NCBI GenBank assembly: GCA_016213775.1
Contig: JACQZR010000113.1
Coordinates: 1-57,717, forward strand
Length of the DNA: 57,717 nucleotides
From: Acidobacteriota bacterium
GTDB taxonomy: Bacteria > Acidobacteriota > Terriglobia > Bryobacterales > Bryobacteraceae
Reading direction: 5' to 3'
Part shown: in pieces, positions 1 to 57,717 of the stretch
Numbering within the stretch: the stretch's first letter is position 1
Layout of the letters: each line of letters opens with the position of its first letter
The notes under the pieces: generated by a model
The model's input: only the letters and a program-made list of their open reading frames with translations
What the model was told of the DNA's origin: nothing
Database searches by the model: none
Made by a program: the position numbers and the translations under genes

Positions 1-469
1 AGGCGGATTTGGTTTCGCCGCTGAGGGCGATTGCGATTTTGAAGGTGGCGCAGGGGACGGCGATCTGGTTGGGGCCGATGTGCTGGATGTTGTCGCAATC
101 GAAGAGGGTGCCGGTGAGGATGATGAGGGAGTCGGAGTGGGAGGCGAGTTTGCGGATGTCGTTTTCGATTTTGCGCCAGGCGGACAAATTCAACTCGGGG
201 AGTTGTGGGACTGCATTCGGCCTCAGTAGCGGATGAGGCGAGTTTGGGGTCGGGCGGAAGTGTTGACGTGGGGCGGATGGGGCTTCGAGCATCTCGGGGG
301 TGAGCTGGTAGGCGGTCCAGACGGGGACTCGGCGAGTGTTGCTGTGGCAGAGGGTGAAGGCGGCGCGGGAGGCGAGGTGTTGATCGGGGCCATCGCAGGC
401 GGGGAGTCCGAAGCGGCCGGGTTGGGCGTACAGGGTTTGGATTGCGAGGAAGAGGAGTGCGGTTACCAT
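1..469 (-). pseudogene. NUC1-type DNA/RNA non-specific endonuclease, internally deleted and cut by the window edge
   Basis: Read on the minus strand from ATG at 469 this is one open frame that runs off the left edge. It opens with a short signal-like segment, then FGLPACDGPDQHLASRAAF and TAYQLTPEML, which resemble the N-terminal part of exported NUC1 nucleases. Later ENDIRKLASHSD, LTGTLFDCD and GPNQIAVPCATFK resemble the part after the active site. The stretch that should lie between, carrying the catalytic D/x-R-G-H motif, is missing: about 20 residues (roughly 75-95) replace an expected 45-50. The part just before the junction also reads better one base out of frame (DPKLASS against TPNSPHP near 250), so a one-base deletion plus a larger deletion is likely. 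I infer an inactive remnant. Family assignment is from recognition; the downstream end is not visible. Confidence 0.6.
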
Positions 470-510
470 ACACTATATAGATCGACTGTTTCAAACATTT
501 CTATAGTATG
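467..510. promoter_or_regulatory. AT-rich imperfect inverted repeat upstream of the nuclease remnant
   Basis: The arms CATACACTATATAG (467-480) and CTATAGTATG (501-510) are imperfect inverted repeats in a very AT-rich patch within GC-rich DNA. The left arm overlaps the nuclease start codon. It could be an operator or a promoter region for the minus-strand gene (TATATAGT is -10-like), but no well-spaced -35 box was found. Confidence 0.25.
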
Positions 511-615
511 ACTGGGTTAAAAATATCCAAAGGCAGGATTTGGCAGGGGGAGGGGACGGGGCCGCGTTACAATCGGTCTGTCGCCGTGTGGAGTCTCGGG
601 CGCAACGGCGGCTTC

Positions 616-633
616 GCGGGACTTCAGCCCCGC
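616..633. repeat. REP-like short palindrome, copy 1
   Basis: GCGGGAC TTCA GCCCCGC forms a seven-pair hairpin with one mismatch. The same loop and flanks recur at 55691-55708 as GCGGAAC TTCA GTTCCGC, where an A-T pair replaces a G-C pair and the mismatch is repaired. It lies between the divergent nuclease remnant and the FAH-family gene. Confidence 0.45.
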
Positions 634-692
634 CTTCCGGTCGTGAGAGGTTTATCAGTGGCCAGAAATCCGTTGCGATATCATAACCCCTG

Positions 693-1547
693 ATGACCAC
701 TCGCCGTACCTTCCAAACCGCCGGCCTCGGCGCCGCCGTGCTCGCCTCCGCCGTTTCCTCTGCACTGGCCGCACCCACCCCCGGCACCAAGCGCTTCGTT
801 CGCTTCCGCGCCCAAGGACAAATCGCCCACGGCCTCGTCGAGGGCGAAGACGTCCGCGTCATTCAAGGCGACATACTCGGCAACTACAAAGTCACCGCCA
901 CAAAACGCAAGGTTGGCGAAGTGAAACTCCTCTACCCCATCGTCCCGCCAAAGGTGCTCGCAGTTGGACTCAACTATAAAAGCCACATCGGCAACCGCAC
1001 ACCTCCCTCACAACCCGAGATGTTCTACAAGCCCATCACCTGCCTGCAGAATCCAGAAGAACCCATCCGCATCCCCACCGGCGCAAAGAACGTCCATTAC
1101 GAAGGCGAACTCGTGATCGTAATCGGCAAGCGCCTCAACGCCGCTTCCAAGGACGAAGCCCGCGCCGGCATTTTCGGCGCCACCTGCGGCAACGACGTCA
1201 GCGAGCGCGATTGGCAGAACGGAGCAAAAAAGGATCTGCAGTGGTGGCGTGCCAAAGGCGCCGACACCTTCGGTCCAATGGGTCCCGCCATCGTCAGCGG
1301 GCTCAACTACGACAAATTGTTATTGGAAACCCGCCTCAACGGAAAGAGCGTGCAAAAACAAAACACGTCGGATTTGTTGTTTGACTGCACCAGCATCGTG
1401 AGCTTTGTCAGCCAGTACGTCACCCTCACCCCCGGCGACGTAATCTACACCGGCACTCCAGGCGCAACCCAAAAGATGTCGCCCGGCGACGTGGTGGAAG
1501 TAGAAATCGAAGGAATCGGAATTCTCCGCAACGCCGTAATCGCCTGA
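693..1547 (+). CDS. Exported fumarylacetoacetate hydrolase family protein
   Basis: 284 residues. The N-terminus (TTRRTFQTAGLGAAVLAS) has a twin-arginine-like motif followed by a hydrophobic stretch ending in ALAA, so export is likely. The rest matches the FAH fold shared by fumarylacetoacetases, 2-hydroxyhepta-2,4-diene-1,7-dioate isomerases and acylpyruvases: VGLNYKSH, then HYEGELVIVIGK with the metal-binding Glu, then GNDVSERDWQ, KGADTFGPMGP and TGTPGATQ near the C-terminus. Such enzymes cleave C-C bonds or decarboxylate keto acids with Mg2+; the substrate cannot be told. Export is unusual for a family that is mostly cytosolic, but Tat-type leaders are common on such enzymes in this lineage. 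No obvious Shine-Dalgarno precedes the ATG. Convergent with the Roadblock gene, 4 bases apart. Confidence 0.85.
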   Translation: MTTRRTFQTAGLGAAVLASAVSSALAAPTPGTKRFVRFRAQGQIAHGLVEGEDVRVIQGDILGNYKVTATKRKVGEVKLLYPIVPPKVLAVGLNYKSHIGNRTPPSQPEMFYKPITCLQNPEEPIRIPTGAKNVHYEGELVIVIGKRLNAASKDEARAGIFGATCGNDVSERDWQNGAKKDLQWWRAKGADTFGPMGPAIVSGLNYDKLLLETRLNGKSVQKQNTSDLLFDCTSIVSFVSQYVTLTPGDVIYTGTPGATQKMSPGDVVEVEIEGIGILRNAVIA

Positions 1548-1551
1548 CGCG

Positions 1552-1917
1552 TTAATTCAACCGCTCCCCAATCTCCCGGGCTGCCCACCGCGCTTCCAGA
1601 TGAATCAGTCCCGTGTTGGCGCCCGTCGGACCCATCACCACCAGCACTGCCTTCCCGCCGGCGTTATATAAGAAGATCTGTCCGTCCGATCCGCTCAGGC
1701 TGAGTTCGTTCAGCGTGCCTGCGCTCATCGTGTCGCTGACGCGCTTCCCCAGGCTCGACGCCGCCGCCGCCATTGCCGCGATGCGTGCCGGATTCTCGTT
1801 CTCGTTCACCGCATGCGCGATCGGCTTCCCATCATTGGTTGCCAGCAACACCCCCGTCAGTTCCGGCACGGCGGCTCGCAGATTGTCGAGGTCTTTCTGT
1901 ACGTTATCCAGGGACAT
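1552..1917 (-). CDS. Roadblock/LC7 domain protein
   Basis: 121 residues from ATG at 1917, chosen because AGAGGAGG lies just upstream; a longer reading to 2043 has no family support. The whole protein is one Roadblock/LC7 domain: an N-terminal helix (NVQKDLDNLRAAVPELTG), the core VLLATNDGKPIAHA, then LSLSGSDGQIFLYNAGGKAVLVV. Family members such as MglB bind or activate small Ras-like GTPases controlling polarity or motility. No GTPase gene is adjacent, so the partner is unknown. Seems monocistronic, transcribed away from the tRNA gene. Confidence 0.85.
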   Translation of the reverse strand: MSLDNVQKDLDNLRAAVPELTGVLLATNDGKPIAHAVNENENPARIAAMAAAASSLGKRVSDTMSAGTLNELSLSGSDGQIFLYNAGGKAVLVVMGPTGANTGLIHLEARWAAREIGERLN

Positions 1918-2088
1918 GGTTCCTCCTCTGAGCGTCAAACTCACTTCGGAGCGGTAGAAGTGAATTCTAGGGTCATATCGGCGGGAACCTACAGAAGCTT
2001 TACGGTTGAGATGTGCGACGGCTGCGAGGGGATTTGGAGCCATTTGGAGCAGGACTTGAAAGCAGAGGACGCTAAGTGATTGAAAAGT

Positions 2089-2163
<75 letters not shown>

Positions 2164-2335
2164 TCATCAGGAGATGACTCGCAGCCGTTCCGCCACGCAT
2201 CACCTCTCCAATATACCAGACGCCTCCACTGGCGCAAGCCCTGCATGCGTTACGATTTTAGAATGACCGCAACTTCCAGCGGTCTCCCGTGCTTGTACTT
2301 GGAAGTCGCCGCCGAATCTGGTTCCGCAAGAGGCT

Positions 2336-3724
2336 ATGAAACGAGTCCTAAACATCACCGGTCCCTGCCCGGGCCCCGTCTTCCCGACAACGTTCGGGCG
2401 CCGCAGCTTCCTTCAGGCCGGCTTCCTCGGCGGAATGGGGCTCACGCTCGCTGACCTCTTCCAGATCAGGGCCACCGCCGGCGAAGTGCGCCAACCCGGC
2501 GCTGCCAGACGAGCCGAAGGACCGGCGAAAAACGTCATTCAGATCATCCTCCCGGGCGGCCTCGCGCATCAGGAATCGTGGGACCCCAAGCCCGATGCCC
2601 CTATCGAATACCGCGGCCCGTTCGGTGTCGTTAAAACAAAAATACCCGGTATTGTTTTTAGCGAAAACCTCTCACGTACGGCCCAGATCGCTGACAAAAT
2701 CACCGTGATCCGCTCCATCACGGGCCGCATCCCCGATCACAACCTCGCCACCTATCAATACCTCACCGGCTACCTGCCCACCCCCGCCATCATTCACCCG
2801 TCGATGGGCGCGGTGGTGGCGCACGAACTCGGCTCGCGCAACAATCTTCCAGCCTTCGTCGGCGTGCCCGGCGTGCCACAGCTTTCCGGCACCGGCTATC
2901 TCAGCGCGAAGTACGGCGCCTTTGAACTGGGCGGCGATCCGGGGCAGAAGAATTTCCAGGTCCGCGACATCACACTGGCGCGCGGCGTCACCGAGGATCG
3001 GTTTCAGCGGCGTCAATCGGCGCGCGAGGCCGTCGAATCGCACTTCAAACAGATGGAAAAGAACCCCGTCGAAGTCGACGCCATCGGCGAGTTCTACCAG
3101 CAGGCCTACAAAATCATAACGTCCGTCGAAGCGCGCAACGCATTCTCCCTCGACGGTGAGCCCGACACAATCACCAAGCTCTATGGCGAGGTCCGCAATC
3201 CGCGCGGCGGACAGCCATTCGCCATCGGCCGTCAACTGATGCTGGCGCGCCGCCTTGTCGAATCGGGCGTGCGTTTCGTCACCGTGCAGTACAGCGGATC
3301 GGGTGGATGGGACAACCACGTCAACGTCAAGCAGGCGGTGGGCGACGGCATGCCCGCGTTTGATCACGCTTTCTCCGGCCTCGTCACCGATCTCGATCAG
3401 CGCGGCCTCCTCGATTCCACCATCGTCATGGTGATGACCGAATTCGGCCGCACTCCGAAAATCAATCAGACCAACGGGCGCGACCACTGGGCGCGCGTTT
3501 ATTCGATGGTGCTCGCGGGCGGCGGCATCACGCGCGGCCAGATTTACGGCGCCAGCAATTCTACCGCGTCCGAACCCGACCGTGACGCGGTCACCGTGGA
3601 AGACTTCCTGGCCACCGTGTACAAGCAACTCGGCATCAACTCCGAGGACCGTTTGATGGCGCCGGGCAATCGACCCATCGACATCGTACGGGGCGGCAAA
3701 CCTGTCGCCGGCCTCATCGGATAA
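2336..3724 (+). CDS. DUF1501 protein (Tat-exported, sulfatase/phosphatase-like fold)
   Basis: 462 residues, first gene of a four-gene operon. FGRRSFLQAGFLGGMGLTLADLF (about 20-42) is a twin-arginine signal of the kind that opens DUF1501 proteins. The family continues with IIQIILPGGLAHQESWDPKPD, RSITGRIPDHNLATYQYLTGY, and near the end STIVMVMTEFGRTPKINQTNGRDHW, its conserved terminal motif. DUF1501 is related to the alkaline phosphatase/sulfatase fold, but its reaction is unknown. It is nearly always found beside DUF1549/DUF1553 cytochrome-like proteins, as here. The PPC-domain gene starts 6 bases downstream. Confidence 0.9.
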   Translation: MKRVLNITGPCPGPVFPTTFGRRSFLQAGFLGGMGLTLADLFQIRATAGEVRQPGAARRAEGPAKNVIQIILPGGLAHQESWDPKPDAPIEYRGPFGVVKTKIPGIVFSENLSRTAQIADKITVIRSITGRIPDHNLATYQYLTGYLPTPAIIHPSMGAVVAHELGSRNNLPAFVGVPGVPQLSGTGYLSAKYGAFELGGDPGQKNFQVRDITLARGVTEDRFQRRQSAREAVESHFKQMEKNPVEVDAIGEFYQQAYKIITSVEARNAFSLDGEPDTITKLYGEVRNPRGGQPFAIGRQLMLARRLVESGVRFVTVQYSGSGGWDNHVNVKQAVGDGMPAFDHAFSGLVTDLDQRGLLDSTIVMVMTEFGRTPKINQTNGRDHWARVYSMVLAGGGITRGQIYGASNSTASEPDRDAVTVEDFLATVYKQLGINSEDRLMAPGNRPIDIVRGGKPVAGLIG

Positions 3725-3730
3725 CACGTC

Positions 3731-6142
3731 ATGCTCGTTCGATCGCTGCTCGTCTTCGCCGCGACCTGGGTGGCATGCGCCGAGCCGCTCCACATGGTGG
3801 AGTACGTGTATCCGCGCGGCGGATCGCGAGGCGCAACAGTTCAGGTCACCTTCAACGGCCGCTATTTAAGGGACCCGCGCGCGGTGATCTTCTACCGGCC
3901 CGGCATTCACGTCACCGAACTGCACCCCGGTGACAAGCCCGAGGAGACCGTGAAGGCGAAGTTTGAAATTGCCGCCGATTGTCCGCTGGGCGAGCATGTG
4001 CTACGCCTCCGCACCGCCACTGGCCTGAGCGACGCAGTTACGTTCTGGGTGAGCCCGTTTCCCAAGCTGCCCGAGTTTGAGAAGAAGGCCGGCGAGGACG
4101 ACACGCTCGCCACCGCGCAGCGCGTTCCGCTCAACGTGACTATCGACGGCCATATCGATCCCGGCAATCGTATGGATGTCGACTACTACGCCGTTGCTGT
4201 AAAGCAGGACGACCGGCTGAGCGTAGAAGTGGAATCGGTGCGGCTCGGCACGCTTCACCAGGGATTCGGAGATAACGATCTTTTGGCCCGAATACTGGAT
4301 TCCGCGGGCAAGGAACTGGCGCGCGGCGGCGATAATTCGCTGCTGGTGCAGGACCCGGTGCTCTCTATCGTGGCCCCCCGCACCGGCGTGTACTTCGTCG
4401 AAGTGAAGCAGGAGATGTATCAGGCCCCGCGCAACACTTACTACCGCGTGCACATTGGCAATTTCGTCCGCCCGATGCTGACATTTCCTCTCGGCGGCGA
4501 AGCGGGCAAACCACTCCATGTCCGCATCTACGGTGACCCCGCCGGCGACCGCACCGAGACAGTGCAACTTCCCTCGAAGCCAGGCGATTTCGAATATTTC
4601 CTCGGGCAAGTGCCCTCGCCTAACATGCTTCGTGTATCGCCCTACCCCAACGTCATCAAGTCGGACGAAGGCATCACAGTGGCGCCCGCAATTCCGGTGG
4701 CCTTCAACGGCATCTACAACAAAGGTGCAGCAGCGGATGTATTTCAGTTCCCCGCAAAAAAAGGCGAATCATGGAAGGTGCGCGTGATTGCCCGCACCGG
4801 TGGCTCTCCGATGGACCCGAGATTCTGGATCCGGTCGACAAAATCGCAGAAGAACATCGTCGCGGCGGATGACTCGCGAATGAACGATCTCGGCTACGTG
4901 TCCAATCGCGGCACCTGGCACATCAAGGACACGCTCGACCCCGTGGCCATCTTTAAACCGCCCGCCGATGGCGACTACCTCGTCGGCATCGAGGACACGC
5001 GCGGCAAGTCGGGGCCGGACTTCGCTTATCGCATCGAGATCGAACCCGTCCGTGACACCGTCTATACGCACATCACTTCATCCGACGCCTATCAGATGCC
5101 GAAGACCACGGGCATGATCGTCCCGCAAGGCGGACGTTGGACGATGGCAGTGCAACTGGCGGCCGGTCTCGGCAACACCTTTCAAGGCGACATCGAATTG
5201 GAAGCCAAGGGACTGCCTCGCGGCGTGAAGATGATCGCCCAGAAATACCCTAAAGGGGTAACGCGCATGCCGGTGCAGTTTGAAGCGGAACCAGGAGCGG
5301 AACAGCAAGCCGCCTGGATCGAACTGCTGGCCCGTCCCGCCGATCGCATCAGAACTATCCACTCGGAATCGCGCCAGGCGTTCCACTTGTTCAACCGGCC
5401 TGGCGAACGGCCGTGGCACTACGTGTTCCTGAACAAATACGCGCTCGCCGTCACTGACCCAGCACCCTTCTACGTCGAGTTGGAGAAGCCGGCCACGCCA
5501 TTGACGCGTAGCGGCGAGATGATGCTCAGACTGAAAGTGGTGCGCCATGGCGAGTTCCAAGGGCCGGTGGAGATCTTCTCCGATTGGCTCCCCTCCGGCG
5601 TGTCATCGGGTGGCACGCTGCAAGTGCCGGCCGGAAAATCCGAAGCGCTGTATCGCATCCAGGCGAACGACAAAGCCGCCACCGGCAAATTTCCCATCGC
5701 GCTCAACGCCACAACCACAACTGGTGGCGATGCGAACAGCGGCATCGGGCGCATTCGCGTGTCCACGCCATTCACGCCGCTGGAAGTGGCCGAGCCCTAC
5801 ATCTCCATCCAACTCAAACGTGCGGCGGTGGAACGCGGTGGCACAGCGGAAATCCTTGCCCTCGTGAAGCACAACAGGCCCTTCCCGGGTAAAGCCACAT
5901 TGGAACTGCGCCGTCTCCCCAAAGGCGTGGAAATGGCCGGGCCCGCGCCGATAATCCGATCTAGAGATCTGGAAATCGTAATTCCTGTGAAGGCCTCCGC
6001 GGACGCGCTGGCTGGGCTGTACAAGGACATCTTCTGTGAGGTCACCATCACGGAAAACGGCCAGACAGTGAAGCAACAAACCGGGTCCGGCGTCCTGCGT
6101 ATCGACATGCCGCGCACGGCGTCGGCGGTGAGCGCGCAATGA
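3731..6142 (+). CDS. Secreted PPC (bacterial pre-peptidase C-terminal) domain protein
   Basis: 803 residues with a short signal peptide (LVRSLLVFAATWVACAEP). An N-terminal Ig/IPT-like stretch (about 20-110: YVYPRGGSRGATVQVTFNG) is followed by a PPC beta-sandwich (about 118-245: EDDTLATAQRVPLNV ... MDVDYYAVAVKQDDRLSVEV ... GVYFVEVKQ). A second PPC-like unit appears near 330-450 (NKGAADVFQFPAKKGESWKV ... DGDYLVGIEDTRG). The C-terminal third is beta-rich without a recognised domain. No catalytic motif is visible; it is more likely a binding or scaffold component of the operon's exported assembly. Its last four bases overlap the next gene (ATGA). Confidence 0.8.
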   Translation: MLVRSLLVFAATWVACAEPLHMVEYVYPRGGSRGATVQVTFNGRYLRDPRAVIFYRPGIHVTELHPGDKPEETVKAKFEIAADCPLGEHVLRLRTATGLSDAVTFWVSPFPKLPEFEKKAGEDDTLATAQRVPLNVTIDGHIDPGNRMDVDYYAVAVKQDDRLSVEVESVRLGTLHQGFGDNDLLARILDSAGKELARGGDNSLLVQDPVLSIVAPRTGVYFVEVKQEMYQAPRNTYYRVHIGNFVRPMLTFPLGGEAGKPLHVRIYGDPAGDRTETVQLPSKPGDFEYFLGQVPSPNMLRVSPYPNVIKSDEGITVAPAIPVAFNGIYNKGAAADVFQFPAKKGESWKVRVIARTGGSPMDPRFWIRSTKSQKNIVAADDSRMNDLGYVSNRGTWHIKDTLDPVAIFKPPADGDYLVGIEDTRGKSGPDFAYRIEIEPVRDTVYTHITSSDAYQMPKTTGMIVPQGGRWTMAVQLAAGLGNTFQGDIELEAKGLPRGVKMIAQKYPKGVTRMPVQFEAEPGAEQQAAWIELLARPADRIRTIHSESRQAFHLFNRPGERPWHYVFLNKYALAVTDPAPFYVELEKPATPLTRSGEMMLRLKVVRHGEFQGPVEIFSDWLPSGVSSGGTLQVPAGKSEALYRIQANDKAATGKFPIALNATTTTGGDANSGIGRIRVSTPFTPLEVAEPYISIQLKRAAVERGGTAEILALVKHNRPFPGKATLELRRLPKGVEMAGPAPIIRSRDLEIVIPVKASADALAGLYKDIFCEVTITENGQTVKQQTGSGVLRIDMPRTASAVSAQ

Positions 6143-8355
6143 CGCGAGCCATTCTCCTCCTCACGATTGTCCCCGCGGTGTTGTTCGCCGCCAACAAGAA
6201 GGCGCCTGCATCGAAAGCCCCCGTCACGCCGCCTCGGCCGGTCAGCTTCCGGCTCGACGTGATGCCCGTCTTCTTCCGCGCCGGCTGCAACTCCGGAGGC
6301 TGTCACGGAGCGGCATCGGGTAAGGACGGCTTCCGCCTCTCCCTCTTTGGTTACGACCCTGCCGGCGACTACTTCCGTCTCACGCAGCAACTGATCGGCC
6401 GCCGCATCGATCTCGCCGTACCCGAAGAGAGCCTGCTGCTCAAGAAGGCCACTGGCATGGTGCCTCACTCGGGCGGCCGCCGCTTCAAGCCCGACAGCGG
6501 CTACTACCGCACCGTGCTCGAATGGATTCGCGCCGGCGCTCCCGCCGATTCGGAAAAGGTCCCGCAGGTGGCCGGCATCTCGCTGGTCCCCGACAAGATT
6601 GTCTTCTCCGGCAAGGAGCCGAAGAAGAAGCTGCAGGTCATCGCGCGCTACTCTGACGGCACCACGCGCACGGTGAACAACCTCGCGCTCTACCTCACCA
6701 ACAACAAGAACACCGCTGACATCGACGACAACGGCATTGTCACAGCCGGCAAGCGCGGCGCCACGTTCGTCTTTGCGCGCTTCGCCAAGTTCACCACCGG
6801 CGCCGAAGTTATCGTCCTCCCCACCGACAAAAACTTCAAGTGGCCCAAGGTTTCGTCCAACAACTACATAGACGACATCGTCAATGCCAAGCTGCAATAC
6901 CTGCGCATCCTTCCCAGCAGTCTTAGCACTGATGAACAGTTCCTGCGCCGCGTCTCCATCGACCTCATCGGGTTGCTCCCCACGGTCGACGAGTACAAGT
7001 CCTTCGTCGCCGACCGTTCCCCCGGCAAGCGCGCCAAACTCGTTGACGCACTCATGCAGCGCGACGAATTTGCAGATCTGTGGGCCACCAAATGGGCTGA
7101 ACTGCTCAAGGTGATCACTGGCAACAACGCCTCCTTCGGCACCGATCGCAAAGTCGCCAACGCCTACTACCAGTGGATCCGCGAGCAGATGAAGCGCAAC
7201 ACTCCGGTGGACGAATTCGTACGCGCGCAGCTTGCCGGCACAGGCAGCAACATCGCCGACCCCGCAGTGAACCTTTATACGATGATCCCGCAGGGCCGCT
7301 ATGACGCCAAGGAAGTCGCGCTCGACGTGGCAGAGGTGTTCACCGGCATTCGTATCCAATGCGCGCAGTGCCACAACCACCCCTTTGACCGTTGGACCAT
7401 GGATGACTTCTACGGCTTCGTCAGCTTCTTCACCGGAGTAAAGCGCAAGCCCGCCAGCGAGCCGCGCGAATACTATATCTCGGGCGATCCCAACCCGCCT
7501 CCCGCGAAGTACCTGCTCGACAACCGTCCGGTACCCGCGAAGTTCCTCGGGGGCGCGGAGCCCGACATAAGGACCCGCGACCCGCGCCTCGCACTGGCCG
7601 AATGGCTCACCTCAACGGACAACGTGATCTTCCGGCAGAACATCGCCAACCGCGTGTGGGACCACTTCTTCGGACGCGGCATCGTCCACCCTGTGGACGA
7701 CGTGCGAATCAGCAATCCGCCCAGCAACAAAGAACTGCTGGAAGCCCTTGGCAAGCACCTCGCCTCCTACAACTACGACGTGCGCCGCCTCATTCTCGAC
7801 ATCTGCACCTCGCGGACCTACCAGCTTTCCTCCATACCCAACGAAACCAATCGCGACGACGATTCGCAGTTCTCGCACGCCAAACTCCGCCGCATGCGCG
7901 CCGACGTAATGCTCGACGCCCTCGCCCAGGTCACCGGCACTCCCACCGCGTTCGGCCCCTACGCCCCCGGCACCCGCGCGACGGAAATGTTTGAAGGCGG
8001 CCATCGCACTGGTAACTATTTCCTCCGCACTTTCGGTCTCTCGAAACGAGAAAGCGTGCACGCCTCCGAAACCCGCTACGAACCCACGCTCTCGCAAGCC
8101 CTGCACCTGATCAATGGGGACACCGTCGAAACCAAGATTGCCCGCAGCACCATCGTCACGGAACAACTCAAAGCAAAACGTACCCCGCAGGCAATCATAG
8201 AAGTACTCTACATCCGTACCCTCTCGCGCAAACCGTCGGCGGAAGAATCAAAGAAACTCGCCGCCCTCGTAGCAAACGACCCATCCGGCCGCGCCGTCTA
8301 CGACGACATCCTCTGGGCTCTCATCAACTCCTCGGAATTCGAATTCAACCACTAA
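6139..8355 (+). CDS. DUF1549/DUF1553 cytochrome-c-like protein with Big_2 (Ig-like) domain
   Basis: 738 residues with signal peptide (ILLLTIVPAVLFAAN). Near the N-terminus a CNSGGCH motif (C50, C55, H56) is a wide-spaced haem-c-like site. Residues about 150-230 form a bacterial Ig-like domain (ARYSDGTTRTV ... IDDNGIVTAGKRG). DUF1549 follows (IDDIVNAKLQYLRILPS ... RRVSIDLIGLLPTVDEY) with a canonical CAQCH (C408, C411, H412) and NHPFDRWTMDDFYGF. DUF1553 fills the C-terminus (LAEWLTSTDNVIFRQNIANR ... QALHLINGD ... YIRTLSRKPS). These proteins are typical of Planctomycetes and Solibacter-like bacteria; the reaction is not established. Translationally coupled to the PPC gene by a 4-base overlap. 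Confidence 0.92.
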   Translation: MTRAILLLTIVPAVLFAANKKAPASKAPVTPPRPVSFRLDVMPVFFRAGCNSGGCHGAASGKDGFRLSLFGYDPAGDYFRLTQQLIGRRIDLAVPEESLLLKKATGMVPHSGGRRFKPDSGYYRTVLEWIRAGAPADSEKVPQVAGISLVPDKIVFSGKEPKKKLQVIARYSDGTTRTVNNLALYLTNNKNTADIDDNGIVTAGKRGATFVFARFAKFTTGAEVIVLPTDKNFKWPKVSSNNYIDDIVNAKLQYLRILPSSLSTDEQFLRRVSIDLIGLLPTVDEYKSFVADRSPGKRAKLVDALMQRDEFADLWATKWAELLKVITGNNASFGTDRKVANAYYQWIREQMKRNTPVDEFVRAQLAGTGSNIADPAVNLYTMIPQGRYDAKEVALDVAEVFTGIRIQCAQCHNHPFDRWTMDDFYGFVSFFTGVKRKPASEPREYYISGDPNPPPAKYLLDNRPVPAKFLGGAEPDIRTRDPRLALAEWLTSTDNVIFRQNIANRVWDHFFGRGIVHPVDDVRISNPPSNKELLEALGKHLASYNYDVRRLILDICTSRTYQLSSIPNETNRDDDSQFSHAKLRRMRADVMLDALAQVTGTPTAFGPYAPGTRATEMFEGGHRTGNYFLRTFGLSKRESVHASETRYEPTLSQALHLINGDTVETKIARSTIVTEQLKAKRTPQAIIEVLYIRTLSRKPSAEESKKLAALVANDPSGRAVYDDILWALINSSEFEFNH

Positions 8356-9753
8356 ATGAATCGCTTTCTTCATCTGTGTTCCTCACTGTTGATCTGTGGC
8401 CAATTGTCCGCGCAAATCACCTACGACACTCACGTCAAGCCGGTCCTCGCGCGGCGCTGCCTGCCCTGCCACAGCGCGGGCGAGATGCGCTCCGGCCTCA
8501 ACGTGGAAAGCTTCAACGGCATCCTGAAAGGCGGCGGATCCGGTGACGTCGTCAAGCCAGGCCGCCCTACCACGAGCATTCTCTATCTCGCCGTGGCGCA
8601 TGAAGGCAACGGAATCCCGCGCATGCCGGTCGGCGGCGCACGCATCCCGGAAGCGGAGATCAACATCATCAAGGAATGGATTGCGCAAGGCCTACTGGAA
8701 AATCCAGCCAGTCAGCCGAAAGGCCCGGTGGCGCCATCGTTCGACTACAAGCCTGCGGCAATGAACAAACCAACCACGCCCGCAATGCTCGCAAAGCTTC
8801 CCGTCGCGCCCCCCAAGCCGAAGGCCCGCGCGCATCCGGTCACCGCGATAGCCGCAAGCCCGTGGGCGCCGCTCCTCGCCGTCGCCGGTCACGAAACCAT
8901 CACGCTCTACAACCTCGAATCACGCCAGCCGATCGGCGCACTTCCGTTCCCGGAAGGCATCCCTTACGTGCTCCGCTTCAGCCGCGATGGAGCCATTCTC
9001 CTCGCCGCCGGAGGCAAAGGCGCGCAGACCGGCAAAGTGGCACTTTATGACGTCGCCACCGGCCAGCGAACCATCACCATCGGGCAGGAAGTCGACATCA
9101 TCCTCGCCGCTGACATCTCCGCCGGCGGCAAACTCGTCGCCCTCGGCGGCCCCAACAAAATCGTGAAGGTCTTCTCCACCGCCACAGGCCAGCAAATCTA
9201 CCAACTCACCAAACACACCGATTGGATCACCGCACTCGAGTTCTCTCCGGACGGCTCCAAACTCGCCACCGCCGATCGCGCGGGCGGCATTCATCTTTGG
9301 GAGAGCGCGGCCGGCGGCATCATCGTCACGCTCGCCGAGCACAAGGATTCCGTCAACGCGCTCACCTGGCGGCCCGACGGCAAACTACTCGCCTCCGCCG
9401 GAGAAGACGGCGAACTCGCCGTATGGGACGTAGCAGAAGGCTTCCCCATCGCCACTGACACCAAGGCGCACATCCCACCTGCCAAAGGTCCCGTGTATGG
9501 CACACCGCAATCGGGCATACTCAGCGCGGCATACAGCAACGACGGCCGCATCGCCACCGTCGGCCGCGACCGCATCGTGCACCTCTGGAGCACCCTCGGC
9601 AAGCACCAATCGGCATCGAAACAGTTCCCGCAAATGCTTACCAGACTCACCACCTCCGCGGACGGCAACCTCGTCATCATCGGCGACTACAATGGCGGGG
9701 TAACGCTGTGGGACGGCAAGCAGGCATTGCCGTTGCACGTCCCACAGAAATAG
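8356..9753 (+). CDS. Planctomycete-type cytochrome C (PSC) fused to WD40 repeats
   Basis: 465 residues, starting on the base after the preceding stop codon. A signal peptide (FLHLCSSLLICGQLSAQ) leads into a PSC-type domain: VKPVLARRCLPCHSAGEMRSGLNVES carries the CXXCH haem site, and GNGIPRMPVGGARIPEAEINIIKEWI is the usual downstream part. Residues about 155-460 are WD40 repeats, recognisable by HTDWITALEFSPDGSKLATAD, HKDSVNALTWRPDGKLLASAG and closing LWE/VWD/LWS/LWD ends. PSC-WD40 fusions are known next to DUF1501/DUF1549 genes. Likely role is electron transfer plus scaffolding in the exported assembly, which is inference. Convergent with the subtilisin gene. Confidence 0.9.
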   Translation: MNRFLHLCSSLLICGQLSAQITYDTHVKPVLARRCLPCHSAGEMRSGLNVESFNGILKGGGSGDVVKPGRPTTSILYLAVAHEGNGIPRMPVGGARIPEAEINIIKEWIAQGLLENPASQPKGPVAPSFDYKPAAMNKPTTPAMLAKLPVAPPKPKARAHPVTAIAASPWAPLLAVAGHETITLYNLESRQPIGALPFPEGIPYVLRFSRDGAILLAAGGKGAQTGKVALYDVATGQRTITIGQEVDIILAADISAGGKLVALGGPNKIVKVFSTATGQQIYQLTKHTDWITALEFSPDGSKLATADRAGGIHLWESAAGGIIVTLAEHKDSVNALTWRPDGKLLASAGEDGELAVWDVAEGFPIATDTKAHIPPAKGPVYGTPQSGILSAAYSNDGRIATVGRDRIVHLWSTLGKHQSASKQFPQMLTRLTTSADGNLVIIGDYNGGVTLWDGKQALPLHVPQK

Positions 9754-9771
9754 TCGCGCGACCTCCGGCCT

Positions 9772-12531
9772 CTACCCAACAGGTCCCGCAACGGCTTCAA
9801 ACGGACCAAGCTGTCCTTTGCCCAAAAGGAGCTTTCTCCGTTCGAGCTCCAATTCCAACTGCTGCGCTTCCAGGCAGAGCTTCTTCGCCTCCGCCTTTTG
9901 ACGCTCCAGCCGGATCTGAATTGCCGCCGCGCGTTCCGGCTCGCACGAACAGCAGTGGGCCAGCTCCGCGTCGTACACCAGACCATCCGTCGGAATCGAC
10001 ACCGGCCGCGGACGGCTCACCACGGTTCCGATCTTCGGCAGCATACCCAGCATGCCGCGGATCAGTACCTGGATGGCATCCGGCAGCCAGCCCAGATCGT
10101 CGATGTTGTGCCATTCCGGCGGCACGTTCTGCGCCACGATCCGGTATTGGATGTCCGCCACGCGCGTGCTCACCGCGTACAGTTCCATCACCTGCCGCAC
10201 GAAGTAAGTGACAGCGCGGCACTCGTTCGCATTGTTCAACGTCCGCACCGTGGTGTCCACGCTTTCCTTGTCCTCGTACGTGCTCACCATGATCGACCTC
10301 TCGGCGTGCGTCAGTTGCGACGCCTGGTGCACGGACTGGAAGAAGGCCTCCGACGCCACGTGAACGCCCAGCGAAGTCTGGGCACTCGTGGACGACGACG
10401 AGCTCGACGAGCTGCCTCCGCCAAATCCAAACAGCCCCCCAAAGAACCCACCGCCGCTCGCGTCCGAGCTGCCCGACTTCGAACTCGTCAGTCGCGTGGA
10501 CAGCGCATCCATCGAGTTGGTGACTCGCGCCTGGTGCACGGTCGAGAGGAATTGCATGAACGTCGTCTGCACCGAGTAGCGTTGCTGCGTCGTTGTGACC
10601 CGGCGATAGCGGTCACTGTGATACAACCGCACGGTCTCGCCCGGCAGCAGCGTGGTCGTGAACATCAGCGGCCCTTGCTGTTTACCCAGCAAACACAGCA
10701 GATGTTCATACGTCACTCGGAACTCCACCACCGGCACGGCGGCAGCGCCGACGATGCCGGGAACATTGGGGTTGTCGCGATTCAACGGCTGCCGGAAGAA
10801 CCGCTCTTCATACCATGTGATGCAATTCTGCGATGGTCTCCACGGAGGATCGCACGGACTCACGCAGCAGTTCTCCGGTTCAGGAGTGCAGACACCGCAC
10901 TTGCTGTCCGCCCCGCAAGGGTGCTTCCGTTCGCACGCCGCCAGCACCGCCCGTTCCACGTTCAGCCGACCGTAGCCGGCTTCGTTGTTCCATGTGCCAA
11001 AGGGCTTGCCGGCCGTAGCCAGGTAAACGTAGCCGGGAATATTGATCTTGTCCGCGGTCTCATCCAGGATCTGCCGGACCTCGATGTTGCTCAGCTCCGG
11101 ATTCACGCTAAGCAGTAGTCCTGCCGCCGCCGCCACATGCGGAGTCGCCGACGAAGTGCCGTTGAACCGCAGTGTGTAATCAGTCGGCGTATACCCCACA
11201 GCGCCCAAGCGATCGGTGGTCGGAATCTCCAGGCAGGGCGCGACGATGTCGAGATCGGGACCGTAGCAGGCGCCCCAGAACCCCTCCAGCGATCCGTCCC
11301 CGACACTCTTGCGCACATCGTTGCGATTCGATCCGCCGATGCAAATGGTGCGCGGATCAGACCCCGGGAATCGCGACGTGGCGATATTCTCGTTGCCCGA
11401 TGCGGCCACAAGCACGACGTTCCTCTCGTGGCAATATTGCAGCGCCGCTTCGATGATGGCGAAGTTCCAGATCATCCACGACGCGTAGACGCCGAAGCTC
11501 ATACTCACCACGCGCGCACCGTTGTCGGCGGCGAAATACAAGCCCTCGGCCACCTCCGTGTCGGCGAAATTCGTCGCAATCGCCATCACCGGACATTGCG
11601 GCGAAAGCCCCGTCGCCCCGAGTGCGTTGTTCATGCGGCTGCTGATGATGCCCGCGCACGCCGTCCCGTGATTGCCCACCGGACTGCCGTTGTTGGTGTG
11701 CGTGATCGTGCTGTAGGAAACCGGCCACACGTTCAGATCCGGATGCCCCAGCTCCACACCTTGGTCGAGCACGGCGACCACGATGTTGCCATCGCCTTTC
11801 GACACCGCCCATGTGCTGGGAGCGTTGATCCGCTGCAAGCCCCATTGATTGACGAACAGCGGGTCAGTGGGCAGCACCGGCGCAGTCGCAGGACCACAGT
11901 GGGTCAGTTCCTTGTGCTCTCCGCTTCCACAGCCGCAGCCTCCGCAAGTGGGCGTAATGAACGGAATGTTCTCCAGACTCACTGCATTGGCGATACCTGC
12001 GAGAGCGGCGGATTTGGCGAGCCTGGCGGCAACATCAATGGCGTTGGCGCCTGGCAACTTGTAGACTACGAAGCCGCGCATCAGGCTGCTGCGGCCTGCG
12101 TCCACCGTTGCTCTTTCCTCGACAGCACGCATGTCCACCGCGGCAGCGGCTGCCGCGGAGAGAACGATCACCGCCGGGTTAATGGCGAAGTACGATCGCT
12201 CAGCGCCATCGCCGCGTACGGCCTTGTAGACGGGAGCCGCCCACTCTACGTTGCCCGTCTTGACGATCCTGGCGATCTCATCTTCGGGCGCTTTGTCGAG
12301 CGTCACGAACGCCAGAATCGTCGATTGATTCACTGTGCCGGTGAACGGATTGCGGCCATCGGCGATTTTCTCGCTCTTCGGGTCGGGTGCGAGTTTTAGC
12401 TTCAGTGCAGTGAGCGCCGCGGCCACCTCCTCGGGCGCAAGCGCGTTTGCCCACTTGATTGCAGCCAGGGTTGCAATCAGTTCACATTTTCCAAAGCTGG
12501 GATGATCGAATTGTTTCGGTGCGTACGGCAT
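9772..12531 (-). CDS. Subtilisin-family (S8) serine peptidase with a long unrecognised C-terminal region
   Basis: 919 residues; start fixed by AGGAGGT six bases before the ATG. Residues 1-215 look like a divergent propeptide and end in a Cys-rich linker (TCGGCGCGSGEH). The S8 domain spans about 225-530: Asp256 (AVLDQGVELGHPDL), His288 (NHGTACAGI), Asn380 (AASGN) and Ser460 (NGTSSATPHVAAAAG), so the triad is complete. A second Cys-rich stretch (about 535-560) leads to about 350 residues I cannot assign, containing a Gly/Ser-rich tract (GGGFFGGLFGFGGG then eight Ser) and ending in a charged helix (RLERQKAEAKKLCLEAQQLE) that may be a coiled coil. No signal peptide is visible, which is odd for a subtilase; it may act in the cytosol or leave by another route. 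Confidence 0.85.
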   Translation of the reverse strand: MPYAPKQFDHPSFGKCELIATLAAIKWANALAPEEVAAALTALKLKLAPDPKSEKIADGRNPFTGTVNQSTILAFVTLDKAPEDEIARIVKTGNVEWAAPVYKAVRGDGAERSYFAINPAVIVLSAAAAAAVDMRAVEERATVDAGRSSLMRGFVVYKLPGANAIDVAARLAKSAALAGIANAVSLENIPFITPTCGGCGCGSGEHKELTHCGPATAPVLPTDPLFVNQWGLQRINAPSTWAVSKGDGNIVVAVLDQGVELGHPDLNVWPVSYSTITHTNNGSPVGNHGTACAGIISSRMNNALGATGLSPQCPVMAIATNFADTEVAEGLYFAADNGARVVSMSFGVYASWMIWNFAIIEAALQYCHERNVVLVAASGNENIATSRFPGSDPRTICIGGSNRNDVRKSVGDGSLEGFWGACYGPDLDIVAPCLEIPTTDRLGAVGYTPTDYTLRFNGTSSATPHVAAAAGLLLSVNPELSNIEVRQILDETADKINIPGYVYLATAGKPFGTWNNEAGYGRLNVERAVLAACERKHPCGADSKCGVCTPEPENCCVSPCDPPWRPSQNCITWYEERFFRQPLNRDNPNVPGIVGAAAVPVVEFRVTYEHLLCLLGKQQGPLMFTTTLLPGETVRLYHSDRYRRVTTTQQRYSVQTTFMQFLSTVHQARVTNSMDALSTRLTSSKSGSSDASGGGFFGGLFGFGGGSSSSSSSSTSAQTSLGVHVASEAFFQSVHQASQLTHAERSIMVSTYEDKESVDTTVRTLNNANECRAVTYFVRQVMELYAVSTRVADIQYRIVAQNVPPEWHNIDDLGWLPDAIQVLIRGMLGMLPKIGTVVSRPRPVSIPTDGLVYDAELAHCCSCEPERAAAIQIRLERQKAEAKKLCLEAQQLELELERRKLLLGKGQLGPFEAVAGPVG

Positions 12532-12897
12532 TTAGTAACCTCCTAAGCCAGTCGCTATTTTTGGTTTGGGCACACTTCGGCCGCATGGCCTAAAGGGCCT
12601 GATTCTTGGAGACAGTGATCGGGGAGTGGGGAGAAATCGACGGCAGCATCCAGAAGGCGCATAACCGCCGTTGTGTGATACCTAGTGATCGGGGAAGGCG
12701 AATCGTTTCAAACTCCGGTGAAGCTCATTTCATTCATCCGTGACCCTCCCAACCGTCCGGTCGTGAGAGATCACTCGAACCCAGTCGGGCACACGCGCAT
12801 CTTGGCCCGTATTGATGAGTGGTAGCGCTAACGAGATTCGCCGCGCTTGCGAGACCGCGCCGCGCAACGTGCGGAGCAGGTAGAATCAAGAGAAGAA
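12532..12897. other. Intergenic region between divergent subtilisin and DUF4160 genes
   Basis: 366 bases without a supported gene. It holds the ribosome-binding site of the subtilisin gene at its left edge and presumably both divergent promoters. GTGATCGGGGA occurs twice, near 12616 and 12685, with no known meaning. No tRNA or terminator was seen. Confidence 0.5.
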
Positions 12898-13158
12898 ATG
12901 CCTGAGGTAGCCAGATTCTTTGGGATCGTGGTGCGAATGTACTTTAGAGACCATGGCCCGGCGCATTTCCACGCCGAGTATGGCGAATACGAGGCTCTCG
13001 TTGAGATCGAGACGCTTGCCATCCTCAGGGGAGAACTCCCGCGAAGAGCCTTGGCGTTGGTACTCGAATGGGCAGCCCTGCATCGCCAGGAACTGAAGGC
13101 CGACTGGGAAAGGGCTCGAAGTGGAACGCCTTTGGAATCCATCGCCCCACTGGACTAA
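12898..13158 (+). CDS. DUF4160 domain protein
   Basis: 86 residues from ATG at 12898, preceded by AGAGAAG. I rejected an upstream start at 12847 because DUF4160 proteins begin at the MPEVARFFGIVVRMYF block seen here. HGPAHFHAEYGEYEALVEIET is the family's central signature and LVLEWAALHRQEL its C-terminal helix. DUF4160 proteins are very often paired with DUF2442, as here (9 bases between genes), and the pair has been suggested to act as a toxin-antitoxin-like module; the biochemistry is unknown to me. Confidence 0.88.
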   Translation: MPEVARFFGIVVRMYFRDHGPAHFHAEYGEYEALVEIETLAILRGELPRRALALVLEWAALHRQELKADWERARSGTPLESIAPLD

Positions 13159-13167
13159 GGAGCAGAC

Positions 13168-13434
13168 ATGAAATTGATTCGCATACGTGAAGCCAAGCCG
13201 CTGGGCGACTACTGCGTCGAACTCACCTTGACCGACGGTCGCGTAGTCGAGAGAGATCTCGGACCGATGTTGGTGGGTCCAGTTTTTGACGAGATCCGAA
13301 ACGACGTCGCACAATTTAGGGAGATGCGTGTGGAGGGCGGCGCGCTCGTTTGGCCGACTGGCGCCGACTTGTGCCCGGATGTGCTGATCTGGGGTGGCTT
13401 GCCGCCGGCCGATGCCGCTTCGGACGCAGCCTAA
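13168..13434 (+). CDS. DUF2442 domain protein
   Basis: 88 residues, with AAGGAG five bases before the ATG. The fold starts with IREAKPLGDYCVELTLTDGRVVERDLGPML, in which the conserved strand 'L.L..G....DL' is clear, and ends in ALVWPTGADLCPDVLIW, the family's terminal motif. It is the partner of the upstream DUF4160 gene and should be co-transcribed with it. Some DUF2442 proteins are DNA-binding NE0471-like folds, so a regulatory or antitoxin role is possible but unproved. A strong terminator follows. Confidence 0.88.
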   Translation: MKLIRIREAKPLGDYCVELTLTDGRVVERDLGPMLVGPVFDEIRNDVAQFREMRVEGGALVWPTGADLCPDVLIWGGLPPADAASDAA

Positions 13435-13452
13435 CCATGCCCCGAGAAACGC

Positions 13453-13517
13453 AAAAAAGCCACTGGCCTTGAGGCAAGCTATCGAAAGCTCCCTCAAGAC
13501 CAGTGGCCTTGTTTTTC
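13453..13517. terminator. Bidirectional intrinsic terminator
   Basis: The arms 13459-13474 (GCCACTGGCCTTGAGG) and 13492-13507 (CCTCAAGACCAGTGGC) pair at 15 of 16 positions around a 17-base loop. AAAAAA precedes and TTGTTTTT follows, so it can stop transcription from the DUF4160/DUF2442 pair and from the convergent TonB-receptor gene. Confidence 0.9.
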
Positions 13518-13526
13518 GCGTGAACC

Positions 13527-16500
13527 TTAGAACGCCAGCCGCATGCCGAACCGGAATTCACGTCCGGTGGACGCTCCAGTGATCGACATGAAGTTCCCCG
13601 TCGGGTTGACGATCGAGGTATTCAGGCTGCCGTCCGGATTGCGCCGGTAGCTGGCCGTCCCGGTATTCGGGTTGCTCCAGATCGGCGAGTTGGTGACGTT
13701 GTTGGATTCCGCGCGGAATTCCACATTCATCCGTTCCTTGATCTTTACACTCTTGAAGATCCCCGGATTCAGCCTCCAGTAGCCGGGGCCACGAAGGAAG
13801 TTGCGTCCGGTAGTACCGGGGATGTAGTTCGGGTTGGAAGCGTTGAAGAAGAACTGTGGGTCGTAGAACGGCTGCGGATCATAGTAGGGATCCCCCGGCC
13901 CCTTTCCACCGAGCTTCTTTACCTCCCCGAGCACGAACGCAGTTTGCGTGCATCCAATGCACTGAAGGGAAGTCCCGCTTCCAGTCACGTGGAACGGTAG
14001 GCCGCTGTAGGCAACAAACGTGCCTGCCACGTTCCAGCCACCCAGCACGAGATCTGCCGCCTTGTTGCTCAGCGCGAACTTCTTTCCGCGGCCCACCGGA
14101 AGCGTATAGTTGAACCCTGTGGTGAACATGTGCGTCCGGTCATAGCCGGTGGGCGCATAATTGCGGCGGATCATCGGACCCCAATTCCACAACGGTAGAC
14201 CGACCCAACCGTCTTCGTCCGCATAGCTCAGGGCTTTGCCGAATGTGTACGCCGTCTTGATGAACAGCCCGCTCCCGAAAGCTTTGTTTAAGCTGGTCTG
14301 GAGCGAATTGTACTTACCGGTTCCCCAGCCATCCCACATGTTGGCGCCGATGGTGCGGCCATGAGCGCGCGCCAGCGGCAGGTTCGCCGTGGTCGTACCC
14401 AGGCCCGGTCCAACTGTGTTGATGTTGATGTCGATCAACTGGTGAATGGTGCGTGTGCCGACATAAGCCGCGGTTCCTACCATGTTCCACGGCAGCCGGC
14501 GCTCCAACGTGAAGTTGAAGCTTTGAATGTAGCCGCGATGCAGCATGCCGCCCCACGGACTTCGCGGTCCCATGTCGACGGTCGTCGGCAGTGTGCCTTG
14601 GCCCTTGCTCACGTCCGGCGTCGCGATCGGCGGAATGCCTTCGTTGATCGAGTTGTACCATCCAAAGCTGGTTACGGTCGGATCAAACCTTCCGGTGAGC
14701 GTTGCCGGATATAGGCCGCGCAATGGGCGGCCGAACGGCAGCGGATCGTAGGACAACCCATAGCCCGCGCGAATCACAAAGTTCTCGCTCGCGCGATAGG
14801 CAAAGCCGACACGAGGCTCGAACATTCTCTTACTGACTTCGATGCCCACATCGCGAGGCGTGTTGCCCAAGCCACCGAAGTAAACAATGTTGGTATAGGG
14901 GTCCCAGCGCTCAATTCCGCGGTCGCCGCGGTTGATCAGTGGGAAGTACTGATAGCGCAAGCCTATGTTCAGCGTGAGCCGCCGGTTCACTTGCCACCGG
15001 TCTCGAACGTAGAAGGCATACTGCGGTTCCCGCGTCTTCATTTCGAAGAACTGGATCGACTTCGTATAGCTCGTCACGAGCCCCAACAGTGACGAAGCGA
15101 AATTGTTCGCTGAGCCTCGCTTTTGTCCCTCACTCGGTGAGATGGTGGGGTTCGAAGCAAAGTTAATTGCTCCGCGGGGATTTGCGGTTTCCGGCTGCCA
15201 ATGATTCAGCTCGAGTCTGCGGATATCCACACCCCAGCGGATTTCATGAGCCTTGTAGAGCTTGGAGAAGTTCGTCTGGTAAGAGTAAGCACGCTCGTAC
15301 CGCCATACCGGCGTCCACGTATCCAGGAACCCGATGTCGCTGAACCCGAAGCCAGTGATTGCCGGAGCACCGCCGTAACGGTTGTCTTTCGCATACTGTG
15401 TGCCGCCGTTCGTTCCCGGAATCTTCCATTCGTCCAAACCGATGTTCCTGTCGACGTTAGGAATCCCGACGAACTGATCCATACGCGTATATCCGAATAC
15501 TCCATCCATCAAAAACGTAGGCGTGAACGTATAGGTAAACCCGGCCGTCACCAATTGCGTCGTTGTATCGCCGAGACCAGCGGAGCCCAGAGGCGATCCG
15601 CCCAAGTCTCCAAACGGATACCTGCCCTGGACTGGAGCGTCCATCCGGCTGTATTTACCCCAGACCAGCAAATTCTTAGAGACGTTGTAGTTGATTTTTG
15701 TGTCGTACTGATTCCGGTTCAGCCGCAGAATACCCGAGACAAAGTAGTTTCCGCTCAGGTTGTTCTGTGGATCAGTTGGAGAAATCTGGTTCGGCAGCGG
15801 GATACCTTTGTAGATGTTCGAAAACGTAGGATTGATCCGCGACTGTGGAATCACGTTATTGGGGAATAGAGTGCGCGCCGCCGAACTCGCCTGCGGGGCC
15901 GACGCTGGATCGTAGACCAGGTAACGGTCTGTCCACCGGCTGAAATCACCTGCGCGGTAATCGGCCGGAGCCACACTGTAGTTGCCCGCATAGCCTGTCC
16001 GCTCGGTCGTGCGCTCGAAATTGAAGAAGTAGAACAGCTTGTCCTTCTTAATCGGCCCGCCGACGTTACCACCAAAAATGTTGAGAATGTTTAGCGGCTT
16101 CACAAACGTCGAGGACCGGAAATATGTGTTCACGCTCTGCAAATGCTGGTCGCTGTGGAACCACCAACCTGTTCCGTGCAACTGGTTCGTTCCCGATTTG
16201 GTCTGCACCGTAACGGCCGCTCCGCCCGCCATTCCTTGGTCGGCGTCGAAGCTGCCGGTTGAGACGTTCACGGTCTCAATCGACTCGACTGGCTGCACAT
16301 ATGCCACGTGGTGCGGCAGCCAGATGTTGATGTTGGCCGCGCCATCCGTCAACGTATTGTTGTTGTTGGTCGCCGTGCCATTCACAAAGCTGCGCAACGC
16401 GCGACCGGGCGTATCCACAACAGCGTTCTGGAACGCCGGTGGCGACGCGCCAGGAACCAGCGCGATCAGACTCTGGTAGTTGCGATAGGCAGGCAGCGGC

Positions 16501-16943
16501 AGGTTCTGCACCGTCTGCCCCGTGATTTCCGTTCGCACGTCGCTCTTGTCCGTTTGCAGCGTCACCACCTCCGCTGCCACTGTCACCTGCTCGGTCATCT
16601 GACCGACTTCCAGGCGCATCTCTTCGCGCGTCACCGTGTTGATCTTCACATCGACACCGGACTTTGTGGACGTGCGGAATCCGCTCGCCGAAACCCTCAA
16701 TTCATAGATGCCCGGCAACACGCTGGCAATGGAAAAGCGTCCGGCCTCGTCCGACTCGGCTTCACGCGTGACTCCGGTTCCAACTCCGGTCGCAATCACC
16801 TTAGCCTTGGGCACGACGGCCCCGGTAGGATCCGTTACCGTTCCGACAATGGATCCGTAAAGTACTTGTGCCATGGACGGCACCGCGCTCAAAGCAAGCA
16901 GTGACGTCAAAATTGCAGTTTGCAAAAGAATTCGTAACCGCAC
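13527..16943 (-). CDS. Oar-like TonB-dependent outer-membrane receptor with carboxypeptidase-regulatory domain
   Basis: 1138 residues from GTG at 16943, preferred over ATG at 17003 because GGGAGGT lies just upstream and a proper signal peptide (RILLQTAILTSLLALSAVPSMAQ) then opens the protein. Residues about 25-110 are a CarboxypepD_reg beta-sandwich (GSIVGTVTDPTGAVVPKAKV ... AGRFSIASVLPGIYELRVSA). A plug domain follows (about 115-260) and the rest is a beta-barrel ending in FRFGMRLAF, with the terminal Phe expected of outer-membrane barrels. This is the expanded acidobacterial 'TonB-dependent receptor' family resembling Myxococcus Oar; the ligand is unknown, possibly oligosaccharides or peptides. 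Stands alone and ends at the bidirectional terminator. Confidence 0.9.
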   Translation of the reverse strand: MRLRILLQTAILTSLLALSAVPSMAQVLYGSIVGTVTDPTGAVVPKAKVIATGVGTGVTREAESDEAGRFSIASVLPGIYELRVSASGFRTSTKSGVDVKINTVTREEMRLEVGQMTEQVTVAAEVVTLQTDKSDVRTEITGQTVQNLPLPAYRNYQSLIALVPGASPPAFQNAVVDTPGRALRSFVNGTATNNNNTLTDGAANINIWLPHHVAYVQPVESIETVNVSTGSFDADQGMAGGAAVTVQTKSGTNQLHGTGWWFHSDQHLQSVNTYFRSSTFVKPLNILNIFGGNVGGPIKKDKLFYFFNFERTTERTGYAGNYSVAPADYRAGDFSRWTDRYLVYDPASAPQASSAARTLFPNNVIPQSRINPTFSNIYKGIPLPNQISPTDPQNNLSGNYFVSGILRLNRNQYDTKINYNVSKNLLVWGKYSRMDAPVQGRYPFGDLGGSPLGSAGLGDTTTQLVTAGFTYTFTPTFLMDGVFGYTRMDQFVGIPNVDRNIGLDEWKIPGTNGGTQYAKDNRYGGAPAITGFGFSDIGFLDTWTPVWRYERAYSYQTNFSKLYKAHEIRWGVDIRRLELNHWQPETANPRGAINFASNPTISPSEGQKRGSANNFASSLLGLVTSYTKSIQFFEMKTREPQYAFYVRDRWQVNRRLTLNIGLRYQYFPLINRGDRGIERWDPYTNIVYFGGLGNTPRDVGIEVSKRMFEPRVGFAYRASENFVIRAGYGLSYDPLPFGRPLRGLYPATLTGRFDPTVTSFGWYNSINEGIPPIATPDVSKGQGTLPTTVDMGPRSPWGGMLHRGYIQSFNFTLERRLPWNMVGTAAYVGTRTIHQLIDININTVGPGLGTTTANLPLARAHGRTIGANMWDGWGTGKYNSLQTSLNKAFGSGLFIKTAYTFGKALSYADEDGWVGLPLWNWGPMIRRNYAPTGYDRTHMFTTGFNYTLPVGRGKKFALSNKAADLVLGGWNVAGTFVAYSGLPFHVTGSGTSLQCIGCTQTAFVLGEVKKLGGKGPGDPYYDPQPFYDPQFFFNASNPNYIPGTTGRNFLRGPGYWRLNPGIFKSVKIKERMNVEFRAESNNVTNSPIWSNPNTGTASYRRNPDGSLNTSIVNPTGNFMSITGASTGREFRFGMRLAF

Positions 16944-17366
16944 GAAGCAAACCTCCCGTTCAGGTCTGAATTTTTCCGTGGGTCTCGAGTAGAGAACCCC
17001 CAAACAACTTTTCAGAGTATACCGCTTTACGGCCTGAAACGGAGATGTGTCGAGATGACACGGTTCGCTGTCAAGCTCGTTCCGCCACGCGAGCCGACGC
17101 CTCAGCAGTCAGCTCAATGTGCACCGCACCAAGCGAGTCCAGGCAACACACAAGTAGCGCGGAGGTAACGTTCCGCTCCACAGCCGGTTGCTGCAATGTG
17201 TCGATGTGTTTCTGATTGCGCCGCAGGTTTTCCCCGTGGAACCGCGGCACGGCCTCACCGTCCAACCGCCCGCATACAGGGCTACGGCATGCGACACACT
17301 ATCTGCTTTCAATGGCCTGCCTCATAGCCCGGCGCGATACAATAGCCGACGAAGGCTATCCTCACT
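16944..17366. other. Intergenic region upstream of divergent receptor and isomerase-like genes
   Basis: About 420 bases with both divergent promoters presumably inside. A minus-strand frame at 17071-17265 is open but short and matches no family I know, so I do not call it. No RNA gene or repeat was seen. Confidence 0.45.
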
Positions 17367-18227
17367 ATGAATCGACGCGTATTGCTCACTTCCGCCGGCG
17401 CGGCTTTGTCCGGCTTGCCGCTTGCCGCTGCTGACAGGCTGCCCATCAAGAAGGCCGTACTGCTAGGCATGATCCGCGGAGGATCTTCCGTCAAGGACAA
17501 GTTCCAGATCGCCAAGGATTGCGGCTTCGAGGAGATCGAATGCCCTACCACCCCCGACCCGCAGGCCTCCGCCGAAATCCGCAAAGCCGCCGAATCCACC
17601 GGCGTGCGCATTCACTCCATCATGAATTCCGATCACTGGAAGTATCCGCTCTCCAGCGAAGATCCGAGTGTCGTCCAACTCTGCGTCAAGGGCATGGAGA
17701 CCAGTCTTCGCAACGCCCACGAGTGGGGCGCGGACACGGTTCTGCTGGTGCCCGCGGTGGTCAATCCGAAGACCAGCTACGGCGACGCCTGGAAGCGTTC
17801 CCAGGATCAGATCAAACGCATGATCCCGATGGCGCAGAAGCTCAAGGTGATCATCGCCGTCGAAGAAGTCTGGAACAAGTTTCTCCTCAGCCCGCTCGAA
17901 TTCGCCCGCTATGTTGACGATTTCAAGAGCCCCTGGGTGCGCGCCTATTTCGATGTTGGCAACGTCGTGCTCTTCGGGTATCCGCAGGACTGGATACGCA
18001 CGCTCGGCAAGCGCATCGTCAAGCTTCACTTCAAGGATTTCCGATTCGTGAAGCGTCAGGCCGAGTTTGTCAATCTGCGTGAAGGCGAGATTGACTGGAA
18101 GGCTATCCATGCGGCCCTGGCGGACATCGGCTACAAGGGCACGGCGACGGTGGAGCTGGCTGGCGGCGAAGCCGAATACCTCAAGGACGTCAGCAAGCGC
18201 GTCGACCTGATCCTGGAAGGCGCATAA
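17367..18227 (+). CDS. Exported sugar phosphate isomerase/epimerase-like TIM-barrel protein
   Basis: 286 residues. NRRVLLTSAGAALSGLPLAAAD is a Tat-like or Sec leader. The body is the xylose-isomerase-like AP-endonuclease-2 TIM barrel: DKFQIAKDCGFEEIECP, then metal-ligand positions in IAVEEVWNKF (Glu), RAYFDVGNVV (Asp), KLHFKDFRF (His) and TATVELAGG (Glu). Such proteins isomerise or epimerise sugars, or act on inositol and 3-keto-glycosides; the substrate cannot be read. The next gene, SppA-like, begins 12 bases later and may be co-transcribed. Confidence 0.85.
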   Translation: MNRRVLLTSAGAALSGLPLAAADRLPIKKAVLLGMIRGGSSVKDKFQIAKDCGFEEIECPTTPDPQASAEIRKAAESTGVRIHSIMNSDHWKYPLSSEDPSVVQLCVKGMETSLRNAHEWGADTVLLVPAVVNPKTSYGDAWKRSQDQIKRMIPMAQKLKVIIAVEEVWNKFLLSPLEFARYVDDFKSPWVRAYFDVGNVVLFGYPQDWIRTLGKRIVKLHFKDFRFVKRQAEFVNLREGEIDWKAIHAALADIGYKGTATVELAGGEAEYLKDVSKRVDLILEGA

Positions 18228-18239
18228 CGCCATCGAGGC

Positions 18240-19922
18240 ATGCGGCGATTCGCGGTTGGCATTCTCGCGGGCTTCACGGTTCTCCTCATCATCGGCGTCG
18301 CAACGTGGGCCGCGCTCGGATGGTTGCTGCCGTGGTTGCATGACCGCCCGCCGTCAGTGCAATCCGGCTCGACGCTGGTTCTGCGCATCTCGGGCAGAGT
18401 GAGCGAAGCCGAGCCGGCGCGCATCCCCTGGCTCGAGGATCCGCCGCCGTGGACTTGCTGGCGGCTTGCGCAAACCATCCAACGCGCCGCTGCCGATCCG
18501 CGTATCGCCGCCATGCTGCTGATGCCCCACGGCGCGCAAGCAGGGTGGGCGCAGCTTGCGGAGATCCGCGCAGCGCTGGGTTCGTTTCGCCAGTCCGGCA
18601 AGCCGTTGGTCGCCTATCTCCGGAGCCCCTCCACGCGCGACTACTATCTCGCCTCCACCGCCGACCGCATTGCCGGACCGCCTTCCGATCTGCTCAACAT
18701 CAAGGGCTTCCGCGCGGAGATGCTGTATGCACGCGGCGCGCTCGACAAGCTCGGGATTCAGCCGGAGTTCGCCGCCATGGGCCGTTATAAGGATGGCGCG
18801 GACATATTCACCCAATCCGCCATGCGGCCGGAAACACGCGAGGTGATCAGCACGTTGCTTGATGCGCGCTACAACGATTTCTCTAGCGCCGTCGCCGCCG
18901 GACGCAACCGCGCCACCAGTCAAGTGAAGCAGTGGATCGACAACGGCCCGTTCCTCTCTCGCGAGGCCCAGCAGCAAGGTCTCACCGACATCGTCGAGTT
19001 TGAAGAGCAAACGCGCGAGGCGCTGGCCAGGCGACTTGGCCAAAAAGAGCTGCGCACCATCGCCGCAGTCGACTATCAGAAGGTCCCGCCGCCGAAAGGC
19101 CGCCACCGCATCGCGCTGCTCACGGCCGAGGGCGACATCACTTCGGACTCACGGCTCAACGCGCTCACCAATGTGCTCGACCCAAAAGAGTTCGTGGCCG
19201 CGGTGAAACAGCTCCGTGACGACACGTCCATCCGCGCAGTCATTCTCCGCATCAACTCACCCGGCGGCGATGCCGTCGCCGCGGAAGAGATGACGCATCA
19301 GGTGCGCCTGCTCGCGGAGAAGAAACCCGTCATCGCGTCGATGTCCGATGTTGCCGCCAGCGCCGGCTATCACATCGCCACACCCGCGCACGTGATCGTG
19401 GCGGACGCTCGCACCGTCACCGGCTCCATCGGAGTCTTCTTCGGCAAGTTCGCCTTCGCCGGGCTCTACGCCAAACTGGGCATTCACAAGGAGATGATCA
19501 CGCGCGGACGCTACGCGGCCATCGACTCGGAGACCACGCCGCTTTCCAAGGACGAGCGAGCCAAGCTCCATGCCACCATCACCGCGTTCTATACGGACTT
19601 CGTCAACACCGTGGCCGCCGCGCGCAGGCGCACCCCGCGGGAGATCGAAGCGGTGGCGCAAGGCCGCGTCTGGCTGGGCGATGAGGCACAGCGTAATCAT
19701 CTGGTGGACGAGCTCGGCGGTCTGGCGCTCGCCATTCAACTCGCTCGCGAGAAGGCGGCCATCCCCGTCGGCGATACCGTTGCGATCGACGTGCGCCCCA
19801 AGCGCGCCGGCCTCATGGACGCGGTCCGCCAGCGCCTGTCGATGCTGCAGGCAGCCACGGTCAGCGAGCCCATTCAGACGCAGGTCTGGAAGCGCCTGCC
19901 GTTTGACGTCGACATCCACTAA
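18240..19922 (+). CDS. sppA: Signal peptide peptidase SppA, 67-kDa type
   Basis: 560 residues. One N-terminal membrane anchor (GILAGFTVLLIIGVATWAAL) precedes two tandem S49 domains, as in E. coli SppA. The catalytic lysine is in GRYKDGADIF (Lys184) of the first domain. The serine nucleophile is in VAASAGYHIATPA (Ser374) of the second, followed by TVTGSIGVFFGKF. The nucleotide-like NSPGGDA motif (339-345) of the ClpP-like fold is present. It degrades cleaved signal peptides in the cytoplasmic membrane. Length and residues suggest an active enzyme. Its stop codon overlaps that of the convergent GH44 gene by 4 bases. Confidence 0.93.
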   Translation: MRRFAVGILAGFTVLLIIGVATWAALGWLLPWLHDRPPSVQSGSTLVLRISGRVSEAEPARIPWLEDPPPWTCWRLAQTIQRAAADPRIAAMLLMPHGAQAGWAQLAEIRAALGSFRQSGKPLVAYLRSPSTRDYYLASTADRIAGPPSDLLNIKGFRAEMLYARGALDKLGIQPEFAAMGRYKDGADIFTQSAMRPETREVISTLLDARYNDFSSAVAAGRNRATSQVKQWIDNGPFLSREAQQQGLTDIVEFEEQTREALARRLGQKELRTIAAVDYQKVPPPKGRHRIALLTAEGDITSDSRLNALTNVLDPKEFVAAVKQLRDDTSIRAVILRINSPGGDAVAAEEMTHQVRLLAEKKPVIASMSDVAASAGYHIATPAHVIVADARTVTGSIGVFFGKFAFAGLYAKLGIHKEMITRGRYAAIDSETTPLSKDERAKLHATITAFYTDFVNTVAAARRRTPREIEAVAQGRVWLGDEAQRNHLVDELGGLALAIQLAREKAAIPVGDTVAIDVRPKRAGLMDAVRQRLSMLQAATVSEPIQTQVWKRLPFDVDIH

Positions 19923-22375
19923 TCACTCACCTGACACGGCTTGCCGTTCAACGAGAACGCCGTGGGTTTCGCATTCGCTCCCGAATACGTCGCGTTGAAA
20001 CCGATAGGCACCGTCGCACCGGTGGCGAGATTCGCGTTGTATGTGGCATTGCGCACCGTCACATTCTTGCCCTTCTGTTGGACCCGGCCATTCCACAACT
20101 CGTAAATCTTCTGGTTGCCTGCGAAACTCCACGTCAGCGTCCACCCGTTGATCGGCGAGCCCGTATTCACCAGTGTCACCGCCGCCTGGAATCCGTTGCC
20201 CCAGTCGTTGGTGATGCTGTATGTCACGCGGCATGACGCCGATCCGTTGAACACGTTGATGGTCTTCGCGATGCTGTTGGCGGCTCCGCGATTGTCGGTC
20301 ACGGTGAGAGTAGCCGTGAAGGTCCCGGCCGCGGTGTAGGTGTGCGCAACCGCCACGCCCGTGCCGGTGGAGCCATCGCCGAAATTCCACGCATAGCTCG
20401 CAATCGAGCCATCCGGATCCGACGATCCACTGCCATTGAACGACACCGCCAGCGGTGCAGTACCCGTTACCGGACTCACCGTGAACGCCGCCACCGGAGG
20501 CTGATTCGCCGCACTCGTCACCGTGATCAACGCAGTGGCCGTGCCCGTCGCCCCCTGATTGTCCGTCACCGTCAACGCCGCCGCATACGTACCCGCCGCG
20601 GCATAGCTGTGCGACACCGTCGCGCCCGTACCGTTGGAGCCATCTCCGAACGACCACGCATAGTTGCTGATCGACCCATCGGAATCCGTCGAGCCGCTAC
20701 CATTGAACGACACCACCAGCGGAGCAACTCCACTCACCGGAGTCGCCGTGATAGCAGCCACCGGAGGCTGGTTGCCGCCCGATGCCGGCAGCACAAACAA
20801 GGTCACACTCTGCCCCGGCACGGTCGCGTTTAAGATGGTTCCCGAATACGCCACGTCGGCCACTCGCGTGATCGCATTCGACGATGTCAGTTGCCATGCC
20901 TGCGCCGATCCCGTACCCGCAAAGCCGGCAAGGCTCAGCGTCACCGGCGTGGCGCCCGCAACCTTGTTGATCACCATCACCGTCAGCGCGCCGTCGCCGG
21001 ACCGAACCGCCGCAAAGGCGGAGAGGGTATCCGGATTCGGCGCCACGGCACTCACGCTCGTATCGCCGAACCCTGCTTTGGCGCCATCGTAGTTGCGATA
21101 CATCTTCATCGCCTTGTAAGCCGGCGTCGTGGAGGAAGGCGTTGTCCAGCGCGCCGCCATGTCCAACCCTTCGCGCCCGAAGATGCCGTAGATATCGGCT
21201 TGCGTGGTAGCACCGTTGATGTGCCCTTCCGCGCCCCAGTTGTACTCCGTGATGCCCACCGGAGTGCCCGCGTAGTAGTAGGATTGCACCCACTGCTTCA
21301 GCCGCGGAACCAGCCGCACTTTATCCGCGATCCACGTTTCGTCCGTATAGTTCGGATCCCATAACGACCGCGTCGAACGGTTCCGCCGCGCCTGCATCGT
21401 GCTCGATGTATCGTTGCTGAACTCACCGCCCTGCGGATAATAGTGCACCGTGAAGACATCCACCGGCCGCTGACCCATGCTCTTCCACTGGCTCAACAAC
21501 CACGGCAGATAATCCATGCCGCCAAGCGAAGTGGAACGGTCGGGCATGTAGCTCCAACCGTGCAGACTACCGTACTGCTGGTCATACCCGCTCAGCACAT
21601 AACCGCTCCAACCCCATTCTTCCGGTCCGGCGATGAGCGCACTCGGATCAGCCGCCCGGATACGCGCCGCGTAGTCGAGCATTTTGTCACGAATCTCGAC
21701 GCCCGTCGCACCCGTTGGATGAACATCCCGATGCGTCGAATGCCAGATGCTGTGCTCATTGTCGAGGATGTAATATCGCACCCCACCGTTCGCGGCCGTG
21801 CCCCAGCGCGAGACCAGGTGATTGACCCACTGCTGCTGATAAACCGACCCGGCGGCGACGTTCGCATCGTTCGGATCGTTACCCGTCACAAACTGTCCGT
21901 TGGTGCGAATGCCGTTGCCCGCGTCTGGGAACCATTGGTAGTCCGCGCCCGTCTGAGCTCCGTACTTTGCGATAGAAAAGCTCGCAAGCTTGCCGCGGTT
22001 CGCACCGAGCTTTCCCACCCATCCGATCATCGGAATGGTGATCATCGGCTGCGCGCCGGCGCCCTTGGACACTGACACGAACGTATCGCCGACTTCGCCG
22101 GCAACAGCCGAATTCGCAGGCACGCTTTCGAAGTACCAATCCTGCCCGCGATTGTCGGCGTTGATCTGCCAGTTGTAGCGCGACGTGTTGTTGCCGCCTA
22201 ACCGGTTCAACGGCGCATTCAGATCGGCGAGGGTGGTGGCATCGCCATACGCCACGCCATAGATCATCGGGTTGATGATATGCCGGTTCGCATTGACGTT
22301 CACTTGAACCGTGACAGCCGGGTTTTGAGCGAACACACATAGACAGACAAGGACGAAGAAAAGAATCCGGTGCAT
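19919..22375 (-). CDS. GH44 endoglucanase/xyloglucanase with two PKD domains and a CBM2
   Basis: 818 residues, secreted (signal peptide ILFFVLVCLCVFAQ). Residues about 20-530 match glycoside hydrolase family 44: INPMIYGVAYG, LNRLGGNNTSRYNWQ, acid/base Glu207 in YYILDNEHSIWHSTHRDVHP and nucleophile Glu377 in VGITEYNWGAEGHING. Two PKD repeats follow (about 535-620 and 624-709), each with YAWSFGDGS or YAWNFGDGS, then a C-terminal CBM2-type cellulose-binding module (about 714-818, CRVTYSITNDWGNGFQA ... AFSLNGKPC). It should cut beta-1,4-glucans or xyloglucan outside the cell. No Shine-Dalgarno stands out. The two PKD units share long near-identical DNA stretches, suggesting a recent duplication. 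Confidence 0.93.
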   Translation of the reverse strand: MHRILFFVLVCLCVFAQNPAVTVQVNVNANRHIINPMIYGVAYGDATTLADLNAPLNRLGGNNTSRYNWQINADNRGQDWYFESVPANSAVAGEVGDTFVSVSKGAGAQPMITIPMIGWVGKLGANRGKLASFSIAKYGAQTGADYQWFPDAGNGIRTNGQFVTGNDPNDANVAAGSVYQQQWVNHLVSRWGTAANGGVRYYILDNEHSIWHSTHRDVHPTGATGVEIRDKMLDYAARIRAADPSALIAGPEEWGWSGYVLSGYDQQYGSLHGWSYMPDRSTSLGGMDYLPWLLSQWKSMGQRPVDVFTVHYYPQGGEFSNDTSSTMQARRNRSTRSLWDPNYTDETWIADKVRLVPRLKQWVQSYYYAGTPVGITEYNWGAEGHINGATTQADIYGIFGREGLDMAARWTTPSSTTPAYKAMKMYRNYDGAKAGFGDTSVSAVAPNPDTLSAFAAVRSGDGALTVMVINKVAGATPVTLSLAGFAGTGSAQAWQLTSSNAITRVADVAYSGTILNATVPGQSVTLFVLPASGGNQPPVAAITATPVSGVAPLVVSFNGSGSTDSDGSISNYAWSFGDGSNGTGATVSHSYAAAGTYAAALTVTDNQGATGTATALITVTSAANQPPVAAFTVSPVTGTAPLAVSFNGSGSSDPDGSIASYAWNFGDGSTGTGVAVAHTYTAAGTFTATLTVTDNRGAANSIAKTINVFNGSASCRVTYSITNDWGNGFQAAVTLVNTGSPINGWTLTWSFAGNQKIYELWNGRVQQKGKNVTVRNATYNANLATGATVPIGFNATYSGANAKPTAFSLNGKPCQVSD

Positions 22376-22461
22376 AGCCCCATGGTAGGAACGAACCCGC
22401 CCGGGGACAATTGGGAAAACCCCGTACTCCTGCCGAGGGAGTACTACCTTAGAATGTAGAC

Positions 22462-24843
22462 ATGCTGACGCGCCGCGATTTGTTCTTCACCCCCGCGTTC
22501 TTCGCGCCTCTACAAGCCCAGTCCGCGCTCCAGGCTTACGCCGACGTCGACCGAACAGTCATCCTCCCCGGAAAGACGTACCTTCATGGCTGGGCCGGGT
22601 ACGGTGATTTGCCGCGGCTTGGTCTGCCGCGCCGGACCGTGAACTCAAGGGCAGAACCGCAGGCCACCGCGCGCTGGACCAAGGTATCCGGCCCAGGCGA
22701 GGTGAAGTTCGCCGATCCAGCCGCGTTGACCACAACAGCTACGTTCACAAAACTGGGCAATTATGTTTTAAAGCTCACCGCGGAGAAGGGAACAGCCAAG
22801 AGCGAATCGACCGTCAACGTTTCCGTGGAGGCGGCGCCGCCGCGGGAGCAACTCGGCGCGGTGTACACGCGGAATTTCAAGGTCCACAGCAAGTTCTGGA
22901 ACCCTCGCTTCAAGGCCCTGATCGTCAACTGGATTCCCCATTGCATCGACATTATCAACCGCAGCGACGTGAGCCTGGGCGAAGGCGGCATTGACAATTT
23001 CGTCGAAGCCGGCAAGAAGCTGCGCGGAGAACCGGCGGGCCTGCATAAGGGCTATGTGTTCTCCAATGCGTGGGTCCATCAGACAGTCGAGGCGATGAGC
23101 ATCGCGTTAATGATCGACACGCAAGGCGACCCGGCCATCCTCGCGGCACATGCGAAGTTCCGCGCGACGCTCGACGACTGGATTCCGAAGATCCTCGCGG
23201 CGCAGGAGCCGGATGGTTACCTGCAAACGGCCTACACGCTCGACCGGCAGACCCGCAGAGGCGTTGTCGAGAGCAGCAAATTCCGGCATTGGGACCCGGC
23301 CCATCGGGGCGATCACGAAGGCTACGTGGCCGGCTACTTCCTGGAGTCCGCGATCAATCATTACCTGATGACGGACAAGAAGGACGCCCGCCTGTACAAC
23401 GCCGCGAAGAAGCTGGCGGATTGCTGGCATCGCAACCTCGGTCCCGCGCCGAAGCAGCCCTGGTATGACGGCCATCAGCAGATGGAACAAGGGCTCGTGC
23501 GCTTCGGCCGCTTCGTCAACGACATGGAAGGCGGCGGCAAGGGCGATGCTTACATTGCCACTGCGAAGTCGCTGCTCGACAGCCGTTACACCGCGGCCGT
23601 CAATCCCACGCGCGACCGGCAGGAGTATGATCAGAGCCACCTGCCGGTGACCGAGCAGTACGAAGCAGTGGGCCATGCAGTGCGTGCTACCTATACCTAT
23701 TCGGGTATGGCCGATGTCGCGGTGGAGACGCACGATCCGGATTATCAAAGCGCAGTCAAATCGCTTTGGGACAACGTCGTCAATCGCAAGTATTACCTCA
23801 CCGGCGGCATCGGTAGCGGCGAAACGTCTGAGGGTTTCGGGCCTAACTACTCGCTGCGGAACAATGCCTACTGCGAATCGTGTTCCAGTTGCGGCATGAT
23901 CTTCTTCCACTGGAAGATGAACCTCGCTTACCACGACGCCCGCTACGTGGATAACTACGAAGAGACCATCTACAACGCGCTGCTCGGATCCATGGATCTG
24001 GAAGGCCGCAACTTCTACTACACCAACCCGCTGGATGCGAGCATGGGCCGCAGCGCCTGGCATGTCTGCCCGTGCTGCGTTGGCAACATCCCGCGCACGC
24101 TGTTGATGGTGCCAACATGGACCTACGCGAAGGCGCGGGACGGCGTGTACGTCAACCTCTATATCGGAAGCAGCGTCTGGCTGGACGATGTCGAGATGGT
24201 GCAGGACACCGATTATCCGTGGAGCGGAAAGATCGCCATCACTGTCAATCCGAAAACCGCCCGCCGTTTTACCGTGAGGCTGCGGGTACCGAACCGGACC
24301 ACCAGCAAGCTATACACACCGGAGCCCGCAGTGGACGGTATCCTCTCGCTGGCAGTGAATGGCAAAGCCGTCAAGCCATCGATTGTGAATGGCTACGCGG
24401 TGATCACGCGTCAATGGAAAGCCGGAGATAAGATTGAACTGGAACTTCCGATGAAAGTCCAACGAATCACGGCCACGGAGCAGATCGCGTCGACTCGCGG
24501 CAAAGTCGCTCTGCGATACGGCCCACTGCTCTACAACGTGGAGAGTGACGATCAGGACATCACCAAAGCGGTGTCGATGAGCGCCGCGCTCAATGCGCGG
24601 TGGCGGCCCGATCTGCTGGGCGGAGTGAACGTAATCGAGGGTCAGTATGCGGACGGGAGCAAGCTGGTGGCGGTGCCGAACTATGCGCGGTTGAACCGCC
24701 GGAAGCTTCCACCAGAGGCTGGTCCGATTGCGGCCGATCCCGCGTTCTATCTCGGCGCGAGCGCGAAGAGCGCTCCAACGCATGAGATCGAGCCACGCGC
24801 CCGGCGCGTGCCAGTGTCCATCGTATGGATGCCGCGCGCTTAA
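22462..24843 (+). CDS. GH127-family beta-L-arabinofuranosidase-like protein (DUF1680) with N-terminal PKD/Ig-like domain
   Basis: 793 residues. A leader (LTRRDLFFTPAFFAPLQAQS) suggests export. Residues about 25-125 form a PKD/Ig-like domain (GKTYLHGWAGYGD ... TATFTKLGNYVLKLTAEKGTA). The remaining (alpha/alpha)6-barrel matches GH127: the Zn/Cys centre known from Bifidobacterium HypBA1 is complete, with Glu472 and Cys474 in CESCSSCG and the pair Cys538-Cys539 in CPCCVGN, plus candidate acid/base Glu454 or Glu457 in GETSEGFG. It would release L-arabinofuranose from plant or extensin-type glycans. It is divergent from the GH44 gene, so both may serve plant polymer breakdown. The stop overlaps the convergent gene by 4 bases. 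Confidence 0.9.
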   Translation: MLTRRDLFFTPAFFAPLQAQSALQAYADVDRTVILPGKTYLHGWAGYGDLPRLGLPRRTVNSRAEPQATARWTKVSGPGEVKFADPAALTTTATFTKLGNYVLKLTAEKGTAKSESTVNVSVEAAPPREQLGAVYTRNFKVHSKFWNPRFKALIVNWIPHCIDIINRSDVSLGEGGIDNFVEAGKKLRGEPAGLHKGYVFSNAWVHQTVEAMSIALMIDTQGDPAILAAHAKFRATLDDWIPKILAAQEPDGYLQTAYTLDRQTRRGVVESSKFRHWDPAHRGDHEGYVAGYFLESAINHYLMTDKKDARLYNAAKKLADCWHRNLGPAPKQPWYDGHQQMEQGLVRFGRFVNDMEGGGKGDAYIATAKSLLDSRYTAAVNPTRDRQEYDQSHLPVTEQYEAVGHAVRATYTYSGMADVAVETHDPDYQSAVKSLWDNVVNRKYYLTGGIGSGETSEGFGPNYSLRNNAYCESCSSCGMIFFHWKMNLAYHDARYVDNYEETIYNALLGSMDLEGRNFYYTNPLDASMGRSAWHVCPCCVGNIPRTLLMVPTWTYAKARDGVYVNLYIGSSVWLDDVEMVQDTDYPWSGKIAITVNPKTARRFTVRLRVPNRTTSKLYTPEPAVDGILSLAVNGKAVKPSIVNGYAVITRQWKAGDKIELELPMKVQRITATEQIASTRGKVALRYGPLLYNVESDDQDITKAVSMSAALNARWRPDLLGGVNVIEGQYADGSKLVAVPNYARLNRRKLPPEAGPIAADPAFYLGASAKSAPTHEIEPRARRVPVSIVWMPRA

Positions 24844-26456
24844 GACAAGAATCTGTCTATTACGTTTCGCGTAATACGCGATACCGCGCTGTCGGTAAAT
24901 AGCGCCGAACACCAGGTGATAGAGCCTACGGAGAAGACCGCCCCGCCGCGGCCCGGCTGATGCATGGCGATCTCCGCGCCGCCGTCATCAGGGTTTGTGC
25001 CCTTGGCGAGCAGAACTGTGTCCGCGGGTGATGAGGCGCTGCGCTTGTCAGTCTCATGGCCGGATGCGCCTCCGGGCACGCGCTCATGCAGAGTCTGCTC
25101 TCCGAACAGATCGCCGTTGCGCAGACCGGTGCCTTCGAAGATCCAATGGCTCGCGTCTACTACACGATAAGGCGCGGAGGTCATGATGCCGGTTTCGGTG
25201 CAGACGACGCCGAGCAGGTTCGCCTCCGACTCCAGGGTGCGATGCATGCGGCTCTCATAGGTCACGGCGCCATCGTCACTCACGCCTCCGAGTTCGCCGT
25301 GCAGGCTCTTCAGCCGCGACAGGCAGCGCATGGCGCCGTCGGCACCAAAGAGGACTTCGCAATTGAGGCCGTTGCCGCCGAGGTACATCAGACGGCCACC
25401 GCGCTCAAAGACCCAGGCCTTCATGCGCAGGTACATCTCGCGCGTCCAATACTCGGGGTGCACAGCGAGGATCACGACCTTGTAGGCATCGAGCGGAAGA
25501 GTGCCATCGTGCAACTGGGCTTCGGCCCACAGGTCGTATGCAAGGCCTTCGCGTTCGAGCCAGCCGTACAAACGCCACTCGCCCGGGGTCTGTCCGCACT
25601 GCACACGGCCTTGCACGGGATCGGTCACTTCCGGATCATCGAACATGTGATTGTTGATCTCTGGCCGGTCAAAGGAGAGCGGCAGAAACTCGTCGTCCTG
25701 GTGGTCCCATGTGCCAAACGGCCGCGGGCGCTGATAGCGCTCCAACTCCTGGCGGGCGTTGACCACGGGCGTCGCGGGCAAGCCTTCCGGGTTGATGTAG
25801 TTGCTCCGCCCGCCGTAGTTGTTATAGGCGTTCCAGGTATTCGTCGAAGCGAGCACAGCGATCTTCGCTTGGGGTGTGCGCGGGGCGACTACCCAGGGGA
25901 AGGTGAAGGTTTCGCCACTCTCCCCTTTGGCGCGCAGATAGTAAAGACCGCCTCGCTCGGGTGCTTCGATTACGGGCGCGGCAGGGAATCCGTCGCTGTT
26001 CCAGCGCAGGCCGGTCCCGGTGAAGTCTCCATCGGGCAGCACCTGGCGATTCGCTTCCGGACCGTGCTCGTCCATCCATGCGATCATGCGCACGTATTCC
26101 TTCTTCAAGCCATAGCGCCAGAGGGTGAGTTGATACTGCTCGACTGCATGGACGCGATACTCGGCGCGATCACCGGCCTGCGCCCACTTGGGCCACATGT
26201 AGCCGACGAGCCGGTTGCTCAAGAGGCGGAACTGATACGGCGGACCATCGCCCAAGCTGAGGCGGACGATCTTGGATCCATAGCCTTCGCGGGCCAGCGC
26301 GACCTTGTATTCGCCCGCGGGCAGATCGCCATAAAAGGCCCCGCGTGGAGAGGAACGAAGCAGCGCGATTTCGGCTGTAGTTTCGTTCTCCCACTCGGCG
26401 GCGACATCCACCAATGCGACATAACGCTCATCGCTCACGTATGCGAGTAGTCTCAT
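24840..26456 (-). CDS. N,N-dimethylformamidase large-subunit-like protein (DMFA2_C)
   Basis: 538 residues without a signal peptide. An N-terminal beta-sandwich (about 1-75) binds to a catalytic-like region resembling the DmfA2 C-terminal domain: AVLASTNTWNAYNNYGGRSNYIN, DHQDDEFLPLSFDRPEINNHMFDD, HPEYWTREMYLRMKAWVFERGG, LMYLGGNGLN and GSITWCSALFTDS. In true DMFases this subunit carries a mononuclear iron centre and pairs with a small subunit. No small-subunit gene is visible nearby, so the substrate may differ. The creatininase-family gene is divergent and 43 bases away; both break C-N bonds, which hints at shared amide metabolism but does not prove it. Confidence 0.8.
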   Translation of the reverse strand: MRLLAYVSDERYVALVDVAAEWENETTAEIALLRSSPRGAFYGDLPAGEYKVALAREGYGSKIVRLSLGDGPPYQFRLLSNRLVGYMWPKWAQAGDRAEYRVHAVEQYQLTLWRYGLKKEYVRMIAWMDEHGPEANRQVLPDGDFTGTGLRWNSDGFPAAPVIEAPERGGLYYLRAKGESGETFTFPWVVAPRTPQAKIAVLASTNTWNAYNNYGGRSNYINPEGLPATPVVNARQELERYQRPRPFGTWDHQDDEFLPLSFDRPEINNHMFDDPEVTDPVQGRVQCGQTPGEWRLYGWLEREGLAYDLWAEAQLHDGTLPLDAYKVVILAVHPEYWTREMYLRMKAWVFERGGRLMYLGGNGLNCEVLFGADGAMRCLSRLKSLHGELGGVSDDGAVTYESRMHRTLESEANLLGVVCTETGIMTSAPYRVVDASHWIFEGTGLRNGDLFGEQTLHERVPGGASGHETDKRSASSPADTVLLAKGTNPDDGGAEIAMHQPGRGGAVFSVGSITWCSALFTDSAVSRITRNVIDRFLS

Positions 26457-26499
26457 GATCGAGACAAGTATAACGGCAAAGGGCTACACTATTCGCTTC

Positions 26500-27240
26500 A
26501 TGAAACTCTTTGCCGAACTGAACCGCACGCAGCTCAAAGAACTCGCACCGAACTCGCTGGCAGTGGTGCCACTGGGGGCTACTGAGCAGCACGGCCCACA
26601 CCTGGTGACTGGCACCGACTACTTCACGGTAGAGGCGCTGTCGCGCGCAGCGGCCGAACGGGTGGACGTTCCTGTAATCGTGACCCCGGCGCTGCCGTTC
26701 GGGTCGTCCGATCATCATCTGATATTCGGTGGTACGATGTCGCTTTCCACCGAGACCTACTACCGTGTGCTACGCGAACTGCTGGAGTCGCTGGTTACAG
26801 ACGGCTTCACGCGGATCTTCCTGGTAAACGGTCACGGAGGCAATCACGAACTGGCGCAACTGGCATGCCGCGACGTGGCGTTGAAGCACCCGGTGCGCAT
26901 CGCGGCGGGGTCCTATTGGAACATCTGCTGGGACGCGCTGATTGCTGTTGGATCTCACAAGGGGCGTGCGCTGCCTGGTCATGCAGGGGACTTTGAAACC
27001 TCGCTGATGATGGCACAGCGGCCGGAACTGATTCCGACTGATCTTCCGAGCCGGGACAACATCCCGGACGCCGATACACGGCCCTGTTCACCGTATCGCC
27101 ACGAGCGCAACGGCTGGTGGAAGGACATCAACGGGCACACGGACAGTCCGGCGAACGCCACGGCGGAGAAGGGCAAGCGCGACCTTGAGGCGATTGTCGC
27201 GGCGCTGGCCGAGGCTTTCGGGAAGTTCTATCGCGATTGA
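26500..27240 (+). CDS. Creatininase-family amidohydrolase
   Basis: 246 residues. The start at 26500 begins directly with the family fold (LFAELNRTQLKELAPNSLAVVPLGATEQHGPHL); an upstream start at 26455 would overlap the divergent gene's start. Metal ligands expected of the family are visible: Glu and His in GATEQHGPHL, Asp in TGTDYF, HHLIFGGTMS, VNGHGGNHE and a Glu in PGHAGDFETS. Family members hydrolyse cyclic or linear amides such as creatinine or the formamide formed in riboflavin/F420 and mycofactocin pathways; the substrate here is unclear. Only a weak AAAGGG lies upstream of the ATG. Confidence 0.85.
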   Translation: MKLFAELNRTQLKELAPNSLAVVPLGATEQHGPHLVTGTDYFTVEALSRAAAERVDVPVIVTPALPFGSSDHHLIFGGTMSLSTETYYRVLRELLESLVTDGFTRIFLVNGHGGNHELAQLACRDVALKHPVRIAAGSYWNICWDALIAVGSHKGRALPGHAGDFETSLMMAQRPELIPTDLPSRDNIPDADTRPCSPYRHERNGWWKDINGHTDSPANATAEKGKRDLEAIVAALAEAFGKFYRD

Positions 27241-27401
27241 CCCCGTCTCAGCCCATCCCGCGCATTACGGAATAGCGGGAACATTCCGAATCTGGAGCTT
27301 GTATGCGCGTCGTTCGCTTGACTATCCTCTGCGTGCTGTCATTGAGCACGCTCATGGCAACCACCCTGCCCACGTCCACCTCAATCGCGGATTACGATAA
27401 C

Positions 27402-27741
27402 TGGAATTGGTAAGCCACTGGTTCGACCAGTGAGACTCGAAAAGGTTTGACCGTTCCTGGAGTAGTGGGCCGGCAGTACCGTGTGGTCTTCTAAAGGCAA
27501 CAGCAAGAATATCTCTCACGGAGGACACGGAGATCACGGAGCCAAACCAACCTGATCTGTCTCCGTGATCTCCGTGCGCTCCGTGAGAAAGAAAAACGCC
27601 CGGACAACGTGGAAATCCGAAGGAGGCAGGCGGTATCCACATTGGATTGGAACGGAAGCAGGTGTCGCCCGGACCAATGGCCCGACCGCCTTCGAGGCGG
27701 CCCCACTCATCAAGCCACCCGCTTGCTGGGTGGTGTCTGAC
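27402..27741 (+). mobile_element. Non-autonomous IS200-like element (no transposase), copy 1
   Basis: About 340 bases with the same ends as the full element: left-end hairpin CACTGGT-TCG-ACCAGTG and right-end hairpins CCGCCTTCGAGGCGG and CCACCC...GGGTGG, finishing GTGTCTGAC. It lies immediately 3' of GATAAC. The interior lacks tnpA and instead carries a long inverted repeat (27514-27588). Orientation matches copy 2. No target duplication is visible, as expected for single-strand HUH transposition. Confidence 0.8.
27514..27588. repeat. Long 'CTCCGTG' inverted repeat inside the non-autonomous element
   Basis: Arms 27514-27541 and 27561-27588 (28 bases each) match at 26 positions when one is inverted. 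They are built from repeated ACGGAG / CTCCGTG units. Similar CTCCGTG-rich palindromes are scattered in many unrelated bacterial genomes; their function is unknown to me. Confidence 0.8.
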
Positions 27742-28030
27742 TTCGTGCAGGGCGCCGCCGACTCGGCGGGTATCGGATCGTCGATCGGGCTCAGTTGGGT
27801 GGTCATCGGTTCCACCGCGACGGTGAATGCTCTGGCGCACACCAATGTTCAGGGTCCTGTATTCCTGGTGGACGGAACCAGGATCGCCAACAACGCCGCC
27901 GATCTCTGGGATGGATCCCTGCTGGCGCCGCTCAGTGTCACCGAACTGGGAACAACATTGATAACTGAAATCGGTAAGCCACTGGTTCGACCAGTGAGAC
28001 TTGAATAGGTTTGACCGTTCCGGGAGTAGA

Positions 28031-28071
28031 ATCCTCCTCAAGTGGCTTGATGAGACCCACGAAAGGAGGAT
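28031..28071 (+). promoter_or_regulatory. Hairpin that can mask the transposase ribosome-binding site
   Basis: ATCCTCCT (28031-28038) is exactly complementary to AGGAGGAT (28064-28071), which contains the Shine-Dalgarno four bases before the tnpA ATG at 28075. Pairing would hide the ribosome-binding site. A comparable 5' hairpin is known to repress translation in enterobacterial IS200. Confidence 0.7.
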
Positions 28072-28074
28072 GTT

Positions 28075-28491
28075 ATGTCAGAGCTTTACCAAAGCCTATC
28101 CCATTCAAAATGGGACTGCAAGTACCATGTCGTTTTCGTGCCCAAGGGACGGCGCAAAGCCATTTTCGGGCAAGTGCATCGTCAACTGGGACCGATCTTC
28201 CACGCCCTGGCCCGCCAGAAGGAATGCCAGATTATTGAAGGGCATTTGATGACAGACCATGTCCATATGTGCATCGCCATTCCGCCGAAGCACCCAGTCG
28301 CGTCCGTGATTGGGTTTCTCAAAGGGAAGAGCGCGATCGCTGTTGCCCGGCTGTGTGGCAAGGAACGGAATTTCACGGGAGAGCATTTCTGGGCCCGTGG
28401 TTACGCTGTGTCCACAGTCGGCTTCGAACTGGAACAAATCCAAAAATACATCCGCGAGCAAGAGAGCGCGGATGGAAAAGGACTGTTCTAA
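28075..28491 (+). CDS. tnpA: IS200/IS605-family Y1 (HUH) transposase TnpA
   Basis: 138 residues. The fold opens with HSKWDCKYHVVFVPKGRRK, the usual IS200 start. The metal-binding HUH motif is His62-Val-His64 in MTDHVHMCIAIPPK. The likely catalytic tyrosine is Tyr125 in LEQIQKYIREQE. It cuts and joins single-stranded DNA as a dimer during replication-linked transposition. Length and motifs look intact. A strong AGGAGG lies close upstream, but within a hairpin that could sequester it. It could also mobilise the transposase-less copy 1, whose ends match. Confidence 0.93.
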   Translation: MSELYQSLSHSKWDCKYHVVFVPKGRRKAIFGQVHRQLGPIFHALARQKECQIIEGHLMTDHVHMCIAIPPKHPVASVIGFLKGKSAIAVARLCGKERNFTGEHFWARGYAVSTVGFELEQIQKYIREQESADGKGLF

Positions 28492-28839
28492 ACCACCAAC
28501 CAAGGCGCGCTTGGCGCGACGCCTAGAACCACGGGTCAACCGCCTTTGAGGCGGCCCCACTCATCAAGCCACCCGCTGCGGGTGGTGTCTGACTCAGGTC
28601 TACACAGGCACGACTTCGGCTGGTGCGAGTGACATCGGGCCACTGGGGAGGCCAGATCTCAACATGCTGGGATACTCGGGGTTTTCGAATGCAGGCTGGA
28701 TCGCGTTCGGCTATCCAGGGCATCCTCCGCTTCTATCTTTCTACGCGATCTCGGGCCCACTCACCGCGGATACACCGGAGCCCGGCACCTTCTGGCTCGC
28801 TACGATTCCGCTGGCGCTCGCGGTCCGGCGGATGCGGCG

Positions 28840-30078
28840 CTAAGCGCTCGGCGGCTGAGCCAAAGCGCGATCCCGGACGAAGAAACGAAGCACTCCGAAC
28901 AGCAGCGCTACTCCCGCGGCGGCGTAGAGCACGGCGGTGAAGCCCATCAAGCGGTGGACTCCGATGGTGTCGCGGGCCACGCCTCCGAGAAACGGAGCAA
29001 AGCCGGAGACGGTGGCGCCGAGCAGGTTCAGCACGCCTATGGTAGATGCGCGTAGAGCCGGCGGCACGACTTCAAAAGACGCGGCGACCTGATTGGCGGC
29101 GACGAATCCGGCGAACATCCCGAAAAGCATCGCGGCGATGCGTGTTGCCTCAAGGGTCGTGCTTGCACCGATCCAGTAGATGCAGGGCGAGGCTCCGAGC
29201 GCGGCGGCGACGAGGATCCAGAAGCGCGCCTGCGGGATTCGCCGCGAGTAGTGATCCGCCAGCCAGCCTCCGGCAAGCAGGCCGCACAACGTACCAATCT
29301 GCGGATAGATGCTGGCTTCAAAGCCCGCGCGCGCCATGCCCAGATGGAACTTGTCGTAGAGGAACGTGGGAAGCCACGTATAAACAAGGAAGAGCGCGAA
29401 GGTCGCGATGGCGATGAAGACGTTGGTGACCAGCAGCGTTGGGATGCGGAGCAGTTGCAGGAAGGACGACGGTCCGGCCGCTTTCACCGGCTGGTCTGAA
29501 CCGGTGCGGAAGTGCCGCGGGATGCCGCTGAAAAACCGTGCGAGGGGAAGCGCGAAGAGGATTCCGACGGCGCCGAGAATCACGAAGGACGCGCGCCAAT
29601 GCAGATGTTCGGCAACGTATCCGCTGAGCGAGCCTCCGGCTGCCACGCCGAACATCTGGCTGGATGCGAACAAAGCAATGGCCCGGGAGCGAGTGCGCGT
29701 GTCGTGGGCGTTGGCCATCAGCGCTTGGGCCGCGGGGATGAACAGCGATTCTGAAAGTCCCAACAGACCGCGGCAAGCGAGCAGCGACGTACCGTTGGGC
29801 GAAAGGCCGGACAGTATCGTGATGGCGCTCCAGACGGCGAGGCTACCGACGACGAGGCGGGTCTTGGACCAACGATCGCCGAGCACTCCGGCGACGGGTG
29901 AGCAAAGCCCGTAGACCCAAAGGAAGAGAGCCCCGGTGAGGCCTACGACCGCGTTGGGATAGCCAAACTCTTTTTGCAGAGCGGGGAAAAGCGTGTAGAC
30001 CACCTGCCGGTCAGCATGGTTGAGGGCGTAGCAGACCCAGAGGTAGGCAATGAGAATCCATTGCGGCGGCAGTCTCAT
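28840..30078 (-). CDS. Major facilitator superfamily transporter
   Basis: 412 residues with about 12 hydrophobic segments. MFS motif A is present between TM2 and TM3 (AGVLGDRWSKTRLVV), and a related GGWLADHYSRRIPQ loop occurs in the second half, as in two-repeat MFS proteins. LNHADRQVVYTLFPALQKEFGY and LLGLSESLFIPAAQALMA resemble the anion:cation symporter group that carries hexuronates and other organic acids. The substrate is a guess; a UxuA-like gene about 700 bases away would be compatible with hexuronate. Only a weak ribosome-binding site is seen. Its stop overlaps that of the PEP-CTERM gene. Confidence 0.88.
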   Translation of the reverse strand: MRLPPQWILIAYLWVCYALNHADRQVVYTLFPALQKEFGYPNAVVGLTGALFLWVYGLCSPVAGVLGDRWSKTRLVVGSLAVWSAITILSGLSPNGTSLLACRGLLGLSESLFIPAAQALMANAHDTRTRSRAIALFASSQMFGVAAGGSLSGYVAEHLHWRASFVILGAVGILFALPLARFFSGIPRHFRTGSDQPVKAAGPSSFLQLLRIPTLLVTNVFIAIATFALFLVYTWLPTFLYDKFHLGMARAGFEASIYPQIGTLCGLLAGGWLADHYSRRIPQARFWILVAAALGASPCIYWIGASTTLEATRIAAMLFGMFAGFVAANQVAASFEVVPPALRASTIGVLNLLGATVSGFAPFLGGVARDTIGVHRLMGFTAVLYAAAGVALLFGVLRFFVRDRALAQPPSA

Positions 30079-30263
30079 GAAGAATCTTCTTACGTTCGCA
30101 CAATCAGTCCGGTACGTGAATGATCGAGTGGAAGCGCCCGTGTGACTCCATCAATGAGTTCCGCGTGCTTGAGCCGCGGCATTGCCCTCGCGCAACGACG
30201 GAGGCATGCCTGGGGCTGGAGCCGGCATCGGAGCGCGCTCGTGTTCAAATTGACATGGCGATT

Positions 30264-30638
30264 CTACGTAACCGTCGAATCGCCCGCCAGGACGGTGATC
30301 TTCACCGGCTGTTCGAGCAGTTTCTCCTCGCTGCCCTTGCCGACCAGCACCATCAGCGCGAAGCGGCCCGGCTTGGCTTCAGCCGGGATGCGAAACCGGA
30401 GCATGGTTGCCGTTTGCTCGACAATCACCACCTTGATATCCACGGCGCCATTGGTGAGGTACAAGGCGGAGATGTTCTGTTTATCAAGGTAGGCGCCGGT
30501 CACCTTCATCACATCGCCGGTCTTGCCGGATACCGGTTCGACGGATTGGATGGTGGTGACGCCGTTGGAAGTCTGGGCGATCACCGGGGGAGCGAAGGCA
30601 AGCAGGAGAAGCGTCACCGACGCTATGGAGATCATCAT
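30264..30638 (-). CDS. Secreted small IPT/TIG-like domain protein
   Basis: 124 residues from ATG at 30638, which has GGAGGGT eight bases upstream; the longer reading from 30692 adds residues without family support. A signal peptide (ISIASVTLLLLAFAPPVIAQ) is followed by a single IPT/TIG immunoglobulin-like domain: TTIQSVEPVSGKTGDVMKVTG, then ISALYLTNGAVDIKV and MLRFRIPAEAKPGRFALMVL. Such single-domain proteins usually bind carbohydrate or protein; no partner is evident. Same strand as the MFS gene, 185 bases upstream of it. Confidence 0.7.
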   Translation of the reverse strand: MMISIASVTLLLLAFAPPVIAQTSNGVTTIQSVEPVSGKTGDVMKVTGAYLDKQNISALYLTNGAVDIKVVIVEQTATMLRFRIPAEAKPGRFALMVLVGKGSEEKLLEQPVKITVLAGDSTVT

Positions 30639-30768
30639 TTCGATACCCTCCAAATCCATGCTAAACCTGCTGCCGCCGGTGTCAATCCCCAATTCGCATC
30701 AGGCGTGGAGGTAGGCGGGACAGGCCGCTGTTGCGCCGCGGAAGAAGCGATATAATGCCAACTTCGCT

Positions 30769-31875
30769 ATGAACCGAAGAAACTTTTTCTCATCCAGCGC
30801 GGCCGGGGCCGCTGGGGCGCTCACCACAACAGCGCCGCAGCAAGCGGAAGCCGCGGGTACCAAGTGGCCCAAGCCGATCCGCTTTAAACTGGGATGCCAA
30901 AGCGCGCCGACCGACGACAAGCGGCTGCAGTTTTTCAAGCGGCACAGCGTGAACAACATCTGCGGGTATCCGGCGCTGCAGAACCGCAACGGCCCGGTGG
31001 CGCTGGATGACCTCAAGCGAATGATGGACCTTTGCGCCAAGCACCAGATCAGCGTCGATTGTCTTGCGCCGCCGTACCTGGCATCGAGCCACATCGACCG
31101 CACACCGCGTCCCGCGATCATGCTTGCCCAAAGCCCCGAGCGCGATCGCGACATCGCCGAAATGCAGGAGATGATCCGCAACTGCGCCAAAGTGGGATTG
31201 CCGGCGATCAAGTACAACATGAGCCTGCTCGGGGTGTTGCGGACGGAGCGGACACCGGGCCGCGGCGGCACAACACTCAGCACCTGGCGGCTGCGCGATG
31301 CCAAGCCCGAAAAGCCTCTCACGCGGGCCGGAGAAGTGAATGCTGACCGCTACTGGGAACGCATCACCTACTTCCTGGACCGCATCATTCCAGTGGCCAA
31401 CGAAAACAAGATCCGCATGGCCTGCCACCCACATGACCCCGGTGTGCCGCCGCAAGGCTATCAGGGCGTCGATTGCGTGCTCGGCACAGTGGACGGGTTG
31501 AAGAAGTTCGTCAAGATCCAGGAGAGCCCGTATCACGGCTTGAACTTCTGCCAGGGCACAGTGTCGGAGATGCTGCAGAACCCCGGCAAGGAGATCCACG
31601 ACGTCATCCGCTACTTCGGCTCGCGCAAGAAGGTGTTCAATGTTCACTTCCGCAACATCCGCGGCAAGCGCGACGATTTTGCCGAGACCTATCCGGACGA
31701 GGGTGACATCGATTTCGTCGAGGCCATCCGCACCTGGCGCGAAGTGGATTACGAGCACATGCTGATGCCCGATCACGTGCCGCATCATCCGGACGACCCC
31801 CGGGGAGACCAGGCGTTTGCGTTTTGCTATGGTTACATCCGGGCTCTGATCCAGGCGTCCAACCGGCTGATCTGA
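30769..31875 (+). CDS. Mannonate dehydratase (UxuA)-like TIM-barrel protein, exported form
   Basis: 368 residues with a Tat-type leader (NRRNFFSSSAAGAAGALTTT). The body follows the UxuA pattern: KYNMSLLGVLRTERTPGRGG, MACHPHDPGVPPQGYQG (metal-ligand His), NFCQGTVSEML (Cys), NVHFRNIRGKRDDFAETY (His) and MLMPDHVPHH (Asp and His). Mannonate dehydratase converts D-mannonate to 2-keto-3-deoxygluconate in hexuronate breakdown. True UxuA is cytosolic, so the leader suggests a paralogue with another job; many acidobacteria have such exported sugar-isomerase-like proteins. A tandem heptamer repeat starts just after its stop. Confidence 0.78.
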   Translation: MNRRNFFSSSAAGAAGALTTTAPQQAEAAGTKWPKPIRFKLGCQSAPTDDKRLQFFKRHSVNNICGYPALQNRNGPVALDDLKRMMDLCAKHQISVDCLAPPYLASSHIDRTPRPAIMLAQSPERDRDIAEMQEMIRNCAKVGLPAIKYNMSLLGVLRTERTPGRGGTTLSTWRLRDAKPEKPLTRAGEVNADRYWERITYFLDRIIPVANENKIRMACHPHDPGVPPQGYQGVDCVLGTVDGLKKFVKIQESPYHGLNFCQGTVSEMLQNPGKEIHDVIRYFGSRKKVFNVHFRNIRGKRDDFAETYPDEGDIDFVEAIRTWREVDYEHMLMPDHVPHHPDDPRGDQAFAFCYGYIRALIQASNRLI

Positions 31876-31878
31876 GAG

Positions 31879-32018
31879 AGAAGCCGGAAGAAAGAAGCCA
31901 GAAGCCAGAAGCCAGAAGAAGGAAGCAAGAAGCCAGAAGCAAGAAGCCAGAAGCAAGAAGCAAGGAGCAAGAAGCCAGAAGCAAGAAGCAAGGAGCAAGG
32001 AGCAAGAAGCCAGGAGCC
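31879..32018. repeat. Tandem heptamer repeat, about 20 units of AGAAGCC/AGAAGCA
   Basis: The 140 bases between the UxuA-like gene and the glycosyltransferase gene are 20 consecutive 7-base units, mostly AGAAGCC, AGAAGCA and AGGAGCA. One strand is almost pure purine with interspersed C. It ends 18 bases before the next ATG, and the ribosome-binding site AGGAGG looks like a continuation of the array. Confidence 0.9.
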
Positions 32019-32035
32019 AAGGAGGAGGACCGGCA

Positions 32036-32914
32036 ATGGCGGGGAACGTTCCGGCGATCAGCGTGATAGTAATCAGCCGCAACGAAGGGGGCGAATTGCG
32101 GCTGACGGTGGAGAATCTGAAGGACACCCTGCCGGCGAGGAGTGAGATCATCGTTGTCGATGACGGCTCCTCCGACGGTTCCGCGAAGTTCCTGCAACAC
32201 GGCAGGGGCAGCGTCCGGCTCTATCAGGTGAAGGGCTATGGGGTCGCCCGGGCGCGCGCGTTCGGCACGGACAGAGCCAAAGGCGACCTCCTCATCTATT
32301 CCGACGCGCACCTGCGCATGGATCCATTCTGGTGGCGTCCTCTGCACGAATTGCTCGAGGATCCTGGCGTTGGGGCCGCCGCGCCAGGAATGCTCGATTT
32401 CGGTTTGGCCACGCGGCCCGGCTTTGGACTCACCTTCAAGAACAGCGCAATGGAAGTGCGGTGGCACCGGCGGGCGCACGGGGTTCAGGAATCGCTCCTT
32501 CTCCCCGGCGCCTGCTTCGCCACGCGGCGCGACGTTGTGGAACAAACGGGCGGATGGGACAGCGGACTGATGCATCGAGGCAACGTCGACAACGAATGCT
32601 GCGTCCGCTTCTGGCTGATGGGCTACCGGCTGCTGGTGACGCCGGACTCTCTGGTCAGGCACAAGTTCCGCAAGAGTTCCCCATATCCGGTAGGCTGGGC
32701 CGAGTATCTGTTCAATCGCCTGCGGCTGGCGTTTGTGCATCTCAAAGCGGACCGTTTGGGCAAGGTGGTGGCCCGGCTTCGCAGCTATCCGCAGTTCGGA
32801 CGGGCGATGGAACTGATCGCCGAGAGCGACATATCGACGCGCCGCAACGAAGTCCGGCAGCGCCGCGTGCGGGACGACGACTGGCTCTTTGAACGCTTCG
32901 GGCTCACGTGGTGA
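32036..32914 (+). CDS. Family 2 glycosyltransferase
   Basis: 292 residues; AGGAGG seven bases before the ATG. A GT-A fold is clear: ISVIVISRNEGGELRLTVENL, EIIVVDDGSSDGS, ARARAFGTDRAKGDLLIYSDAHLRMD (the SDAH position replaces the usual DXD), PGACFATRRDVVEQTGGWDSGL and the acceptor-side GNVDNECCVRFWLMGYRL (ED-like motif). Resembles the polypeptide N-acetylgalactosaminyltransferase-like branch of GT2. It is soluble with no membrane segment. The acceptor is unknown; no polysaccharide cluster surrounds it. Confidence 0.88.
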   Translation: MAGNVPAISVIVISRNEGGELRLTVENLKDTLPARSEIIVVDDGSSDGSAKFLQHGRGSVRLYQVKGYGVARARAFGTDRAKGDLLIYSDAHLRMDPFWWRPLHELLEDPGVGAAAPGMLDFGLATRPGFGLTFKNSAMEVRWHRRAHGVQESLLLPGACFATRRDVVEQTGGWDSGLMHRGNVDNECCVRFWLMGYRLLVTPDSLVRHKFRKSSPYPVGWAEYLFNRLRLAFVHLKADRLGKVVARLRSYPQFGRAMELIAESDISTRRNEVRQRRVRDDDWLFERFGLTW

Positions 32915-33029
32915 AAAAAACATTTCCTCCCTTCTTTGTGGATGCAGTTTCGTATTGGAATTTTCGCGGATTCGGCATAGAATGAATCACCCACGTTATT
33001 GGGATCTCACGAGAAAGGAACTGTTCTGA

Positions 33030-33344
33030 ATGGCCACCAAGAAAAAGGTGACAAAGAAGGCGGCGAAGAAGGCCGCGCCGAAGACGGTAGTCAAGAAAGC
33101 GGCAGCCAAGCCCGTAAAGAAGGCTGTCGCGAAGAAGCCCGCCGCGAAACCGGCAAAGGCCGCGCCAAAGAAAGCAGCCCCCAAGAAACCGGCGCCAAAG
33201 AAGGTAGCCCCAAAGAAGCCCATGAAGAAGGTGGTGAAGAAGCAGGCAAAGAAGCCAGCACCAGCACCCACCGTAGCCCCAACTCCCGCCCCCACTTCAG
33301 CCCCTGCCACAGTGGCGCCTACTCCCGCTCCCCCAGAAGCCTAA
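33030..33344 (+). CDS. Histone H1-like Lys/Ala/Pro-rich protein
   Basis: 104 residues; AAAGGAA upstream of the ATG. Residues 1-75 are made of KKA, KPA and APKK repeats similar to the C-terminal tail of histone H1 and to bacterial Hc1/AlgP-type DNA-binding proteins. The last 30 residues switch to an uncharged Pro/Ala/Thr tract (APAPTVAPTPAPTSAP). It probably binds nucleic acid through charge. The low-complexity DNA is prone to expansion and contraction, so length may vary between strains. Stands alone. Confidence 0.8.
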   Translation: MATKKKVTKKAAKKAAPKTVVKKAAAKPVKKAVAKKPAAKPAKAAPKKAAPKKPAPKKVAPKKPMKKVVKKQAKKPAPAPTVAPTPAPTSAPATVAPTPAPPEA

Positions 33345-33533
33345 ACGCACTTCATATACCCGGTGCGGGACGGCGGGGTTCCCGCACCGGAATTCGAACC
33401 TATTCCATTCGGTCAATTCGTGCACGCGGTGTGCCCTGATGACGCGACAGCAGACTGTCCGAAGTCCAGAAGCGGGAGTGATAGGATAGGCATAGTTACC
33501 TTCTTCCACTGGGAGGAGTCCTTTACATTACCC

Positions 33534-35977
<2,444 letters not shown>

Positions 35978-35981
<4 letters not shown>

Positions 35982-37312
35982 CATTCCTCACTGGCAAACA
36001 CATCGACCGGCGGAGATTGTTACAGGGCGTGGGCGCCGCGATCGCGCTACCACTACTCGATGCGATGCGACCGGCGCTGGGGGCGCCGTCGAAAGGCTCG
36101 TCGACGCCGCGGCGGCTGAGTGTGGTGTATGTGCCGAACGGGATCGTGATGAAGGACTGGAAGCCGTCGACGACGGGGCCGGACTACTCTCTCACTCGGA
36201 TTTTGAAACCTTTCGAACCGCTGCGGCAGGACATTACCGTGCTGTCGGGGTTGGCCAATCACGCGGCGAACAAGGCTAAGGGCGGTGGTCATGCGAAGGC
36301 GACGGGGAGCTTCCTTTCGGGGGCGCAGCCGAAGTATACGGCGGGACCGGATGTGCGCGCGGGCGTGACCTTCGATCAACTGGCGGCGCAGAGGTGGTCA
36401 AAGGACACGCGCGTGGCTTCACTCCAGATCGGCTGCGAAGATGCACGCATGGTGGGCAACTGCGATACGGGATCAAGCTGCGCGTATACCAATACTCTCT
36501 CGTGGAAAAACGAGGAGACGCCGCTGCCGGTGGAAGTGAATCCGCGGTCGATTTTTGAGCGGCTGTTTGGGACCGTGGATCCGAGTCTGCCTGCGGATGT
36601 GCGGGCGCGCAGGGCGCTGTACCGGAAGAGCATTCTTGATCAGGCACGCGAATCGACACAGAGGTTGGCTGCGGAACTGGGTGGGGCGGATAAGCGGCGC
36701 ATTGACGAGTACCTGACGGCGATCCGGGAGGTGGAGCAGCGGATTGCGGCGGCGGAGAAGGATCCAATCACGCCGCCGTCGGAGAAGCCTTCGGGGATTC
36801 CGTTTGCGTATTCCGAATACGTGAAGCTGATGTTCGATCTGCAGGTGATTGCGTTCCAGTCCGATTTGACGCGGGTTTCGACGATGATGCTGGGGCGCGA
36901 GGGGAGCGTGCGGACGTATCCCGAGATCGGCGTGCCGGATCCGCATCACCCATTGACGCACCATCGCGGGCATCCGGACTTCATTGAGAAAGTAACGAAG
37001 ATCAACTGCTTCCACGCGGAGCTGTTTGCGGGGTTCTTGAAGAAGCTGAAAGCTACGCCGGACGGCGACGGGTCGCTGCTGGATCATTCCGCGATTCTGT
37101 ATGGGTGCGCGCTGAGCGATGGCAACGCGCATTCGAACTTCGATTTGCCGCTGGTGTTGGCGGGCCATGCGGGTGGTATTAGCGGAGGGCGGCATTTGGC
37201 GGCGCCGGACCGGACGCCGGTGGCGAATCTGTTTGTGCAGATGCTGAACGCGGCGGGCGTGGAGACGGAGAAATTCGCCGATTCCACGGGAGTGCTGGAC
37301 CTGCGGGCATAG
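35978..37312 (+). CDS. DUF1552 protein (Tat-exported)
   Basis: 444 residues, start at 35978 overlapping the previous stop by 4 bases. The leader HIDRRRLLQGVGAAIALPLLDAM is a twin-arginine signal. Family hallmarks follow: VVYVPNGIVMKDWKP, TVLSGLANHAANKAKGGGHAKATGSFLSG, SLQIGCEDARMVGNCDTGSSCAYTN and a C-terminal DGNAHSNFDLPLVLAGHAGG. DUF1552 is related to DUF1501 and the alkaline phosphatase clan. With its operon partner it forms the second exported cytochrome-like pair in this window. The enzymatic role is unknown. Confidence 0.92.
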
Positions 37313-37330
37313 ACGACACCTGGCGCCGAA

Positions 37331-38017
37331 TCACTCGCTCGTCATCAGTAGGTCGACAACCTCCTGGCTGCCGACACCCATGGCAAGATCGAGCGGGCTC
37401 TGCCCGTTTTCGGCCCGCACCTCGATGGTTGCGCCGCTGGTAAGAAGGGCTTTGACCATTTCGGCGTCGGCGTTCTGGGCGGCAGCATGGAGCGGGGTCC
37501 AACCACCGGCTTGGGTAGCGTTGGGGTCGGCTCCGTAGGTCAGAAGCAGAGCTACGACCTCTGGCGATTTGCCGGCTGCCGCGGCGTGCAGCGGGTGGTT
37601 GTTCAACTGGTTGCCGGAGCGGACGGTCACCGGCGCACCGGCTTGCAGGAGATACTCGACGGCATCCTTCTTGGCGAAGAACGCGGCGAGGTGAAGCGGA
37701 GTCCAGCCATCGGCGCTCTGACGAGCGAGGGCATCCTTGTCGTCAGCGAGGGCCGCGGAAAGGCGGGCCACGTCGCCCATGGCGGCGGCGGTGCACGCGT
37801 CCACGTTCGCGCCGGACCGCGCGAGCAGGTTGATCACATCGGGCCGATGATGGTACACGGCCATCATCACAGCCGGCACGCCATTCGGGGCCTTGGCGTT
37901 GCGCAATGCCGGGTCCTGGTTGAGCATTTGGGTCAACAGGAACACGTCGTCGGCGCGAATTGCGTCGAAAAACTCCTGCAACGTGTCTTCGTTCTCTGCG
38001 TTGGGGGCTGGTGTCAT
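37331..38017 (-). CDS. Ankyrin repeat protein
   Basis: 228 residues, no signal peptide. About five to six ankyrin repeats fill the protein after a short acidic N-terminus; clear units are DGWTPLHLAAFFAKKDAVEYLLQAG, HPLHAAAAGKSPEVVALLLTYG, GGWTPLHAAAQNADAEMVKALLTSG and NGQSPLDLAMGVGSQEVVDLLM. Ankyrin proteins bind other proteins; no partner can be named. Its start overlaps the stop of the upstream hypothetical gene by 4 bases, so the two are probably translationally coupled and could function together. Confidence 0.88.
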   Translation of the reverse strand: MTPAPNAENEDTLQEFFDAIRADDVFLLTQMLNQDPALRNAKAPNGVPAVMMAVYHHRPDVINLLARSGANVDACTAAAMGDVARLSAALADDKDALARQSADGWTPLHLAAFFAKKDAVEYLLQAGAPVTVRSGNQLNNHPLHAAAAGKSPEVVALLLTYGADPNATQAGGWTPLHAAAQNADAEMVKALLTSGATIEVRAENGQSPLDLAMGVGSQEVVDLLMTSE

Positions 38018-38472
38018 GGTTTGAACAGGGTATCAGAATCGGGCCTGGTTTCCCAGGCGAGATGGTTGATGTAGAACAGCAGCGCCGATTGCGGCTTGGC
38101 GGCCGAGAAGTGATCCCAGGCGCGCTGCTGCCAGCCCTCGGAAAGGTGTTGGCTGACATCGGCATCCTTAGGGAAGAAGCCGTCGTCGTGAGGGACGCCG
38201 AGGAAATTCAGGACCTCGATGATCAGGTCGAGGTGCGAGATCAAGATGGCCTGACCGATGTCGGTGGCGAAATCGTCGTTGCGCTCCTGCATGCGCGCCC
38301 AGAGCCGCGGAGCGGCCTTGCGCAAGGTCTCGGAATTGAGTTTTGCGAGGTGGGCACGGGTTTTCAGGCGGTCGTAAAGCTGATAAGTGCGTAGTTTACC
38401 GATGGAGACTGTGCGAAGCATGCCCGAAAAGTGATCTTCACCCAGCCCCAGAAAGACATCCGAAAGCTGCAT
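38014..38472 (-). CDS. Conserved-looking hypothetical cytosolic protein upstream of the ankyrin gene
   Basis: 152 residues that I do not recognise. It is soluble, mostly helical in appearance, with charged segments (KLRTYQLYDRLKTRAHLAKLN, LWARMQERNDDFATD) and an aromatic C-terminus (LLFYINHLAWETRPD). No metal-binding or nucleotide-binding motif is visible. Its codon use matches its neighbours. It is coupled to the ankyrin gene by an ATGA overlap and lies divergent from purA, 41 bases apart. No Shine-Dalgarno is seen before the ATG at 38472. Confidence 0.7.
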   Translation of the reverse strand: MQLSDVFLGLGEDHFSGMLRTVSIGKLRTYQLYDRLKTRAHLAKLNSETLRKAAPRLWARMQERNDDFATDIGQAILISHLDLIIEVLNFLGVPHDDGFFPKDADVSQHLSEGWQQRAWDHFSAAKPQSALLFYINHLAWETRPDSDTLFKP

Positions 38473-38486
38473 CTACACGAGGGTAA

Positions 38487-39815
<1,329 letters not shown>

Positions 39816-40336
39816 GGGGGAAGGGTTCGAGTCCAGGATGGGGAGCCAATCTTAGGCGGGCTATGTGACTGAATTCACCCGTGATGCCCTGGTGGCAAAG
39901 GACATGATTTGGATGCCATCAAGAAAATGGGTGCCCAGCCAGGACTCGAACTGTGGCAGGAACCTCAGCTTCGGAAAGCCGTGACCCAGGAGCAATCCGT
40001 ACCAACGGTCAAACGCGTCCTAAATAATATCTTGTCGAGACAAGTCGTGCGGACGCGAAGCGCTCACGCCCGAGTAGTAGCCGATCGGAGCTTTCATGTA
40101 CTAATCCGATCCAGCTACAGCGCAGGCGGTGAACGCCGGCCCATTCATCGGAGGCGATCCCAAGTCACCGCAAGCACCTTTCTGGGAACAAGTAGCAATG
40201 TGGTGTGTAGCCGCGCACGAGCCTGTCGGTGACGAGACCGTCGGATTCTCCGGTTGAACTTTTTCTACTCAAGAGCTCAGCGACCGAGAGCACGCGAATA
40301 TGGCTTCCCGATCGCCGCTCACCTGGTTTCTCGTCT
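39816..40336. other. Non-coding or decayed region after purA
   Basis: About 520 bases with no supported gene. An open frame at 39909-40232 has no recognisable domain. Two tRNA T-loop-like strings (GGTTCGAGTCC near 39827 and the inverted GGACTCGAAC near 39943) lack the flanking stems of a tRNA, so they could be decayed remnants or chance. No strong terminator was found. Confidence 0.4.
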
Positions 40337-40864
40337 CTAGGGCTGTCGGGAAACCGTTCCCTCGATCTCCCCAGTTAACGCCAAAAGTGTGGGCGCGTTC
40401 GATGCGTTTCGCAATACCGCCCTATGCGTCCACGTCACGTTAAGAGTCCCGGAGGCGCCCTCGAAACGGCCGGTTCCGCCTGTAATCTGATACTGGACGG
40501 CTATGGCAGCAGCCCCAGCGGCGAGATTGATGCAGCCCGACCCATTCACGACCGTGACGATTAACAAGCTTCCATCCTGGAAGCGAAATACGCCTGCGCC
40601 AGCCACGATGGCGAAATTCGGACCAGAGCAACCGGGCGGGGGCTGCGGAGACGGTGATAGGTCTGCGTGCAGCTCACGGAATGTAAATGGCCCGAACGTA
40701 CCGTTCCCAGCCGAGTGTTGTTCGTCGGTAATCGTGTTGGGCTGTAGATTGATCGTAGTGGCTACGTTCGTTCCGGAAAACGTCATCTTTACCGGCCACT
40801 CTTGTGCGTAGACGCCAGCGACACCGAGACTGAGCATCAGTGCCACCGCTGTTATGTTTTTCAT
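40337..40864 (-). CDS. Secreted hypothetical protein divergent from the ECF sigma factor
   Basis: 175 residues from ATG at 40864, with AGGAGAAACC directly upstream; a longer open frame beginning at 41206 was rejected. A signal peptide (NITAVALMLSLGVAGVYAQ) is followed by a beta-rich domain with Gly-rich turns (NGTFGPFTFRELHADLSPSP, FAIVAGAGVFRFQDGSLLI, GGTGRFEGASGTLNVTW). The GGTGRFEGASG motif resembles beta-barrel proteins such as allene-oxide-cyclase-like or dirigent-like folds, but I am not sure. Divergent from the sigma factor and kinase genes, it is a candidate target or sensor of that pair. Confidence 0.7.
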   Translation of the reverse strand: MKNITAVALMLSLGVAGVYAQEWPVKMTFSGTNVATTINLQPNTITDEQHSAGNGTFGPFTFRELHADLSPSPQPPPGCSGPNFAIVAGAGVFRFQDGSLLIVTVVNGSGCINLAAGAAAIAVQYQITGGTGRFEGASGTLNVTWTHRAVLRNASNAPTLLALTGEIEGTVSRQP

Positions 40865-40911
40865 GGTTTCTCCTATCATTTTGGAGGAGATCATTCTGAG
40901 AGCTTGTTCTC

Positions 40912-40964
40912 CTTCCGCCGATACGGGCGGAAGCGGACGGCAGAAGCGGCCACGCTTTGGTATA
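40912..40964 (+). promoter_or_regulatory. Hairpin and T10 tract in the leader of the ECF sigma gene
   Basis: CTTCCGCC (40912-40919) pairs perfectly with GGCGGAAG (40926-40933) around a six-base loop. About 20 bases on there is a run of ten T (40955-40964). The spacing is too long for a standard terminator. It may be a regulatory leader, or a slippage-prone tract altering promoter spacing. Confidence 0.35.
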
Positions 40965-41000
40965 TTTTTTTTTTGGACCACGGAGAGGAACGGGGTGTTG

Positions 41001-41567
41001 ATGGGCGCACGCTCAGTTGAAATCACGGGGCTGTTGAAAGCCTGGGGCAGCGGCGACGAAGGTGCGTTGACTCGGTTGGCGGAGCAGGTGTATCCCGAAT
41101 TGCGTATCATCGCACGCAGGTATTTGAAGGATGAACGCCAAGCCGACACTCTCCAGACGACGGCGTTAGTACACGAGGTATACCTCCGGCTGGTCGATGT
41201 AACCAAGGTCGAATGGCAGGAGCGCGCTCAGTTCTTCGCCATGGTTGCGCAGATGATGCGGCGCATCCTCGTGGACGCCGCGCGCGCACGCGGCGCACAA
41301 AAGCGCGGAGGCGCTGCTCAGATGGTGAATCTCGATGAAACAGCCCTCCTATCGAGCGACCCGGGGCGATGCATTCTCGCTCTGGATGACGCGCTGACAG
41401 CATTCTCACAGGTTGCTCCGCGGCAGGCGAAGGTCGTCGAAATGCGTTACTTCGGCGGACTAACGGAGGAGGAAATCGTCGCGGTCCTGAACATCTCACC
41501 GCGCACCGTCCGCCGCGATTGGGATCTCGCGAAGGCTTGGCTATTACGGGAGATGAACATAGAATAG
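41001..41567 (+). CDS. ECF-type RNA polymerase sigma factor (TIGR02999-like)
   Basis: 188 residues from ATG at 41001. Sigma region 2 is seen as LTRLAEQVYPELRIIARRYLKDE ... LQTTALVHEVYLRLVD ... FFAMVAQMMRRILVDAARARGAQKR, and region 4 as ALTAFSQVAPRQAKVVEMRYFGGLTEEEIVAVLNISPRTVRRDWDLAKAWL, with a clear helix-turn-helix. This short subgroup is common in Acidobacteria and Planctomycetes and is usually followed by a transmembrane Ser/Thr kinase rather than an anti-sigma factor, exactly as here (15 bases apart). The kinase presumably controls sigma activity by phosphorylation, which is inference. Confidence 0.93.
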   Translation: MGARSVEITGLLKAWGSGDEGALTRLAEQVYPELRIIARRYLKDERQADTLQTTALVHEVYLRLVDVTKVEWQERAQFFAMVAQMMRRILVDAARARGAQKRGGAAQMVNLDETALLSSDPGRCILALDDALTAFSQVAPRQAKVVEMRYFGGLTEEEIVAVLNISPRTVRRDWDLAKAWLLREMNIE

Positions 41568-41582
41568 GCCAATCAACATCCC

Positions 41583-44459
41583 ATGACCCCGGAGCGCTTC
41601 CAGCAAATTGAAGAGCTGTACCATGCGGTTCGCGAGAGGACTGCGGAGGAGCGCGAGGCGCTGTTGGCACAAACAGATACGGAGTTGCGAGGTGAGATAG
41701 AGTCGCTTCTCGCGCTGCGCGCTGGCGGCGAATTCCTGGATCGGCCCGCGATCCAGAACACTCCACAACTTCTGGAGGATTCGGCTCCTGCCGAAGCTGC
41801 CGTGAGACTGAACCTGGGTCCTTACCGAATTGAAAGTAAGCTCGGCGAGGGCGGAATGGGCGAAGTTTTTCTGGCAGTGGACACTCGATTAGGCCGTTGC
41901 GTCGCAATCAAGACGACTCGCGAGCAGTTCAGTGCGCGTTTCGCGCGTGAGGCCCGCGCCCTTTCCTTGCTCAACCACCCTCACATCTGCACGCTGCACG
42001 ATGTCGGACCGAACTACCTGGTGATGGAACTTGTGGAGGGCGAGACGATAGCCGCCCGGCTGAAGAGCGGACCTTTCCCGTTGAAAACGGCGCTCCTCTA
42101 TGCCTCGCAGATTATTGCCGCGTTGGTTGAGGCCCACGGCAAGGGCATCCTGCATCGCGATCTCAAGCCGGGCAACATCATGATCGCGAAAGCCGGGGTC
42201 AAAGTTCTCGATTTCGGCTTGGCGAAATTCGGTCACGAGGAAACGGTCACCGCGAGCCGTGTTGTGATGGGAACACCCGCGTATATGGCACCGGAGCAGA
42301 GGGAGGGGAAGCCGACCGATGCCCGATCCGATATCTATTCATTCGGCTGCGTCCTCTATGAGATGCTCACCGGCGTCCGATTGGCTTCTCAACAGAGACG
42401 CATCCCGTCACGGGACCTGGAGAGAATCGTCAGCCGGTGTCTGGAAACTGACCCGGAGCTTCGATGGCAATCCGCCGTGGAATTGGAGCGGAGGCTGGCG
42501 GGCGTCACGGCCGCGGGAAGCTATGTCAAGAGTGTTCTTGTCGCAGCTACGGCTGTTTTGTCGCTGTCTGCGGCAGCCTATGTGTACTTTCACCGTGTCC
42601 CGAAACTCACCGAGAAGGACACCATTGTCCTCGCAGATTTCGACAACAAGACCGGCGATCCGGTGTTTGACGACACGCTGCGCCAGGGTCTGGCCGTGGA
42701 GCTGCAACAATCGCCGTTCGCCGTGATGTCGGACCAGAAGGTTCAGATGGAACTGGTGCTCATGGGACAGTCCAAGCAGGCACGGCTGAATTCGGACATA
42801 GCTCAGCAGATCTGCGTACGAACCGCAAGCGCCGCTGTGCTCGAAGGATCCATCGCAAGGATTGGCAGCCAGTATGTGTTGGGCTTGCGCGCAAGAGACT
42901 GCTACAAGGGGACCATTCTGGGTCAATCACAGGCCGTGTCGGCGAACAGAGAGGACGTGCTCGGCTCGCTCAGTCAAATGACGCGCAAATTCAGAACCAG
43001 TGTGGGCGAATCGCTCGCCACGGTGGAGAAGCAATCGCCTCTCCCCGAGGGGACGACACCCTCCCTGGATGCGCTGAAAGCCTACAGCATGGGATGGAAA
43101 GCTACTATGTCCGCTGGGTACGAAGCGTCGATACCTCTGTTCGAGCGGGCCGTTGAACTGGATTCGCAATTCGCGATGGCTCAGGCGCACTTGGGTCTTG
43201 GCTACAGCGCCGTGGGAGAATCCCAGCGAGCAGTAGAGAGCACAACGAAAGCCTGGCTGCTTCGGAATCGCGTCAGCGAGCGTGAGAGGTTCTTCATCCA
43301 CTTTACCTACGACCGGCAGGTGACAGGAAATCTGGAAAAGGCGTACCAAACCCTGGAGTTGTGGCTTCAAGCCTATCCTCGCAGAGGAGACACCCCACGT
43401 CCTCATGGTCTTTTCGGCGGCATCGTTACTCATGGGACCGGGCGGTTTGAAAAAGCGATCGCCGCGGCCCAGCAGTCAATAGATGTGGAACCCGCCACCG
43501 TGACTGGCTACTCCAATCTTTCGACAAGCTATTTCCTCACCGGCCGCTTCCGCGAAGCGGAGCGCATACTCGATCGCGCCGCTGAGCGCAAAGCGGGAAT
43601 GCCGATTTTTCTTGTCCTGCGCTACTCCATTGCGGCGCTGAAGGACGATCAGGAGCAGATGGACCATGTAGTAAGTCAAGCGAGGGGAACGCGAGGGACG
43701 GAACACTGGGTGGCACACACGGAGGCTCTCGCTTTGGCTCGCTCCGGGCGTTTAAAGAACGCAGCGCGCTCATCGAACCGCGCCGTCGATCTGGCCCTGC
43801 AGGAGAAGAAAGGACGTGAGCCGGCGGCAAGATACCGTGCCGCGCGAGCCGTGTGGGAAGCAGTTTGGGGCAACTCGGCGGAGGCAAAGCGCAGCATCAC
43901 GGCGGCTCTTGAACTTTCAAACGGCCGCGACGTTCAATACGCCGCCGGCCTCGCCTTGGCATTCTCGGGAGACTCCGCTCGATCTGAGGCGCTTGCCTCC
44001 GATCTGGAAAAACGCTTCCCTGAGGACACCTTTGTGAAATTTACCTACGTTCCTGTTCTTCGCGCGTCAGGCGAACTGTCGAGAGGCAAGCCTGCCGACA
44101 GCGTAGAACGGTTACAGATCGCCCATAGGTATGAACTGGCGAGCACCGGCCTCAACTTCCCTTACGTCGTTCTTGGCGGTTTGCACTCGGCGTTTGTACG
44201 AGGCGAGGCTTTAGCGGCGAGCCGCCGGTACGCAGAAGCGGCGGCAGAGTTCAAGAAGATTCTGGATCATCGCGGTATCGTCGGACTGGATCCAATCGGC
44301 GCACTGGCGCTCCTGCACCTCGGGAGAGCCTACAGGTTATCGGGAGACATCGTCAAGGCGAAGAGTGCCTATGACGAATTCTTCATGCTTTTGAAAGACG
44401 CCGATCCGGACCTGCCGGTTATTCTGCAAGCCAAGGCGGAATACGCCAGGCTGCAGTGA
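41583..44459 (+). CDS. Transmembrane Ser/Thr protein kinase with C-terminal TPR region
   Basis: 958 residues. A short acidic N-terminus (1-75) is followed by a PknB-type kinase domain (about 80-310): glycine loop KLGEGGMGEVF, ATP lysine Lys110 (AIK), catalytic HRDLKPGN (191-198), DFG (210-212), activation-loop TPAYMAPEQ and RSDIYSFGCVLYEML. All key residues are intact. One membrane segment (about 317-335) leads to an extracytoplasmic region opening with IVLADFDNKTGDPVFDDTLRQGL, a TolB-like signature shared by this kinase family, then several TPR repeats to the end (e.g. IPLFERAVELDSQFAMAQAHLGLGY). It is likely cotranscribed with the ECF sigma gene and may sense envelope conditions. Confidence 0.93.
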   Translation: MTPERFQQIEELYHAVRERTAEEREALLAQTDTELRGEIESLLALRAGGEFLDRPAIQNTPQLLEDSAPAEAAVRLNLGPYRIESKLGEGGMGEVFLAVDTRLGRCVAIKTTREQFSARFAREARALSLLNHPHICTLHDVGPNYLVMELVEGETIAARLKSGPFPLKTALLYASQIIAALVEAHGKGILHRDLKPGNIMIAKAGVKVLDFGLAKFGHEETVTASRVVMGTPAYMAPEQREGKPTDARSDIYSFGCVLYEMLTGVRLASQQRRIPSRDLERIVSRCLETDPELRWQSAVELERRLAGVTAAGSYVKSVLVAATAVLSLSAAAYVYFHRVPKLTEKDTIVLADFDNKTGDPVFDDTLRQGLAVELQQSPFAVMSDQKVQMELVLMGQSKQARLNSDIAQQICVRTASAAVLEGSIARIGSQYVLGLRARDCYKGTILGQSQAVSANREDVLGSLSQMTRKFRTSVGESLATVEKQSPLPEGTTPSLDALKAYSMGWKATMSAGYEASIPLFERAVELDSQFAMAQAHLGLGYSAVGESQRAVESTTKAWLLRNRVSERERFFIHFTYDRQVTGNLEKAYQTLELWLQAYPRRGDTPRPHGLFGGIVTHGTGRFEKAIAAAQQSIDVEPATVTGYSNLSTSYFLTGRFREAERILDRAAERKAGMPIFLVLRYSIAALKDDQEQMDHVVSQARGTRGTEHWVAHTEALALARSGRLKNAARSSNRAVDLALQEKKGREPAARYRAARAVWEAVWGNSAEAKRSITAALELSNGRDVQYAAGLALAFSGDSARSEALASDLEKRFPEDTFVKFTYVPVLRASGELSRGKPADSVERLQIAHRYELASTGLNFPYVVLGGLHSAFVRGEALAASRRYAEAAAEFKKILDHRGIVGLDPIGALALLHLGRAYRLSGDIVKAKSAYDEFFMLLKDADPDLPVILQAKAEYARLQ

Positions 44460-44846
44460 ACGAGATAGCGGCTCCCGCGGCATCGACCACTTCGACAGTT
44501 GCTATTTGCGAACGTGGCTCGCTGAATTCCGAGTGGATCCTTCGGCCATCCGGCAGTCGAGTTGGATTCGCGTCCAGTTCGAGATTGATCCTCTCTGGGC
44601 ACCCAGACTGGACGGGCCCATCGGAGTCGCACGCATCGTCGTGTCTAGGAACAACTTGTCGTGGTTCGAGCGAGGACGATTTCAGGCCGCGATAGTTCTA
44701 GATGTAATGCCGAGTACCGGATAACCCTGAGTAAACCCAGCGGACAGCAAGCGGGGCCTACATTGGCGCATCTGCCGCGATTGCTTCACTCGGCATTATC
44801 CTGAGACCGTTCCCCTACCGGCCAACTCGGCCGGCAGGAGAAAACC
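44460..44846. other. Region between kinase gene and integrase remnant
   Basis: 387 bases. An open frame at 44506-44724 has no family I recognise. The right half holds an inverted repeat that probably marks the left end of the integrase-type element. No terminator was seen after the kinase gene. Confidence 0.4.
44705..44798. repeat. Inverted repeat TAATGCCGAGT, probable left end of the integrase-type element
   Basis: TAATGCCGAGT (44705-44715) recurs as a perfect inverse ACTCGGCATTA (44788-44798), 72 bases apart. A GGATAA(C)CCTGAG-like motif sits close to both copies. The pair lies about 50 bases upstream of the first recombinase start and could be recombinase binding sites. Confidence 0.6.
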
Positions 44847-46070
44847 TTGGTCGAAACATATTTCGCAGCACCCTACGTTCTGGACCGGATGCGCTCCGGC
44901 CCGATGGCTCCTTACCTCGACGCGCTGGCCGCCGAACTCCAGTCGCAAGACTATTCGCGCAAGAGCATCCGGCGGCAGCTTCGCAATGCCGATTCGTTCG
45001 GCTGGTGGCTTGGAGAACGCAACCTTGCTGTGACCGAAATAACCGACGAGGTGGTTGGCAGCTATGTCGTCGGCATGCATCGTTCCGCTCGTGCGGGATC
45101 TCCGAAGGGATATCGGGCTCACAACGGCCGGGGCCTTCCACGACTCGTGGAACAGCTCCGCAGATCGGGTGTACTGCCAACGGCAATCGCTTGACCGCAG
45201 CCAAGCAGCACCCGATTGCACGAATTCGAGCGATACCTGGAGCGCATTCGAGGCAACACTCGTGGCACTCGGGTGCATTACCTGCGCGAAACACGTGGCT
45301 TTCTGAAACACGTTTTTGGAGAGACTGACCCGGATTGGACACAGATTCGCCCCGCACACGTGGTGTCAGCGAGCGCGCGGCGCGATTGCCCCTTAGATGT
45401 CGCCGGGATCCCGTCACAGCGATGCGGGCCTTCTTGCGTTACATGACCAGTGAGGGGCTGCTGCCTGCGAATCTGGAATTTGCAATCCCGCCGAATTCGG
45501 CAGTGGAAACACGCCGCCTTGCCGATTGCCCTTTCACCACAAGAACTAAGAACGGTGAAAGATCTTCGTAACCGCGCGATTCTTTTGTTGCTCGCACGCC
45601 TTGGACTCCGTGCTGGCGAAGTAGTGCGTCTTCGCCTGGAGGATCTCGACTGGCGGCAGGGAAACCTGCTGGTGCGTGCCGGAAAGAACCACCGGGGGCG
45701 CATCCTCCCTTTGCCCGAAGTTGCCGGCGAAGCTCTCGCCGCTTACTTGAAAGATGGCCGTCCTTCCAGCGACAAGAGAGCAGTGTTTCTCAACCTTTGT
45801 CCGCCATATCGTCCAATCGAAAGCGTACAAACCAGTTGGACCGTGGCCGTACAAGCACTCAAAAATGCTGGCGTATCGACGTCTCGTCCTGGCGCCCACG
45901 TGTTCCGCCACACGGTAGCCACCCACAAGGTCTGTGGCGGGGCCACATTCAAGTCGGTGTCTGATGTGCTCGGCCATCAAACGCTCGGCGTGACAGGTAT
46001 CTACGCCAAACTGGATCTGACTTCGCTGGCGAAAGTGGCCCTGCCATGGCCGTCAGGAGGTGCACAGTGA
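44847..46070 (+). pseudogene. Tyrosine recombinase (integrase), frameshifted; first of a tandem set
   Basis: Starts at TTG 44847 after CAGGAG. The N-terminal core-binding domain (MAPYLDALAAELQSQDYSRKSIRRQLRNADSFGWWLGERN) is in one frame. The protein then shifts frame at about 45195, 45390 and 45525, with recognisable pieces LERIRGNTRGTRVHYLRETRGFL, AMRAFLRYMTSEGLLP and LSPQELRTVKDLRNRAILLLLARLGLRAGEVVRLRLEDLDW. The catalytic domain is otherwise complete: Arg in RAGEVVRL, HVFRHTVATH (His-x-x-Arg), LGHQ (His) and TGIYAKLD (nucleophile Tyr). Three frameshifts make it inactive unless sequencing errors are involved. Its end overlaps the second recombinase in a GTGA. Confidence 0.82.
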
Positions 46071-46360
46071 TTTTGCTGCAATCTCGCCTGGAAGATTACC
46101 TGCGGCTCCGCCAGTCGCTCGGCTTCAAAGATGCCGACACGCGGCACGTGTTACAGGACTTCGTTGAACACATCGAAGCCAAAGCCCCAAAGGCTCCGAT
46201 TCGTGCAGAGACTGCTGTGGACTGGGCACGGGAAACTTCCTCCCGATGCTACCGGAGCGGCCCTGCCCGTTGTTAGTCTCTCCCGGTCGGTTCGAGTGGT
46301 TCGGCGCTCGCGAGAAGGGAACCGTGGCCTCAGGCACCGGCCGCCTTGGCCCGACGATGC
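46067..46360 (+). pseudogene. Second tyrosine recombinase of the tandem set, truncated
   Basis: Starts at GTG 46067 with AGGAGG upstream and a 4-base overlap with the previous gene, an arrangement typical of RIT (recombinase-in-trio) elements. The N-terminal domain reads ILLQSRLEDYLRLRQSLGFKDADTRHVLQDFVEHIEAKAP ... AVDWARE. Similarity appears to continue after a frameshift near 46225 (LPVVSLSRSVRVVRRSREGN) and stops by about 46360. The catalytic domain and any third recombinase are absent. Confidence 0.65.
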
Positions 46361-46689
46361 ATCAGAAAAAGAATCCCCGCCGCGAGGGGCGGGGCACTGA
46401 AAACCACGGTGGTCAGGATGCGGCTGACAAAAGGCAACCGCGGCGGCGACCAGATCGCATAAGCCACTCCAGCTAACAACCCGGCGACCACAAGCAGAAT
46501 CCCTCCTGTCAGTTCCCACCGCCACGGTACCAACGCCAAAAAGACAAACAGCAGGCCCACGCCCATTCAGGGCAACGCCACGCGGAGAGGCGTGTGCCAC
46601 GCCCACGACTCTGCTGCGAAGAAGAAGATCCAGAATCCGGCCCAGGACAGCGCCAGCGCGCGAGCCGGCAGTGCCAACGAGAGTTTCAT
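46330..46689 (-). pseudogene. Small membrane protein gene interrupted by an in-frame TGA
   Basis: From ATG at 46689 (GGAGG five bases upstream) the frame reads LSLALPARALALSWAGFWIFFFAAESWAWHTPLRVALP, then TGA (46567-46569), then ATG and GVGLLFVFLALVPWRWELTGG ... FVSRILTTVVFSAPPLAAGILFLMHRRAK in the same frame. Together they make about 118 residues with four membrane segments, which looks like one protein whose Trp codon has become TGA. The stop is followed at once by ATG, so the second half might be reinitiated. Function is unknown. The 3' end overlaps the decayed recombinase. Confidence 0.65.
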
Positions 46690-47394
46690 ACGAGCCTCCG
46701 TGCAGAGTATAGACCCCGCACACACAAGCGACAAGCCGGAGGCTAAGAAAAGATCGCTTGTGCGGTCTTTGACGGCGACGACACGACGGCGAAGCGGAAG
46801 TTGCATCACCGCGATGCATGGTTCGGCACGAGTCCAACCTGGCACCCCAGGTTGGACAGGCGGCAGAGCTGACCACGCAACCCACTGATCCCGGACGTTC
46901 CTCACCGGTTCTAATTCGCAACATTTCGCGGAGCAAAGTTCGAAACGTATCCAGACTGGGGAGGCATCCTGCAGCTTCTTGATCGCACGCTATCCGATTG
47001 ATTTCATAACGGCCAGCTCAGGCATTTCTTTCGGGTTGGCTCCATTTTGACCGTGACCCGGCGTGGACTCGAACTCTCGACACGAATTCGGCTGGCCAGC
47101 ACTCCCAGATGACTGGCACTGGTCCACTGTGCTCGCCACCTTCCGGATTCCGACCATCCATCCAATGGTTCGGTGGTCCAAGTGAACAGTACGGCGTTTG
47201 ATCGTGAGTCGGCTGCCCTTCAAGGCTTTTCAAAGGCTATGTTCCGGCGCGTCGTTTCCGGCTGTCAAAGCCGTTCTTGCGCGGTGGTGCATCGAGGAGT
47301 TATCGGACGTTCAGTTCCGAGCACCGTGAATGATGCGGCGTATCGAGCGCCGCGGCGTGCGCGATCGGCCAACAGACCGTCATGACGAAAGGTA
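46690..47394. other. Region without a supported gene, downstream of the phosphotriesterase gene
   Basis: About 700 bases. Short frames such as 47173-47385 match no family I know. A T-loop-like string (GGACTCGAAC near 47072, inverted) lacks tRNA stems. One copy of a dispersed repeat lies at 46938. It may be decayed mobile DNA linked to the integrase remnant. Confidence 0.4.
46938..46961 (+). repeat. Dispersed repeat GTTCGAAACG-TCCAG, copy 1
   Basis: GTTCGAAACGTATCCAGACT and flanks recur at 48651-48673 and 48768-48790 in the same orientation. The three copies bracket the phosphotriesterase-family gene. Confidence 0.5.
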
Positions 47395-48432
47395 TTATGC
47401 CAGACGTCCAAAGAAGCGCCTCGGGTTCTCCACGGTCATGGCGCGGATCGACTGGTCGGAAACGTGGTTTTGTTTCAGATAGGGAATCGTCTTGCGAATC
47501 GTGAACAGCATGCCATCCGGGTTGACTGTTTCCCGCTCGACGTCGCCGTGAACCCAATCGTTGGAGAGAAACATTCTGCCGATGTAACCTGCCTCGATGA
47601 GTTTTGTGATGCAATCCGCCCGTTTCTGCCAGGGCAACATCGCCCCGGGCGCCATTCCCCAGAATGTATGGTCCATGCCGAGCGTGTATCCGCGCCTGGC
47701 GAGGCCGATGAGGTAATTCATATCGTCAGTGTCGTCGCTGTGACCGAACGATACTCTGTCGGGGCTTACGCCCTCAGCTTCGAGGACTTCGGCCTGCTTT
47801 TCACCGGCGCGGCGGCGCGCGAGGGTGTGTGTTTCGATGGCAATTCCTGTGGCTTTGCTGGCGCGCGCTGCAGCTTTGAACACTTTGTCTTCGGTAGGCG
47901 TCATGACGTCAGAGCGGGCTGCTACCTTGATGACACCCGCCTTGATGTCCGTGCCATCAATACCCTGCTCGATTTCCTTGATGAAGGACTCGGTGATCTC
48001 CTCGAGGGTTCGTGCATTGTAGGATTCAGCCGCATAGACATGTTGGCCCGTAGCCGCCACGATTTGCATCCCGGACTTGCGTGAGATCTCTTCGCGGTAG
48101 CGAATGTCGCGCCCGGTATCAAAAGTGCTGAGATCGACGATGGTGCGGATGCCTGCATCCCTTGCCTCCTTGAGCCTGTCGACCGCATCGGCGACGGAGT
48201 TCGCCCTGCTGCTGAATATCTTCTCCGAGCCGCTGCCTACGTGTTCATGGGTCAGCGTGAAGCCGAGCTTCGACGCATCAATGGGTCCTAGCACAGTCTG
48301 AACGACACCGGTGCGGGCAGCTTTACCGGCGCCTGGATTAGCGTTCACTTTCGAAACGTGAGTGCACTGAACGGATGTTGCCGCCAGGACGCTTACAGCA
48401 GTTGTCTGCAGAAATTCTCGCCGAGTCGTCAT
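47395..48432 (-). CDS. Phosphotriesterase-family metal-dependent hydrolase, exported
   Basis: 345 residues. TTRREFLQTTAVSVLAATSVQC is a Tat leader that ends in a cysteine, so a lipoprotein is possible. The amidohydrolase TIM barrel has the PTE metal ligands: LTHEHVG (two His), GVIKVAA (bridging Lys), IAIETHTLA (His), VSFGHSDD (His) and FLSNDWV (Asp). Relatives act as lactonases, phosphotriesterases or aryldialkylphosphatases; the natural substrate is probably a lactone but cannot be fixed. It stands alone between two gene-poor stretches that carry the same short repeat. Confidence 0.9.
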   Translation of the reverse strand: MTTRREFLQTTAVSVLAATSVQCTHVSKVNANPGAGKAARTGVVQTVLGPIDASKLGFTLTHEHVGSGSEKIFSSRANSVADAVDRLKEARDAGIRTIVDLSTFDTGRDIRYREEISRKSGMQIVAATGQHVYAAESYNARTLEEITESFIKEIEQGIDGTDIKAGVIKVAARSDVMTPTEDKVFKAAARASKATGIAIETHTLARRRAGEKQAEVLEAEGVSPDRVSFGHSDDTDDMNYLIGLARRGYTLGMDHTFWGMAPGAMLPWQKRADCITKLIEAGYIGRMFLSNDWVHGDVERETVNPDGMLFTIRKTIPYLKQNHVSDQSIRAMTVENPRRFFGRLA

Positions 48433-48650
48433 CAGGATTCACTGGACTTCCCGGCGAGTGTATCATTTTGCCGATCGCCAATCCGCTTGGGCGCGTAGCG
48501 ATCGTCCAGGAACCGAAGGCTCCACCCAAACACCTCCCTCCATTTGCCCAGAGAGTGATTACCCGCCGCTGGCCGTGCAGCATTTACTGATCGTCGCGCT
48601 CTGGTCGTCTCACGGCTTTTGTACCGCAAGTTATCGGGACCCCTCGGCGA

Positions 48651-48673
48651 GTTCGAGACGTGTCCAGACGGGG
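48651..48673 (+). repeat. Dispersed repeat GTTCGAAACG-TCCAG, copy 2
   Basis: GTTCGAGACGTGTCCAGACG; one of three same-orientation copies flanking the phosphotriesterase gene. Confidence 0.5.
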
Positions 48674-48767
48674 TGCCTGCCATGGACGCGAGTCAGCGCG
48701 TCGCACGGATCACTCTTAAAACAAAGTGCTTCCGCTGTTCAATCGCGGGGCCAACTGCGCCGCAAAA

Positions 48768-48790
48768 GTTCGAAACGCGTCCAGGGCGGT
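48768..48790 (+). repeat. Dispersed repeat GTTCGAAACG-TCCAG, copy 3
   Basis: GTTCGAAACGCGTCCAGGGC; shares also the preceding CAAAA-type flank with copy 1. Confidence 0.5.
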
Positions 48791-49085
48791 GATGCTCGTG
48801 CGGCCAGCATCTGCGGTCGTTCGGGGAAGCATGTCATCAATCGGTGGGGTGCATATGAGCGCGTTGCCGCTTGGTGATAGAGAGGAGCTCCCGGAAACGT
48901 TGTTGCAGGCTCTGGTACCATTGACCAAAGCTGCACAGGGAACACCCGTTAGTCCCGCAGCGGTAGCGGTTGGCGTGCTGAATGTTGGTGGAGCGTGACG
49001 CTGAAAGTTCAGGCCTATGGACGATACGAAGCAAATTTCCAGAGCCCGATAAGGTGGGGACACGAGAGGCTGTTACACTGAAAGA

Positions 49086-50843
49086 TTGTCCCCGAACACA
49101 CAGGTTTTCGTTCTCGATTGCGGCGGCCAGTACTGCCATCTCATTGCACGCAAAGTCCGTGAATTCGGCATTTATGCCGAGGTTCGCCCCAGCGAAACCC
49201 CAGCCGCGGAAATGAGCGGAGCGCGCGGGATTATCCTTTCCGGTGGACCGAGCAGCGTCTACGAACCGGGCAGCCCGACTGTGGATCCGGAGATCTTCTC
49301 GCTCGGAGTTCCGGTGCTGGGCATTTGCTACGGGCAGCAGTTGATGGCATACCTGCTCGGGGGCAAGGTGCTGCCCGGTGAGAAGGGCGAGTACGGACTT
49401 GCGTTTCTCGACGTGGATGGACGGGGGAGACTGCTGGACGGTGTGGAGACCGGACAACAGATCTGGATGAGTCATCGCGACACCGTGATGGTGGTTCCTC
49501 CAGGCTTTGCTGCCCTCGGACACACGAGCACGTGCGCTATCGCGTCGATGGCGGATGAAGAACGCCGGCTGTACGCCGTGCAGTTTCATCCGGAAGTGGC
49601 ACACACGCATCCCGGCAGGCGCATCCTTTCGAACTTTCTGAACACGATTTGCGGCTGTGTGCAGGATTGGGATCCCAGCCAGCGGATTCCCGCCATCGAG
49701 GAACTGATTCGCAAAGTGGTGGCCGGGCGGAAAGTGTTCTTCTTTGTCAGCGGAGGCGTGGATTCAACGGTGGCCTATACCCTCTGCCTGCGCGCGCTTG
49801 ATCCGGACCATGTGCACGGGGCGTATGTCGATACAGGCCTCATGCGGGAAGGCGAGACCGAGTTCGTGCGCGAGAATTTCGCGCGGTTGGGGGCGAGGCA
49901 TTTCCAGGTCGTTGATGCCCGCGAAGAGTTCCTCTCGCCACTTGCCGGCGTTACCGCACCAGAGAATAAGCGGCACATTATCGGCGAGCAGTTTGTGATG
50001 GTGCAGGAACGGATTTTACAGTCGGGGCACTACACGGATGCCGATTGGATTCTGGGACAGGGGACCATCTATCCGGACACGATTGAATCCGGTGGTACCA
50101 AGAAGGCTGACCTTATCAAGACGCATCACAACCGTGTAGCCGGGATTCAGAAGCTGATTGATACAGGGCGCATCATCGAACCGCTGAGCAGCTTTTACAA
50201 AGACGAGGTACGGGAGATCGGGCGCGAATTGGGGATCTCAGCAGAGTTGCTGGAGAGGCATCCGTTTCCAGGGCCCGGTCTGGCGATACGGTGTTTGTGC
50301 GAACACACTTCCGCTCCGCTGGAAAAGTTGCCGGATGGGTATCTGCTGCCCGTGCATTCCGTGGGAGTTCAGGGAGATTCGCGCACCTACCGGCCGGCCC
50401 TCGCACTCGAGGAAATGCCCTCCGACGACATCCATGCCACGGAGTTGATCAATACAATTCGCGGGATCAATCGCGTGGTGGCACTGGCCGGTTCGCATGC
50501 GCCGCTTGCCCAGATGCACGGGACAAACGGGACCATCACTGAGGAGCGGCTGGCGCATCTGCGGCGAGTCGATGCGATTGTGCGGCGCCTCTCCCATGAG
50601 TCCGGCTTTGATGGGAAGATCTGGCAGTTCCCGGTGGTGTTGCTGCCGGTGGGGACAGCCGCCCGGCCCGACAGCGTGGTGCTCCGGCCGATTGATTCGG
50701 TTGATGGCATGACGGCGTCGGCGGTAATCATGCCACCGGAGTTATTGCGTCAGATGGTGGCGGAATTACTCGCAGTTGAGGGTGTCTGTGCGGTGTTTTA
50801 CGATCTCACGCACAAGCCGCCGGCCACGATCGAGTGGGAGTGA
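49086..50843 (+). CDS. guaA: GMP synthase (glutamine-hydrolysing)
   Basis: 585 residues from TTG at 49086; no nearer ATG fits and the ribosome-binding site is weak, so the start is uncertain by a few codons. GuaA converts XMP to GMP using glutamine and ATP. The class I amidotransferase domain has the triad Cys81 (GICYGQQ), His167 and Glu169 (FHPEV). The ATP pyrophosphatase PP-loop is SGGVDS (221-226). The dimerisation domain follows (DWILGQGTIYPDTIESGG, ERHPFPGPGLAIR). The C-terminal part is longer than the usual 510-530-residue bacterial form, with an added segment between the IRC and DSVDGMTA motifs, as seen in larger GuaA types. Convergent with rnc, 4 bases apart. Confidence 0.96.
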   Translation: MSPNTQVFVLDCGGQYCHLIARKVREFGIYAEVRPSETPAAEMSGARGIILSGGPSSVYEPGSPTVDPEIFSLGVPVLGICYGQQLMAYLLGGKVLPGEKGEYGLAFLDVDGRGRLLDGVETGQQIWMSHRDTVMVVPPGFAALGHTSTCAIASMADEERRLYAVQFHPEVAHTHPGRRILSNFLNTICGCVQDWDPSQRIPAIEELIRKVVAGRKVFFFVSGGVDSTVAYTLCLRALDPDHVHGAYVDTGLMREGETEFVRENFARLGARHFQVVDAREEFLSPLAGVTAPENKRHIIGEQFVMVQERILQSGHYTDADWILGQGTIYPDTIESGGTKKADLIKTHHNRVAGIQKLIDTGRIIEPLSSFYKDEVREIGRELGISAELLERHPFPGPGLAIRCLCEHTSAPLEKLPDGYLLPVHSVGVQGDSRTYRPALALEEMPSDDIHATELINTIRGINRVVALAGSHAPLAQMHGTNGTITEERLAHLRRVDAIVRRLSHESGFDGKIWQFPVVLLPVGTAARPDSVVLRPIDSVDGMTASAVIMPPELLRQMVAELLAVEGVCAVFYDLTHKPPATIEWE

Positions 50844-50847
50844 GTGG

Positions 50848-51561
50848 TTACTGCTGACCGGAGAGTTGCTCGAGGGCCTGCTGCGCGGCACGCTGGCCGG
50901 CGCTCTTCTTCGAGAATCCGTCGGCGCGGCTGGCCAAGTCCTTCCCCACACGGACCTCGACAGTGAACGTCTTGGAATGCTCCGGGCCCTGCTCTTTGAC
51001 GATGGCGTAGCGCGGCGTCGGCAGCTTCAGCTTCTGTGTGGCTTCCTGGAGGGCGCTCTTGTAGTCGTTCACCTTGGACTCTTCGCTGGCTTCGTCGGCA
51101 AGAAAATCGGCAATGATACGGTCGTGAATGAAGCCACGGGCGGTATCGAGGCCGCCGTCGATATACAGGGCGGCGATGAGCGCTTCGAGGGCATCGGCGA
51201 GCAGAGCGCGTTTGGATCGGCCGCCGGACATTTCTTCGCCCCGCCCCAGCAACAGGTATTGACCGAGTTCGAGCTTCTCGGCGGCCTCGTAGAGTTTTTG
51301 AGCGCTCACCAGGTGCGCTTTGCGCTTCGAGAGCCCGCCTTCAGGCATTTCCGGATAGATGGAGACAAGTTCCTCGGAGATGACGAAGCCGAGGATGGAA
51401 TCGCCAAGGAATTCCAACTGCTCGTTGTCGCCAAGGACACCTTCTCCGGCCGAAGGTCTTTCGAACCGGTAGGACTTGTGGGTGAGCGCGCGCTCCAGAA
51501 GCGAGCGGTCCTTGAAGCGGTATTCAATGGTGGATTCGAGTACTGCCGGGTCGGCGGTCAT
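50848..51561 (-). CDS. rnc: Ribonuclease III
   Basis: 237 residues. The endonuclease domain has the family signature NEQLEFLGDSIL (46-57) with Glu50 and Asp54, and the second acidic pair Asp123/Glu126 in ADALEALIAALYIDGG. A double-stranded-RNA-binding domain occupies about 160-235 (NDYKSALQEATQKLKLPTPRY ... KKSAGQRAAQQALEQL). It cuts double-stranded RNA, including rRNA precursors. It is the last gene of a minus-strand run with two TPR genes; the gap to the previous gene is 14 bases, and no clear ribosome-binding site is seen. Confidence 0.96.
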   Translation of the reverse strand: MTADPAVLESTIEYRFKDRSLLERALTHKSYRFERPSAGEGVLGDNEQLEFLGDSILGFVISEELVSIYPEMPEGGLSKRKAHLVSAQKLYEAAEKLELGQYLLLGRGEEMSGGRSKRALLADALEALIAALYIDGGLDTARGFIHDRIIADFLADEASEESKVNDYKSALQEATQKLKLPTPRYAIVKEQGPEHSKTFTVEVRVGKDLASRADGFSKKSAGQRAAQQALEQLSGQQ

Positions 51562-51575
51562 GACGGAAGCAGGGG

Positions 51576-52325
51576 CTATTTCTTGGCTCCTTTCAGCCCG
51601 ATCGCACGTGCGCGTTCCGCTTGCGCCACCTGCTTGATGGTGGGATGCACATCGGCGATCGCCATCACCTTTTCCAACACAGCCACGGCTTCATCATACT
51701 TGCCGCCGGAGCTGAGCGCAGTACCGTAGCGGACCATGGAGGCAGGATCCCCATTGAGGTCCACCGCGGCCTTGAATTCCTTGGCGGCGTCATCATACTT
51801 CTTGCGGCTCATGCCGACCAGGCCCAAGGATTCGTGACCCTGCGCTTCGAAGTCTTTCTTGGCGGCGGCCCATTGTTCGTCGGTCATGGCGGGGTTCATT
51901 TTTTCGGCGGTCTTGAGGGCATCCATCGCCTCACGGGCCATCTTCTCCGCTTTACCGAGTTTCTCTTCGCGATCCAGGTCAAACTCTTTCGTCGATTGCG
52001 CGATGGCGCTCGACATCATCATCATTGCGACATAGCTCTTGGGATCAGCTTCGAGAGTGCGTTCTCCGTAGAGGATGACCTTTACCAGGTCGTTCTTCTG
52101 ACGGGCCGCCTCAGTTGCGGCGAGCAGGGCAAAGCTCTTGAATTCGGTGTCGGCGAATTTGGTGAGCAGGGTTTCCACGGCGGCGATACGCACATCGGGA
52201 TCCTGAGCGTTCTGGATCGCCATCAGGGCGTCCACTTCCTTCTGCGATTTGGGCTTGGGTTGTTTCTGGGCCCACGCAGCCGTAGCGAGCACCATAGCCA
52301 GACAGGCAATCAAAATCTTCTTCAT
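51576..52325 (-). CDS. Secreted tetratricopeptide-repeat protein
   Basis: 249 residues from the second ATG at 52325: AAGGAG is nine bases before it but only three before ATG 52331. A signal peptide (KKILIACLAMVLATAAWAQ) precedes a helical region with TPR-like repeats, clearest at HESLGLVGMSRKKYDDAAKEFKAAVDL and YGTALSSGGKYDEAVAVLEKVMAI. No enzyme motif is present. It begins where the upstream TPR gene stops, so the two are almost certainly translated from one message and may form an envelope complex. Confidence 0.8.
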   Translation of the reverse strand: MKKILIACLAMVLATAAWAQKQPKPKSQKEVDALMAIQNAQDPDVRIAAVETLLTKFADTEFKSFALLAATEAARQKNDLVKVILYGERTLEADPKSYVAMMMMSSAIAQSTKEFDLDREEKLGKAEKMAREAMDALKTAEKMNPAMTDEQWAAAKKDFEAQGHESLGLVGMSRKKYDDAAKEFKAAVDLNGDPASMVRYGTALSSGGKYDEAVAVLEKVMAIADVHPTIKQVAQAERARAIGLKGAKK

Positions 52326-52331
52326 TCTCAT

Positions 52332-53861
52332 TCACTCCTTATTCTTCTTGCGGAATTCGCCTTTCAGCCCTTTCCCGGCGGTCTCGCGGGCTTTATCGCT
52401 GGCGCCTTCCACGGCGAGCGCCGATTTGTATTGCTGCGCCGCCTGCCCGGGTTCTCCGGCAAGGTCCGCCAATCTGCCAAGATACACCAAAGACCATGCC
52501 TTAGTGACCGGGTCTGGACTCAACTCCAGGGTCTTCTGGAAGAGCCGCTCGCCCAGCTCAGGGTTATTTTCGCGGATGGCAAGGCGCGCCAGACCGTAGT
52601 AGGCCTTCGCGTGCATGGTCAAGTTGTCGGTCTGATTCAGTACCTCGAGGAATTTCTCGCGGGAGGCGGGAAGCTGCTTGCCTTCGTATAGGGCTTCGGC
52701 ATCGGTGAGCAGTTTTTCGATCCCGGTGGGTTCTTCCGGCTTAGGCGCGGGCGCGCTTTTCGCACGTCGGAACGCCGGCTCGGTAGCGAACTTTACCGTT
52801 TCCAGCCGCTTGTCTTCCTTCTTGAGATTGATGCCGTTGAGCAGCTCGGCAAAGTAAAAGCGGAGGGATTGTTCCTGCTTTTCGTAGGCAGTGAGCGCTT
52901 CCGCGAAATAAGGTGTCAGGATGAAGCCTTCGCCGAGCGCTTGATCCACCATCTGCTGGCGCCTGGCTGAAGCGCCGGCGCCGGTAACCATACGGGCTTC
53001 CACCGCGCGAATCAGGCTCTTTTCCAGGAGCATGAGGAAGTCCAGCTTGTAGATTTCCGAAAGCAGCGGCGCGGGTTGGGCGAAATCGAGCAGGCCTTTC
53101 TTGGTGTCAATAGTTTCGCGGTGACGCAGCACCAATGGCCCGGTGAGGTATTGCAGGTAGGCGTGACGAATGTCGTCCACCATCGGTTCAGGCGAGGGCG
53201 TCACGACGACGAACGAGTCTGCCTGATACGTGTGGCTGTGTACCTGGTTGGGTGCGCCGAGGAGGTCGACGTAGATCTGGAAACGGCGGTCGTTGTAGCC
53301 GCTCGTTGGATTGCGGAAGTAGCCGTTGGATTCAAGAACCGCCCTGGCCACCGGTTCCTGATAGGCGGCCATTACCTGCTCATAGGCGGGCTGCGCCTGC
53401 TTGTAGAGTGCGTCGAGCCCGGCTTCCCTGTGAAAGGCTTTCAGCAGTGGAGTGAACTCCTCCAGTTGAACCACCGAGGGCGGGAGGTTGTTCTTCATCA
53501 TCCGAAAGTTGAAGTTCGGAGGCCCTTCCACGCACAACGCGTAGGAGATGTAACGGCTCAACGTGCGTGTATCGCTTTCCGACTTGTGATCGCGATAGAA
53601 GCGCTTTAACTCGAGCAGGCTGGGGATCTGTTTAGTTGCCAGATGCTTGCGCAGGGCCGCACGGAGCGGGTGGGACGATGGCGAATTCAGCTCCGCGTCG
53701 TAACCGGCCATGTTGATCGCCGCCAGGACGCTGAAAATGGCGGGGCTGGAGTCGAGGGCGTTAGGCTCGGCTGAGCGCGCAAGAGGCGCGCAGAGTACGA
53801 GCATCACGGCCAATCCGGTCGAGGGAAAGATACGTCGAAACACAGCGAGTCTCAGGCTCAC
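52332..53861 (-). CDS. Exported hypothetical protein with C-terminal TPR repeats
   Basis: 509 residues. A signal peptide (GLAVMLVLCAPLARS) precedes a helical region (about 35-370) that I do not recognise as a known family. It contains GAPNQVHSHTYQADSFVVV and LLLEKSLIRAVEARM and may be a degenerate peptidase-like or structural domain; no HExxH motif is present. Residues about 390-500 are TPR-like (ADAEALYEGKQLPASREKFLEVL, HAKAYYGLARLAIRENNPELGERLFQKTLEL, LVYLGRLADLAGEPGQAAQQYKSAL). It heads the run TPR-TPR-rnc and is divergent from the LolA-like gene, 66 bases apart. Confidence 0.72.
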   Translation of the reverse strand: MSLRLAVFRRIFPSTGLAVMLVLCAPLARSAEPNALDSSPAIFSVLAAINMAGYDAELNSPSSHPLRAALRKHLATKQIPSLLELKRFYRDHKSESDTRTLSRYISYALCVEGPPNFNFRMMKNNLPPSVVQLEEFTPLLKAFHREAGLDALYKQAQPAYEQVMAAYQEPVARAVLESNGYFRNPTSGYNDRRFQIYVDLLGAPNQVHSHTYQADSFVVVTPSPEPMVDDIRHAYLQYLTGPLVLRHRETIDTKKGLLDFAQPAPLLSEIYKLDFLMLLEKSLIRAVEARMVTGAGASARRQQMVDQALGEGFILTPYFAEALTAYEKQEQSLRFYFAELLNGINLKKEDKRLETVKFATEPAFRRAKSAPAPKPEEPTGIEKLLTDAEALYEGKQLPASREKFLEVLNQTDNLTMHAKAYYGLARLAIRENNPELGERLFQKTLELSPDPVTKAWSLVYLGRLADLAGEPGQAAQQYKSALAVEGASDKARETAGKGLKGEFRKKNKE

Positions 53862-53927
53862 TCCAGTTTACCTTGTTTACTGACGGTCCATTCGAAGCCC
53901 GGGTTGCGGGTGCGATACCCTGGGGTT

Positions 53928-54569
53928 ATGCGGGCCTGGCGCTGGTTCTTCCTTTCGATGATGTGCGGGTATGCGGGTGCGGCCGACTTTGATCTGAGCA
54001 GCACACTCCGCAAGCTTGAGGATCGTTACAACAACCTCAAGACGATGCAGGTGGAGTTCACGCAAACGCTCTCGTACACAATGCAGCCGGCGGCGAAACG
54101 GACCGAAAGCGGTGTGCTTTATCTCAAGAAGCCGGGGCGCATGCGGTGGGACTATCGCGAGCCCAACAAGAAGATGTTCCTTTCCGACGGCAAGGATATT
54201 TACTTCTACAGCTCGTCGCAGAACCGCGTGGAGAAATCGAAGCTGAAGGAGACCGAAGACATGCGCGCGCCACTGGCGTTTCTGATCGGGCGCCTGGATT
54301 TTCAGCGCGATTTCAAGGAGTACGTGGTTCGCGTCGAGGGCCAGGACCGGTGGATTACCGCGAAGCCGCGGTCCGGGAAAGCGCCTTACACCGAGGTGCG
54401 TTTTCTCCTGACGCCAGGTTTGCAGATCGCGCGGTTGCGCGTGATGGGACATGACCAGTCGGTGATGGAATTCCGCTTCGATCACGAGCAGTTGAATCCG
54501 AAGCTGGATGACAAGATGTTTCAGTTTCACCCGCCGGCCGGCGCCGAGATTGTGGACGTGACCAATTAG
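53928..54569 (+). CDS. LolA-like outer-membrane lipoprotein carrier protein
   Basis: 213 residues from ATG at 53928; an upstream GTG at 53904 has no better support. The signal peptide is RAWRWFFLSMMCGYAGAADF. The LolA fold is recognisable: LEDRYNNLKTMQVEFTQTLSY, SGVLYLKKPGRMRWDYREPNKKMFLSDGKDIYFYS, LAFLIGRLDFQRDFKEYVVRVEG and a C-terminal DDKMFQFHPPAGAEIVDV. LolA shuttles lipoproteins across the periplasm to the outer membrane. No LolB or LolCDE gene is visible here. The SMP-30 gene begins 15 bases downstream and may be cotranscribed. Confidence 0.88.
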   Translation: MRAWRWFFLSMMCGYAGAADFDLSSTLRKLEDRYNNLKTMQVEFTQTLSYTMQPAAKRTESGVLYLKKPGRMRWDYREPNKKMFLSDGKDIYFYSSSQNRVEKSKLKETEDMRAPLAFLIGRLDFQRDFKEYVVRVEGQDRWITAKPRSGKAPYTEVRFLLTPGLQIARLRVMGHDQSVMEFRFDHEQLNPKLDDKMFQFHPPAGAEIVDVTN

Positions 54570-54584
54570 CCGCGGCTTTGCGCG

Positions 54585-55466
54585 ATGATGAAATCCATGC
54601 GAACCATGTGGGTCCTGTTGGTGTCATTGGCCGGGATGCTGGCTGGTCAGGATTTCTCCGACATTCACATCGAGAAGATTTCCGCGAACAACCGCTTCAC
54701 TGAGGGGCCTGTTTGGTCGAAGGACGGGTTTCTCATCTACAGCGATGTGCCGAACAATCGCGTGGCGGCGTTTGTGCCCGGCAAAGGCGTCGGGTCGTAT
54801 CGCGAGAATTCCAACGGAACGAATGGAAACGCCATAGATTCGCAGGGCCGCGTCTATTCGTGCGAGACACGGACGCGCCGGGTGGTGAGGAAAAAGAAAG
54901 ACGGGAATTGGGAGACCATCGCGGACAAGTATCAAGGGAAGCGGTTCAATGCTCCGAACGATATTGTCGTGCGCAAGGATGGACATGTGTGGTTCACCGA
55001 CCCCGCGTTCGGCGAGCAGCAGAACGGGCGGGAGTTGGATTTCTTTGGGATCTATCACATCACTCCGAAGGGCGAACTGGACCTGGTAGCGAAACCGAAA
55101 GGACGGCCTAACGGTGTAGCGCTTGCGCCCAACGGGCGGACCCTTTACGTGTCCATCACGGATGACCGCACGGTGGTGGCTTTCGATGTCGATGGGCAGG
55201 GCAAGGCGACCAATGAGCGTGTGGCAATTCAGGATATCGACGGGCCGCCGGATGGGTTGCGCACCGATGAGAAAGGGAACCTCTACGTCACCTGCAACCA
55301 GTTGGCGATCTACACGCCCCAGGGCAAGCTGATCCGAACGATTGAGTTTCCGGAGACTCCGCGCAATCTGGCATTCGGAGATGAGGATCTGCAGACGCTT
55401 TATGTGACTGCACTCACCTCGGTGTTCCGCGTGCGGATGCCAGTGAAGGGATCGCTGCAGTATTAA
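54585..55466 (+). CDS. SMP-30/gluconolactonase-family protein, secreted
   Basis: 293 residues with signal peptide (TMWVLLVSLAGMLAGQ). It is a six-bladed propeller of the SMP-30/gluconolactonase/LRE-like type. Metal ligands expected of the family are seen: Glu in RFTEGPVWSKDG, Asn in RFNAPNDIVVRKDG, Asn in GRPNGVALAPNG and Asp in GPPDGLRTDEKGN. Members hydrolyse sugar lactones. The start codon lacks a clear Shine-Dalgarno and could be the internal Met at 54597. Confidence 0.9.
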   Translation: MMKSMRTMWVLLVSLAGMLAGQDFSDIHIEKISANNRFTEGPVWSKDGFLIYSDVPNNRVAAFVPGKGVGSYRENSNGTNGNAIDSQGRVYSCETRTRRVVRKKKDGNWETIADKYQGKRFNAPNDIVVRKDGHVWFTDPAFGEQQNGRELDFFGIYHITPKGELDLVAKPKGRPNGVALAPNGRTLYVSITDDRTVVAFDVDGQGKATNERVAIQDIDGPPDGLRTDEKGNLYVTCNQLAIYTPQGKLIRTIEFPETPRNLAFGDEDLQTLYVTALTSVFRVRMPVKGSLQY

Positions 55467-55512
55467 GGAATGCGCATCGAGGCCGCGAGACGGTTTTGAC
55501 TCTTGCCGGAAC

Positions 55513-56049
55513 TTACAACTCAGGACACTTGCTCTGCATCTTTGCGATCACGCGCGCAAACTCTTCCCGCAGCACTTGAGAACATGCTCATGTGAGTGCC
55601 TTCTACGGGGACAAGCTTCAGCGAGGACGACTCGACGCGAGCCGTCACAAGTATCAGAAACTTGGGTTGTGGGGCCCGGCTTTAGCCGGCGCGGAACTTC
55701 AGTTCCGCCTGAGGACGCAGAATCAACCACTTAGGGGTGGGTTTCTGGAGAGCTCACCCAGCACGAGTTTCTTCCATCCGAGATCGGGGCCGCCCCCCGA
55801 CTCGCGCGCTCTCTCACTCCGGCGGAGTAGCAGGACGTCGCCCGCATAGGGCCGGGGCCGGAAATGCCGCGCCGCGGCCACAAACAACTGATCCTCTTCC
55901 AGCGTGCCGACGCTGTCGGGAGCAGCCCTGTAGTGCCACTCGGCGACTATCTGGCGTGCATTCCGATGAAGTTGGCTGAACCGGTCGTGAAGGTAAGGGA
56001 GGCGCTTCCCCACTGGCGTTGAAGCCATGGCCGCAGCGTGGTACCGCAA
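55513..56049 (-). pseudogene. Thioesterase-like domain fragment (NRPS/PKS type), interrupted by a palindromic insertion
   Basis: On the minus strand 56049-55748 reads RLPYLHDRFSQLHRNARQI ... VAAARHFRPRPYAGDVLLLRRSE ... GGGPDLGWKKLVLGEL, the pattern of thioesterase domains that close non-ribosomal peptide synthetase chains. After a 93-base palindromic element the same domain seems to resume at about 55650 (SSSLKLVPVEGTHMSMF, with the catalytic-His region), then after a frameshift ends VLREEFARVIAKMQSKCPEL and a stop at 55513. Everything upstream (condensation, adenylation, carrier domains and the serine nucleophile GxSxG) is missing. It is a dead 3' end fragment. Confidence 0.6.
55655..55747. 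repeat. Nested palindromic element inside the thioesterase fragment; holds REP-like copy 2
   Basis: Ends CAGAAAC (55655-55661) and GTTTCTG (55741-55747) are perfect inverted repeats. Inside are two hairpins: CCGGC-TTTA-GCCGG (about 55676-55689) and GCGGAAC-TTCA-GTTCCGC (55691-55708). Removing the 93 bases brings two parts of the thioesterase reading closer together. Confidence 0.6.
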
Positions 56050-56077
56050 GCTGTAGAAGCCGGTTCGAAGCGACCGC

Positions 56078-56184
56078 AGGATCCGTCAATTGCCCGCGAA
56101 CAATCGTCTTGCGGACGTTGTTGATAATCCCTTCCGCGATGGCATTCTTCGTCAGCTTCCCCTTTTCGTTCAGCTTCCGCGCGA
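56078..56184 (-). pseudogene. Type I restriction enzyme HsdR C-terminal fragment
   Basis: About 35 codons on the minus strand read ARKLNEKGKLTKNAIAEGI followed by INNVRKTIVRGQLTDPA. This is a conserved stretch near the C-terminus of type I restriction endonuclease R subunits. Both sides change abruptly: upstream is the 2Fe-2S fragment in another frame, downstream the thioesterase fragment. No start, motor or nuclease domain is present, and no hsdS or hsdM is nearby. Confidence 0.6.
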
Positions 56185-56185
56185 A

Positions 56186-56523
56186 TCGCTGGGCTTCGGC
56201 TTCTCTTTGAGCAGCGCCGCGGCCTGCACGATCTGACCGGGTTGACAGTAGCCGCATTGGGCGACGTTGCAGGTTTTCCATACTTGCTGCACTGAATAGT
56301 CGCCGTTTGTGCTGAGGCCTTCGATGGTGAGGATGTTCTTGCCTTCCGCGCCCTTCATGGGTGTTACGCAAGCGCGGGTGGCCTTGCTGTCAACGTGGCA
56401 CGAGCCGCAGTGCCCCATTCCACAGCCGAACTTGGTTCCGGTCATATCGAGCGTGTCGCGCAGGTACCACAGGAGCGGCATGTCGGGGTCGCCGTCGAAT
56501 TGTTTGGCGGAGCCATTCACTTT
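56186..56523 (-). pseudogene. [2Fe-2S] subunit fragment, isoquinoline 1-oxidoreductase / CoxS type
   Basis: The frame reads VNGSAKQFDGDPDMPLLWYLRD, then TGTKFGCGMGHCGSC and a further Cys (RACVTP), giving the plant-ferredoxin-type cluster, then the second-domain part VAQCGYCQPGQIVQAAALLKEKPKP. It then breaks off before the expected C-terminal NICRCGTY, so the second cluster cannot be completed. The N-terminus is also short by a few residues: a stop lies one codon before the GTG. No molybdopterin subunit gene is adjacent. It is a remnant of a xanthine-dehydrogenase-family enzyme. Confidence 0.75.
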
Positions 56524-56646
56524 TTATCGGGAACATGTGTTTCTGGCAGACACCAATGTCGTTCCATTTGCGACGGCGCGCCTGCGTCGAGGCCACGAGA
56601 CTCTGATCGGTCTTTGACCCGCCAGAGCCTGCAACGGTTGGCGGGA

Positions 56647-57717
56647 CTATGGAAACAGCGGATCAACCTTGACGATCGCCGTCCCCCAGTTCGCGAGCAG
56701 GGTTCGAGGCAGACTCGGGATGTATTCCGTCGACAGCCAGATGGCGCCCGAACTGTCCGCAACGGCGCTCGAGTAGTCTCCCCACCGAGCCACCCGGCCG
56801 CCGAATACGCCGTATCCCGTGAAGCCATCCTCTGGTCCAGCGCCAGCACGGGCAATCTTCACTGGCCCAGCCCCAGCCACCGCATCCAGTCCCAAATAGG
56901 CCGCCGACGGGAAGTAGTCCTCTCCGATGACGGTGAACGTCATCACGCCCTTCCCGGCACTGTTCACGCCAATCGCCGGATACGCGACGTTATTGCGGTT
57001 CAAGGCAACGTACCCTTGCTTCACAAGGGCCCCATGCAAACTCGCCCCTGTCCCTGTGGGTTGCACGACAAACCAGGCGATACCCGCTCGCACGGGACCA
57101 TTTTCTGGCTTCACAACCGTGGTGAGCGCGCTCCAGAGCTTCCCGTCAGCATAAACCGTCTGCTGCATGCGGTCGTCATTGGACGCCACCAACGCCAGGT
57201 GCTCCTGCACGCGCCTTCCGGTGACTCCGCCGGCAGCAATGAAGTCCGCCAGAGGAAGCGGACCACTGCGTTGCTGCATGTTGGGAGGCTGGCCATACAC
57301 CTGGCTGTCGAGCACCTTGCTCGTCAGCGTGAGGCTCGGCGAGGCGGTGTTCAGACTGGCCGTGCCTGCCAGTTCCCAGAGTGCGATGCGGTTGTCCAGA
57401 GTGCCGGTGAAATCCAAAGCGCTGAGGAAGTACTCGACGCCCGGCGCCTGGGGTCCGCCGGGAGGCGCGACGGCCGGCTGCAAGGAGTAGGCCGGCCCTT
57501 CGGCAAGGCCCAGACCGTCGAAAACGACCATCGGGTGGCTGAGCGTGCCCGAGACCAGATCTGCCTTCGAAATGGCGTAAACCTGGGCGCCGTTGAACCC
57601 CCCAACGAAAATCGGGAACTCGTTGGTCGAGATGTAGAAGCCGTTGGTGTCAGCGCCTATCAAAGGTTGGTCGCCAAAGCACGGGCACCGCGGGTGATTG
57701 GGAAGTGCTCCGGTACC
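56647..57717 (-). CDS. Hypothetical protein, 5' end beyond the window
   Basis: The frame is open to the right edge, so the visible 356 codons lack the start. It begins ALPNHPRCPCFGDQPLIGADTNGFYISTNEF and continues with beta-rich, propeller-like segments (GFNGAQVYAISKADL, VYADGKLWSALTT, DYSSAVADSSGAIWLSTEYIP). The repeated D-G-x-[IL]-W pattern fits a secreted beta-propeller. I recognise similar uncharacterised proteins from acidobacteria but no function. The stop is followed by the gene-fragment region. Confidence 0.7.
   Translation of the reverse strand, partial: GTGALPNHPRCPCFGDQPLIGADTNGFYISTNEFPIFVGGFNGAQVYAISKADLVSGTLSHPMVVFDGLGLAEGPAYSLQPAVAPPGGPQAPGVEYFLSALDFTGTLDNRIALWELAGTASLNTASPSLTLTSKVLDSQVYGQPPNMQQRSGPLPLADFIAAGGVTGRRVQEHLALVASNDDRMQQTVYADGKLWSALTTVVKPENGPVRAGIAWFVVQPTGTGASLHGALVKQGYVALNRNNVAYPAIGVNSAGKGVMTFTVIGEDYFPSAAYLGLDAVAGAGPVKIARAGAGPEDGFTGYGVFGGRVARWGDYSSAVADSSGAIWLSTEYIPSLPRTLLANWGTAIVKVDPLFP

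Follow-up and report, generated by a model that had tools for sequence, protein, structure and literature searches.

A gene for a probably secreted protein was very probably inactivated by an IS200-type insertion sequence and its non-autonomous derivative, which occupy the only two TAACT sites of its coding strand. Sequence comparison further suggests that a four-letter guide carried inside the element largely sets the site of entry, both for this element and for its relatives. The gene (27303-28843, split by two insertions of the same orientation) lies within a 57,717-nt stretch of DNA of an Acidobacteriota bacterium (GCA_016213775.1, contig JACQZR010000113.1, positions 1-57,717), referred to here as the window. 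The following features were distinguished:

27303-27401, + strand: host gene piece 1 (33 codons, hydrophobic N-terminus; PEP-CTERM-like)
27398-27401, + strand: left target/cleavage site 1, TAAC (host T after the site at 27742)
27402-27741, + strand: non-autonomous derivative, MITE/PATE-like, 340 bp (both ends, no tnpA)
27411-27414, + strand: left guide of the derivative, TAAG, 5' of the hairpin arm
27514-27588, + strand: internal palindrome (36-nt arms, 86% complementary)
27711-27714, + strand: right guide of the derivative, CAAG
27738-27741, + strand: right cleavage site of the derivative, TGAC
27742-27965, + strand: host gene piece 2
27962-27965, + strand: left target/cleavage site 2, TAAC (host T after the site at 28594)
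27966-28593, + strand: autonomous IS200-type element, 628 bp
27975-27978, + strand: left guide of the IS, TAAG
28075-28491, + strand: tnpA, 138-aa Y1 (HUH) transposase (PF01797, NF033573, ISHp608 TnpA)
28565-28568, + strand: right guide of the IS, CAAG
28569-28585, + strand: putative right-end hairpin of the IS
28590-28593, + strand: right cleavage site of the IS, TGAC
28594-28843, + strand: host gene piece 3 (PEP-CTERM-like tail and stop)

The right insertion carries an intact tnpA, and the left one is a shorter copy with the same ends. Both follow GATAAC (27396-27401 and 27960-27965), share 93% identity over the 70 nt counted from each GATAAC and terminate in GTGTCTGAC (at 27741 and 28593); these positions, already given in the first-pass annotation, were read directly, and the element ends lie where it had placed them. 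Their match is not due to chance, as the 10.96-Mb assembly of the same genome (G000), searched for element ends and tnpA, contains 25 left-end and 27 right-end matches (the first pass for right ends scored 40 of 45 candidates). The IS200-like identity proposed earlier was borne out by the transposase, which matches Pfam Y1_Tnp (PF01797; E 1.8e-32, 112.5 bits, cut-off 23), the NCBIfam IS200 transposase model (NF033573; 129.4 bits, cut-off 55) and TnpA of ISHp608 (E 4.5e-15). The 628-bp element contains the 417-bp tnpA, and a tnpB gene (present in ISDra2) is usually too large for the remainder; judged by this room, the element lacks tnpB, unlike IS608, and belongs to the IS200 (tnpA only) rather than the IS605 group. 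It is an ordinary member of the IS200/IS605 family. The left-end hairpin was equalled or bettered in folding by 5 of 200 shuffled sequences for the IS and 12 of 200 for the derivative. For the right-end hairpin the corresponding numbers were 26/200 and 36/200, the best fold of the derivative's right end being a structure other than the expected hairpin; paired arms are present at this end and recur in relatives.

The flanks of the copies in the same genome define the target as TAAC^T, with insertion occurring without target duplication. Left ends were examined at 26 places (25 search matches and one located beside a right end), and TAAC precedes 24 of them, i.e., 23 of 24 and one of two further ends (on contigs C169 and C172, the latter at position 126) that were tallied separately. 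The exceptions are a copy on contig C306 and the C169 copy, whose flank is TCAC. For the right ends, 25 distinct flanks out of the 27 matches were used, two loci (L060 and L061) being too decayed to reach the end; host sequence resumes with T at 24 of these 25, and two deviate from TGAC|T. An empty site was found for one copy, on contig C292: a paralogous stretch about 1.8 kb away shares 91% identity over 140 nt with its joined flanks and is gapless at the joint. A locus of the same genus (L156) also aligns well beyond this joint, and two others (L157 and L158) extend 5 nt beyond it; the tetramer at the empty site and at these three loci is CAAC, not TAAC. For 8 of the 12 copies with paired ends, the joined flanks were compared with 237 genomes of the family, and the C292 copy was the only one with matches through its joint (own flanks and two further short matches, in G215 and G235, aside).

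The exact position of the cut deserves comment, since in this genome a T stands at the start of the element (24/24 left ends and both ends tallied separately) and another opens the resuming host sequence, so that the cut can be shifted by one. Cleavage after the T, at a pentamer TAACT, would give an element that begins with GG, GA or AG and ends with TGACT, and the target of ISDra2 is indeed a pentamer. We nevertheless regard this placement as unlikely. In a relative from genome G323 (third guide base A), the first base of the element is C, and the host base after the element is T at 5/5 sites, which assigns the T to the target and the cut to the position before it; the pairing register of the guides (see below) likewise fits TAAC|T.

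With both insertions removed, the three pieces of the host gene join into a continuous frame of 190 codons and a stop, as the first-pass annotation had claimed. A same-genus homolog (L065, 249 aa) aligns with the joined product over 205 columns with 34% identity and crosses junction 1 gap-free (YDNFVQGAADSAGIG vs. YNNFVQGLANSAGIG), as do all six further loci taken from the 237 family genomes (38-49% identity to the middle piece). Junction 2 is gap-free in L149 (GTTLITQVYTGT vs. GNSLTNVVMTGT), L152, L153 and L064 (itself frameshifted), and a nearby gap is needed in L065, L150, L151 and L154. The predicted uninterrupted form is in this way matched by relatives at the first junction and in part at the second, and on these alignments both joins hold, junction 1 being the better supported. 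The PEP-CTERM label given earlier is likely correct: the homolog L065 scores 26.5 bits, and the tail of the joined product is weak by itself (16.0 bits, below the Pfam cut-off of 20.7; no NCBIfam match). The split gene is flanked by a creatininase-family gene on one side and an MFS gene on the other. Elsewhere in the window (about 31830-32080) there are low-complexity repeats, whose overlapping frames read as LLASCFW and KPEARSK peptides.

The intact frame would also be expected if the insertions were IStrons or other intron-like elements spliced from RNA, leaving the gene functional, which is a very improbable reading. A profile search of 26800-29300 found no intron family (an IStron being an IS fused to a group I intron) at E values up to 1, the only two hits being sub-threshold matches to MIR6032, and intron-type splicing was rejected on this result; moreover, the copies lie at TAAC sites genome-wide and have ordinary IS200-type ends. 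Disruption of the gene by two transposable elements remains the preferred reading.

The genome contains a single complete tnpA; there are also five partial matches, of which one is truncated at a contig end. Several contigs start or stop inside a copy, which indicates that the assembly breaks at copies. Both ends could be paired by script for 12 copies, 11 of which are short (202-500 bp), and an internal palindrome, read from the sequences, is present in all 11 of these. In the derivative of the window this palindrome is 75 nt long and near-perfect, with 26 genome matches of the same orientation and one further match of 36 nt; the Rfam MIR6032 matches (27509-27595, both strands) are far under the gathering score and reflect the palindrome. 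The 340-bp element is of the MITE/PATE type, having IS ends, no transposase gene and multiple copies, and the common ends and target of the short copies suggest that they would be mobilized in trans by TnpA. PATEs (palindrome-associated transposable elements) are likewise described as short, ends-only derivatives that are often trans-mobilized (PMC7290912); the family in this genome differs in that 11 of its 12 end-paired copies are short and have an internal palindrome in common.

It is highly improbable that the 340-bp element is instead a REP/RAYT product. The short copies do carry a palindrome, and TnpA shows a weak match to the RAYT model; this match (26.6 bits) is below the cut-off of 80 and RAYT membership was rejected, whereas the cut-off of the IS200 model is exceeded and the derivative has the ends, guides and target of the IS.

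Other copies differ in detail. Two left ends, C169:9568-9599 (L271) and C172:126-156 (L272), have only their first 32 nt in common with the other copies and share a different interior beyond, representing a second kind of derivative. The copy at C306:12802-13302 (L004, L049) has an intact left end preceded by GTTCGC instead of TAAC, and should not be able to excise if the guide rule described below holds. Two more copies of the same orientation lie about 1.4 kb apart at C308:13435-15156 (L025), and the pair in the window is therefore not the sole close pair.

The hexamer GATAAC, proposed in the first-pass annotation as the target from its presence before both window copies, has practically no chance of being the recognized sequence, as tabulation of the bases 5' of the left ends showed that 24 of 26 lack it (the two exceptions being the window copies themselves) and that positions -5 and -6 hold only 0.10 and 0.05 bits over 24 ends, conservation being limited to TAAC and the host T that follows. 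Left ends lacking GATAAC were the very outcome that the first-pass annotation had named as refuting the hexamer. What had been observed earlier is confirmed, and what was made of it is partly supported, half of the interpretation being wrong.

How TAAC^T would be chosen is suggested by IS608 and ISDra2. By analogy with these elements, TnpA would bind the end hairpins on single-stranded DNA without reading the site itself, and a 4-nt guide 5' of each hairpin would pair with the cleavage site: guide base n1 with site base 2, n2 with site base 1 and n4 with site base 4, site base 3 being A and n3 facing the base after the cut. In this register the left guide TAAG would dictate TAAC^T and the right guide CAAG would dictate TGAC, which are the sites present at the respective ends of the window element; the two ends differ by one compensated guide/site pair. 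The C169 copy is a counter-example, as its guide CAAG predicts TGAC.

The rule was examined in the window copy and 80 loci kept out of 301, with TnpA 60-91% identical to that of the window. A site was scored when bases 1, 2 and 4 were the complements of guide bases 2, 1 and 4, and base 3 was A; guides of other types applied to the same flanks served as a control. Of the 72 left ends that could be called (9/81 uncalled), 67 have the predicted site (control 10.3%), followed by T at 61 (control 3.0%); of the 69 called right ends (12/81 uncalled), 57 have it (control 2.3%). The hairpin caller was written after the loci had been viewed by eye, so the 81-locus test is not blind to the guide rule; figures from this final caller supersede those of the callers it replaced (left, 62/73; right, 45/62, with hairpins miscalled in both hits and misses). 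The same caller was then run on 59 loci fetched later, from which 8 repeats with identical flanks, as judged by eye (the window, L069, L071, L072, L074, L076, L094 and L097), were dropped. Among the remaining 51, which still include several copies per genome, left ends could be called at 31 loci and right ends at 43, and the rule held for 26 of the former and 31 of the latter; the controls, calculated on all 59 loci before repeat removal, were 9.4 and 1.5%, respectively.

Agreement extends over many different left guides: TAAG (41/41), TAAT (8/8), TAAA (7/10), CAAG, GAAG and TAAC (2/2 each), and CAAA, AGAT, AAGC, AGTC and AGAC (1/1 each) obey the rule; AACC and GCAG, found at one locus each, both fail. 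Four real left ends violate it (L107, L129, L130 and L142), and a fifth violation (L148) is probably a miscalled hairpin. The matches of three distant loci (L180, L183 and L184) may be due to chance at the control rate. The left-hairpin arms CCACTGG are kept while the guide changes, and the sites change to match: (i) CAAG occurs at TGAC (L074 and L097; TnpA 86 and 91% identical to that of the window), (ii) GAAG at TCAC (L087 and L089; 74 and 73%), and (iii) TAAA at TAAT (L083, 82%). TAAA at TAAT is found in the more distant L115 and L125 as well. The locus L076 has the guide TAAG and was scored as obeying the rule on account of a distant TAAC, its nearest candidate site being TGAC|T; G.T wobble would permit this pairing, and the locus could represent an intermediate before a guide change. 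The agreement between guide and target is strong and accords with the established mechanism, which is hereby extended to natural elements.

Pairing between the third guide base and the base after the cut is a tendency, weaker than the four-base rule. At the 63 loci where both ends obey the rule, host T accompanies n3=A in 51 of 55 cases and host C accompanies n3=G in four of six, T and G being the bases in the other two (Fisher p 1e-4 with relatedness ignored, related elements not being independent); n3=T is found with a non-pairing host T in two of two. For the first base of the element, n3=A goes with T in 66/79 and n3=G with C in 11/11. Each insertion within one genome tests the target anew, which is why single-genome counts are also given: besides the genome analyzed here and the G323 relative (both n3=A), host T follows at 5/5 fetched copies in Methylomicrobium sp. 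wino1 (n3=A), and host C at 6/6 complete copies in G612 (n3=G), five of which share one recurrent type of site. Even chances are what we would give the general proposal that in IS200-type elements the guide specifies four of five target positions (n2 pairing with site base 1, n1 with base 2, n4 with base 4 and n3 with the base after the cut, base 3 being A), that targets of uncharacterized elements would be predictable from nothing but the left end, and that natural lineages have been retargeted by point mutations of the guide, possibly via G.T wobble intermediates like L076.

The G612 element, a related IS200-type element of Acidobacteriota, has the left guide TAGG and the site TAAC^C. Five of its six complete copies lie at the same position within attC-like repeats (L264, C1:1197500-1217400, at 2300, 8040 and 17913; L265 at 1926; L266 at 1834, reverse complement). 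Repeats of this kind number at least 40 (40 of 85 candidates scored), and next to one array lies an integron integrase (453 bits against a cut-off of 265). An IS200/605 element directly downstream of an attC array has been described (PMC7923331).

IS608 (ISHp608) of Helicobacter pylori resembles the window element in its HUH Y1 TnpA, in subterminal hairpins (putative at the right end here) with a guide tetramer lying 5' of each hairpin foot, and in the pairing register. It inserts 3' of TTAC with the guide AAAG, guide bases 1 and 2 pairing with site bases 2 and 1 (PMC5934647), compared with TAAC/TAAG at the left and TGAC/CAAG at the right end here. IS608 is reported to favor C directly after the cut, where this base faces the third guide base unpaired (PMC5934647); the n3 rule predicts T for AAAG, the base found after the cut of the window element. 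ISDra2 of Deinococcus radiodurans resembles most of this family in that the base after the cut takes part in target choice: its target is TTGAT|G, and G+1 pairs with C+15 (PMC5934647), a pentamer as opposed to the tetramer TAAC. By our reading, the four-base rule applied to C13-A14-C15-A16 of an ISDra2 oligonucleotide (PMC2806898) predicts TGAT|G. A single-stranded circular intermediate and a lagging-strand preference are known for IS608 and ISDra2. The TAAC that appears in PMC8024623 relates to different IS families. Among IS200-type tnpA elements of Acidobacteriota, Cyanobacteria, Proteobacteria and Patescibacteria, most have the same hairpin and guide architecture, and some have other guides and other tetramers.

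Such relatives amount to a natural retargeting experiment, in which differing guides stand at matching, differing sites. They support the guide rule, known from structures and engineering, beyond H. pylori and D. radiodurans, and the targets of many unstudied elements would become predictable. The comparison also singles out the position of n3 against the base after the cut, where IS608 departs from the behavior common to ISDra2 and most of this family. The element itself is ordinary; the natural guide-target data that it leads to are the useful part.
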